Source of the DNA: Erysipelotrichaceae bacterium | Lineage (GTDB): Bacteria > Bacillota_I > Bacilli_A > Erysipelotrichales > Erysipelotrichaceae | Direction of reading: 5' to 3' | NCBI GenBank assembly: GCA_030528645.1 | Contig: JAUMYM010000011.1 | Location: 1 to 42,348, forward strand | DNA: 42,348 bases | Shown: positions 1 through 42,348 of the stretch, in pieces | Layout: every line of letters starts with the position of its first letter | How positions within the stretch are numbered: the stretch's first letter is position 1 | Made by a program: the position numbers and the translations under genes | Notes under the pieces: model-generated | Told to the model about the DNA's origin: nothing | Database searches by the model: none | The model's input: only the letters and a program-made list of their open reading frames with translations

Positions 1-1113
1 ATCTTTTATTTTTATTATCTCTTCTTTTTTTACACTCCCAATAATAAATGGTGATTGCGATGCAATTATAAAGTGAGATTTTTTATTTTTAAAAAATTTT
101 TTTAAATAGTAAATAAATTGATAAATCCATTTTGGATTTAATGATATTTCTGGTTCATCAATTAAGACAAGAGAATTATCTTCTAAGTTTTTTGCAATCT
201 CTATAAACCTTGTAAACATCGCAAACTCACCTGAGCTTAAGTTACTCAATTTTTTTGTTTTATCTTCATCTATGAAATGTAAATCTTTTACATAATTAAT
301 ATTACAAATATCCATTATTTCAAAAGCAGTTTTTAATATTTCATCTATTTCACATCTAATATTATTGTCATTTTCTCCTTTTTCATTTATATATATACAA
401 AAATTCCTTCTATAACCATCTATGCACAAGTAACAGTCATCCTTATTTTCTAGATTATTAACTGAATTTTTATATTGTAACATTAATAATATTTTTACAA
501 TTTTTATTATATTTAAAAAAATTTTAACTTCAAAATCTCTATTCTTATTTTGCTGTAATCCCAATTCATTTACTATTTCATTTAAATATGTATTTTTTTT
601 TAATTTTATTATTTTATTAGATATTAAATCATTTATTTTATCACTGTTCTTTTTTATTAAATTATTTATTTTATCACTCTTAAGTTTTGTTTCAATTTTT
701 TTAATATCATTAATTGGTGAAAAATCAACTGTAATTTTTTGACCTAAATTCAATAAAGTAAAGAGCTCTTTCAAATTTCTAAAATTTGTTTTCCCATTTA
801 AAAAAAGCAAGTCTAAATACATTTTGCATACTTCGTTTTTAATTGTTTTTGATCCAAATTTAGATATATAAATATTATCTTTTGCATTTTTTCTTATTGT
901 TCTTCTAAACATTGTAAATGAAGAAAAAATTATTTTTGAGAATTGATTGTTTTTTTCATCATTATATTTTTCTATTATTTTTTCAAAAGCTTTTGTTTTA
1001 CCACTACCATTGGGACCAATTAATACAGTGTAGAAATTACTATCATCTTCTGTCAATTCAGATTTTATTTCTACTTCTTTGTTATTTATTTCTATATACT
1101 CCAACTTTCCCAT
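1..1113 (-). CDS. Partial AAA/ABC-type ATP-binding protein, C-terminus cut by the window edge
   Basis: An open frame runs from the ATG at 1113 to base 1 without a stop, giving 371 residues. I translated it directly. It has a Walker A motif GPNGSGKT near residues 38-45, an ABC-type signature LSSGEF, a Walker B LVLIDEPEIS and a histidine-free switch region SQSPFIIGS near the visible end. This order is typical of the AAA_15/AAA_21 and OLD-like single-chain ATPases, many of which serve in defence or DNA repair. The long middle is Lys/Asn/Ile-rich and probably helical. A ribosome site AAAGGAAAG lies about 6 bases upstream. Arginine is mostly AGA and isoleucine often ATA, unlike the nearby fhs-dnaX genes, suggesting acquisition. 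The missing C-terminus could carry a TOPRIM nuclease (OLD) or nothing more; the specific function is unknown. Confidence 0.85.
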   Translation of the reverse strand, partial: MGKLEYIEINNKEVEIKSELTEDDSNFYTVLIGPNGSGKTKAFEKIIEKYNDEKNNQFSKIIFSSFTMFRRTIRKNAKDNIYISKFGSKTIKNEVCKMYLDLLFLNGKTNFRNLKELFTLLNLGQKITVDFSPINDIKKIETKLKSDKINNLIKKNSDKINDLISNKIIKLKKNTYLNEIVNELGLQQNKNRDFEVKIFLNIIKIVKILLMLQYKNSVNNLENKDDCYLCIDGYRRNFCIYINEKGENDNNIRCEIDEILKTAFEIMDICNINYVKDLHFIDEDKTKKLSNLSSGEFAMFTRFIEIAKNLEDNSLVLIDEPEISLNPKWIYQFIYYLKKFFKNKKSHFIIASQSPFIIGSVKKEEIIKIKD

Positions 1114-1183
1114 TTATTCTTTCCTTTCTTTATATTCTATTTTAAATATTTATTTAAAGTTATTTCATTTTTCTTCAGAATAT

Positions 1184-1354
1184 TTACAATTTATTTCGAC
1201 TTTGTAACAATCCCATAACTAATAGCCCAGCTGCAACTGCATAAAGTAAGATTGTTATTTCACCATTGAAATGAAAGTATTTTTTTGAAAAACTCGCTAC
1301 CATTAATAAGATTAAACCTAAAATTACAATGTATTTCCCTTGTCGTTTAAACAT
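1184..1354 (-). CDS. Small two-helix membrane protein, 56 aa
   Basis: This short frame begins MFKRQGKYIVILG and ends LLQSRNKL. Two hydrophobic stretches (about residues 8-22 and 33-50) separated by a short polar loop suggest a small membrane hairpin. AAAGGAGAAACAT gives a strong ribosome site in front of the ATG at 1354. It lies 11 bases downstream of the 90-aa membrane gene on the same strand, so the two are probably co-transcribed. I do not recognise the family. The start and stop were checked on the sequence. Confidence 0.65.
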   Translation of the reverse strand: MFKRQGKYIVILGLILLMVASFSKKYFHFNGEITILLYAVAAGLLVMGLLQSRNKL

Positions 1355-1365
1355 ATGTTTCTCCT

Positions 1366-1638
1366 TTATTTTCTTTTAAATAAGGTAAGTCCGTTCATAA
1401 AAATCGAACAACCAACCATCAGCCATGTATAGGTAGACAACGTTGGTACAACATCTTCTAATGCACCATAGTCTTGACTAATAATCCATTTTGCTGAACC
1501 ACTGTAAAAGGCACACATGGTAAGAGCGGTACAAGCTAAAGCGAAAAAACGTAGATATTTTGTTTCTTTTCCTTGTCCATAAAATATAAGATTAAGAAAG
1601 GTTGTAATTATCGCTAAACTACCAAATAGAAACCACAT
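1366..1638 (-). CDS. Small multi-pass membrane protein, 90 aa
   Basis: The product starts MWFLFGSLAIITTF and has three hydrophobic stretches (about residues 2-20, 28-46 and 70-84), ending in the basic tail LFKRK. It is probably a three-helix inner-membrane protein. AAAAGGAGAATATT is a strong ribosome site in front of the ATG. It follows fhs and is separated from it by the fhs terminator, so it likely has its own promoter. The 56-aa membrane gene follows 11 bases later. No catalytic motif is visible and the family is not recognised. Confidence 0.7.
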   Translation of the reverse strand: MWFLFGSLAIITTFLNLIFYGQGKETKYLRFFALACTALTMCAFYSGSAKWIISQDYGALEDVVPTLSTYTWLMVGCSIFMNGLTLFKRK

Positions 1639-1704
1639 AATATTCTCCTTTTATTTGTTTTAAAAATCACTATGAATATTATATCATTATTTCTTAAAAG
1701 ATAA

Positions 1705-1730
1705 AAAAGATTAGACGAATCTAATCTTTT
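1705..1730 (-). terminator. Terminator after fhs
   Basis: Perfect 11-bp arms AAAAGATTAGA and TCTAATCTTTT flank a CGAA loop (TTCG on the minus strand). On the minus strand the stem is followed by further T residues. It lies 10 bases past the fhs stop. Confidence 0.85.
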
Positions 1731-1740
1731 GAAAAACGAT

Positions 1741-3408
1741 TTAAAATATACCGTAGGCTTTCCCATTTTCATTTACACCCATGTGGATAGCTGCCGGCTC
1801 TTTTGGTAAACCTGGCATTGTAAGGATATTCCCGACTTTTACCACAATGAAACCGGCTCCTAAGGAAACTTGTAAGTCACTTACATGAATGGTAAAGTCT
1901 TTTGGTGCTCCCATAATACTTGGATCATCTGTAAAAGAAGATGGTGTTTTTGCCATACAGATTGGTAAAGTATCCCAACCATGTTTATAAATGGTTTCAA
2001 GTGCTTGTTTGGCTTGTTGACTATATTCTACATGAGCACCACCATAGATTTTTTGTACAATATCTAAAATCTTATCTTCAACACGTTGATTTACATCATA
2101 TAAATATGTAAACTCACTATTCTTTTCACATAGCTTTATTACTGTCTCGGCAAGTTTTACACTTCCTTGACTTCCTTGAGTATAGCTTTCATTGATTACA
2201 CAAATAATGCCTTTATCACTGCACCATTGCATTAAAGTATTTAATTCTTCGTTGGTATCACTTTTAAATTTATTGATACTTACACAATATGGAACTTTAA
2301 AGCGACTAATCGAATCGATATGTTTTTCTAAGTTAGCAATTCCTTTTTTCAGTGCTTCGATGTTTTCTTCTTCCAATTGATCTTGATTGATTCCACCATG
2401 CATCTTTAAAGCACGAATGGTTGCGACAATTACAACTGCATTTGGTTTTATATTGGCACTACGACATTTAATATTCATAAACTTTTCAGCGCCAAGGTCT
2501 GCCCCAAAGCCAGCTTCGGTTACAACATAATCTGATAATTTTAATGCCATCTTGGTTGCGATAATACTATTACAACCATGAGCGATATTGGCAAATGGAC
2601 CACCATGAATCAAGATGGGTGTATGTTCTAATGTTTGTACTAGATTTGGCTTAATGGCTTCTTTCATAATGATGCATAAAGCCCCTTGAATACCTAAGTC
2701 TTTAATATATACCGGTTTATCATCATACGTATAGGCAACTATGGCATTGCCTACCTTTTCTTTAAAATCATGTAAATCTTCCGATAGACACAAGATTGCC
2801 ATAATTTCAGTAGCTACTGTAATTACAAAACCATCTTGTCTTAAAATACCATTGGTTTCTTTATTTTGCGCAATGGTAATATCACGTAATGTACGATCAT
2901 TACAATCTAAACAACGTTTCCAAACCACTTTCGTCGGATCAATATTTAATGGATTCCCTTGATATAAACTATTATCCAATACAGCACTGACAAGGTTATT
3001 CGCTGTTGTGATGGCATGCATATCACCCGTAAAATGTAGATTAATATCTTCCATTGGTACTACCTGTGCATAGCCTCCACCCGTTGCTCCACCTTTTAAT
3101 CCAAAGACAGGACCTAACGATGGTTCACGTAGACAACCAATAACCATTTTATTTAAACGACTTAGTCCATCTGCTAAACCAATGGTCGTTGTAGATTTTC
3201 CTTCTCCTGCTTTCGTTGGTGAAATAGCCGTTACTAAAACAAGTTTTCCATTTTGATTATCTTGTAGTTTATGCATAATGGATAAATCAATCTTTGCTTT
3301 ATCGTTGCCATAACGTTCAAGATATTTTCCATCGATTTTAGCAAAACGAGCAATCTTCTCAATTTCTTCAAGCTTGTTTTCTTGTGCTATTTGAATATCT
3401 GACTTCAT
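1741..3408 (-). CDS. fhs: Formate-tetrahydrofolate ligase
   Basis: Fhs condenses formate and tetrahydrofolate with ATP to 10-formyl-THF, feeding purine and formyl-methionine synthesis. The 555-aa length matches the family. The phosphate-binding loop SPTKAGEGKSTTT sits near residue 64, followed by GLADGLSRL. Family blocks such as CLREPSLGPVFGLKGGATGG and HGGPFANIAHGCNS are clear. A TTG six bases upstream could extend the protein by two residues. I chose the ATG at 3408 because AGGGGGT then sits at the right distance; for the TTG it would abut the start. The gene lies 10 bases downstream of recR on the same strand, at the end of the dnaX-ebfC-recR run, and closes with a terminator. Confidence 0.97.
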   Translation of the reverse strand: MKSDIQIAQENKLEEIEKIARFAKIDGKYLERYGNDKAKIDLSIMHKLQDNQNGKLVLVTAISPTKAGEGKSTTTIGLADGLSRLNKMVIGCLREPSLGPVFGLKGGATGGGYAQVVPMEDINLHFTGDMHAITTANNLVSAVLDNSLYQGNPLNIDPTKVVWKRCLDCNDRTLRDITIAQNKETNGILRQDGFVITVATEIMAILCLSEDLHDFKEKVGNAIVAYTYDDKPVYIKDLGIQGALCIIMKEAIKPNLVQTLEHTPILIHGGPFANIAHGCNSIIATKMALKLSDYVVTEAGFGADLGAEKFMNIKCRSANIKPNAVVIVATIRALKMHGGINQDQLEEENIEALKKGIANLEKHIDSISRFKVPYCVSINKFKSDTNEELNTLMQWCSDKGIICVINESYTQGSQGSVKLAETVIKLCEKNSEFTYLYDVNQRVEDKILDIVQKIYGGAHVEYSQQAKQALETIYKHGWDTLPICMAKTPSSFTDDPSIMGAPKDFTIHVSDLQVSLGAGFIVVKVGNILTMPGLPKEPAAIHMGVNENGKAYGIF

Positions 3409-3418
3409 ATACAACCCC

Positions 3419-4012
3419 CTATTTATCTATAGACTTTCGACCTGCAAACGAATGAATTAAGGTTAATTCATCTGCATAATCTAAATGTCCACCCATTGGT
3501 AATCCTTGTGCTAAACGAGTTACTAAGACTTGTTTATCTTGTAAAAACTTATTTAAGTATAAGGCTGTAGTTTCTCCATCCAACGTTAAGTTGGTTGCGA
3601 CAATAATTTCCTGCGTATCTTCTTCAATACGATTCTTTAACGATTCAAACTGTAAATCTTGAGGCATAATGCCTTTGGAAGTTGAAATAAGACCACCTAA
3701 TACATGATATACCCCATCATAACTATTGGTCTTTTCAATCGATAAGACATCCTTAGCCGATGCAACTACACAGATAAGTTTTTGATTACGGCTAGGATCT
3801 TTACAGATTGGACACAGGGTATCTTCCGCAAGATTAAAACAGGTTTGACAACGTTTAATCGTTAGACTATCTTTTAAAGCTTCACTATAAGCATTTATTT
3901 CTTCTGGATCTTTATCAAGCAAATAAAAGGCATAGCGCTCAGCTGTTTTTGCACCTACTCCAGGCAAACAACGAAAGAAATCAACTAATTTTTCAAACTG
4001 TTTGGGATACAT
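3419..4012 (-). CDS. recR: Recombination mediator RecR
   Basis: RecR works with RecO and RecF to load RecA on gapped DNA. The 197-aa length is standard. The N-terminal helix-hairpin-helix has the family core LPGVGAKTAERYAF near residues 16-29. A zinc finger uses Cys55, Cys58, Cys67 and Cys70, and the TOPRIM domain begins ICVVASAKDV. The acidic residue found at the start of some TOPRIM domains is alanine here, which is tolerable because RecR is not catalytic. The stop of ebfC overlaps the recR start by one base, so the two are translationally coupled, as in most Bacillota. Confidence 0.97.
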   Translation of the reverse strand: MYPKQFEKLVDFFRCLPGVGAKTAERYAFYLLDKDPEEINAYSEALKDSLTIKRCQTCFNLAEDTLCPICKDPSRNQKLICVVASAKDVLSIEKTNSYDGVYHVLGGLISTSKGIMPQDLQFESLKNRIEEDTQEIIVATNLTLDGETTALYLNKFLQDKQVLVTRLAQGLPMGGHLDYADELTLIHSFAGRKSIDK

Positions 4013-4320
4013 TAAAACATACCAGGAACTTTAATGCCCGCTGTCAATGCATCCATTTTTTCAGCACGATCATCACTTGCTTTTGTAAGGGCATCATTTA
4101 CCGCAATCATAACTAAGTCTTGTAAGATGTCCTTATCTTCTTTATTGATTAATTCTTCAGCAATTTCAAGCGATAATACTTTTTGTTCCCCGGAAACTGT
4201 AACCACCACTTGATTATTACTTGCACTACCTTCATAAACTTGAGCTTTTAGTGCTTCTTCTTGCTTTGCTAAATCTCTTTGCATTTGTTGTGCTTGTTTC
4301 ATTAATTTACTTAAATCCAT
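4012..4320 (-). CDS. ebfC: YbaB/EbfC nucleoid-associated protein
   Basis: This is a 102-aa DNA-binding protein of the YbaB/EbfC family, which forms dimers that bind DNA as tweezers. The N-terminal helix MDLSKLMKQAQQMQRDL is Gln/Met-rich as in the family. The core VVVTVSGEQKVLSLEI and the tail GIKVPGMF are diagnostic. It sits between dnaX and recR, its conserved position. The gap to dnaX is six bases, and the TTA stop overlaps the recR start. Confidence 0.95.
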   Translation of the reverse strand: MDLSKLMKQAQQMQRDLAKQEEALKAQVYEGSASNNQVVVTVSGEQKVLSLEIAEELINKEDKDILQDLVMIAVNDALTKASDDRAEKMDALTAGIKVPGMF

Positions 4321-4326
4321 ATTTCT

Positions 4327-6054
4327 TTACTCTCCCTTTATTTCTAATGTATCTTGAAAAATATCATGTAATTCTTGTAATTCTTTTTCTTCTTTGGTTA
4401 AACATACTTTACTCGCATGTTTCACAATTTCTGGACACTTTGGTAATGTATCTTGCTTTCGATGTTTCATGAAACTTTCGATTAATGTTTCTTTACGTTT
4501 TGTATCAATCGCATAAATCATTTTATCTAATCCTAAGACTTCTTTTAAAAATTGATACAATTCAACATTGGTTTCATGTTCATTGATGGTTTTAACAATA
4601 GCACCTAGCGTAGATTCAACCAAAAGATAATCTTCTCCACTGGCTACAATTTTAACATCCATTAATAGATTCGCACTTTTCCCATAGTTTAGATCCAAAC
4701 GATACTCTTGAATCTTTTTCCATAAGACTTCCTCTTTTTGACGATATTCCTTTTGTGCATAAGTCAATAAACCAAGTAAGAAGGTATCTTCAAGTGGTTC
4801 ATTGATATCTTGTTGTACCTCTTGTTGAGGTGTAGGTTCAAGATTTCTTTCTTCTACAGGATGTTTTGCTTCATCATCCATGACTTCTTCTTGATCTTCA
4901 AGTAGTATTTCTTCGTTAATTTTTTCTACTTGTTTCTCTTTCTTTGTAGGCTCTTTTTCCTTGGTATCTTGTTTCTTTTTACTGAAACCACATAGTTTTA
5001 AAATGGCAATTTCAAAGTAAGATCCCGGATGAAACGCTGTCTTATATTTTTGACTTGTTTCTTGTAGAACTTCAATATATTGTAATAAATCATCGATACT
5101 AAAGGTCTCTAATAGACTTTTAGCATGATGTTGGTTTATCTTTTTTAATAAGTTTTCATCTTGTTCATAGGCATAAATCATGGTTTCTTTTAAAATATTT
5201 AATAAATCATTGGTTAAACGTTTAATATCAATGCCTGTATCTTCCATCGCTTTGATTTTTTCAATCAAGGCTTTGACTTTTGATGAACGAATTTCTTTTA
5301 ATAAATTGATTTTTTCTTGAGTAGTTAAAATTCCATAAACAGAGTTTACAAATTCTTCTTTTATTTCACTTGGATTGTAGGCAATGCACTGATCTAAAAT
5401 ACTTAAGGCATCACGCATTCCTCCATCGGCTAAATCTGCGATTAATTCAAGTGCCATTAGATCATAAGCAATTCCTTCTTTCTTTAAGATTTTCATTAAT
5501 GATGAAGAAATATCACTAACATCTACTTTATTGAAATGATAACGTTGACAACGTGAAATAATCGTTGGTAATACTTTTTGAGGATCGGTTGTCGCTAAGA
5601 TAAAGATTACATGTGCCGGAGGTTCTTCCAGTGTTTTTAATAAGGCATTAAATGCACTATTGGATAACATGTGAACTTCATCAATAATATAGACTTTATG
5701 CTTCCCTTGAATTGGTGCATATTTTACTTTTTCAATGATTTCACGAATTTCTTCAACCCCATTATTACTTGCAGCATCAAGTTCAATAATATCCGGATGC
5801 ACATTATGATTGGCAGCAATACAATTTTCACACTGCATGCAAGGAATCTTACCACTTCCGGTACAATTAATCGCTTTTGCCAAGAGTTTTGCAACACTTG
5901 TTTTTCCTGTACCACGTGGTCCTGAAAACAAATAAGCATGCGCAATTTTATTTTGATCAATCGCATTTTTCAATGTTTTTACGATGTAATCCTGTCCAAC
6001 AACATCTTCAAATAAAGCAGGACGATAAATACGATACAATGCTTTATAACTCAA
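4327..6054 (-). CDS. dnaX: DNA polymerase III subunits gamma/tau
   Basis: DnaX is the ATPase core of the sliding-clamp loader, and tau links it to polymerase and helicase. Walker A GPRGTGKT is at residues 45-52. A zinc module uses Cys64, Cys72, Cys75 and Cys78. Walker B DEVHML lies near residue 125, with the sensor-1 region LATTDPQKV after it. Beyond residue 360 a Lys/Glu-rich linker leads to the tau-specific C-terminal domain, for a total of 575 aa. The only supported start is the TTG at 6054, preceded by AAGGAGGAG at ideal distance. An extended -10 element (TGGTATAAT, complement at 6081-6089) lies just upstream. No good frameshift site for a short gamma form was found. Confidence 0.96.
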   Translation of the reverse strand: MSYKALYRIYRPALFEDVVGQDYIVKTLKNAIDQNKIAHAYLFSGPRGTGKTSVAKLLAKAINCTGSGKIPCMQCENCIAANHNVHPDIIELDAASNNGVEEIREIIEKVKYAPIQGKHKVYIIDEVHMLSNSAFNALLKTLEEPPAHVIFILATTDPQKVLPTIISRCQRYHFNKVDVSDISSSLMKILKKEGIAYDLMALELIADLADGGMRDALSILDQCIAYNPSEIKEEFVNSVYGILTTQEKINLLKEIRSSKVKALIEKIKAMEDTGIDIKRLTNDLLNILKETMIYAYEQDENLLKKINQHHAKSLLETFSIDDLLQYIEVLQETSQKYKTAFHPGSYFEIAILKLCGFSKKKQDTKEKEPTKKEKQVEKINEEILLEDQEEVMDDEAKHPVEERNLEPTPQQEVQQDINEPLEDTFLLGLLTYAQKEYRQKEEVLWKKIQEYRLDLNYGKSANLLMDVKIVASGEDYLLVESTLGAIVKTINEHETNVELYQFLKEVLGLDKMIYAIDTKRKETLIESFMKHRKQDTLPKCPEIVKHASKVCLTKEEKELQELHDIFQDTLEIKGE

Positions 6055-6142
6055 TGGATACTCCTCCTTGCTATTTTTATATTATACCAAATTTTAAGTT
6101 GTTTTAGGATATCAATACAATAAAAATATGTGAATAATTTAA

Positions 6143-6592
6143 CTATCTTTTGTTCTTAAAAAACTCCTTTAAAATCTTTTGACAAGAATGTTTACATATT
6201 TCACTGGTAATCATCGGATAATGATTAAAGCCCTTAATTTCATCAAAGTTAATCAAAGAACCAAAACAACCACCCTTAGGATCTTGTGTACCATAAATGA
6301 CACGCTGAATACGAGATTGGATAATTGCCCCTGCACACATGGGACAAGGTTCTAAGGTTACATAAAGTTGACATCCATCTAAACGCCAAGAATTTAATTT
6401 TTTACATGCTTTTTTAATAGCTAGTAATTCGGCATGATCAATAACCACTTGGCTTGTTTCTTTTAGATTATGAGCACTTGCGATGACTACACCATCTTTA
6501 ACAATAACACAACCTACAGGAACTTCATCTTTTTGATAGGCTTTTTCTGCTTCTTTTAAAGCTAGTTCCATGTAATACGTATCATTTTTCAT
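6143..6592 (-). CDS. tadA: tRNA-specific adenosine deaminase
   Basis: TadA deaminates A34 of tRNA-Arg(ACG) to inosine. The protein is 149 aa. The zinc ligands and catalytic Glu of the CDA fold are present: His53-Ala54-Glu55 in IDHAELLAI and Cys84/Cys87 in LEPCPMCAGA. The C-terminal half (GCFGSLINFDEIKGFNHYP) matches the tRNA-type enzymes rather than cytidine deaminases. It overlaps the upstream NUDIX gene by 11 bases, and tadA next to dnaX and the SRP RNA is a conserved neighbourhood. The standard start is ATG. Confidence 0.96.
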   Translation of the reverse strand: MKNDTYYMELALKEAEKAYQKDEVPVGCVIVKDGVVIASAHNLKETSQVVIDHAELLAIKKACKKLNSWRLDGCQLYVTLEPCPMCAGAIIQSRIQRVIYGTQDPKGGCFGSLINFDEIKGFNHYPMITSEICKHSCQKILKEFFKNKR

Positions 6593-7052
6593 GTAAAATC
6601 TCCTTATTGTTTAAAATAGCCTGTTTTAAGTAATCTCCTTGATATATTAACTTTAAAGAGAAAAATTCCTTTGTTTCTAATAAGAGCTTTAAAAAGATAC
6701 GGTCTCCTTGCCAAAGGTTCAAATCAAATACATCCTTCTTTTTTACCCATGCTAGAGTTCCTTCATTACATTCCTTCAGCTCTCCACTTATATGATTACT
6801 TGTAAAGACATGCATATACTCTGTTTTACCATTATAGCTAAAGGTAACAATACCTCTGAATTGATATTTTAAAATTGTTAATCCTGTTTCTTCATAGACT
6901 TCACGTATCATGGCTTCATCAGGACTTTCGCCGGTTTCAAATTTACCTCCAATGCCAATCCATTTATTTTTATTAATATCATTCTCTTTTTTATTGCGAT
7001 GTAGCATTAAGTAAGCATCGTTTTGATCAATATAGCATAGTGTTGTTAACAT
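6582..7052 (-). CDS. NUDIX hydrolase (8-oxo-dGTPase-like)
   Basis: The full Nudix box fits GX5EX7REUXEEXGU from Gly36 to Leu58, with Glu42, Arg50, Glu51, Glu54 and Glu55 in place. The protein is 156 aa. The preceding motif KNKWIGIGGKFETGES and the following region (GIVTFSYNGKTEYMHVFTS) resemble MutT/YtkD-type enzymes that hydrolyse oxidised nucleoside triphosphates, but substrate choice cannot be read from sequence. The ribosome site is AGGAGAATACACC. It lies between the SRP RNA and tadA and overlaps tadA by 11 bases. Confidence 0.9.
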   Translation of the reverse strand: MLTTLCYIDQNDAYLMLHRNKKENDINKNKWIGIGGKFETGESPDEAMIREVYEETGLTILKYQFRGIVTFSYNGKTEYMHVFTSNHISGELKECNEGTLAWVKKKDVFDLNLWQGDRIFLKLLLETKEFFSLKLIYQGDYLKQAILNNKEILHEK

Positions 7053-7070
7053 GGTGTATTCTCCTAATTA

Positions 7071-7150
7071 AAAATGGTACACACAATTAGAGGCTCGTAT
7101 GGCTGCTTCATTCCTGACCTGACCAGATTAGAACATAATTGTTGTACCGT
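7071..7150 (-). ncRNA. ffs: Signal recognition particle RNA, small 4.5S type
   Basis: On the minus strand the conserved SRP hairpin reads GGTCAGGTCAGGAATGAAGC followed by AGCC-type sequence. It has the GGAA tetraloop and the asymmetric loop that binds Ffh. The tetraloop is closed by A-U rather than the usual C-G. Outer strands GGTACAACAATTA and TAATTGTGTGTACC pair to close an RNA of about 75-80 nt, with T-rich sequence after it. Its place between serS and tadA is the conserved position of the SRP RNA gene in Bacillota. Exact ends are inferred. Confidence 0.93.
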
Positions 7151-7155
7151 ATGAT

Positions 7156-7184
7156 ATTTTAACTTATATCCATGAATTATTCAA
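7156..7184 (-). promoter_or_regulatory. Promoter of the SRP RNA gene
   Basis: On the minus strand, TTGAAT (7179-7184) and TAAAAT (7156-7161) are separated by exactly 17 bases, and the RNA would start about 7 bases after the -10. A parS site lies 14 bases upstream of the -35 element. Confidence 0.75.
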
Positions 7185-7198
7185 GTTTAATTCTTTTA

Positions 7199-7214
7199 TG
7201 TTTCACGTGAAACA
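7199..7214. other. parS centromere site 1
   Basis: TGTTTCACGTGAAACA is a perfect 16-bp palindrome identical to the consensus ParB (Spo0J) binding site of Bacillota. It directly abuts the serS stop codon and sits between serS and the SRP RNA promoter, about 9-10 kb from the origin. Neither parA nor parB is in this window. Confidence 0.93.
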
Positions 7215-8498
7215 TTAAGCTTTTACAATTTTATCTTTTCCACCCATATAAGGTCTTAATGCTTCCGGTATATTTACACTACCATCTTCATTTAAATTAT
7301 TTTCTAAGAAAACAATTAACATACGTGGAGGAGCAACTACCGTGTTATTTAATGTATGAGCAAAATATTTTCCGTTTTCTCCATTAACACGAATACCTAA
7401 ACGTCGTGCTTGTGCATCCCCTAAATTTGAACAAGATCCTACTTCAAAATACTTCTTTTGTCTTGGTGACCAAGCTTCCACATCAAAAGATTTTACCTTT
7501 AAATCTGCAAGATCTCCGCTGCAACACTCCAATGTACGAACCGGAATATCCAATGTACGGAAGAAATCTACCGTATTTTGCCATAATTTTTTAAACCATT
7601 CCATACTCTCTTCCGGTTTACATACAACAATCATCTCTTGTTTTTCAAATTGGTGAACACGATAGACTCCACGTTCTTCAATACCATGAGCACCTACTTC
7701 TTTTCTAAAGCATGGTGAATAGCTTGTATATGCGTATGGTAGTTTTGTTTCATCTAAAATACTATCAATGAATTTTCCTATCATAGAATGTTCAGATGTA
7801 CCAATTAAATATAAATCTTCTCCTTCAATCTTATACATCATATTTTCCATTTCCGCAAAAGACATGACACCTGTTACTACATCACTACGAATCATATATG
7901 GTGGAATACAGTAAGTAAAGCCACGATCAATCATAAAATCACGAGCATAGCTTAAAATCGCACTATGTAAACGAGCAATATCGCCCATTAGGTAATAAAA
8001 TCCATTTCCACTTGTTTTACGTGCACTATCTAAATCAATACCATTTAAATGTTCCATAATTTCAGCGTGATATGGAATTTCAAAATCAGGCACCTTTGGT
8101 TCACCAAAACGCTCTACTTCAACGTTTTCACTATCATCTTTACCCAGAGGAACACTTGGATCAATGATATTCGGTAGTTTTAGCATAATTTCTCTTAATT
8201 CTTTTTGATTTACTTCTTCAAGACTTTCCAAGTCTTCAATCTCTTTTGCGATTAGTCCAACTTCTTTTTTGATTTCTTCTGCTTTTTCTTTTAATCCTTG
8301 TGCCATCATCTTACCGATTTCTTTTGATTTTAGATTACGACGACTTCTTAATTCATCGGCTTTGCTTTTAGCATTACGGAATTGTTTATCCAATTCTAAT
8401 ACACGATCTACAAGGACCAATTTCGATTCTTGGTACTTCTTCTTAATATTTTCCTTGACTAATTCGGCATTTTCTCTTATTAACTTAATATCTAGCAT
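7215..8498 (-). CDS. serS: Seryl-tRNA synthetase
   Basis: SerS charges tRNA-Ser and, for selenocysteine users, tRNA-Sec. The protein is 427 aa. The N-terminal long coiled-coil arm (about residues 25-105) is the tRNA-binding helical hairpin. The class II catalytic core shows motif 2 in SPCFRKEVGAHG and a motif 3 variant HTLNNTVVAPPRMLIVFLEN; many SerRS have HTLNG-type sequence there. The ribosome site AAGGAGGACGT precedes the ATG at 8498. Transcription is controlled by the upstream T-box. Its stop codon touches parS site 1. Confidence 0.96.
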   Translation of the reverse strand: MLDIKLIRENAELVKENIKKKYQESKLVLVDRVLELDKQFRNAKSKADELRSRRNLKSKEIGKMMAQGLKEKAEEIKKEVGLIAKEIEDLESLEEVNQKELREIMLKLPNIIDPSVPLGKDDSENVEVERFGEPKVPDFEIPYHAEIMEHLNGIDLDSARKTSGNGFYYLMGDIARLHSAILSYARDFMIDRGFTYCIPPYMIRSDVVTGVMSFAEMENMMYKIEGEDLYLIGTSEHSMIGKFIDSILDETKLPYAYTSYSPCFRKEVGAHGIEERGVYRVHQFEKQEMIVVCKPEESMEWFKKLWQNTVDFFRTLDIPVRTLECCSGDLADLKVKSFDVEAWSPRQKKYFEVGSCSNLGDAQARRLGIRVNGENGKYFAHTLNNTVVAPPRMLIVFLENNLNEDGSVNIPEALRPYMGGKDKIVKA

Positions 8499-8514
8499 AC
8501 GTCCTCCTTATTAA

Positions 8515-8715
8515 TAAAAAAGAGATACCATCTAAAGGACGATATCTCGTGTTGCCACCTTCATTGCAAAATGTTTCACGTGAAACATTTTACCACTCAA
8601 ACTATAACGCAGCGATGCGGGAAGGATTAGTTCCACTAAAAGGTAGATTTCATTCATACTTCTTAATGACTCGCATCAACCGTCATCTTTCTTAAAAGAA
8701 GTTATCAATTACTTA
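8515..8715 (-). promoter_or_regulatory. T-box riboswitch (serine) upstream of serS
   Basis: On the minus strand the T-box AAGGTGGCAACACG (complement of 8548-8561) is followed by a terminator stem GAGATAT...GGTATCTC and a run of T. The UGGC of the bulge can pair with GCCA of tRNA-Ser, whose discriminator base is G, which supports serine. Stem I is outlined by GATGCG and CGCATC upstream. I could not fix the specifier codon; UCU and UCC triplets are both present in the stem I region. The stem between Stem I and the antiterminator contains parS site 2. The 5' boundary is approximate. Confidence 0.88.
8572..8587. other. parS centromere site 2, inside the serS T-box leader
   Basis: This second TGTTTCACGTGAAACA is identical to site 1, 1373 bases away. 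Here the dyad extends further (AAAATG and CATTTT flanks), making a perfect 24-bp palindrome. In RNA the same bases form a strong hairpin between T-box Stem I and the antiterminator, the position usually taken by Stem II/III. Confidence 0.93.
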
Positions 8716-8814
8716 TCCTTTATCATTGTTATACTAGTATTTAATCACTATAGTTAGCAAAATGCAATAAATTTAAAGTATAAATTTATGAAAAAACACT
8801 ATTTCATATACATC

Positions 8815-8847
8815 ATAAAAAAGAAGTGTAATTATTTCTACACTTCT
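8815..8847 (-). terminator. Terminator overlapping the gyrA stop codon
   Basis: Arms AGAAGTGTA (8822-8830) and TACACTTCT (8839-8847) pair. On the minus strand the stem is followed by CTTTTTTAT. The upstream arm contains the last codons of gyrA and its TAG stop. Confidence 0.8.
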
Positions 8848-11321
8848 AATTGCTCTTCCATAACATCTTCAGCTTCTTCATTGCTATCTTCACTACTAGT
8901 AATAATCGCAACGGTACTCACTTTACTACCTTCTGTCGGCTTCATTAAGCGAACCCCTTGTGTTGAGCGTCCTAATGTTGATACTTTTGATAGATTAATA
9001 CGAATAACAATACCATCATCCGTCATGATTAAACAATCTTCATCTCCATTAACCGCTCTTAAGGATACAAGTTGTCCATTTTTCTCAGTAACCTTAATTG
9101 TTGATACCCCTTTTCCTCCTCGAGAAGTAATACGGTAATCTTCAAGGCTTGATTTTTTACCATATCCATTTTCTGATACAACAAGTAAGAAGTTTCCGTT
9201 ACTTGATGTAGCCATACCAACAACATAGCCACCATCGACGTTCATACCTTTAATACCGGTCGCTGTTCTTCCCATACTACGAACACATTTTTCATCAAAA
9301 CGCACGGCTTTTCCATTGCTTGCAGCAATAATAATATCATCGTTTCCTGTAGTAGGACGAACCATAACTAATTGATCGTCTTCTTTTAAATGAATCGCAA
9401 TCTTACCATTTTTATTGATATTTTCAAATTCACTAACAGAAGTCTTTTTCACAAGACCTTTTTTTGTTGTAAAGAATAGATATTTATATTGTTCATTATC
9501 CTTTTTAATCGGAACAAGTGCTTTTACTTTTTCATCTTTATCAAGATCAATTAAGTTAATCGCCGGAATTCCTTTTGAAGTACGAGATGCCTCCGGAACT
9601 TTATAGCCCTTAATGCGATATACTCGACCAAAGTCCGTAAACAATAATAAGTAATCATGGGTTGACATTGAGATAAAAGAATCAATGACATCATCTTCAT
9701 TTACACTCATACCTTTAACACCACGACCTCCACGGTTTTGAATCTTATACGTATCTTGATTAATACGTTTCATATATCCATTCACCGTCATTGAAATAAT
9801 AATATCTTCTACCGGTATTAAATCTTCATCTTCAACTTCCAATACTCCTTCTAAGATTTCACTACGACGAGCATCTCCATATTTTTCTTTGACTTCTAAC
9901 AATTCCTGTTTAATGATTGCAATAACACGATCATGATTTGCAAGAATGTCCTTTAAGTCTTCAATGATATGTAACATTTCTTGATATTCTGCAACAATCT
10001 TATCACGCTCTAAGCCGGTAAGACGTTTGAATTGCATATCTAAAATTGCTTTTGCTTGAATTTCTGTTAATTCAAAACGATTCATTAACTCTTGCATCGC
10101 CAATGCAGTATCTTTCGAATTGCGTATTAGCGTTAAGATTTCATCAATGTGATCAATCGCAACTTTTAATCCTAATAAGATATGTGCACGATCTTCCGCT
10201 TTCTTTAATTCAAACTGTGTACGTCGTACCACAACATCCACTTGGTGCTTCGCATAATACTTTAAGACTTCTTTTAATCCTAGCTGCATTGGAACATTAT
10301 TTACCAATACAATGGTATTAACACCAAAGGATGTTTGTAAAGCAGTCATACGATATAACTGATTTAAAATAACCTCTACTTGAGCATCTTTTTTACATTC
10401 AATAACAATACGAATCCCTTTCATGCTTGATTCATCTGTTAAATCGGTAATCCCTTCAACTAAGCGATCACGTACTAAAGACGCTATTTTTTCAACTAAA
10501 TTTGCTTTATTAACAAGATATGGAATTTCATAGATAACAATACGTTTTTTACCATTAGATAGTTCTTCAATATTGACTTTACTACGAATGACAATGCTTC
10601 CACGTCCTGTTTCATAGGCTTGTTTGATGCCTGCTCGACCCAAAATATAGCCTCCGGTTGGAAAGTCAGGTCCACTGATGTAGTTATCCATCAATTCAAC
10701 CACACTAATATCCGGATGTTCCATAACCGCAATGGTTGCATCAATGGTTTCTGCGATGTTATGTGGAGGAATATTTGTTGCCATACCTACAGCTATCCCG
10801 CTTGTTCCATTTACCAGTAAGTTAGGGAATTTGGCAGGTAATACTACCGGTTCCTTTTCTTCTCCATCGTAGTTATCCATCCAATCAACGGTATCTTTTT
10901 GAATGTCCTTTAACATTTCCATGGAAATTTTTGACATACGTGCTTCCGTATAACGCATTGCCGCTGCTCCATCTCCATCCAAAGATCCAAAGTTACCATG
11001 CCCATCCACCAATGGATAGCGATAACTAAAGTCTTGTGCCATACGAACCATCGTTTCATAAACTGCAACATCACCATGAGGGTGGTATTTCCCAATAACA
11101 TCCCCAACAATACGAGCAGATTTCTTATGCGGTTTATCTGCTACAATTCCTAAAGCATTCATCGCATATAAAATACGACGATGCACCGGCTTTAATCCAT
11201 CACGAACATCCGGTAAAGCACGTGATACGATGACGGACATTGAATAATCAAGAAAGCTTGTACGCATTTCTTTGGAAATATTTACTTGAACAATTTTTCC
11301 ATGGTTAAATTTTTCTTCCAT
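8838..11321 (-). CDS. gyrA: DNA gyrase subunit A
   Basis: GyrA is the breakage-reunion subunit of gyrase, introducing negative supercoils together with GyrB. The protein is 827 aa. The winged-helix domain contains catalytic Tyr124 in [11 protein letters not shown]. The C-terminal beta-pinwheel carries the GyrA box region [10 protein letters not shown] near residue 540 and repeated blades. In the quinolone-determining region, [17 protein letters not shown] has Val85 at the place of E. coli Ser83 and Glu89 at Asp87; the valine is unusual for a susceptible gyrase. The ribosome site AAGGAGGCTTAT precedes ATG, 10 bases after gyrB. The tail is short and acidic. Confidence 0.97.
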
Positions 11322-11331
11322 ATAAGCCTCC

Positions 11332-14328
<2,997 letters not shown>

Positions 14329-14332
<4 letters not shown>

Positions 14333-14538
14333 CGATCTTTTACAATTTGATATGTACTTCCTTCTATTACAACAATATCCCCATGATACAACTTACGTCC
14401 ACGACGATCTTCTTTTTCATTATTTACAGTAATGTTTAGCTGTTTTACCATACATTTAGCTTGACCGCCACTTTGGATATAATCCGTTAATTTTAATAAT
14501 TGTCCAAGGGTAATATATTCACCGGTAATATGAATCAT
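14329..14538 (-). CDS. yaaA: S4-domain RNA-binding protein YaaA
   Basis: This is a 69-aa protein made almost wholly of one S4 domain: ITLGQLLKLTDYIQSGGQAK, then VNNEKEDRRGRKLYHGDIV. It is found between dnaN and recF throughout Bacillota. S4 domains bind structured RNA; this family has been linked to the ribosome. AAGGAAATTGATATT precedes the ATG. It overlaps recF by four bases. Confidence 0.93.
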
Positions 14539-14562
14539 AATATCAATTTCCTTTTTTATACT

Positions 14563-14604
14563 AGATTATTATACCATAGTTTAATGTAATGTAGGTACCT
14601 ACAT
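14563..14604 (-). promoter_or_regulatory. Promoter with palindromic operator for yaaA-recF-gyrB-gyrA
   Basis: On the minus strand an extended -10 TGGTATAAT is followed about 30 bases later by the yaaA start. No good -35 hexamer is present. The -35 position is instead next to the perfect 16-bp palindrome ATGTAGGTACCTACAT (14589-14604). It has the ATGT-N8-ACAT spacing known for PadR-family operators, but no such regulator gene is in the window. The promoter is seen; the operator role is inference. Confidence 0.6.
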
Positions 14605-14610
14605 ATAAAA

Positions 14611-14642
14611 TAAAAAAAGCGCTTATTTTCAAAATAAACGCT
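14611..14642 (-). terminator. Terminator after dnaN
   Basis: AGCG-C-TTATTTT pairs with AAAATAA-A-CGCT, with one mismatch in the stem. On the minus strand TTTTTTTATTTTAT follows. It separates dnaN from the yaaA promoter. Confidence 0.8.
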
Positions 14643-14653
14643 ATATTTTAAGA

Positions 14654-15778
14654 TTAGTTATAACTTCTTACCGGCAATACTAACTGAATAATGCTTTCAT
14701 CCACTAAAGAATTAATAATAAACTGCTTCATTTCTCCACTGAAGTTAATCTTAACACGGGCATTTCCTAAAGCACGTAAAGCTTCAATAACATAACGACC
14801 GCTAAATGATAACTCAATCGGTTCTCCTTGATAGATAGCTCCATCTAATAATTCTTCTGAAGAACCTACTTCTTGACTTCTTGATGAAATAATGACTTCT
14901 TCCGGACTTGCGGTTAATTTAATAATACTGATTCCTTCATTTTTAATGAAAGAAGCACGGTCAATCGCTTTTAATAATTCATAACCATCTACCTCTAAGA
15001 AACGATTAAAGTCTTTTAAAATCAAACGTTCTGCATCCGGATAATCTTCATTGATTAAACGAGTTTGAATGATGGTAGTATCAATAAAGAATTGTGCTTT
15101 TTTATTTGATACTGCAACTTGAATGTCTTTTTCTTCATTTAATGATTTTAAAACTTCATTTAAACTCTTTGCCGGAATTGTAATATTAAAAGTATTTGGT
15201 GTATCCAACGTTACTGTTTTTAAAGCTAAACGATAGCTATCGGTAGCGATACATTTTAATTCATTACCGGAAGCTTTAAAATTAACTCCTGTTAACGCAG
15301 GACGTGTTTCTTTATCTGATGTTGCGAAAGTTGTTTGATTGATAATATCAACTAATGTTTTAGATGGTAAGGTAAAAGATTGTTCACATACTGTAAAGTC
15401 AATCAATGGATAATCGGTACTGCGAATACCATTGATATTAAATTCAGCATGATCACCACTGATTTTTGTTAAAGAACCATCTACGATTTCAATAGTAATT
15501 TCACTACTTTCAATCTTACGAACAATTTCCATGATATATCTTGATTCAATAACAATACTACCTACTTCATTGACAATTAAATTTAATTGTTCATTGGTAT
15601 CATTGGATAATCTAGTTTGAATGGAAATATTAGAATCAGAACCGGTTAAAATTAATTCATTGTCTTTTACATCGATTTTGATACCTGTTAAAGAAGGTAA
15701 TGGAGAATTATGAGAAACTGCACCTGCCACAATTGTAAGCGCATTGTAAAATGCTTTTTTTGAAACAATAAAATTCAT
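14654..15778 (-). CDS. dnaN: DNA polymerase III sliding clamp (beta subunit)
   Basis: This is the ring-shaped processivity clamp of polymerase III, 374 aa. The start MNFIVSKKAFYNAL and the end SIIQLVLPVRSYN are standard for Bacillota clamps. Three repeated clamp domains of about 125 residues are implied by length. GGAGTAACGCT is the ribosome site for the ATG. It lies downstream of dnaA with 140 bases between, holding DnaA boxes and the candidate unwinding region. Confidence 0.97.
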   Translation of the reverse strand: MNFIVSKKAFYNALTIVAGAVSHNSPLPSLTGIKIDVKDNELILTGSDSNISIQTRLSNDTNEQLNLIVNEVGSIVIESRYIMEIVRKIESSEITIEIVDGSLTKISGDHAEFNINGIRSTDYPLIDFTVCEQSFTLPSKTLVDIINQTTFATSDKETRPALTGVNFKASGNELKCIATDSYRLALKTVTLDTPNTFNITIPAKSLNEVLKSLNEEKDIQVAVSNKKAQFFIDTTIIQTRLINEDYPDAERLILKDFNRFLEVDGYELLKAIDRASFIKNEGISIIKLTASPEEVIISSRSQEVGSSEELLDGAIYQGEPIELSFSGRYVIEALRALGNARVKINFSGEMKQFIINSLVDESIIQLVLPVRSYN

Positions 15779-15918
15779 AGCGTTACTCCTTTTTATTTTT
15801 TATAAAGATTAAATACTATTAGGACTGTGGATACTGTGTATAAGTTATAAAAGTCCTTATATACTAAAACTATTCTATCAAATTTTTATGTTAATTAAAA
15901 GTGAATAATTGTGGATAA
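15779..15918. other. Origin, downstream part: DnaA boxes and candidate DNA unwinding element
   Basis: This is the dnaA-dnaN spacer. A perfect DnaA box TGTGGATAA (15910-15918) is followed by two adjacent one-mismatch boxes, TGTGGATAC (15826-15834) and TGTGTATAA (15835-15843). Reading towards dnaN on the minus strand, the boxes are followed by GTCCTAATAGTATTTAAT and then a nearly pure AT stretch up to dnaN. The steps CTA-ATA-GTA after the boxes resemble the DnaA-trio arrangement of Bacillus subtilis. The role as unwinding site is inferred from layout. Confidence 0.7.
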
Positions 15919-17268
15919 TTATACCTTGATAAGATGTTCAATCTCCATAATAACTTTTTGAAATAATGGATTCTCTTTGATCTGTTTCTCAACTTTTTCA
16001 CAGGCATTCATTACTGTTGAATGATCACGTTTTCCGAATTCATCCCCTATTTTTAAATATGGCAAATCTAAATGTTTACGTGATAAATACATAGCAATAT
16101 GGCGTGCTGTGGCTACATTTTTCGTGCGTACCTTAGATGTAAGTTGCTGTTTTGTTAAACCATAGTAATCACAGATAATCTTTTTTATAAAGTTAATGTT
16201 TAATTCCGTCTTTGTTTCCACAACTTGTCCTTTAAAAGCATCCATTGCCATGGCTAAATCAATTTTATTACGTACACCTTTAAAATTAATGGAATAGAAT
16301 AATAAACGAGTTAAAGCTCCTTCTAATGAACGAACATCCTTAGAGAAATTGGTTGCGATATAGGCTAAGGTATCTTCACTAACGGTTTGTGTTAAGTCTG
16401 GGATATTGGCAAGCTTTGATTTTAAAATATTAATACTTGTTTCAAATTCCGGAGATTCAATATTTACATTTAAACCAGAATTAAAACGTGAAATTATACG
16501 ATCTTCAAGTCCTTTGATTTCACTAGGAATGCAATCACTTGTTAAACAGATTTGTTTACGGTTATTTACAAGTTCATTAAACACACTAAAAAAGATTTCA
16601 TGTGTCTTTTCTTTTCCGGCAATAAATTGAATGTCATCTACTAAAAGAAGGTCTAAATCATAAAGTTCTTTTTTAAATTCATCAATTTTATTGGCTTTTG
16701 AGGATTTAACTACACAGTCAACAAATTCTAAACCGGAGATTAATCCAATCTTTTTATCTGGAAACATCTTTTTTACATGATTGCCAATGGCATTGAGTAA
16801 GTGTGTTTTTCCAAGACCTGAATTACCATAGATAAACAATGGATTGTAAGTGGTACCTGGATTATTTGCACATGTAAAAGCTGCAACCTGACTTTGTACA
16901 TTGGAATTACCGATGACGAAGTTTTCAAATGTATAATCACTTTTTAATTTATTTTTTAGGAAGTATGTTTTTACTTCGTTTGATTTTTGAATGCCAAAAT
17001 GTTCAAAATATTGATTTTTAATAAATACTTCACAGTGTATTGTTCCATTTACAATGCGACTGATGTGATCGTTAATACTTGGTAAATAGTTATTAACAAT
17101 CGCTAAACCCATATTATTTTCAACGATGATAATGGCTTTATTGTTGTTGATGCTGTGGATATATGAAGTTTGCAAGTATTGTAGTGAATACGAATCATTG
17201 ATTTCAAGATCTAATAATTCTGTTGTTTTATTCCAAATATCCAGTAGGTATCTCTCATTTGTAACCAT
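15919..17268 (-). CDS. dnaA: Chromosomal replication initiator DnaA
   Basis: DnaA is an AAA+ protein that binds TTATCCACA boxes and melts the origin. The protein is 449 aa from the ATG at 17268. That start is chosen because GGGGGGAAATCTAT precedes it and the sequence after it (MVTNERYLLDIWNKTTELL) is a normal DnaA domain I, whereas the longer open frame upstream has no such character. Walker A GNSGLGKTHLL is near residue 148, Walker B LLLVDDIQF near 209. The C-terminal DNA-binding signature DHSTVMNACEKV is near 418. DnaA boxes lie on both sides, so the gene is probably autoregulated. Confidence 0.97.
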   Translation of the reverse strand: MVTNERYLLDIWNKTTELLDLEINDSYSLQYLQTSYIHSINNNKAIIIVENNMGLAIVNNYLPSINDHISRIVNGTIHCEVFIKNQYFEHFGIQKSNEVKTYFLKNKLKSDYTFENFVIGNSNVQSQVAAFTCANNPGTTYNPLFIYGNSGLGKTHLLNAIGNHVKKMFPDKKIGLISGLEFVDCVVKSSKANKIDEFKKELYDLDLLLVDDIQFIAGKEKTHEIFFSVFNELVNNRKQICLTSDCIPSEIKGLEDRIISRFNSGLNVNIESPEFETSINILKSKLANIPDLTQTVSEDTLAYIATNFSKDVRSLEGALTRLLFYSINFKGVRNKIDLAMAMDAFKGQVVETKTELNINFIKKIICDYYGLTKQQLTSKVRTKNVATARHIAMYLSRKHLDLPYLKIGDEFGKRDHSTVMNACEKVEKQIKENPLFQKVIMEIEHLIKV

Positions 17269-17655
17269 ATAGATTTCCCCCCAGTTACAACTATAATACA
17301 TCATATTTATGGACTTGTATGATGAAAATAAATGTAAAAAAGTTTCACACAGTAAATGTGGATAAAATAAGACTTTAAAATAAATACTTTGTATAGTTAT
17401 CCACAATTATCCACAACTTTTAAAAAGTGTAAATCTTGTGGATAAATAATTCACAATCACATAATGTGTGGATTACGTGCATAAAATACGGGGTGTGAAA
17501 AACTATAAACAACTTATCCACCTAATAAAAAACGATAGATTCGCCATTCTGTGTAGAAATCAATACTATCCACATTCGGTGGAAAAAAGTAAAAATGGGA
17601 TGTTTATAAGTTGTGTATAAGTAGTGGTATAATGAAGAAGATAAAGAGGTAAGTT
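17269..17655. other. Origin, upstream part (oriC DnaA-box cluster)
   Basis: This 387-base gap between divergent dnaA and the VanY gene holds perfect DnaA boxes at 17357-17365, 17397-17405, 17407-17415 and 17437-17445. One-mismatch boxes occur at 17467-17475 (TGTGGATTA), 17514-17522 (TTATCCACC), 17566-17574 (CTATCCACA) and 17612-17620 (TGTGTATAA). Strand bias of all surrounding genes flips here. No gene is visible in it. This is the conserved oriC position in Bacillota. Confidence 0.92.
17627..17633 (+). promoter_or_regulatory. Extended -10 of the VanY-like gene
   Basis: GTGGTATAAT gives a TGG-TATAAT extended -10 about 22 bases before the start. The spacer region overlaps a DnaA-box-like TGTGTATAA (17612-17620), so initiator binding could affect this promoter. 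No clear -35 was seen. Confidence 0.5.
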
Positions 17656-18408
17656 ATGAAAAAAGGAATGATTTTATTCATGGTAAGTATCTTAGTGGCT
17701 TGTACGCCAAATACAAAAGAGGAAACAACCATGCCTAAGGAAGAAACAACGACGACAATGACAACAACAATCCAGACAACCAGTGAAACAACAACTACAC
17801 AAGAAATCATTGAAACAACAAAAGCTATGCAAAGTGAAAAGGATATTGATGATTACAATAGTATCTATGTCATTATCAATAAACAAAGACCATTGCCACA
17901 GGATTATGAACCAAGTGATTTAGTGATACCTAATGTAAGTTTGATGAAAGAATTGTATTTACGTAAAGAAGCTGCAGAGGCGATTGAAGAAATGTTTGAA
18001 GCAGCACTCAAGGATGGAATAGAATTAAAAATTGGTAGTGGTTATCGCTCTTATGCATATCAAAGTCGTTTATATAGTAATTATGCAAAGCGTGATGGAG
18101 AAGAGGCGGCATCTCGTTATAGTTCTAAGCCGGGACAATCGGAACATCAAACTGGTTTGGTGGTCGATCTTGCCGCAAGCAATGAGGTATGTTACTTAGA
18201 ACAGTGTTTTGAAGATACAAAGGAAGCGCAATGGTTATTTGAGCATAGTTATAAATATGGGTTTGTACTTCGTTATTTAAAAGATAAAGAAGATATTACG
18301 GGTTATATGTATGAACCATGGCATTATCGTTATATTGGAAAAGAAGAAGCTAAGAAGATCTATGAAAGTGGATTGACGTTAGAAGAGTATTTTGGTTTGG
18401 TGGAATAA
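17656..18408 (+). CDS. VanY/DdcY-family D-alanyl-D-alanine carboxypeptidase lipoprotein
   Basis: This is a peptidoglycan-trimming metallopeptidase of the LAS/VanY type, 250 aa. The N-terminus MKKGMILFMVSILVAC is a lipoprotein signal with lipid-anchored Cys16. A Thr-rich spacer (about residues 24-55) keeps the enzyme off the membrane. The catalytic domain has SGYRSYAYQSRLY near 126, the zinc motif SEHQTGLVVDL near 162 with His and Asp, and the second zinc His in EPWHYRY near 220. The ribosome site is AGAGGTAAGTT. It lies just right of oriC, where rpmH is normally expected. The substrate is presumed to be the terminal D-Ala of peptidoglycan stem peptides. Confidence 0.92.
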   Translation: MKKGMILFMVSILVACTPNTKEETTMPKEETTTTMTTTIQTTSETTTTQEIIETTKAMQSEKDIDDYNSIYVIINKQRPLPQDYEPSDLVIPNVSLMKELYLRKEAAEAIEEMFEAALKDGIELKIGSGYRSYAYQSRLYSNYAKRDGEEAASRYSSKPGQSEHQTGLVVDLAASNEVCYLEQCFEDTKEAQWLFEHSYKYGFVLRYLKDKEDITGYMYEPWHYRYIGKEEAKKIYESGLTLEEYFGLVE

Positions 18409-18410
18409 AC

Positions 18411-18439
18411 AAGTAGAAATAAAAAGTTCTACTTTTTAT
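18411..18439 (+). terminator. Terminator after the VanY-like gene
   Basis: AAGTAGAA and TTCTACTT pair with a 8-base A-rich loop, followed by TTTATTTG. Confidence 0.7.
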
Positions 18440-18479
18440 TTGTAGAAAATAATAATATGTGTATTATATTGTTATTATA

Positions 18480-18508
18480 TTGACAATCAAAAATATAATG
18501 GTTAATAT
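18480..18508 (+). promoter_or_regulatory. Probable promoter of the five-gene cassette
   Basis: A consensus TTGACA (18480-18485) is followed after 17 bases by TAATAT (18503-18508), four of six matches to the -10 consensus. A TATAAT lies between them but at only 8 bases from the -35, too close to pair with it. Confidence 0.5.
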
Positions 18509-18531
18509 TTAAAAAGGAAAAATTTATTAGC

Positions 18532-18570
18532 TATCAAAAAAATTATTTAAAATAAATAATTTTTTTGATA
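18532..18570 (+). repeat. Perfect 18-bp inverted repeat in the cassette leader
   Basis: TATCAAAAAAATTATTTA and its exact reverse complement are separated by three bases. It lies between the likely promoter and the first gene, 57 bases before the ATG. It is not followed by a T run, so it is not a normal terminator. It could be an mRNA-stabilising hairpin or a protein-binding dyad. Confidence 0.8.
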
Positions 18571-18627
18571 AATATAGTTAATAAAATATCTAGCATAAAT
18601 ACATAAAATGGGAGGGATAAAATATTT

Positions 18628-20340
18628 ATGTCAAAAGATTATATAGTTGATTCTTCAAAAATTAATGATATTGAGAAAACAATAAATTTAATTTATGAAA
18701 ATCTAGAGCTTGTAAGTGAAAAAGTAGAAGATACAAATAACAATACTCAAATTATCTATAATGATCTAGAAAAACTTTCAAATGATTTTTATGAATTTGT
18801 TCAAATGCAGTTAAGAGCAAATGCGAAATCAAATTCTCAGCAAAGATTGATTCAAATACGTCAAGAAATAGAGAAGAAATTTGGTCACTATGATGATATA
18901 AGAAGAACAGCAATAGGAATTTTACAAGCTGATGACTTAGGTATTGTTAAGAGGGAAACAATTACCACTGTTACAGAAGAATTAATGATTTCTACACCTG
19001 GATATTGGCTTGCACCGTGTTTAGTAGCTCTCGCTGCTTGGATTAATGATAAACAAGAATTAGCAGAGAAAGCTTTAAGAGAAGGGATAAAAAGAGATGA
19101 TGAAAAAACATCATTATTTTTTGCATTAATATGTAGAAGAGCAAACAAAAAATTAGCTGCACTTAAATGGACACAAAGATATTTGGAAAATCAAGATGCA
19201 GAATCAATTGATAGAAAAACAGTCATAATTATTGATGCTTATGCAAGTGGCTTATTAGGAGTTGATTCAGAAGGGTATGTTACTAAACAAATTAAAAATT
19301 GGATAAAAAAATTAGAAGAAAAAGATAACTATATTGAAAATCAATCAAAACAATGGTCTGATTCAATTAAATTAAAGAGAAAACCATTTAACGATGAAGA
19401 ATATGTATATTTAAAAAAGTATAGTAATACATGGTCAATTTTAGAAGATATAATGGAAGGAGCCATATTAAATATAGATATTTTAGATTATTTTAAGTCT
19501 ATTTTTGATAAAGAAGTATCAAATGAACCTTTAAAGGTAAGATTAGATGAAATTCTCAATGGTCTTGTAACAGATTTTGATGAGGAAGAAGTTCCATTAA
19601 AAAAAGAAGAAAGATACAATCAGTATATAGTGGATTTTGAAGGAGATGTAGAAAGAGCAGAAAACTATATGGAAGCAGAGAAAAATATATTTGATGAAAG
19701 AAAAGATTTTTCTCAAATATTGACAGATGCAGCAATGAATCCTGAAATTGCAAAAACAAGCATGTCAACTCAAAAATTTGCAATAGCACTTTCGAAAGAA
19801 TGGATTATAAATGCATATAATGATTTAACTGTAGAAAACAGAATGAAAATACCTTCAGAAATAGAAATTAATATAGAATCTTTTAATGACAAGACAACAG
19901 ATGGTAAAAATCAGGAAGAAATAATAAAAAGATTTAATGATTATATTGATGAAAAATTAGAAAATGAATTATATGAATATGAGTTTACTGGTTTAGAATC
20001 AATGTTTTTATATGGAGGTTTAGTTTTAGGAATAATTGGATTAATTACACTTAATTTTGCTTTTATATTAATTGGAGCTGTATTATTTTTTTATTTTAAT
20101 TCTAAAAAAAGATCCAAGAGAATTCAATATGAAAATATTGAAGATGAATATTCAGAAAAAAGAAAAAAAGGAATACAAATTATTGTTGCACTTCTAGCAG
20201 AAGTAGTAGATTTTAGAATTGATTTTTCAGAAAAGGATCAAGTTAGTAAAGATGTTATTGATTATTTATCTGAAATTCAACCTGAACAGTATATAAACAA
20301 ATTAGCAGAATCAAATCGCAGAATAAAAATGGAAATTTAG
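18628..20340 (+). CDS. Unrecognised 570-aa protein with a C-terminal membrane hairpin (cassette gene 1)
   Basis: The family is not recognised. Residues 1-70 are polar and heptad-like (coiled coil). The middle (about 75-440) is helical and includes the Ala/Leu-rich helical stretch PGYWLAPCLVALAAWINDKQ near 125-145, resembling helical-repeat packing. Two adjacent hydrophobic segments near residues 459-475 and 478-495 form a membrane hairpin, followed by a basic stretch KKRSKR and a final soluble helical part. The start is supported by GGGAGGG about 12 bases upstream. Arginines are mostly AGA and isoleucines often ATA. The next small gene starts 13 bases after the stop. It may be the membrane partner of the AAA+ protein; that is inference. 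Confidence 0.85.
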   Translation: MSKDYIVDSSKINDIEKTINLIYENLELVSEKVEDTNNNTQIIYNDLEKLSNDFYEFVQMQLRANAKSNSQQRLIQIRQEIEKKFGHYDDIRRTAIGILQADDLGIVKRETITTVTEELMISTPGYWLAPCLVALAAWINDKQELAEKALREGIKRDDEKTSLFFALICRRANKKLAALKWTQRYLENQDAESIDRKTVIIIDAYASGLLGVDSEGYVTKQIKNWIKKLEEKDNYIENQSKQWSDSIKLKRKPFNDEEYVYLKKYSNTWSILEDIMEGAILNIDILDYFKSIFDKEVSNEPLKVRLDEILNGLVTDFDEEEVPLKKEERYNQYIVDFEGDVERAENYMEAEKNIFDERKDFSQILTDAAMNPEIAKTSMSTQKFAIALSKEWIINAYNDLTVENRMKIPSEIEINIESFNDKTTDGKNQEEIIKRFNDYIDEKLENELYEYEFTGLESMFLYGGLVLGIIGLITLNFAFILIGAVLFFYFNSKKRSKRIQYENIEDEYSEKRKKGIQIIVALLAEVVDFRIDFSEKDQVSKDVIDYLSEIQPEQYINKLAESNRRIKMEI

Positions 20341-20353
20341 GAGAAATAATATA

Positions 20354-20527
20354 ATGGAAAATGAAAAAAATAATTTGGAAATAAACAGTAGTAATGTAAC
20401 AAATGTATCAGCTTTTAAATCCATAGAAGAAAAAAAAGAAATCGAAGTGAATGATTACCAAAATTTCGCCAATGGATTTCCTGAATGGAGTTTAGAACCA
20501 CCTCAAATGGTCGTTAGAAAAAAATAA
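20354..20527 (+). CDS. 57-aa peptide with Trp/Pro tail (cassette gene 2)
   Basis: This short frame is preceded by TAGGAGAAATAATATA, whose AGGAG overlaps the stop of gene 1. The protein begins MENEKNNLEINSSNVTNV, is charged and probably unstructured, and ends GFPEWSLEPPQMVVRKK. The compact PEWxLxPP tail after a disordered body reads like a short linear docking motif. Its stop is two bases before the next start, so it is inside the operon. It is too short for most gene callers. No family is recognised. Confidence 0.75.
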   Translation: MENEKNNLEINSSNVTNVSAFKSIEEKKEIEVNDYQNFANGFPEWSLEPPQMVVRKK

Positions 20528-20529
20528 AT

Positions 20530-21000
20530 ATGGTATCTAAAAATATTATTGTACCTAAAACATATGCAGAATGGGTTGAAATATTACAAGTATTAAAAGA
20601 AAAAGAAAATGATGAAGAAATAATAACAGTGATGAATCAAGGTATAATTGATTGGCAATCTGGTGTAGCAGAGAGATTTGTAAAAAAATTTATAGATTCT
20701 ATCAATTATAGAATGAATAGTGCATCTGATCGATTTCAAAAAGAAATGCAAAGAGCCTACGGAAGAGAAAGAGATATAATAAATGCGATTCTTTCACTGA
20801 GAAAAGAAATAAATTTTTTATTTAAAGTAATTGATATACCTGCAATTCCAGAAGAAGAAAGAAAAAAATATCATGATTTATTTTTTAATCAAGTAAATAA
20901 AATGCAAAATTCTTTAGAAGAATCAGCTAAACAAGATCGAAGTGGTAAATTTTCAAATATTGTAAAAAATCATCGAATAAATACAATTTCTAAGGAGTAA
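20530..21000 (+). CDS. Unrecognised 156-aa helical protein (cassette gene 3)
   Basis: The product is rich in Lys, Glu and Arg, with no membrane segment and no catalytic motif I can see. A predicted helical N-terminus (TYAEWVEILQVLKEKENDEE) is followed by long amphipathic helices (RMNSASDRFQKEMQRAYGRE and so on), suggesting a helical bundle or coiled coil. There is no good ribosome site in front of the ATG; the upstream peptide gene ends two bases before, so translation is probably coupled. Codon usage is AGA-rich. Confidence 0.85.
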   Translation: MVSKNIIVPKTYAEWVEILQVLKEKENDEEIITVMNQGIIDWQSGVAERFVKKFIDSINYRMNSASDRFQKEMQRAYGRERDIINAILSLRKEINFLFKVIDIPAIPEEERKKYHDLFFNQVNKMQNSLEESAKQDRSGKFSNIVKNHRINTISKE

Positions 21001-21004
21001 ATAT

Positions 21005-22579
21005 ATGACTGATATTGTAAAAAGTAAAGAATTATTAAAAAGATATTCAATAGCAAGAATTCCTTTTGTAGCTATTAATACAATTGAAAGATCTAGAATA
21101 TTAGATGTATTAAAAGAAATTTCTGAAGAACTTTCACTTTCATTTTATGTTCATACATTATCGAAAGGAATATATGATATAGCAACATCTAAGGTTATTA
21201 ATGAAGATAAATCTGTATATGGTGCTATTGATTTTATGAGTGATAAAATGAAGAACAGACAATACATGACTTTAGTTTTAACTGAAATTCCAGATTTAAG
21301 TACAGATAATCCAGATTCAAGACAAATACTTGATTTAGTAAATTTAGCTAATGAATCAGGTGGAGTTATTATTGTCTTAACTAATAATTCAATTTGGAAT
21401 CAGTTACAAAGACAGGGAATGGTAATAAAAGTAGATCTTCCTGATGAAAATGAAATGTATAGTATAATAAAAAACTACATTGATGAATATCGTTCAGAAA
21501 TTTTTATAGAATGGGATAATAATGACATTAGAGAAGCGGCTTCTACATTAGCAGGGGTTACACGTATTGAAGCAGAAAATGTAATTGCAGCACTTATTGC
21601 AAATAAAACAATAAAAAAATCAGATATGGATGAAGTTAGATATGCAAAAGATCGACTTTTTTCAGATATATCAGGATTAGAAAAAATAGAAGTTGAAAGT
21701 AGCTTAAATGATGTTGGAGGATTAAAAGGTTTAAGAATGTGGTTGAACGAAAAGAAAGCATTGCTTAGCCCAGAAAAAAGAGATGAACTTAGAAAAAAAG
21801 GCTTACAACCACCAAGAGGAATTCTTTTAGTCGGAGTTCCAGGTTGTGGAAAATCAATTTCAGCAAAAGCAATTTCTTCTAGTTGGAAACTACCATTGTA
21901 TCGGTTAGATTTTGCAACGGTTCAAGGAAGTTATGTTGGACAATCAGAACAACAATTAAAAGATGCATTAACAACTGCAGAAAATGTATCACCATGCATA
22001 TTGTGGATTGATGAAATAGAAAAAGGATTATCTGGAGTTGGCAGTTCAGGTGATGGTGGTGTTTCCACTAGAATGGTTGGACAATTCTTGTTTTGGCTAC
22101 AAGAATGTAAAAAACAAGTTTTTGTTGTAGCTACAGCAAATGATGTTTCTATGCTTCCTTCAGAGTTATTACGTAGAGGAAGATTTGATGAACTATTTTT
22201 TGTAGACTTACCTACGGCAGAAGAAAGAAAAGAAATTCTTTCATTATATATGAGAAAGTATCTAAAACTTGATTTTAGTGGTAGCTTTTCTGATAAGGTA
22301 GTAGAAATTACTGAGGGTTTTACAGCAGCAGATTTAGAATCAACAGTAAGAGATTTAGCATATCGTTCAATAGCAAATGAGTCATTTGTGATTAATGAAG
22401 AGAACGTAGAAAATGCATTTAATAATGTTGTTCCTTTATCACAAACAAGTCCAGAGAAAATAAATTCTATTCGTGAGTGGGGAAAAGAAAGAGCAGTTCC
22501 TGCTTCTGGCAAACCAATTGGTATAGAAGAACTTTCAGAAAAGAAAGCAAATACTAAAACTAGAAAAGTATTAGTATAA
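21005..22579 (+). CDS. Ycf46-like AAA+ ATPase (cassette gene 4)
   Basis: This 524-aa AAA+ ATPase resembles the Ycf46/FtsH-type clade. The N-terminal third (RYSIARIPFVAINTIERSRI and onward) matches the layout of the Ycf46 N-domain. The AAA module has Walker A GVPGCGKS near residue 277, a pore-loop-like FATVQGSYVGQSEQQL, Walker B ILWIDEIEK near 331, a sensor-1 region VVATANDV and arginine fingers in LLRRGRFDEL near 389. The C-terminal lid has GFTAADLESTVRDLAYRS. Ribosome site AAGGAG precedes the ATG. All ATPase residues are intact, so it is likely an active hexameric remodeller. Its substrate is unknown; candidates are the neighbouring cassette proteins. Confidence 0.93.
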   Translation: MTDIVKSKELLKRYSIARIPFVAINTIERSRILDVLKEISEELSLSFYVHTLSKGIYDIATSKVINEDKSVYGAIDFMSDKMKNRQYMTLVLTEIPDLSTDNPDSRQILDLVNLANESGGVIIVLTNNSIWNQLQRQGMVIKVDLPDENEMYSIIKNYIDEYRSEIFIEWDNNDIREAASTLAGVTRIEAENVIAALIANKTIKKSDMDEVRYAKDRLFSDISGLEKIEVESSLNDVGGLKGLRMWLNEKKALLSPEKRDELRKKGLQPPRGILLVGVPGCGKSISAKAISSSWKLPLYRLDFATVQGSYVGQSEQQLKDALTTAENVSPCILWIDEIEKGLSGVGSSGDGGVSTRMVGQFLFWLQECKKQVFVVATANDVSMLPSELLRRGRFDELFFVDLPTAEERKEILSLYMRKYLKLDFSGSFSDKVVEITEGFTAADLESTVRDLAYRSIANESFVINEENVENAFNNVVPLSQTSPEKINSIREWGKERAVPASGKPIGIEELSEKKANTKTRKVLV

Positions 22580-22593
22580 AATAGGAGAAAGAA

Positions 22594-23088
22594 ATGCCAA
22601 AATTAATGTTAAAGCAAGAAAAAATACAGAAAGAAAAACAAGAAACATTAAATATTAGTGATTCTCAATTGAATGTAAAAAAAACAAATGCATTTGAAGT
22701 AAAAATGAATGAAAAATTATTGAGAAAACAACGAAGTAAAAAATACATTGAAAAATTACATAAATTAGATGTCGGTGGACATGTAAATAATCAAGAAAAA
22801 GTACAAGAAATAATTAATGAAATTAAACAGGAATTTCCAGAAATTAAGATAGAAGATATATTGATAGGAATAGTATCTATTTGTTGTTTAGGAGATCCGT
22901 ATGAAGTTCATACACTGGATTTATCTTTGGAAATTATTGAACATTATAAAAGAGGAGAAAAACTTCCTGAAAGAATGGAAAAAGCGCGTAGTCTTGCAAT
23001 ACATGGTGGTTATTCATTTATAGAAGTTTATGAAGATTGTTTAAGAGCAGTAAATCGTGATGGAAGAGTATCTGTAATTTATTGTTAA
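22594..23088 (+). CDS. Unrecognised 164-aa protein (cassette gene 5)
   Basis: The N-terminal 60 residues are Lys/Gln/Glu-rich and likely disordered or coiled. A more globular C-terminal half follows: LDVGGHVNNQEKVQEIINEI, then IEDILIGIVSICCLGDPYEVH and a final helix ending RVSVIYC. There is no membrane segment or known catalytic motif. ATAGGAGAAAGAA is a good ribosome site, 14 bases after the AAA+ gene. The last gene of the cassette; the next 116 bases lead to rpmH. Confidence 0.85.
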   Translation: MPKLMLKQEKIQKEKQETLNISDSQLNVKKTNAFEVKMNEKLLRKQRSKKYIEKLHKLDVGGHVNNQEKVQEIINEIKQEFPEIKIEDILIGIVSICCLGDPYEVHTLDLSLEIIEHYKRGEKLPERMEKARSLAIHGGYSFIEVYEDCLRAVNRDGRVSVIYC

Positions 23089-23124
23089 TAGAGCTGTCTT
23101 TAGTAATAATAAACATTAGATAAC

Positions 23125-23153
23125 TTGACAATTGTGTTATATTAATATAGAAT
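23125..23153 (+). promoter_or_regulatory. Promoter of rpmH
   Basis: TTGACA (23125-23130) and TAGAAT (23148-23153) with exactly 17 bases between, about 50 bases before the rpmH start. It marks where the housekeeping genes resume after the inserted cassette. Confidence 0.85.
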
Positions 23154-23204
23154 AAAACAGCAATTGCTCATTATATTAAAAAATAGAACTGGAGGTGGCT
23201 CTTT

Positions 23205-23339
23205 ATGAAAAGAACTTATCAACCGAGCAAAAGAAAACACCAAAAAGTCCACGGTTTCAGAGCTAGAATGAAGACGGTCGGAGGCAGAAAAGTATTGGCA
23301 CGTCGTCGCTTCAAAGGCAGAAAGACATTGTCGGCATAA
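23205..23339 (+). CDS. rpmH: Ribosomal protein bL34
   Basis: This 44-aa basic protein of the large ribosomal subunit reads [20 protein letters not shown] and ends [12 protein letters not shown], the diagnostic bL34 sequence. GGAGGTGG is the ribosome site. Its codons include CGT and AAG, unlike the cassette upstream. It heads the conserved rpmH-rnpA-yidC-jag order. In most Bacillota it lies next to dnaA; here VanY and the cassette intervene. Confidence 0.97.
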
Positions 23340-23340
23340 A

Positions 23341-23364
23341 AGTCACCGTAAGGTGGCTTTTTTC
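23341..23364 (+). terminator. Terminator/attenuator between rpmH and rnpA
   Basis: AGTCACC and GGTGGCT (one G-T pair) flank GTAA, followed by TTTTTT. It could let rpmH be transcribed in excess over rnpA. Confidence 0.75.
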
Positions 23365-23372
23365 TACTTTTC

Positions 23373-23705
23373 ATGAAAAAAAAGTATCGTATTAAAAAAA
23401 ATGAAGAGTTCCAGGCTATTATTCACTTAAGACATTCTGTTGTTAATAAGGCGTATGTCCTTTATTATTCTAAGAAAAAAGAGGAACATGGTCGATTAGG
23501 AATAAGTGTTTCAAAGAAGATGGGCAAAGCGAATGTTCGTAATAAAATAAAAAGACAAGTCCGTATGATGGTTCAAGATATTATTAAGCAAGGATTGTTG
23601 ATGATGGATGTGATTTTGATTGTTCGTGCTCCATATTTACAACAATCCTATATAGATAATAAAAAAGACTTGGAAAGCTTAATTAAAAAAGTTAAAATAA
23701 AGTAG
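23373..23705 (+). CDS. rnpA: Ribonuclease P protein component
   Basis: RnpA is the protein cofactor of RNase P, needed for tRNA 5' maturation, 110 aa. It starts MKKKYRIKKNEEFQAI and has the conserved RNR-type motif in ANVRNKIKRQVRMM. The ribosome site is weak and lies inside the terminator stem (GGTGG), so rpmH-attenuator readthrough may limit it. It is followed 22 bases later by yidC. Confidence 0.94.
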   Translation: MKKKYRIKKNEEFQAIIHLRHSVVNKAYVLYYSKKKEEHGRLGISVSKKMGKANVRNKIKRQVRMMVQDIIKQGLLMMDVILIVRAPYLQQSYIDNKKDLESLIKKVKIK

Positions 23706-23727
23706 TATTTTATAAGGAGAGAAGAAG

Positions 23728-24585
23728 ATGAATAAAAGAAAGATTATTCTTTTGTTAGTAGTGTTAGGTAGCTTATTCCTACTTTCAGGATGTAGTGTTC
23801 CACAAGAAAATGGAAAAATAATATTAATTACAGATCAAACAACATTTGGTTATATGATTAATAATGAAGGTTGGTTCAGTGCATTATTTGTATATCCATT
23901 GTCAAAAGCCATTAACTTTTTAGCACCACTTACAAATGTGGCGATTGCGATTGCAATTGTAACGATTATCATTAATGGTTTAATTCTACTGTTTACATTT
24001 AAAGCAACTATGGATCAACAAAAGATGCAGGCGTTACAACCTGAAATCTTAAAGATTCAAAAGAAATATGAAGGCAAAACCGATCAACAAGCTAAGATGA
24101 TGATGGGTCAAGAGATGCAAGCTGTTTACAATAAACATAATGTAAATCCTCTTGGTTCCATTGCGGTTATGTTTTTACAATTTCCGGTGATTATTGCGAT
24201 GTATCAATCTGTACAACGTGCAGAGTCAGTAAGTACAGGTACATTCTTAGGATTATCTTTAGAACAAACTCCACTTAAGGGGATTCAAAATGGTCAATAC
24301 ATGTACTTAGTAATCTTTATTGTAATGATTTTAACACAATTCATTGCGATGAAATTACCTCAATATTTATCAGAAAAACGTGCTCGTGAAGTGGCTGAAA
24401 AAGCAGGTCGTCGTTATGAAAAACAAAAATTACCTGGTGGTAATATGATGTATGGTATGATGGCAATTATTTCTGTCATTTCAATTAGTTGGCCAGCAGC
24501 GATGACAATTTATTGGATTATTTCTTCGGTTGTTAATGCGGGTAAGGCTGTCTTGGTTCAACATTTAATTAATAAGAATAGTTAA
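23728..24585 (+). CDS. yidC: Membrane protein insertase YidC/OxaI
   Basis: YidC inserts membrane proteins with or without SecYEG. The 285-aa product has a lipoprotein signal with Cys22 in LLSGCS, typical of Gram-positive YidC. Several hydrophobic segments follow, including IAIVTIIINGLILLFTF near 70-90 and the final SWPAAMTIYWIISSVV. The basic Arg in the first cytoplasmic region and the family pattern of five segments are as expected. Ribosome site TAAGGAGAGAA. jag follows 10 bases later. Confidence 0.95.
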   Translation: MNKRKIILLLVVLGSLFLLSGCSVPQENGKIILITDQTTFGYMINNEGWFSALFVYPLSKAINFLAPLTNVAIAIAIVTIIINGLILLFTFKATMDQQKMQALQPEILKIQKKYEGKTDQQAKMMMGQEMQAVYNKHNVNPLGSIAVMFLQFPVIIAMYQSVQRAESVSTGTFLGLSLEQTPLKGIQNGQYMYLVIFIVMILTQFIAMKLPQYLSEKRAREVAEKAGRRYEKQKLPGGNMMYGMMAIISVISISWPAAMTIYWIISSVVNAGKAVLVQHLINKNS

Positions 24586-24595
24586 GGAGGTTACC

Positions 24596-25207
24596 ATGGA
24601 AAAATTCACAGGAAAAACATTGGATGATGTTTTAGCAAGTATTGCAAGAGAAAAGAATTGTGCATTAGAAGATATTACGTATACTGTCTTAGAAGAAAAA
24701 AAGGGAATTTTAGGAATTGGTAGTTCAGTAACTGTTGAGGCATATTGTAAAGATGATATTAAAGAATTTATCTTTAATTATTTGGGTGAATTTTTTATGG
24801 AAATCAATCAACCTGTTTCTGTTGAAATCATTGAAGAACCTAGTGGTTATAAAGTGTTGTTAGATTCAGAAAACAATGCGATTATTATTGGTAAAGCCGG
24901 TCAAACGTTACATGCGATTAATTTAGTTGTACGTAGTGCAGTAAATTCAACATTTAAGAAGCGTGTTTCTATCTTAATTGATGTGAATAATTATAAAGAA
25001 GATCGTTATGCTAAGGTGAAACAATTAGCAAAGCGTGTTGCTCGTAACGTGTTAAAGACGAAGATGGATGCTTCATTAGATCCAATGCCAAATGATGAGC
25101 GTAAAGTAATTCATCAACTTCTTACAGATTATAAGAATATTAAAACAGAATCTGAAGGTGAAGGTAGTAAACGTCATTTAGTAATTAAATATGTAGAACA
25201 AAAATAA
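24596..25207 (+). CDS. jag: KhpB/Jag RNA-binding protein
   Basis: Jag (KhpB) pairs with KhpA as an RNA chaperone affecting cell elongation. The 203-aa protein has a Jag-N domain starting MEKFTGKTLDDVLASIAREK, then the GILGIGSS turn, a KH domain with IIIGKAGQTLHAINLVV near residues 99-115, and an R3H domain ending ERKVIHQLL. It immediately follows yidC, as usual. Ribosome site AAGGAGGTTACC. An intrinsic terminator follows. Confidence 0.95.
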   Translation: MEKFTGKTLDDVLASIAREKNCALEDITYTVLEEKKGILGIGSSVTVEAYCKDDIKEFIFNYLGEFFMEINQPVSVEIIEEPSGYKVLLDSENNAIIIGKAGQTLHAINLVVRSAVNSTFKKRVSILIDVNNYKEDRYAKVKQLAKRVARNVLKTKMDASLDPMPNDERKVIHQLLTDYKNIKTESEGEGSKRHLVIKYVEQK

Positions 25208-25228
25208 GACTTCAATGAAGTCTTTTTT
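25207..25228 (+). terminator. Terminator after jag
   Basis: AGACTTC and GAAGTCT with a 3-base loop, followed by TTTTT, directly after the jag stop. Confidence 0.88.
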
Positions 25229-25243
25229 CAAAAAAGGAGTATT

Positions 25244-25918
25244 ATGAATACATTAATCAAAAAGAAAAATAAACGTTGGATTCTACTACATTATTTCTTA
25301 TCGTTAAATATTGTATTGCCACTTCTATTAGGTCTATTTATTAAAGATTCTCAAGTAGTGTCATATCTATTATATGTTGGATATTTTGTCTATATTCTAG
25401 TGGTTTGTAAAGACTATCTCATTGATTTATTTCGTTACATTTCAAATTATTTTTTAGGGTTATTAGGAAGAAGTGCAATAAGGTATCCTGCCTTGTTTCT
25501 CAGTGCGCTTATCTCATCGATTTTAGTAAGTGCATTATTAGATAATCAAGTGATAAATAATCAAGATGTTATTCAAGCTATGATTCACAATAATGCTGTT
25601 TTTGGTTTCTTTCTGGTATGTATCTTTGCCCCGTTAGTGGAAGAGATTATCTTTCGTTCAATTATCTTTCAAGGTCTTAAAGACAAATACAATCGTGGTA
25701 TTGCTTATGTTGTTTCTTCACTGTTTTTTGGTTTCTTGCACATTGTAGTAATTTTAGTACAGAAAGAATATTACATTGCCTTAGTATCTATGATTCCTTA
25801 TGCAGCAATGGGCTTTGTCTTGGCTTATTTCTATGAAAAAGAACAACATGTTGCAGGAAGTTATTTGTTACATTTTATACAAAATACGATTGGGTTTTTA
25901 TTAATATTGAATTTATAA
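25244..25918 (+). CDS. CPBP intramembrane metalloprotease
   Basis: The 224-aa multi-pass membrane protein belongs to the CPBP (Abi/Rce1-like) family. The signature EEIIFRSIIFQGL near residue 132 supplies the glutamates and arginine, and FGFLHIVV near 162 supplies the histidine. Six or so hydrophobic segments are visible. The family includes bacteriocin self-immunity proteins and processing proteases, but nothing nearby suggests a specific substrate. Ribosome site AAAAGGAGTATT. Confidence 0.9.
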   Translation: MNTLIKKKNKRWILLHYFLSLNIVLPLLLGLFIKDSQVVSYLLYVGYFVYILVVCKDYLIDLFRYISNYFLGLLGRSAIRYPALFLSALISSILVSALLDNQVINNQDVIQAMIHNNAVFGFFLVCIFAPLVEEIIFRSIIFQGLKDKYNRGIAYVVSSLFFGFLHIVVILVQKEYYIALVSMIPYAAMGFVLAYFYEKEQHVAGSYLLHFIQNTIGFLLILNL

Positions 25919-25926
25919 AAATTGAT

Positions 25927-25966
25927 ATACTCTCTTTACTGGTAAGAAGAAAAGAGAGTATTTTTA
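25927..25966 (+). terminator. Terminator after the CPBP protease gene
   Basis: ATACTCTCTTT and AAAGAGAGTAT pair perfectly (11 bp) across a 13-base loop, followed by TTTT. Confidence 0.85.
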
Positions 25967-25992
25967 ATTGTTTAAACTACATGAAAAAAGGC

Positions 25993-26023
25993 TTGACCTG
26001 TCCGTTTGGGACCATGTTAGTAT
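25993..26023 (+). promoter_or_regulatory. MerR-type promoter with 19-bp spacer
   Basis: TTGACC (25993-25998) and TAGTAT (26018-26023) are 19 bases apart, two more than usual. An imperfect dyad (GTCC ... GGAC) lies within the spacer. Long spacers with a dyad are the hallmark of promoters that MerR proteins untwist to activate. It lies immediately before the MerR gene, implying autoregulation. Confidence 0.7.
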
Positions 26024-26041
26024 TTGGTTAAGGAGGACGAT

Positions 26042-26896
26042 ATGTTAAGAAATGAAATACAAGAAAAAACCGGTTTAACAAGAAAAGCACTTGAATACTA
26101 TGAAGAAAAAGGGTTTATTCATCCACAGAAAATGGACAATGGTTATCGTAATTATAGTGAAGAGGATTTACATTGTTTAAAGAGCATCATGATGTATAAG
26201 AAACTTGGCTTATCGATTAAGGATATAGAAACAATACTCTATCAACAAACCTCATTAGGCTCTTTACTTAGAAAGAAACAGTTTTATATGCAACAAGAGA
26301 AAGAAAGAATCAAGCTTCTGGAACAACTTGTAAAAGATAACAATACGGCAGAGGTTATGAAACAAGTATCCTATCTTACGCAACAAGAAACGATTTATGA
26401 AAAGCTAACAGGTATCTTTCCCGGATATTTTGGACAGTTACTATTTTCAGCGTATCAACCATTTTTAAATAAACCTTTAAAACAAGAACAAGAAGCTGCG
26501 TTTTATCGTCTTGTAGACTATTTGGATGCATTACCGTCTTTCAAATTAAGTAAAAAGGAACAAGAGTATCTGGAAGAAGTAACTGCATCGATGGATTATT
26601 CCATGTTAAAGGAGATTCAAACCTCTAAAATGAATGCCATGGAAGACTATACAACATGGAAAAAAGACCACCAAGAAGAAATCGATCAATATCAGGCATT
26701 TACACATAGTGAAGAGTATCAAACAAGCATTATGAAACACATCTATGACAAACTAAAAGAGTACATGCTTCAGCATAATTATTATGAAGTGGCAATTCCA
26801 CTGATACGAGCAATGAGTAAGGAGTATGATGATTACTACCTACAACTACAAAAAGCAAGCGATGCAATTCTTGATGAAAAAAGTAAATCGAACTGA
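26042..26896 (+). CDS. MerR-family transcriptional regulator
   Basis: The N-terminal winged-helix DNA-binding domain starts MLRNEIQEKTGLTRKALEYY and has the family Gly-Tyr-Arg-Asn-Tyr wing (DNGYRNYSEEDL). A coiled-coil dimerisation helix spans about residues 70-115, and a C-terminal helical region of about 165 residues may sense an effector. The domain is long for the family and I cannot name its ligand. I use the ATG at 26042, since AAGGAGGACGAT precedes it, rather than one 18 bases upstream. The upstream 19-bp-spacer promoter suggests it controls itself. Confidence 0.9.
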   Translation: MLRNEIQEKTGLTRKALEYYEEKGFIHPQKMDNGYRNYSEEDLHCLKSIMMYKKLGLSIKDIETILYQQTSLGSLLRKKQFYMQQEKERIKLLEQLVKDNNTAEVMKQVSYLTQQETIYEKLTGIFPGYFGQLLFSAYQPFLNKPLKQEQEAAFYRLVDYLDALPSFKLSKKEQEYLEEVTASMDYSMLKEIQTSKMNAMEDYTTWKKDHQEEIDQYQAFTHSEEYQTSIMKHIYDKLKEYMLQHNYYEVAIPLIRAMSKEYDDYYLQLQKASDAILDEKSKSN

Positions 26897-26908
26897 TTTA
26901 CTTTTTTT
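26877..26908. terminator. Bidirectional terminator between convergent genes
   Basis: Perfect 13-bp arms AAAAAAGTAAATC and GATTTACTTTTTT around GAACT give T runs on both strands. It contains the end and stop of the MerR gene and reaches the stop of the convergent lipoprotein gene. Confidence 0.88.
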
Positions 26909-27572
26909 ACTCTACAACTACAATTTGATAAACATGCTTTAGTTGTATTGGTAAAGAGGACTCCGACTGAGTATGTAGCATAGAACCATCAAAGTGAACG
27001 TGAACCTTTTTACCAACTAATGTATGTGAATCAAATTCTTTTTTATCTTCCTTGCGTAGTATATAGTCACTTGATAAAGAAATGGGTTTTATATGTTCGA
27101 TGGAACTAGGAAACAGAAATTGAAAGCCTTCAGGTAACTCCGTGATTTTTACAAGTAGGCTATCGTTTGTTGTTTCTAATACTTCGGCTTGAAAGTTAGC
27201 GACAAAATCAGGTATTTCTGAGGATTTTTTATCAATTCTTACAAAAGCAACCCATTTATGATCTAGTTTGACATTGATGTAACTTTCATTCCAGATTTGA
27301 TATTCATAGCCTGTACCAAAATTAGATTGATTATCTTTCGTAGGTAATTCATGGAGATTGACGGAACTATTAATCATACCATTCGCAGTACCACAAGTAA
27401 CTAAATTATTGATGTAACCACTGTCTTGATAGAGAGTACCATCAATCATAATGGTAGGGGGAAAGATAGATTCAATTGCTTGGCTAGAAGTTATTGTTTT
27501 ATGTTTTATGTTACAGCCAACAAGGAAACATAAAGGAAGTAGGAAATGTAGAAAGCGATTTATCTTATTCAT
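26907..27572 (-). CDS. Lipoprotein of unknown function
   Basis: This 221-aa exported protein has the lipoprotein signal MNKINRFLHFLLPLCFLVGC with lipid-anchored Cys20. I use the ATG at 27572 because AGGAGGTATTGC precedes it and an upstream in-frame start would add a non-signal peptide. The mature part is beta-rich, with no recognised catalytic motif. It is the only minus-strand gene right of the origin in the window, that is, transcribed against replication. A -10 TATAAT lies about 30 bases upstream. Confidence 0.85.
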   Translation of the reverse strand: MNKINRFLHFLLPLCFLVGCNIKHKTITSSQAIESIFPPTIMIDGTLYQDSGYINNLVTCGTANGMINSSVNLHELPTKDNQSNFGTGYEYQIWNESYINVKLDHKWVAFVRIDKKSSEIPDFVANFQAEVLETTNDSLLVKITELPEGFQFLFPSSIEHIKPISLSSDYILRKEDKKEFDSHTLVGKKVHVHFDGSMLHTQSESSLPIQLKHVYQIVVVE

Positions 27573-27796
27573 GCAATACCTCCTATCTACTTTTATTATA
27601 CCTTTTCCTTTCATGTTTGATTCATGTTTCTATGTTATGTTTTAGTAGATTCTTCTTTTTAATGTAGCTTAAGGCAAGATGTTTGTGTAGCATAAAGTAT
27701 CAATCAATGATAAATAGGCAAGTCATAAAAAGAATGGTATAATTATTAAATCAATTATATATTTGGTATAATAATAATGTTTACAAGGAGGTTTCT
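27573..27796. other. Intergenic region with divergent promoters
   Basis: The 224-base gap separates the minus-strand lipoprotein from the plus-strand pth operon. For the plus strand two TATAAT boxes occur (GGTATAAT at about 27737 and 27768), both extended by TGG. The rest shows no gene. Confidence 0.5.
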
Positions 27797-28546
27797 ATGG
27801 ATTATTTATTAATGTTTTTTGGTTTTTCTTTTACGGTATTTATGGCATATCAAATCTTTACAATGGTTGCCCGTAATAAGAAGAATGTAAGATATATGAA
27901 AGTAATTAACAATATGGAAAATGAAGCAGAGTTTTTTCCAACGGTGGATGCGTATATCAGTAGCATTCATGATCATGAGTTTCGTAATAAAGCGTTGATT
28001 ATTAAGCTTTGGAGTGTTATTTATTTTGATCGTATGGATGATTTTAAAAGTGTATGCAATGAAATTGATTTAAAGCCTTTAATGTATCGTCAAGGTAAGG
28101 TTGATTATAAAATCATTGCGTATGATGAAGATGCGTATTTCTATTTATTATTTATGAGTACTATTGCTTTATATAGTAAGGGTGATTTTGATTCATTAAA
28201 ACGTATTGAGGAGAAAGTAAGTCCATATCATGATGTATTAAAGGATCAGTTGTTTCATCAAATTTATATGGAATCGTTAAAGTTACATTACAATCAGGAT
28301 GATTTAGGCAAAGAGTACTTTGTTAAGGTGTTAAGTGGAGAGTATGAAGGTCGTTATTTTAAGCATTACATTGGTTTATATAAAAATGTGGTGGCTTGCT
28401 TCTTGGCGAAGATTAGTATTCTTACCAATGAGTTTCATCATGATGAAATGATTAAGTCTCAGCTTACAACGTTTAAGGATTCAAAACTTGGAAATCGTAT
28501 CATGACGTATCTTGATTTACATGGTCGTTATGGAGATGTTAAGTAG
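27797..28546 (+). CDS. Unrecognised membrane-anchored protein upstream of pth
   Basis: The product is 249 aa. A single N-terminal hydrophobic segment (YLLMFFGFSFTVFMAYQIFT, residues 3-22) is followed by a soluble helical domain rich in Tyr, Phe and Asp, possibly helical-repeat like. No catalytic motif is seen. Ribosome site AAGGAGGTTTCT. Its stop is immediately followed by the pth start (0-base gap), so it heads the pth-mfd-rqcP-divIC operon. Lineage-specific by appearance. Confidence 0.85.
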   Translation: MDYLLMFFGFSFTVFMAYQIFTMVARNKKNVRYMKVINNMENEAEFFPTVDAYISSIHDHEFRNKALIIKLWSVIYFDRMDDFKSVCNEIDLKPLMYRQGKVDYKIIAYDEDAYFYLLFMSTIALYSKGDFDSLKRIEEKVSPYHDVLKDQLFHQIYMESLKLHYNQDDLGKEYFVKVLSGEYEGRYFKHYIGLYKNVVACFLAKISILTNEFHHDEMIKSQLTTFKDSKLGNRIMTYLDLHGRYGDVK

Positions 28547-29104
28547 ATGAAGTTGATTGTAGGTTTAGGAAATCATGGAGATAAGTACCAGCATACTCGT
28601 CATAATGCAGGCTTTGATGTGATTGATTTATTGGCTAAGGAATTAGGTGTTTCCATTGATCAAAATAAATTCAAAGCCTTGATTAAAATGGTGGATGTAG
28701 ATGGTGAAAAAGTAATCTTGATGAAGCCTATGACATACATGAATTTAAGTGGAGAAGCTGTCAGTGCCTGTATACAGTTTTATAAATTAGCATTAAAGGA
28801 TGTATTAATCATTCATGATGATTTGGATTTACCGGTAGGGAAACTACGTATTCGTCAGCGTGGTTCTTTTGGTGGGCAAAATGGTATGCGTAGTATTCAG
28901 GCGCACTTAAATAGTCAAGAAATTAATCGGATTCGAGTTGGGATTGGTCGTAGTAGTGTCATAGATGTAAGCAGTTGGGTCTTAATGAAGGTATCGAAAG
29001 AGGAACAAGAAGAGTATCAGGCTAGTTTACAAAGGGCTAGTCAAGCTGCAAAAGCGTTTATTTCTAAAAGTATGGAAGAGATTATGAATAGGTATAATCG
29101 ATGA
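28547..29104 (+). CDS. pth: Peptidyl-tRNA hydrolase
   Basis: Pth releases peptides from stalled peptidyl-tRNA. The 185-aa protein starts MKLIVGLGNHGDKYQHTRHN: the catalytic His and Asn are present, but GLGNPG is GLGNHG, with His for Pro. The later motifs KPMTYMNLSGEAV and DDLDLPVGKLRIR and GGQNGMRSI are standard. The mfd start overlaps its stop by ATGA, so translation is coupled. Confidence 0.96.
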   Translation: MKLIVGLGNHGDKYQHTRHNAGFDVIDLLAKELGVSIDQNKFKALIKMVDVDGEKVILMKPMTYMNLSGEAVSACIQFYKLALKDVLIIHDDLDLPVGKLRIRQRGSFGGQNGMRSIQAHLNSQEINRIRVGIGRSSVIDVSSWVLMKVSKEEQEEYQASLQRASQAAKAFISKSMEEIMNRYNR

Positions 29105-32100
29105 TACAAGAGTTGGTATTAAGTAAAATTTTAAATAAACAATTTCACAGTGGTTATTCTAATCACTGTTTCTTGTCTTTCAGCAATCTTATGGAGGAGG
29201 CCATTTGGTTGAGTTTAAATGTGAAGGACGATGCTTCGTGTATGGTGGTTGTAAAAGAGAATACTTATACGGCGAGTTTATTGTATGAACGTTTAATATG
29301 TTTTATGAAGAAAGAAGATGTCATTCTTTATATACCGGAAGAGTCTTTGCGTGTGGAAGCCATTGCATCTTCCTTTGAAAATAAAGCGATGCGTATGGAA
29401 GCGATGTATCAAATGCTTACAAAGAAGTATCGTATCGTTATTACATCAAGCAATGCCATTGTAAAAAGACTACCGAATCCTAAAGAGTTTTTAAGACAAT
29501 GTCACACTGTTAAAATCAATGAGGAATGTAGTTTACAAGACTTTAAACAAAAACTATTACAGGCAGGCTATACTCAAGTACATAGGGTGGAACATCCACT
29601 TACCTTTTCCATGCGTGGGGGGATTATTGATGTTTTTTCCATTAACTATGAACAACCGATTCGTATTGAATTCTTTGATACGGTGATTGATAGTCTTCGT
29701 TTCTTTGATGTAAATACGCAAAAAACAGTATCAATTACCAAAGAGGTTGATATTATCTGTGCCAGTGATGTCTTATTTACCAAGGAAGATATACAAGAAT
29801 TAAAGGAGCAACTTTCATCATTAAAGTTGGAACCTGAATTACAAGAAGTCATTCATGTCGATTTAGACTATCTTGAGCATGCCTTATACAGTAGTAATCA
29901 ATATCACTATTATCAATACTTAAGTCATTCATATACCATGTTAGATTATGTGGTAAATCCAATCCTCTTACTATCGACAAAAACAAAGATCCATAACCAT
30001 CTTCATCAATTAACACAAGAGAGTGTTAATTATATTCAAGAGATGTATGAGGCAAAACAAATGCCGTTAAAATTTGGGGTGTATCTTCCTTTACAAGAGG
30101 CTTTAGGTAAGCATACGGTAATTGAAAATGATCCTTTGTATCAAAAAGAATTGGTGATACGAGAAGTTCGTTTACCAAAAGGTACTTTGGCGTATTTATT
30201 AAATATCATTGCTCAGGAAGATGCGTTTACATCGATTGTCTTAGCTTTAAAAGAGGTGGAAGTTAAATCGGTCATTGAGTATTTGATACAACAGGATATT
30301 CCTTATACAATGGCAAGTGATACCTTAGCAAAAGGCATTAACATCGTTGTAGAAGAATTAAGAGAAGGATTTGAATTGGTTCAAGAGAAGATTATCGTGT
30401 ATTCTTCTTTTGAGTTATTTGATTATAAAGTTCCACTTAGTCGCTATGGTAATAAATATAAAGATGCCTTAGTCTTAACAAGTTATCAGGATTTACAAGT
30501 TAAGGACTATGTCGTACATAATCAACATGGAATCGGACAGTACCTAGGTATTGAAACAAAAGAACACAATGGCATTATGCGTGATTATTTAAAAGTGGTC
30601 TATAAAGATAATGATGAATTATTGGTTCCACTTGAACAATTTGCCCTTGTACGTAAGTTTGTATCCAAAGAAGGTGTTGTACCAAAATTACATAAATTAG
30701 GTAGCAATAAGTGGGAAAAGACGAAAGCGAAACTACAAGAGAATGTCAAAGACATTGCAGCACGTTTGGTTGCACTTTACAGCAATCGTCAAACTAACAT
30801 TGGTTTTGCCTATGGAAAAGATGTGGCGATGCAGCAAGAGTTTGAACAAGCGTTTAAATATCCATTGACGGAAGATCAAATTAAGGCGGTAGCGGAAATT
30901 AAAAAAGACATGGAAAGTAGTAAAACGATGGATCGTTTACTATGTGGAGATGTGGGCTTTGGAAAAACAGAAGTTGCGATTCGTGCTTCATTTAAAGCGG
31001 TTATTAACCATAAACAAGTGGCTTTCTTGTGTCCTACAACCATTTTGTCGATTCAACATCATGCTACATTTCAAGAACGTTTTGAGCAATATCCGGTACG
31101 TATTGAAGTGTTAAATCGTTTTGTTTCAGCGAATAAAGTAAAACAAATTCTTGCGGATTTAAAAGCCGGTTTGATTGACATTTTAATTGGGACGCATCGT
31201 CTATTAAGTAAAGATGTGCAGTTTAACGATTTAGGGTTTTTAATCATTGATGAGGAACAACGTTTTGGAGTGGAACATAAAGAAAAAATCAAAGAATTGA
31301 AGATGAACATTGATGTATTATCCTTAAGTGCAACACCAATACCACGTACCTTACAGATGTCATTAATCGGGATTCGTCAATTATCGACCTTAGATATCCC
31401 ACCGGATAATCGTATGCCGGTACAAACCTTCGTCGTAGAAAAAAGTCGTGGATTGATTATTGAAGCCATCCAAAGAGAGTTACAACGCAATGGACAAGTG
31501 TTTTACTTACACAATAATATTGAAGAAATCTATCAAGTGGCAAATGTAATTGCCAGGGAAATAAAAACAGCCAAGGTTGCTGTGGGACATGGGCAAATGG
31601 CAAAAGAAGAGTTGGAAAATGTCATGTTGGCATTTCATCGCAATGAATACAATGTCTTAATTTGCACAACTATCATTGAAACAGGTATTGATATTCCAAA
31701 TGCCAACACCATTCTTGTAGATAATGCCCATACCTTTGGTTTATCACAGCTTTATCAAATTAAAGGACGTGTGGGTCGTAGTGATCGTATTGCCTATGCC
31801 TACTTTATGGTTCCTGCCAAAAAACAAATCAGTGAGCTTGCCGGTAAACGCTTAGCTGCAATCAAAGAGTTTGTTCAACTTGGTTCCGGTTATAAAATTG
31901 CCATGCGAGACTTAACCATTCGTGGAGCCGGGGATTTACTTGGTCCGGAACAATCTGGGTTTATTGATACGGTTGGGATTGATATGTACTTAGAGATGTT
32001 AGATGAAGCCATTCGTAAAGAAAAAGGTGAGTATATCGAATCAAAGCCAATCATAAAAAGAAGCAATGTGAAAGTAAACGGTTATATTCCTCAATACTAT

Positions 32101-32508
32101 GCTCCGGAAGAGTTTGAAAAGATTGATTTGTATAAGCGTATTGATAAGATTACCAGTGTTAAAGCGTTATTAAATCTTCAAAGTGAAGTAAGTGATATGC
32201 ATGGAAAAATGCCTTGGAATGTGAAGTTGTTATTTGATAAGAAGTATTTGGATTTATTGTTAAATGATGATTATGTAGATGATTTTAAAGAATTAAAGGA
32301 TCAGTATATCATTAAATTTTCACAAAGTTATTCTAAAATTGTAAATGGTATCCAATTGTTTGAAAACTTGAATCATTTGAATAAAGATATTACAATAGCC
32401 TATATGAATCAACAAATTATTGTAAAAGTTCCACAAGGAAAACAAGGAATTGAATTAGTGATTCAGGTATTACAAGAAAGTAAGGAATGTATCAATGAGA
32501 TTGGATAA
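29101..32508 (+). CDS. mfd: Transcription-repair coupling factor
   Basis: Mfd pushes stalled RNA polymerase off DNA and recruits UvrA. The 1135-aa length is typical. The UvrB-like N-terminal part contains SMRGGIIDVFSI. The polymerase-interaction domain spans about 470-545 (VVHNQHGIGQYLGI). The RecG-like motor has Walker A GDVGFGKTEVA near 614 and Walker B LIIDEEQRFGV near 713. The TRG region and C-terminal autoinhibitory domain follow. Pth overlaps upstream by 4 bases and rqcP overlaps downstream by 14 bases, so the operon is tightly packed. Confidence 0.97.
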   Translation: MIQELVLSKILNKQFHSGYSNHCFLSFSNLMEEAIWLSLNVKDDASCMVVVKENTYTASLLYERLICFMKKEDVILYIPEESLRVEAIASSFENKAMRMEAMYQMLTKKYRIVITSSNAIVKRLPNPKEFLRQCHTVKINEECSLQDFKQKLLQAGYTQVHRVEHPLTFSMRGGIIDVFSINYEQPIRIEFFDTVIDSLRFFDVNTQKTVSITKEVDIICASDVLFTKEDIQELKEQLSSLKLEPELQEVIHVDLDYLEHALYSSNQYHYYQYLSHSYTMLDYVVNPILLLSTKTKIHNHLHQLTQESVNYIQEMYEAKQMPLKFGVYLPLQEALGKHTVIENDPLYQKELVIREVRLPKGTLAYLLNIIAQEDAFTSIVLALKEVEVKSVIEYLIQQDIPYTMASDTLAKGINIVVEELREGFELVQEKIIVYSSFELFDYKVPLSRYGNKYKDALVLTSYQDLQVKDYVVHNQHGIGQYLGIETKEHNGIMRDYLKVVYKDNDELLVPLEQFALVRKFVSKEGVVPKLHKLGSNKWEKTKAKLQENVKDIAARLVALYSNRQTNIGFAYGKDVAMQQEFEQAFKYPLTEDQIKAVAEIKKDMESSKTMDRLLCGDVGFGKTEVAIRASFKAVINHKQVAFLCPTTILSIQHHATFQERFEQYPVRIEVLNRFVSANKVKQILADLKAGLIDILIGTHRLLSKDVQFNDLGFLIIDEEQRFGVEHKEKIKELKMNIDVLSLSATPIPRTLQMSLIGIRQLSTLDIPPDNRMPVQTFVVEKSRGLIIEAIQRELQRNGQVFYLHNNIEEIYQVANVIAREIKTAKVAVGHGQMAKEELENVMLAFHRNEYNVLICTTIIETGIDIPNANTILVDNAHTFGLSQLYQIKGRVGRSDRIAYAYFMVPAKKQISELAGKRLAAIKEFVQLGSGYKIAMRDLTIRGAGDLLGPEQSGFIDTVGIDMYLEMLDEAIRKEKGEYIESKPIIKRSNVKVNGYIPQYYAPEEFEKIDLYKRIDKITSVKALLNLQSEVSDMHGKMPWNVKLLFDKKYLDLLLNDDYVDDFKELKDQYIIKFSQSYSKIVNGIQLFENLNHLNKDITIAYMNQQIIVKVPQGKQGIELVIQVLQESKECINEIG

Positions 32509-32758
32509 ATATTTAAAAGTATCAAGAATTTTAAAGCGTCGTAGTGTTTCAAATCAACTTGCTAAGCATCAACGTGTCCTTGTAAATGACAAGATTGTAA
32601 AGCCGGCTTATGAAGTGAAGGTGGATGATGTTGTTACAATTTATTTTGGAAACCGTCGTTTGAAGATTAAAGTATTACAATTAGTTGAGCATGTGCGTAA
32701 AGAAGAATCGACGATGATGTATGAGATTTTAGAAGATGTAAGAGTGGAAGGTGAGTAA
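32495..32758 (+). CDS. rqcP: S4-domain ribosome quality control protein RqcP
   Basis: This 87-aa S4-domain protein (YabO, RqcP) helps RqcH add alanine tails during ribosome-associated quality control. It starts MRLDKYLKVSRILKRRSVSN, with the S4 core VLVNDKIVKPAYEVKVDDVV. It overlaps the end of mfd by 14 bases. The conserved order mfd-yabO-divIC is kept, with the spore genes that lie there in Bacillus absent. Confidence 0.93.
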   Translation: MRLDKYLKVSRILKRRSVSNQLAKHQRVLVNDKIVKPAYEVKVDDVVTIYFGNRRLKIKVLQLVEHVRKEESTMMYEILEDVRVEGE

Positions 32759-32759
32759 G

Positions 32760-33059
32760 ATGAAAAAAAGAAAAAAAGCACGTAAGGGAGTAGTGACCTT
32801 TGTTTCATTGATTGTGATTGCGGTGTCTATGTATATGATTTCAAATGTTGTTAAGGAAGTGTTATCAACGATTGAACTTCAAAAACAATTGAAATTAGTG
32901 GAAGCTGAACTGGAAGTCATTGAAAGTGAAAATGCAGAATTGATATCACAGAAGTATAAGTTGGAAGATCCGGGTTATGTAGAATCATATGCAAGAGGAT
33001 ACTACATGTTGTCAAAAGAAGGCGAACAAATTTTCTATTTATCACCAAAGGAAAAATAA
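32760..33059 (+). CDS. divIC: Septum formation initiator DivIC/FtsB
   Basis: This 99-aa bitopic division protein of the FtsB/DivIC family stabilises FtsL/FtsQ at the septum. After a basic N-terminus comes one membrane segment (VVTFVSLIVIAVSMYMISNV), then a coiled coil (about residues 38-70), and a C-terminal motif YARGYYMLSKEGEQIFYL. I start at the ATG at 32760, because GGAAGGTGAG lies at proper distance; a GTG nine bases upstream is too close to it. It begins two bases after the rqcP stop. Confidence 0.9.
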   Translation: MKKRKKARKGVVTFVSLIVIAVSMYMISNVVKEVLSTIELQKQLKLVEAELEVIESENAELISQKYKLEDPGYVESYARGYYMLSKEGEQIFYLSPKEK

Positions 33060-33082
33060 GAATGAGCAATCATTCTTTTTTT
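33059..33082 (+). terminator. Terminator after divIC
   Basis: AGAATGA and TCATTCT with a GCAA loop, followed by TTTTTT, directly past the divIC stop. Confidence 0.88.
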
Positions 33083-33211
33083 ATGCGATATGTTATTGAA
33101 AAAATAAATAACTTATCTTTACCGAAAATACAATATAAAATATTTTGGGTATATGATTAGGAGGACACTCATATCTTTGATATACTATAGTCAGAAAGAG
33201 AGGTAAACAAA

Positions 33212-33487
33212 ATGAACGATAAAGGATTTTTAGATCAAGCAGCAGGAAAAGTGAAAGAGGTCGTTGGAGAAGTTACCGATAATCAAGAACTAAAAGGTGA
33301 AGGTCTTTTAGATCAAGCAGTAGGCAAAGTGAAAGAAGTGGCCGGCAACGTTGCAGAAGCTGGGCAAGAAACATTTGAAAAAGCAAAAGATGTAGTAAGT
33401 GATGTAGCACAAAACGTAGTTGGTGCAGGTAAAGCAGCAGTTGAAAAAGTACAAGATGCTTTGGATAAAAACAAAGAAAATAAATAA
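33212..33487 (+). CDS. CsbD-family stress protein
   Basis: The 91-aa hydrophilic protein has two copies of a CsbD-like repeat: DQAAGKVKEVVGEVTDNQEL and DQAVGKVKEVAGNVAEAGQE, followed by an Ala/Val/Lys-rich helix. The CsbD family is abundant under general stress, and the molecular role is unclear. Ribosome site AGAGAGGTAAAC. A terminator follows. No clear stress-sigma promoter could be confirmed. Confidence 0.88.
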   Translation: MNDKGFLDQAAGKVKEVVGEVTDNQELKGEGLLDQAVGKVKEVAGNVAEAGQETFEKAKDVVSDVAQNVVGAGKAAVEKVQDALDKNKENK

Positions 33488-33507
33488 AATTGAATCGGTA
33501 AAAAAAG

Positions 33508-33532
33508 CCATCGCTAATTAGCGGTGGTTTTT
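33508..33532 (+). terminator. Terminator after the CsbD gene
   Basis: CCATCGC and GCGGTGG (with one G-T pair) around TAATTA, followed by TTTTTC. Confidence 0.8.
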
Positions 33533-33572
33533 CATTATAGAAAACATCTAAACAAAAATATGTTTAACAAAG

Positions 33573-33601
33573 TTGAGTTAAATACAAAAACATACTATAA
33601 T
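33573..33601 (+). promoter_or_regulatory. Promoter of the 349-aa lipoprotein gene
   Basis: TTGAGT (33573-33578) and TATAAT (33596-33601) with exactly 17 bases between, about 38 bases before the start. Confidence 0.8.
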
Positions 33602-33639
33602 GACCTAGAAGTATAATTGAGTTTAGAAGGGGAAGAAAC

Positions 33640-34689
33640 ATGAAAAAAATAGTTGTAATCATGATGCTTGCGTTTACACTTGCATTAAGTGCATGTGGAA
33701 AAACAAAAGATAGCAATGGAACTTCAAATGAAACCAACACAACAAAGGGTAGCCAAGGCTATAAAATTCTAGAGCAACCTGAGGGGAAATTACCAACGAT
33801 TTTACTTTATGAGAAAGATGGAGTAACATTGACGTTATCAGAACCTGATCCGGAATTATTGAAGAAGACAGAAGCGGAAAAAGGGAAAAGGTTTGAACGA
33901 GCAGGTATGCTTACGTTAGAAAATAAAAAGGACATTACGGTTGGTATTGGGTATGCGGAATTGTATATCAATCGTATTCAAACGGATGAAAACATTCTGG
34001 AGTTAAGTGCAGAAAAAGGAAAAACAGAAACATTGATTTTAGATTTAACACCTTATAAAAATGTAATTTTGAATGAAGAAAAGTCATTATTAGAAAATGG
34101 TGAAATTTACTCTATTACATTTCAAACATCCATAGTAGATATTAATGCCGGATGGGTACCATTTGATCGTTTTAATTATTATATCCCAATGAAAGAGGAA
34201 GAAAAGCAACAGGCTTTCTTAGATCAATTTACTACAGAAGAAAAACTATGTTTTGAAAATGATGTTTTAGCAATTTATTTCATGGAACGTTATTATGATC
34301 CTCAGCGTGACCATGAGTCAGAACGCAAACAAAAGTATTATGAATTTATTATCAAGAATAAAACAGATCAATATCTTTCATTTGGAGATAATGATGAAAC
34401 ACCAAGCATTGTAGGAACAAAAAATATAAAGAATATGAGATGGCCATTTGGAGGCATTGAGGCCGGTAATTACATGATTGATTACTTGATTTTAGACAAG
34501 GTTGATGATAATGATGATCCAATTATGCACTACGATGAAATGAAGCAAGCATACGTTTATGAACTATATGATATGTTTGATGGTGAAGAAGTAACAAGTG
34601 GGAAGTTTGAATTTATCTTTAAGCCAGGTGATTTTGGGCTTGAAACAACATCTACAAAAGAAGAAACATATTACAAATTATATAAGTAA
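33640..34689 (+). CDS. Lipoprotein of unknown function, 349 aa
   Basis: The signal peptide MKKIVVIMMLAFTLALSAC has a lipobox with Cys19. A short Asn/Thr/Ser-rich spacer follows, then two beta-rich similar halves. The first (about 40-175) contains GMLTLENKKDITVGIGYAEL. The second (about 190-345) contains YYEFIIKNKTDQYLSFGDND. Repeated immunoglobulin-like folds are plausible. No active-site motif is seen. Ribosome site AAGGGGAAGAAAC, with its own promoter and terminator. Confidence 0.85.
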   Translation: MKKIVVIMMLAFTLALSACGKTKDSNGTSNETNTTKGSQGYKILEQPEGKLPTILLYEKDGVTLTLSEPDPELLKKTEAEKGKRFERAGMLTLENKKDITVGIGYAELYINRIQTDENILELSAEKGKTETLILDLTPYKNVILNEEKSLLENGEIYSITFQTSIVDINAGWVPFDRFNYYIPMKEEEKQQAFLDQFTTEEKLCFENDVLAIYFMERYYDPQRDHESERKQKYYEFIIKNKTDQYLSFGDNDETPSIVGTKNIKNMRWPFGGIEAGNYMIDYLILDKVDDNDDPIMHYDEMKQAYVYELYDMFDGEEVTSGKFEFIFKPGDFGLETTSTKEETYYKLYK

Positions 34690-34695
34690 AGAAGT

Positions 34696-34732
34696 AACCA
34701 GATGGCAGTATTTGTACTGTGTCTGGTTTTTA
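34696..34732 (+). terminator. Terminator after the 349-aa lipoprotein gene
   Basis: Nested pairing AACCAGA with TCTGGTT and inner CAGTA with TACTG, followed by TTTT. Confidence 0.82.
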
Positions 34733-34854
34733 TTATGAAGAAAGAATGTAAAGCTTTTAAGGATATAAAAAGAAGCTAAACTATTTTAGGCTATTATGTT
34801 AGAATTTAGGCATTAGTTTTACGTAAAAAAGAATATGTAAAAGGGAGCATATAG

Positions 34855-35496
34855 ATGAAGAACATTGTGTGTTTTGGGGATTCCAATACGTTTGGGTTTA
34901 AATTATCTAACTTTAAGCGTTATCAAGCAAGTGAGCGTTGGACCGGAATATTAAAAGAAAGATTAAAATTGGAGTATCGTATCAAAGAAGAAGGCTTAAA
35001 TGGTAGAACGATTGCCATTGAAGATCCTTTTCAAGATGGTTTATGTGGGTTTCAAGATATAGAAGTATGTTTAATGAAGCATAAGCCTGTTTCTTTGTTG
35101 GTTGTCATGCTTGGTACAAATGATACAAAAGAGCTATATCAAGCAAGTGTTTCTATGATTAAAGATAATTTAAGAGAGTTTCTTTTAAACGTAAAACAGT
35201 TAGATTGTTGGGATAAGGAAGCGAATATTTTAGTAGTAGCACCAAAGGCAATTAATCAAGAGTATCAAACAAAATGTTTTGGGGAATCCATGGGTAGGGG
35301 TTGTGATATAAAATCGGCACAACTACCCAAGGAGTTTAAAGAAGTTGCCAGAGGGTTAGGGTGTCATTATTTAGATGCCAATGACTATATAAGTCAATTA
35401 GAAGAATTGGATGGGATACATTTAACTGTAGAAGGTCATCAACAACTGGCAAAAGCAATGGAAGAAAAGATAAAAGAAGTGTTTAAGAAAATATAA
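34855..35496 (+). CDS. SGNH/GDSL-type hydrolase
   Basis: The 213-aa protein has the SGNH family blocks: block I CFGDSNTFGF with catalytic Ser9, block III MLGTNDTK near residue 85, and block V DGIHLTVEGHQQL near 185 with the Asp-His pair. It has no signal peptide or membrane segment, so it is cytoplasmic. These enzymes cleave acyl or acetyl esters of lipids, sugars or other small substrates; the substrate is not readable. Ribosome site AAAAGGGAGC. Confidence 0.92.
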   Translation: MKNIVCFGDSNTFGFKLSNFKRYQASERWTGILKERLKLEYRIKEEGLNGRTIAIEDPFQDGLCGFQDIEVCLMKHKPVSLLVVMLGTNDTKELYQASVSMIKDNLREFLLNVKQLDCWDKEANILVVAPKAINQEYQTKCFGESMGRGCDIKSAQLPKEFKEVARGLGCHYLDANDYISQLEELDGIHLTVEGHQQLAKAMEEKIKEVFKKI

Positions 35497-35593
35497 TGTC
35501 GTATATAAAGCGACCATTGAAAAGAATACATGTGATAATATCAATGTGTAGATAAGCAATAAAGAAAAATCTACCTAAACAAGAGAGGAAAAT

Positions 35594-37042
35594 ATGAATA
35601 ATACAGTACTAAAAAAAGAATTGTTTTTAGATTTAAGTATTAATGAAAAAGAGTCGTTTTTTTCAACTCATATCAATAATGCAATAGTAGGAGCTAAAAA
35701 TGAACTGAATGAACTGAAGGAAAGCGTTGAATCTATTAAAAAATTGAAACCAGAATGTGATTATTTAGATTATATTTTAGCAGCAAGTTCTGGCGCCTTG
35801 TGTGGGATTATCGATATATTCTTAGTTGGAAAACCTGGGGAAACCCCTTTAGGTAAATGGACAGATAATAAATTTAATGATGCGGTTATGGCTTTTGCCA
35901 AAAGTTGTGGTTGGTCACCAAAGGAAGGTAATAAAAATGATGTTGCAAATGCAATTGGATTTTTAGAAAAATGTTTTAAAGTTCCATATGATCAAACAGG
36001 TATGGGTGACTCTGGAAAAATTATTTTTGGATTAAATGCAAAAAATCATCATTATAAATCTTTGGCTCACAATCCAAGTTTGTTAGGATTATTCTTTTCA
36101 ATACTTGATCAGTTTAATAATACTTCTCATTTTGTAACAGATGGAAAATTAATTTCGTTAGAAAAAGCAAAGGAAGGATGGGAGTTACAGGGGAATAATG
36201 TTCCTAGTAAAATATTTTGTGGTTTTGTGAATTGGTTTGGTCATCTTGTTTCAGATGTGTCTGGATCTAAATCAAGTGCAAGTGAAGGAAGCCGAGGGAT
36301 GGGTTTACCTTCACCATTATGGGTATGGATAAATGATCTTATTGCTATTAAAAGTAAATTAGGATTGACTGTAACAGAAACAGATAAATCATTCAATGAA
36401 TTAGCTTTGAATATATTTGAGAAAGGGTACGATTTACGTTTCCAAACAACTCAAGCAATACCTGTTTTAATAAATGAGTTGATAGTACGTTTCATATATT
36501 CGATAAGAAGATTATTTAAGTACTATATAGAAATACCCAAGTTTAATCAATCTTTGAAAATGATATGGCAAAATTGTGAACCATTTTCAAATGCAACTGT
36601 TAAAAGAATGCTTACAGTTGCACATGGTACTTTTTGTTTAATTGATATTGGGGATGCGACAGTAAAATCATTTGTTTCAGGTGGAGGTAACTTCAATATT
36701 ATAGAATTTGTTTTAAGACTTAATGTAGTTGGTGTAGGAAGATTTACGATTTCTCTTTATGGAGAAATAAAAAGAGAAATTACATATTACAAAGCAAGTA
36801 AAGAATATGAATTTGCTAATAAGAAAATGATAATTATTAGTCATTATATAGAGGGATTAAAAATTTTGTCAGAAGTATATAATGATAAATATGTATTAAA
36901 CTTTGTTGAAGATTTTAAACGAAGTGATGCTTACAAACAGGGATTTGAAAAGACAGTTAAACTTGCAAAATTACGCAAAGTTACAGAAGACAAAATATTG
37001 AAAAATAAATCAGATATTGATACATATTTCGGAGGTAAATAA
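35594..37042 (+). CDS. Unrecognised 482-aa protein, first gene of a two-gene unit
   Basis: The family is not recognised. The N-terminus is polar. A short hydrophobic, Ala/Gly-rich stretch AASSGALCGIIDIFLVGKPG near residues 63-82 precedes the block GKWTDNKFNDAV. Further distinctive blocks are KSLAHNPSLLGLFFSILDQF and, near 220-243, DVSGSKSSASEGSRGMGLPS. Hydrophobic segments near 290-312 and 370-390 are less clearly membrane spanning. A histidine-rich stretch NAKNHHYKSLAHNP could bind metal but is not a known motif. It is followed two bases later by the coiled-coil/membrane-hairpin protein, so the two form an operon. Codons lean to AGA and ATA. Confidence 0.85.
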   Translation: MNNTVLKKELFLDLSINEKESFFSTHINNAIVGAKNELNELKESVESIKKLKPECDYLDYILAASSGALCGIIDIFLVGKPGETPLGKWTDNKFNDAVMAFAKSCGWSPKEGNKNDVANAIGFLEKCFKVPYDQTGMGDSGKIIFGLNAKNHHYKSLAHNPSLLGLFFSILDQFNNTSHFVTDGKLISLEKAKEGWELQGNNVPSKIFCGFVNWFGHLVSDVSGSKSSASEGSRGMGLPSPLWVWINDLIAIKSKLGLTVTETDKSFNELALNIFEKGYDLRFQTTQAIPVLINELIVRFIYSIRRLFKYYIEIPKFNQSLKMIWQNCEPFSNATVKRMLTVAHGTFCLIDIGDATVKSFVSGGGNFNIIEFVLRLNVVGVGRFTISLYGEIKREITYYKASKEYEFANKKMIIISHYIEGLKILSEVYNDKYVLNFVEDFKRSDAYKQGFEKTVKLAKLRKVTEDKILKNKSDIDTYFGGK

Positions 37043-37044
37043 TA

Positions 37045-38154
37045 ATGGGGAAAAAAGAAACTAAGCTTTCAAAAGCACAAAAAGAAACAGAATTAGCTGT
37101 ACAGCATGTAAATCAAAAAATAGATGAGCTAGGAGTATGTACAAGTGTTTTATACTCGAGCTTAAAAAATGTACAAGTTTTGTTTGATTCTATTAGAAAT
37201 GTGCCAAATGAAGATAAAATAAAATATGAGAAATTAAAAGAAACTAGAAATGAATGGAAAAAACAAGTTGAAAATATAGAAATAGAGTATAAAAAGGCAG
37301 AAATAAAAGCAGTAGGACAAGGAGCAGTAGGAGTGGGGGTAGGAGTTGCGGTTGTAGCGCTTGGTCCAACGGCTGCGATGGGTGTAGCAACAACGTTTGG
37401 AGTGGCATCTACTGGTACAGCAATAGCGGCATTACATGGAGTGGCGGCTACCAATGCGGCTTTGGCTTGGTTAGGTGGTGGAGCCTTAGCTGCTGGTGGT
37501 GGCGGAATGGCTGCCGGTCAAGCATTTTTAGCCTTAGCAGGTCCAGTAGGATGGACGATTGCAGGTTTAACTTTAGCATTTACAGGTTTGATGCTTTTTA
37601 AGACTAAAGAAGATAAAGAAAGATTAGAAAATATCTTTACTTTAATTAGTAATCGAGATACCAAATCTTATGAATTAGCTATCGTGGAATTAAAAGAACG
37701 TATTGATAGAATTAAAATAGAGTCAAAAATGTTAGCAAATTCTATTATAAAAATTGAAAAATTTGGTAATGATTATAATAAAATGACAGAAGCTCAACAG
37801 TACGAATTAGGATCTTATGTTAATCTTATGGAAAGTTCTACTATGTTACTTGTTAATCCAATTTTAGGTTTACAACCTAAATATACAGAACAAGATTTAG
37901 AAATATTTAAAAATCAAGTAGAAGATAAATTAAAAGGCTATCTTACTGATCGAAAGAATTTGGTACTATCATTAGCTAATTTACTTTATAAAGTTGATCT
38001 TAATAGTATGGATAGAAACCTATTAACAAAGTCATTCAAACAAAATAAAGATTTTTTAGAATCTTTCCATTTGTCAAAAAAAGAATTTGATGTTAAAGAT
38101 TTAAAAATAGTAAGTGAAGCATTAAATTTTCATTATCCATGTAATAATTATTAA
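37045..38154 (+). CDS. Coiled-coil protein with Gly/Ala-rich membrane segment, 369 aa
   Basis: Three regions are visible. Residues 1-88 are Lys/Glu-rich and coiled-coil like. About residues 92-188 are strikingly Gly/Ala/Val-rich (GAVGVGVGVAVVALGPTAAM and onward), ending in GWTIAGLTLAFTGLMLF, long enough for two or three membrane passes and resembling glycine-zipper or pore-forming segments. Residues 190-369 return to a long helical, charged region. The gene starts two bases after its partner and is closed by a terminator. The function is unknown; a membrane-acting effector is one possibility by architecture only. Confidence 0.85.
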   Translation: MGKKETKLSKAQKETELAVQHVNQKIDELGVCTSVLYSSLKNVQVLFDSIRNVPNEDKIKYEKLKETRNEWKKQVENIEIEYKKAEIKAVGQGAVGVGVGVAVVALGPTAAMGVATTFGVASTGTAIAALHGVAATNAALAWLGGGALAAGGGGMAAGQAFLALAGPVGWTIAGLTLAFTGLMLFKTKEDKERLENIFTLISNRDTKSYELAIVELKERIDRIKIESKMLANSIIKIEKFGNDYNKMTEAQQYELGSYVNLMESSTMLLVNPILGLQPKYTEQDLEIFKNQVEDKLKGYLTDRKNLVLSLANLLYKVDLNSMDRNLLTKSFKQNKDFLESFHLSKKEFDVKDLKIVSEALNFHYPCNNY

Positions 38155-38161
38155 TATAATG

Positions 38162-38189
38162 AAACTCCTTATGATATAAGGAGTTTTTA
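38162..38189 (+). terminator. Terminator after the two-gene unit
   Basis: AAACTCCTTAT and ATAAGGAGTTT pair perfectly (11 bp) with a 3-base loop, followed by TTT. Confidence 0.88.
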
Positions 38190-38227
38190 GTTGTTTAAAC
38201 AGTGTAAAAAGAAAAAATTTTTAAAAA

Positions 38228-38275
38228 GGTTATTGATAACCTACAATAATGTGGTATGATAATGTTGTAAAGGTT
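38228..38275 (+). promoter_or_regulatory. Promoter with overlapping dyads before the M-S fusion gene
   Basis: TTGATA (38233-38238) and TATGAT (38255-38260) are 16 bases apart. The -35 lies inside the dyad GGTTAT-TG-ATAACC. A second motif, GGTTATAAGAAACC, lies between the -10 and the ribosome site AAAGGAGG. Repeated GGTTAT/AACC elements suggest a bound regulator, possibly self-control of the methylase. Confidence 0.6.
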
Positions 38276-38300
38276 ATAAGAAACCTAAAGGAGGAAAGAA

Positions 38301-40019
38301 ATGAATTATAATTATTTAGAAGAAATCAACAACGAACGCTTATTGAAATGTATGAAAATGGAATTAATGACATTTTCAGGAGGGTATTCATACAATAAGG
38401 CAGTTATCATCGCTTATGCTATGTATAAAATGCAAGAAAATCCTAATATGAATAAAACAGAGGAACTATTACAAAGTTTATCTGATAAAAAGAAGATCCA
38501 AGAGATTCTAAATGATACACTTTCAAGAGATTGGGATATTGTTGAAAAGTTTAAAAATGAATTTACAAAAGATGAATTGCTAGCATTTATTTTATTTGAA
38601 CCTGAAAAAAAATATTTATCAAGAACTAACAAAATATCAAGTGGTATTTCTAAACTAGCATTAAAACTATTGGATATCAAAGAAGATGAAACATGTTTAG
38701 AACTATGTTCAGGAACGGGATCATTTATGCTTAATGCCTTTAGATACACGCCAATGAGTAACTACATGGGAATTGAAAGTATGATGGATGATTATGCAAT
38801 TGCATTACTTAGAGCAGATGTCATTGGGAAAGAAGTTTTTTTAAAATTAGATGATGCTTTAGATTACGAAAGTGATGAAAAGGCAGATAAATTATTCTCA
38901 AACTATCCATTTGGGTTTAAACGTTTCAGCCTAAGAGATCAAGCGTTAAAACTAGAACAAAAACTAAACATCAATGATCGCTCGCTAGAACATGCTTCAT
39001 CGGATTGGGTTTTTAATGCAAAACTGGTTGAGCAATTAAAACAGGGTGGAAAAGCCATAGCGATTATGAGCAATGGATCAGCTTGGAATACAGGAGATAG
39101 AAGAATTAGAAGATTCTTTGTAAACAATAAGTATATTGAAGCAGTGATTGCATTACCAGAATACTTGTTATGTGGAATTCGAAGTGGAGTAACATTAGTT
39201 GTATTTAGTTATGATAACCAATCCATTCGTTTTGTAGATGCAAGTAAGGAATATAAAATAGCAGATCGAAGATATGAATTAACAGATGAAAATATTGATA
39301 CGATTCTACACTATTTATCGGTAGATACAGAGTATTCAACAACGAAAACAATCGAAGAAGTTGTAGAACATGACTATAGTTTCAGTGTGATTAACTACAC
39401 TGCAGAAAAAGTGGAGTTCAAGAATAAAACAAAGTTTAGAAATGTAGCAAACATTAATCGAGGAGTACAATTAAGAGCAAATGAAATTGATAAGTATAAA
39501 ACAGAAGAAGCTACATCGTATAAATTCATTACGCTTGCGAATGTGAATGATGGCTATTTATCAACGGAAGAAAATTGTCAATATCTCACAAAGATACCTG
39601 AAAAATGGGAAAGTTATTGTGTGAAAAATAATTCCTTGCTTATTTCAAAATTAGGAAGTTCAACTTTTAAGTCAGCAGTCGTAAATCTTAAGGATAATGA
39701 AACATTAGTAGTAGCCGGTAATTTCTTTATTATTGAATTAGAAGAAGATAAAATAGATCCATTTTATTTACAGGCATTTTTGATGAGTGATCTTGGTGTG
39801 AATGCGTTGAATCATATTAAATCTGGTACACATATATATACAATGTCTATAGATCGATTATCAAACATGGATATTCCGTTACCTTCTCTTGAGGTGCAAA
39901 AGAAAATTGGAAAAGTGTATAAGGATACGGTGGAAGAACTTATTGTGTTGAATAAACAACTGGAAAAAAATAAAAATAAGTTAAATGCTATCTTTGAAGA
40001 AGAGGGTGGAAATCAATAG
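38301..40019 (+). CDS. Fused N6-adenine methyltransferase and specificity protein (M-S fusion)
   Basis: The 572-aa protein joins a methylase to a target-recognition domain. Residues about 1-340 form the Rossmann methylase: motif I LELCSGTGSFMLNA near 133 binds S-adenosyl methionine. Motif IV is SNYPFGF near 199, the usual NPPF/Y with Tyr for the first Pro. Residues about 375-572 resemble one HsdS half: FRNVANINRGVQL, a central conserved helix, then HIYTMSIDRLSNMDIPLPSL and a coiled-coil end. Ribosome site AAAGGAGGAAAG. It lacks a visible nuclease and so may be an orphan modification enzyme, or it may work with the neighbouring type I system; that is inference. Confidence 0.88.
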   Translation: MNYNYLEEINNERLLKCMKMELMTFSGGYSYNKAVIIAYAMYKMQENPNMNKTEELLQSLSDKKKIQEILNDTLSRDWDIVEKFKNEFTKDELLAFILFEPEKKYLSRTNKISSGISKLALKLLDIKEDETCLELCSGTGSFMLNAFRYTPMSNYMGIESMMDDYAIALLRADVIGKEVFLKLDDALDYESDEKADKLFSNYPFGFKRFSLRDQALKLEQKLNINDRSLEHASSDWVFNAKLVEQLKQGGKAIAIMSNGSAWNTGDRRIRRFFVNNKYIEAVIALPEYLLCGIRSGVTLVVFSYDNQSIRFVDASKEYKIADRRYELTDENIDTILHYLSVDTEYSTTKTIEEVVEHDYSFSVINYTAEKVEFKNKTKFRNVANINRGVQLRANEIDKYKTEEATSYKFITLANVNDGYLSTEENCQYLTKIPEKWESYCVKNNSLLISKLGSSTFKSAVVNLKDNETLVVAGNFFIIELEEDKIDPFYLQAFLMSDLGVNALNHIKSGTHIYTMSIDRLSNMDIPLPSLEVQKKIGKVYKDTVEELIVLNKQLEKNKNKLNAIFEEEGGNQ

Positions 40020-40029
40020 ATAATGACAT

Positions 40030-40071
40030 TTCATTTAACTTCCATTTCTAAAGAAGTGGAAGTTAAATGAA
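40030..40071 (+). repeat. 15-bp inverted repeat after the M-S fusion gene
   Basis: TTCATTTAACTTCCA (40030-40044) and its exact complement (40057-40071) flank a 12-base loop. No T run follows, so it may be an operator, not a terminator. The octamer TTAAATGA in its arms recurs at 40081-40088 and 40123-40130. Confidence 0.75.
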
Positions 40072-40235
40072 TCTAAATGTTTAAATGAATAATATTAAAT
40101 TATAGAGGTAATAAACAATTGTTTAAATGATATAATTAAAATAATTTAATAAAAAAGTGAATTTATGGATAAGTTTTGTTTTTGAATGTAGCATTTAAGA
40201 CTTAAGTAAATTCGAGATTTAGGGAAGGAAAATAT

Positions 40236-41819
40236 ATGGATAATAATCAAATTAAAACAAATGAAAGTATTCAACGTTCAGAATTACATCGAAAAATATG
40301 GGCAATTGCAGATAATGTACGTGGAACTGTGGATGGATGGGATTTTAAACAATACATACTAGGTATTTTATTCTATCGTTTTATTTCTGAAAATATGAAA
40401 GAATATTTTAATAAGGCAGAACATGAAGCAGGAGATTTGAAGTTTGATTATGCACGTATTTCTGATGAAGAAGCAGAACAATACTTCAAACCCAATACAG
40501 TAGAAGATAAGGGTTATTTCATTCTTCCAAGTCAATTATTTGAAAACGTTGTAGAAAAAGCGAGAGTGAATTCAAATTTAAATGTTGAATTAGATGCAAT
40601 TTTTAAAAATATTGAATCAAGTGCAGTTGGTTTTGCATCTGAAGATGATATTAAAGGATTATTTGAAGATATTGATGTGCGTAGCAGCCGTTTAGGAAAC
40701 ACAGTTGAAGAAAAAAATAAGCGTTTAGCTGATATTTTAATTGGTATTTCAGAAATAAATTTTGGTCGCTTTGAAGAAAATCAAATTGATGCTTTCGGGG
40801 ATGCGTATGAATATTTAATTTCTAACTATGCAAGTAATGCAGGAAAATCGGGTGGAGAGTACTTTACTCCACAAACCGTTTCTAAATTATTAGCTAGATT
40901 AGTTATGGAAGGAAAGAAAAAAATTAATAAAGTATATGATCCAACATGTGGCAGTGGTTCTTTACTTTTACAAATAAAAAAACAATTTGAAGAACATATT
41001 ATCGAAGATGGTTTTTTTGGTCAAGAAAGTAATATGACAAACTATAACTTATCAAGAATGAATATGTTTTTACATAATATAAACTATAATAAGTTTTCAA
41101 TTAAACATGGTGATACCTTATTAAAACCAATGCATAATGATGAAAAACCATTTGATGCAATTGTATCAAATCCTCCTTATTCAATTAAATGGGTAGGAGA
41201 TGGAGATCCTACATTAATTAATGATGTACGTTTTGCTCCAGCTGGAAAACTTGCACCCAAAAAAAATGCAGATTATGCATTTATTATGCATTCCTTAAGT
41301 TACTTATCTAGTCAAGGACGAGCAGCAATTGTTTGTTTCCCTGGAATCTTTTATCGAAAGGGCGCTGAAAAAACTATAAGGCAATATCTAGTGGATAATA
41401 ACTTTATTGATTGTGTTATTCAGTTACCGGAAAACTTATTCTTTGGAACTTCCATTGCAACTTGCATTTTAGTTATGTCAAAAAATAAAACTGAAAATAA
41501 AATATTATTTATTGATGCAAGTAAAGAATTTAAAAAAGAAACAAATAATTATATTTTAGAAGAAAAAAATATTGAAGTAATAGTAGAGGGATTTAAAAAC
41601 AGATCAGATAAACAATATTTTTCAAGATATGTAGATAAAAACGAAATAGAAGAAAACGATTATAATTTATCTGTTTCAACATATGTAGAAAAAGAAGATA
41701 CAAGAGAAGTTATTGATATTAAAGCTTTAAATAAAGAAATCGAAGAAACTGTAAAAAAAATTAATGAATTAAGAGCTTCTATTAATGAAATAATAAAGGA
41801 GTTAGAAACAGATGCTTAA
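40236..41819 (+). CDS. hsdM: Type I restriction-modification methyltransferase subunit
   Basis: HsdM methylates adenine in the type I recognition site as part of M2S. The protein is 527 aa. The N-terminal domain (about 10-150) matches HsdM-N, starting [20 protein letters not shown]. The catalytic domain has [17 protein letters not shown], motif [13 protein letters not shown] near 235 and motif [11 protein letters not shown] near 312, all intact. The C-terminal coiled coil (about 490-527) contacts HsdS. Ribosome site GGGAAGGAAAATAT. hsdS follows after a 66-base gap with a hairpin. No hsdR lies in the window; it may follow beyond the right edge. Confidence 0.95.
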
Positions 41820-41829
41820 CAGTCAATGC

Positions 41830-41854
41830 AACTATCAACTAATAGTTGACAGTT
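41830..41854 (+). repeat. Imperfect hairpin between hsdM and hsdS
   Basis: AACTATCAACT and AGTTGACAGTT pair with one mismatch around AAT. No T run follows. It sits in the hsdM-hsdS gap and may tune readthrough or mRNA processing. Confidence 0.65.
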
Positions 41855-41885
41855 CAAATATTGTTAAATAATTGGGAAAAATAAT

Positions 41886-42348
41886 ATGAAAAAAATAGAT
41901 AATTTATTACAAAATGAACATGTTGAATGGAAGAAATTAGGAGAAGTTTGTGAGATTAAAGCAGGTCAGTTAATAACTAAGAGTATGATAGAAAATAATC
42001 AAGGAATATATCCCGTAATTAATAGTGGAAAAGAACCATTGGGATATTTTAATACATGGAATACTGAAAATGACCCAATAGGTATTACTACTAGAGGAGC
42101 GGGTGTAGGAACATTAACTTATCAAGAAGGAAAATATTTTAGAGGAAATTTGAACTATTCTGTTACAATTAATGATACTAACAGAATAAAAACGAGATTT
42201 TTATATCACTTACTTTTGGGTTTTCAAGAAAAAATTTATAAACTATGCACATATAATGGTATACCAGCATTAAATGCTTCAGAGCTAAAAAAACTTGAAA
42301 TTCCAATCCCATCGTTAAAAAGTCAAGAAAAAATAGTAAAAACACTTG
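41886..42348 (+). CDS. hsdS: Type I restriction specificity subunit, N-terminal part, cut by window end
   Basis: The open frame runs from the ATG at 41886 to the last base, 154 codons seen of an expected 380-420 or so. It has the HsdS target-recognition pattern: EWKKLGEVCEIKAGQ at the start, then YPVINSGKEPLGYFNTW, ITTRGAGVGTLTYQEGKYF and NLNYSVTI, and toward the end NGIPALNASELKKLEIPIPS-type sequence that closes a target-recognition domain. It follows hsdM and would give the enzyme its DNA specificity. Its ribosome site is weak (GGGAAAAATAAT). Only one target domain is visible, so the specificity cannot be read. Confidence 0.92.
   Translation, partial: MKKIDNLLQNEHVEWKKLGEVCEIKAGQLITKSMIENNQGIYPVINSGKEPLGYFNTWNTENDPIGITTRGAGVGTLTYQEGKYFRGNLNYSVTINDTNRIKTRFLYHLLLGFQEKIYKLCTYNGIPALNASELKKLEIPIPSLKSQEKIVKTL

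Follow-up and report, generated by a model that had tools for sequence, protein, structure and literature searches.

Classical-clade AAA+ motors are found with coiled-coil membrane partners in ESCRT-III/Vps4 and in archaeal ESCRT loci, some of the latter also encoding an SPFH protein with a zinc ribbon (PMC10936438). PspA/SPFH envelope-stress loci encode a membrane-associated helical protein, with SPFH and zinc-ribbon neighbours, and occasionally an AAA+ protein whose N-terminal copy is inactive (PMC11237479). Ycf46-family ATPases, which consist of an N-terminal region and one active classical AAA domain, occur on plasmids of Geminocystis (L103) and Paenibacillus polymyxa (L106) with DUF1257 (Ycf35), DUF2997 and a 4Fe-4S protein as partners. 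The anti-phage system IetAS pairs IetA with a subtilisin-like partner, IetS, and a contractile injection system locus on the Treponema plasmid pTRESU01 includes a further related ATPase.

The window, that is, the whole stretch of 42,348 nucleotides analysed here (contig JAUMYM010000011.1 of an Erysipelotrichaceae bacterium), carries a cassette of five co-directional genes, A to E, that span positions 18628-23088 of the + strand with gaps of 13, 2, 4 and 14 bases, as the initial annotation had proposed. No description of this five-gene set was found in system catalogues or in the literature searched, which mostly left out subscription journals and preprints, and within those bounds its designation as undescribed stands. 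The features of the locus are as follows.

18409..23114, no strand assigned: inserted segment, defined by blastn against the same-genus genome G067 (locus L095), which has 137 bp there instead
18480..18508, + strand: candidate cassette promoter TTGACA-17-TAATAT, 10/12 matches, by consensus match only
18532..18570, no strand assigned: perfect 18-bp inverted repeat with a spacer of 3, in the leader
18628..20340, + strand: A, 570 aa, membrane-linked helical protein
19999..20127, + strand: hydrophobic hairpin region of A, residues ~458-500 (Kyte-Doolittle, AF2)
20354..20527, + strand: B, 57-aa peptide
20477..20524, + strand: C-terminal hallmark motif of B, FPEWSLEPPQMVVRKK, of the form [FL]PxW[DS][LI]xPP and then a basic tail
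20530..21000, + strand: C, 156 aa, soluble, of no known family
21005..22579, + strand: D, 524-aa classical-clade AAA+ ATPase, Ycf46-like
21833..21856, + strand: Walker A of D, GVPGCGKS, residues 277-284; G277 and P279-S284 invariant in 67 sequences
22001..22021, + strand: Walker B of D, LWIDEIE, residues 333-339; D336 and E337 invariant
22172..22183, + strand: arginine fingers of D, residues 390-393; R390 and R393 invariant
22594..23088, + strand: E, 164 aa

Family and profile scans agree with the initial annotation that the ATPase is the only recognisable member of the cassette. D matches PF00004 (1.7e-28) and its nearest solved structures are VCP/CDC48, whereas its four partners (A, B, C and E) have no convincing library match; the A, C and E families lack a convincing relative in Pfam, NCBIfam, PADLOC, PHROGs or the PDB, and their profiles retrieved nothing meaningful from PDB sequences. 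The Walker A, Walker B and arginine-finger residues that had been described as intact are invariant in 67 relatives, and the N-terminal ~230 residues of D contain neither a Walker A motif nor an AAA family match of their own. Like D, the DUF1257-linked ATPases have an N-terminal region and one active classical AAA domain, and they are ~30-35% identical to D over nearly its whole length. They fall, however, outside the single clade formed by the cassette ATPases (SH-aLRT 99), and neither DUF1257 nor DUF2997 is matched in the five window proteins in Pfam and NCBIfam scans; the label Ycf46-like holds at the family level, with D in a clade apart from the DUF1257/DUF2997-linked enzymes. The Treponema ATPase, 35% identical over 93% of D, also lies outside this clade, and no A, C or E was found at its locus.

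The remaining described systems resemble the cassette in architecture or in the AAA domain but differ from it in their partners. ESCRT loci have the same combination of classical-clade motor and coiled-coil membrane partners, and some loci of both kinds also have SPFH and zinc-ribbon proteins, yet the partner families are unrelated by sequence: ESCRT-III, MIT and Snf7 are not matched in the window's proteins, and no MIT or Snf7 is listed for any A or E family member. PspA_IM30 likewise has no match in the window's proteins and is not listed among 71 A members, although PspA/SPFH loci share with the cassette a membrane-associated helical protein and SPFH and zinc-ribbon neighbours. PADLOC IetA models match D, mainly in the AAA domain (8e-33), but none of the five proteins has a protease match, and that general AAA domain is the only part of the cassette with a PADLOC match. 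Assignment to the MoxR-vWA ternary conflict systems was rejected, there being no vWA match among the five proteins and D matching classical AAA best, not MoxR.

The ATPase does not have different neighbours in every relative. A search yielded 578 candidate ATPase relatives, and 80 loci were picked solely by similarity to the ATPase; wherever the contig extends far enough, the A and C families are present (80/80) in the order A-B-C-D, and the E family is found in 65 of the 80. The co-occurrence in distant genomes that had been anticipated extends to at least eight phyla (Bacillota, Mycoplasmatota, Fusobacteriota, Pseudomonadota, Bacteroidota, Actinomycetota, Fibrobacterota, Myxococcota and others), with culturable hosts that include Streptococcus oralis, Enterococcus caccae, Paenibacillus and Flavobacterium. 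A, C, D and E co-diverge, with distance correlations of r 0.87-0.92 that were equalled in 0 of 999 permutations; compared with its nearest relatives, the window shows 84% identity for D and 52-59% for A, C and E. Almost every locus has intact reading frames; a few copies (e.g., L012, L027 and L037) are broken. Judged from these comparisons of sequence, the cassette is a real module, and co-occurrence is the sole basis on which we infer physical contact among A, B, C, D and E.

The membrane-linked partner postulated by the initial annotation is A, which has an N-terminal coiled coil, TPR-like repeats and, towards the C-terminus, a hydrophobic hairpin with a long helix after it; its AF2 model (pLDDT 85) shows long helices and TPR-like repeats. 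In the window's protein a Kyte-Doolittle hydrophobic segment is found at residues 469-487, and AF2 places helices at 455-474 and 477-548. Such a stretch is present in 77 of 77 A homologues, with a median of 38 residues and a median start at 80% of the protein's length, and is almost never present in C and E. The best PDB matches of the predicted fold (E 0.06, Z 8.5) do not rise above what common helical arrangements give, and the weak resemblance to alpha-pore-forming toxins seen in the C-terminal half (Z 7.2-7.8) is below what is meaningful for helical models. B, whose reading frame had been correctly called as a 57-aa peptide, is not featureless: the conserved C-terminal motif, [FL]PxW[DS][LI]xPP..RR, had been overlooked, and it follows a variable N-terminus that is a zinc ribbon in many relatives. 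A looser form, P.W.[LIVMF].[PTS], no more than 40 residues from the C-terminus, occurs in 67/84 loci as compared with 6/3638 control reading frames. C appears helical from its sequence. In E, a helical N-terminus is predicted to precede an alpha/beta C-terminal domain of six strands, and C97, H106, H117, Y140 and E144 are invariant; against the PDB and viral models the predicted fold of E gave at best a Foldseek E of 0.19 and a VIA Z of 4.3. Matches as weak as those of A and E do not demonstrate that either fold is new.

The cassette is bordered by vanY (17656-18408) on one side and by the rpmH promoter (23125) on the other. At the same place the same-genus genome G067 lacks the cassette and has the order vanY-137 bp-rpmH at 97% identity; with the window as blastn query, 4,706 bp stand against these 137 bp between near-identical flanks (96.7% and 97.2% identical to L095), and the alignment breaks precisely at the stop codon of vanY on one side and, on the other, 10 bases short of the rpmH -35 hexamer, which identifies a discrete insertion between the two genes. 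The proposed location by the origin is thereby sharpened, but the accompanying statement that dnaA and rpmH are normally adjacent is wrong for this genus, since vanY separates them in G067 as well, even without the cassette. The ends of the segment carry no direct or inverted repeats of at least 10 bases, and no target-site repeats or integrase were found in the insertion. Codon use differs as had been noted: across A, C, D and E, AGA accounts for 55/71 arginine codons and ATA for 63/143 isoleucine codons; the corresponding counts in 16 other genes of the window are 62/280 and 95/657. The cassette is foreign and self-contained, and the genes on either side of it, close to the replication origin, are both core genes. 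As to the suggestion that it has its own promoter, the TTGACA-17-TAATAT candidate is present, though promoter-like sites are no more frequent in the region than in its shuffles. The inverted repeat in the leader, a possible operator or hairpin, is not conserved in the leaders of relatives. Elsewhere, the cassette is the terminal cargo of the satellite phage Javan368, lies beside serine recombinases (L101) and, in one plasmid copy, near a tyrosine recombinase, and these copies show that it is mobile. A search of viral_contigs returned a single related locus, and E. coli gave no match at the DNA level.

On function, which we infer, we give an even chance to the reading in which this horizontally mobile, self-contained module encodes a machine that uses ATP to drive remodelling at the cytoplasmic membrane. 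The fixed A-B-C-D set in eight phyla, co-divergence, the single ATPase clade and the invariant catalytic residues argue for it, as do the hydrophobic stretch, predicted helices and TPR-like repeats of A, the B motif, zinc-ribbon neighbours of membrane-remodelling type in a few loci and the ESCRT and PspA parallels. Zinc-ribbon neighbours number 16/757 versus 1/271 in controls, a weak, borderline enrichment (p = 0.055); some carry SPFH, dynamin or TcaA domains. An SPFH/Band 7 gene adjoins three A copies in L098, the only cassette seen with an SPFH neighbour, a zinc-ribbon dynamin lies near the cassette in L015, and TcaA-like (L053) and YARHG (L096, L027) proteins occur elsewhere. Neighbours of membrane-remodelling type are limited to this handful of loci, and their scarcity, together with the borderline enrichment and the failure of A and E to match a convincing fold or any protein to match ESCRT-III, PspA or MIT, counts against the reading. 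In such a machine D would form a ring, probably a hexamer as in VCP/Vps4-type relatives, docked to assemblies of A at the membrane, with C and the tail of B (often borne on a zinc ribbon) as adaptors joining D to A. Cycles of ATP hydrolysis would let D disassemble, extract or re-set A, its putative substrate, and thereby toggle the assembly that A forms on or in the membrane between on and off states; E, whose Cys/His/His/Tyr/Glu set is invariant, may be a dispensable sensor, modifier or regulator. The cassette would then work like ESCRT-III/Vps4 or PspA/SPFH, as a motor with a membrane-bound helical scaffold, without being a member of either, and conceivable triggers are envelope damage, phage infection and competing elements. 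More tentatively, it could represent a previously undescribed, ESCRT-like class of bacterial membrane-remodelling machine, a motor with a scaffold, that arose independently and was carried from phylum to phylum by mobile elements, with the ATPase steered by a short tryptophan-proline tail peptide.

The initial annotation had offered a remodelling or a conflict system, and it is the conflict half that fares less well. Defence against phages or other elements, with A as a pore-forming or membrane-disrupting effector kept inactive with B, C and E until D senses infection or releases it, leading to abortive infection, is possible but, in our estimation, rather doubtful. It would suit the foreign codon use, the clean insertion absent from G067, the mobile copies, the faster divergence of A, C and E than of D, the sub-threshold toxin resemblance of A and a patchy distribution: a class-wide profile search for A matched 57 of 395 genomes, only 4 of them with a full-length protein and the rest partially, nearly all to the C-terminal helices, and another family has full-length A in 3 of 98 genomes. 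However, A occurs in only 1 of 50,697 phage records and in four plasmids, the PADLOC match is confined to the general AAA domain, and named families in the flanks are mostly metabolic or housekeeping. Placement in a defence island was rejected, since at 1e-10 PADLOC matches about a dozen of 128 cassette-flank proteins and no fewer among 129 proteins from control stretches of the same genomes, although such enrichment is a usual rather than a necessary mark of defence systems.

An assembly or export chaperone for a toxin-delivery or injection-type apparatus, with D and its adaptors folding or loading substrates at the membrane, seems improbable. Its grounds are the Treponema ATPase, which is outside the cassette clade, and Mogibacterium L028, where a reading frame whose C-terminus is HNH-like lies inside the cassette, adjacent to a SUKH immunity gene, and the cassette itself is part of a large cluster that includes a HerA-like ATPase and vWA-like and tubulin-like proteins. 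This context is confined to very few loci, and a link to HerA-type ATPases was rejected with three loci only and no HerA match in the window's genome. That a Ycf46-type ATPase merely has chance, hitch-hiking neighbours in a non-functional unit would fit four genes to which sequence assigns no function, but it is contradicted by a gene set and order that stay the same across eight phyla, by co-divergence and by mostly intact reading frames, and can hardly be credited.

Three families and a motif peptide that recur with a recognisable motor, yet are absent from the searched catalogues, constitute a directly testable target; with its B motif and single A-D pair, the cassette lends itself to simple interaction and deletion experiments. 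If the cassette does remodel membranes, the bacterial repertoire of AAA+-driven membrane machines would be wider than is known; if it is instead a defence system, it would be one located away from defence islands, beyond the reach of association-based searches.

The cassette is a single block of five genes that encodes an intact classical AAA+ motor (D, a Ycf46-like ATPase), a membrane-type helical partner (A), a motif-bearing peptide (B) and two small partners (C and E). No description of it was found in the catalogues and openly licensed papers searched. The initial annotation had placed five co-directional frames with close gaps at 18628-23088 of the forward strand, and these were recovered with gaps of 13, 2, 4 and 14 bases.

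Features of the cassette and ordinary RNA elements of the window
18480-18508: candidate promoter TTGACA-17-TAATAT, promoter-like by sequence
18628-23088 block, + strand, first gene: A, 570 aa
Same block, + strand, second gene: B, 57 aa, 13 bases after A
Same block, + strand, third gene: C, 156 aa, 2 bases after B
Same block, + strand, fourth gene: D, the ATPase, 524 aa, 4 bases after C
Same block, + strand, last gene, ending at 23088: E, 164 aa, 14 bases after D
7068-7153, - strand: bacterial small SRP RNA (Rfam; ordinary)
8532-8735, - strand: T-box leader (Rfam; ordinary)

The cassette is a discrete insertion. A window segment of 4,706 bp (18409-23114), running from the stop codon of vanY to 10 bases short of the rpmH -35 hexamer, corresponds to 137 bp at the matching site of G067, a genome of the same genus whose neighbourhood is otherwise that of the window at 97% identity. 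A profile search of the G067 genome found no match to A elsewhere. The inserted segment contains no integrase and has no repeats of 10 or more bases at its ends. The leader of the cassette includes a perfect 18-bp AT-rich inverted repeat (18532-18570), of which no conserved copy is present in the leaders of relatives. The AGA- and ATA-rich codon use attributed to the cassette also holds against sixteen other window genes, with AGA specifying 55 of 71 arginines (62 of 280 in the other genes) and ATA 63 of 143 isoleucines (95 of 657). A second AGA/ATA-rich stretch, at 35594-40019, carries two uncharacterised genes (482 aa, and 369 aa with a glycine-rich hydrophobic stretch) and after them a putative N6-adenine DNA methylase gene; judged by its sequence, it may be a small island for restriction or defence.

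In every group surveyed the cassette is accessory, because only 4 of the 395 class genomes, and 3 of the 98 from a second family, contain full-length A. Copies are found at the end of the Streptococcus oralis satellite phage Javan368, opposite the integrase, next to serine recombinases (L101) and near a tyrosine recombinase on a Komagataeibacter plasmid. A was detected in 1 of 50,697 phage records and in four plasmids only, and therefore most copies are chromosomal or lie on unassigned contigs.

The five genes are a conserved unit. Loci were fetched with the ATPase alone from one genome per species (about 85,000 species), and the recurrence of the set in distant genomes was confirmed among the best 80 of 578 candidate loci, in which ATPase identity falls from 85% to 37%. 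A lies upstream, with C between A and the ATPase, in all of these best 80 for which the contig is long enough. E is present in 65 of the 80; it follows the ATPase in most Bacillota loci and precedes A in Pseudomonadota, Bacteroidota, Actinomycetota, Bacillales and a Fusobacterium locus (L034). E is absent from ten loci with complete flanks, nine in one Bacilli/Mycoplasmatota-type clade plus L087, and five further loci without E are cut by contig ends. L098, a multi-A locus, also has no E; together with L087 it forms a variant clade with three A copies around the ATPase. A, C and E diverge in step with D (correlation of pairwise distances, r 0.87-0.92; equalled in 0 of 999 permutations). In a quick tree with long outgroup branches, the 87 cassette ATPases form a single clade (SH-aLRT 99), separate from the Ycf46-type ATPases of DUF1257/DUF2997 plasmid cassettes, one contractile injection system, one IncA/C-type plasmid and phages. 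One related Ycf46-type ATPase lies within a contractile injection system locus of Treponema pTRESU01 (L094, 8001-9431).

Scans of the window proteins against Pfam, NCBIfam, PADLOC and PHROGs gave no match of note for A, B, C or E (for C, the window protein represents the family), leaving the ATPase, as originally proposed, the sole recognisable member. D matches phrog_8638, a phage family of unknown function, over nearly its full length (2e-102), and the closest PDB relatives of its AAA domain are VCP/CDC48. AlphaFold2 models A (pLDDT 85) with a coiled-coil helix at the N-terminus, then TPR-like helical repeats and, towards the C-terminus, a hydrophobic hairpin running into a 70-residue helix; 71 A proteins gave scattered weak matches to coiled-coil, TPR and membrane families. 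The nearest solved structures are TPR proteins and long helical bundles, with scores no better than any helical model reaches. Pfam gave no match for any of 63 E proteins, and no fold match was found for the E model, whose C-terminal domain has six strands (pLDDT about 77-89); C97, H106, H117, Y140 and E144 are invariant in the 63 sequences.

Peptide B, first listed simply as a 57-aa peptide, has a conserved C-terminal motif. In the window copy this is FPEWSLEPPQMVVRKK, within the last 13-20 residues. Of 84 loci, 67 have the pattern P.W.[LIVMF].[PTS], at most 40 residues from the C-terminus, between A and C, compared with 6 of 3,638 control reading frames, and a degenerate form is present in several of the remaining loci (for example, Streptomyces GLPDWEPLPPGETVVRR). 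The N-terminal part varies, with a zinc ribbon in many Bacillota. Because a short C-terminal motif is kept while the rest drifts, B may end in a docking tail.

A conflict system was one of the two readings first suggested; that the cassette is a defence effector is less likely than not. PADLOC matches at 1e-10 were no commoner among 128 flank proteins (about a dozen) than among 129 proteins from hand-chosen coordinates away from the cassette in the same genomes (at least as many), totals that are approximate because the tables count members per family, from a control of modest size (20 of 34 flank genomes, mechanical ORF caller). Most of the flank families that have a name are metabolic or housekeeping ones. 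The defence-island argument fails, though a defence role may still apply. Of 757 flank frames, 16 (in 11 of 88 loci) encode a zinc ribbon close to the N-terminus, versus 1 of 271 control frames (Fisher p = 0.055). Among or next to such neighbours are a zinc-ribbon dynamin (L015), TcaA-like proteins (L053) and YARHG proteins (L096, L027); in L098 an SPFH/Band 7 protein with zinc ribbons lies upstream, beside the three A copies. The Mogibacterium cassette (L028) belongs to a large cluster that also encodes a HerA-like ATPase, a vWA-like and a tubulin-like protein and, between D and E of the cassette, a serine-rich frame with an HNH-like C-terminus (9630-11087), adjoined by a SUKH immunity gene; several of these names are readings of the sequence and do not come from library matches. 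Such associations are rare and serve as leads, not as proof. In L009, a 1132-aa protein (6758-10156) in which an FtsH-type M41 peptidase is joined to two AAA domains directly follows E.

Membrane-linked remodelling is the better-placed reading, with roughly an even chance of being correct. At the membrane, a ring of the ATPase would act on A, B and C would be adaptors, and E could be a regulator or an enzyme. Parallels to such a mechanism are found in archaeal ESCRT loci, where a zinc-ribbon SPFH protein is present (PMC10936438), and in PspA loci with AAA+ proteins that have an inactive N-terminal copy (PMC11237479). The tested features of ESCRT, Psp, IetAS and MoxR-vWA systems were not found in the cassette, which is therefore filed under none of the four. 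The remodelling and defence-effector readings overlap in part, because a remodelling machine could serve defence.
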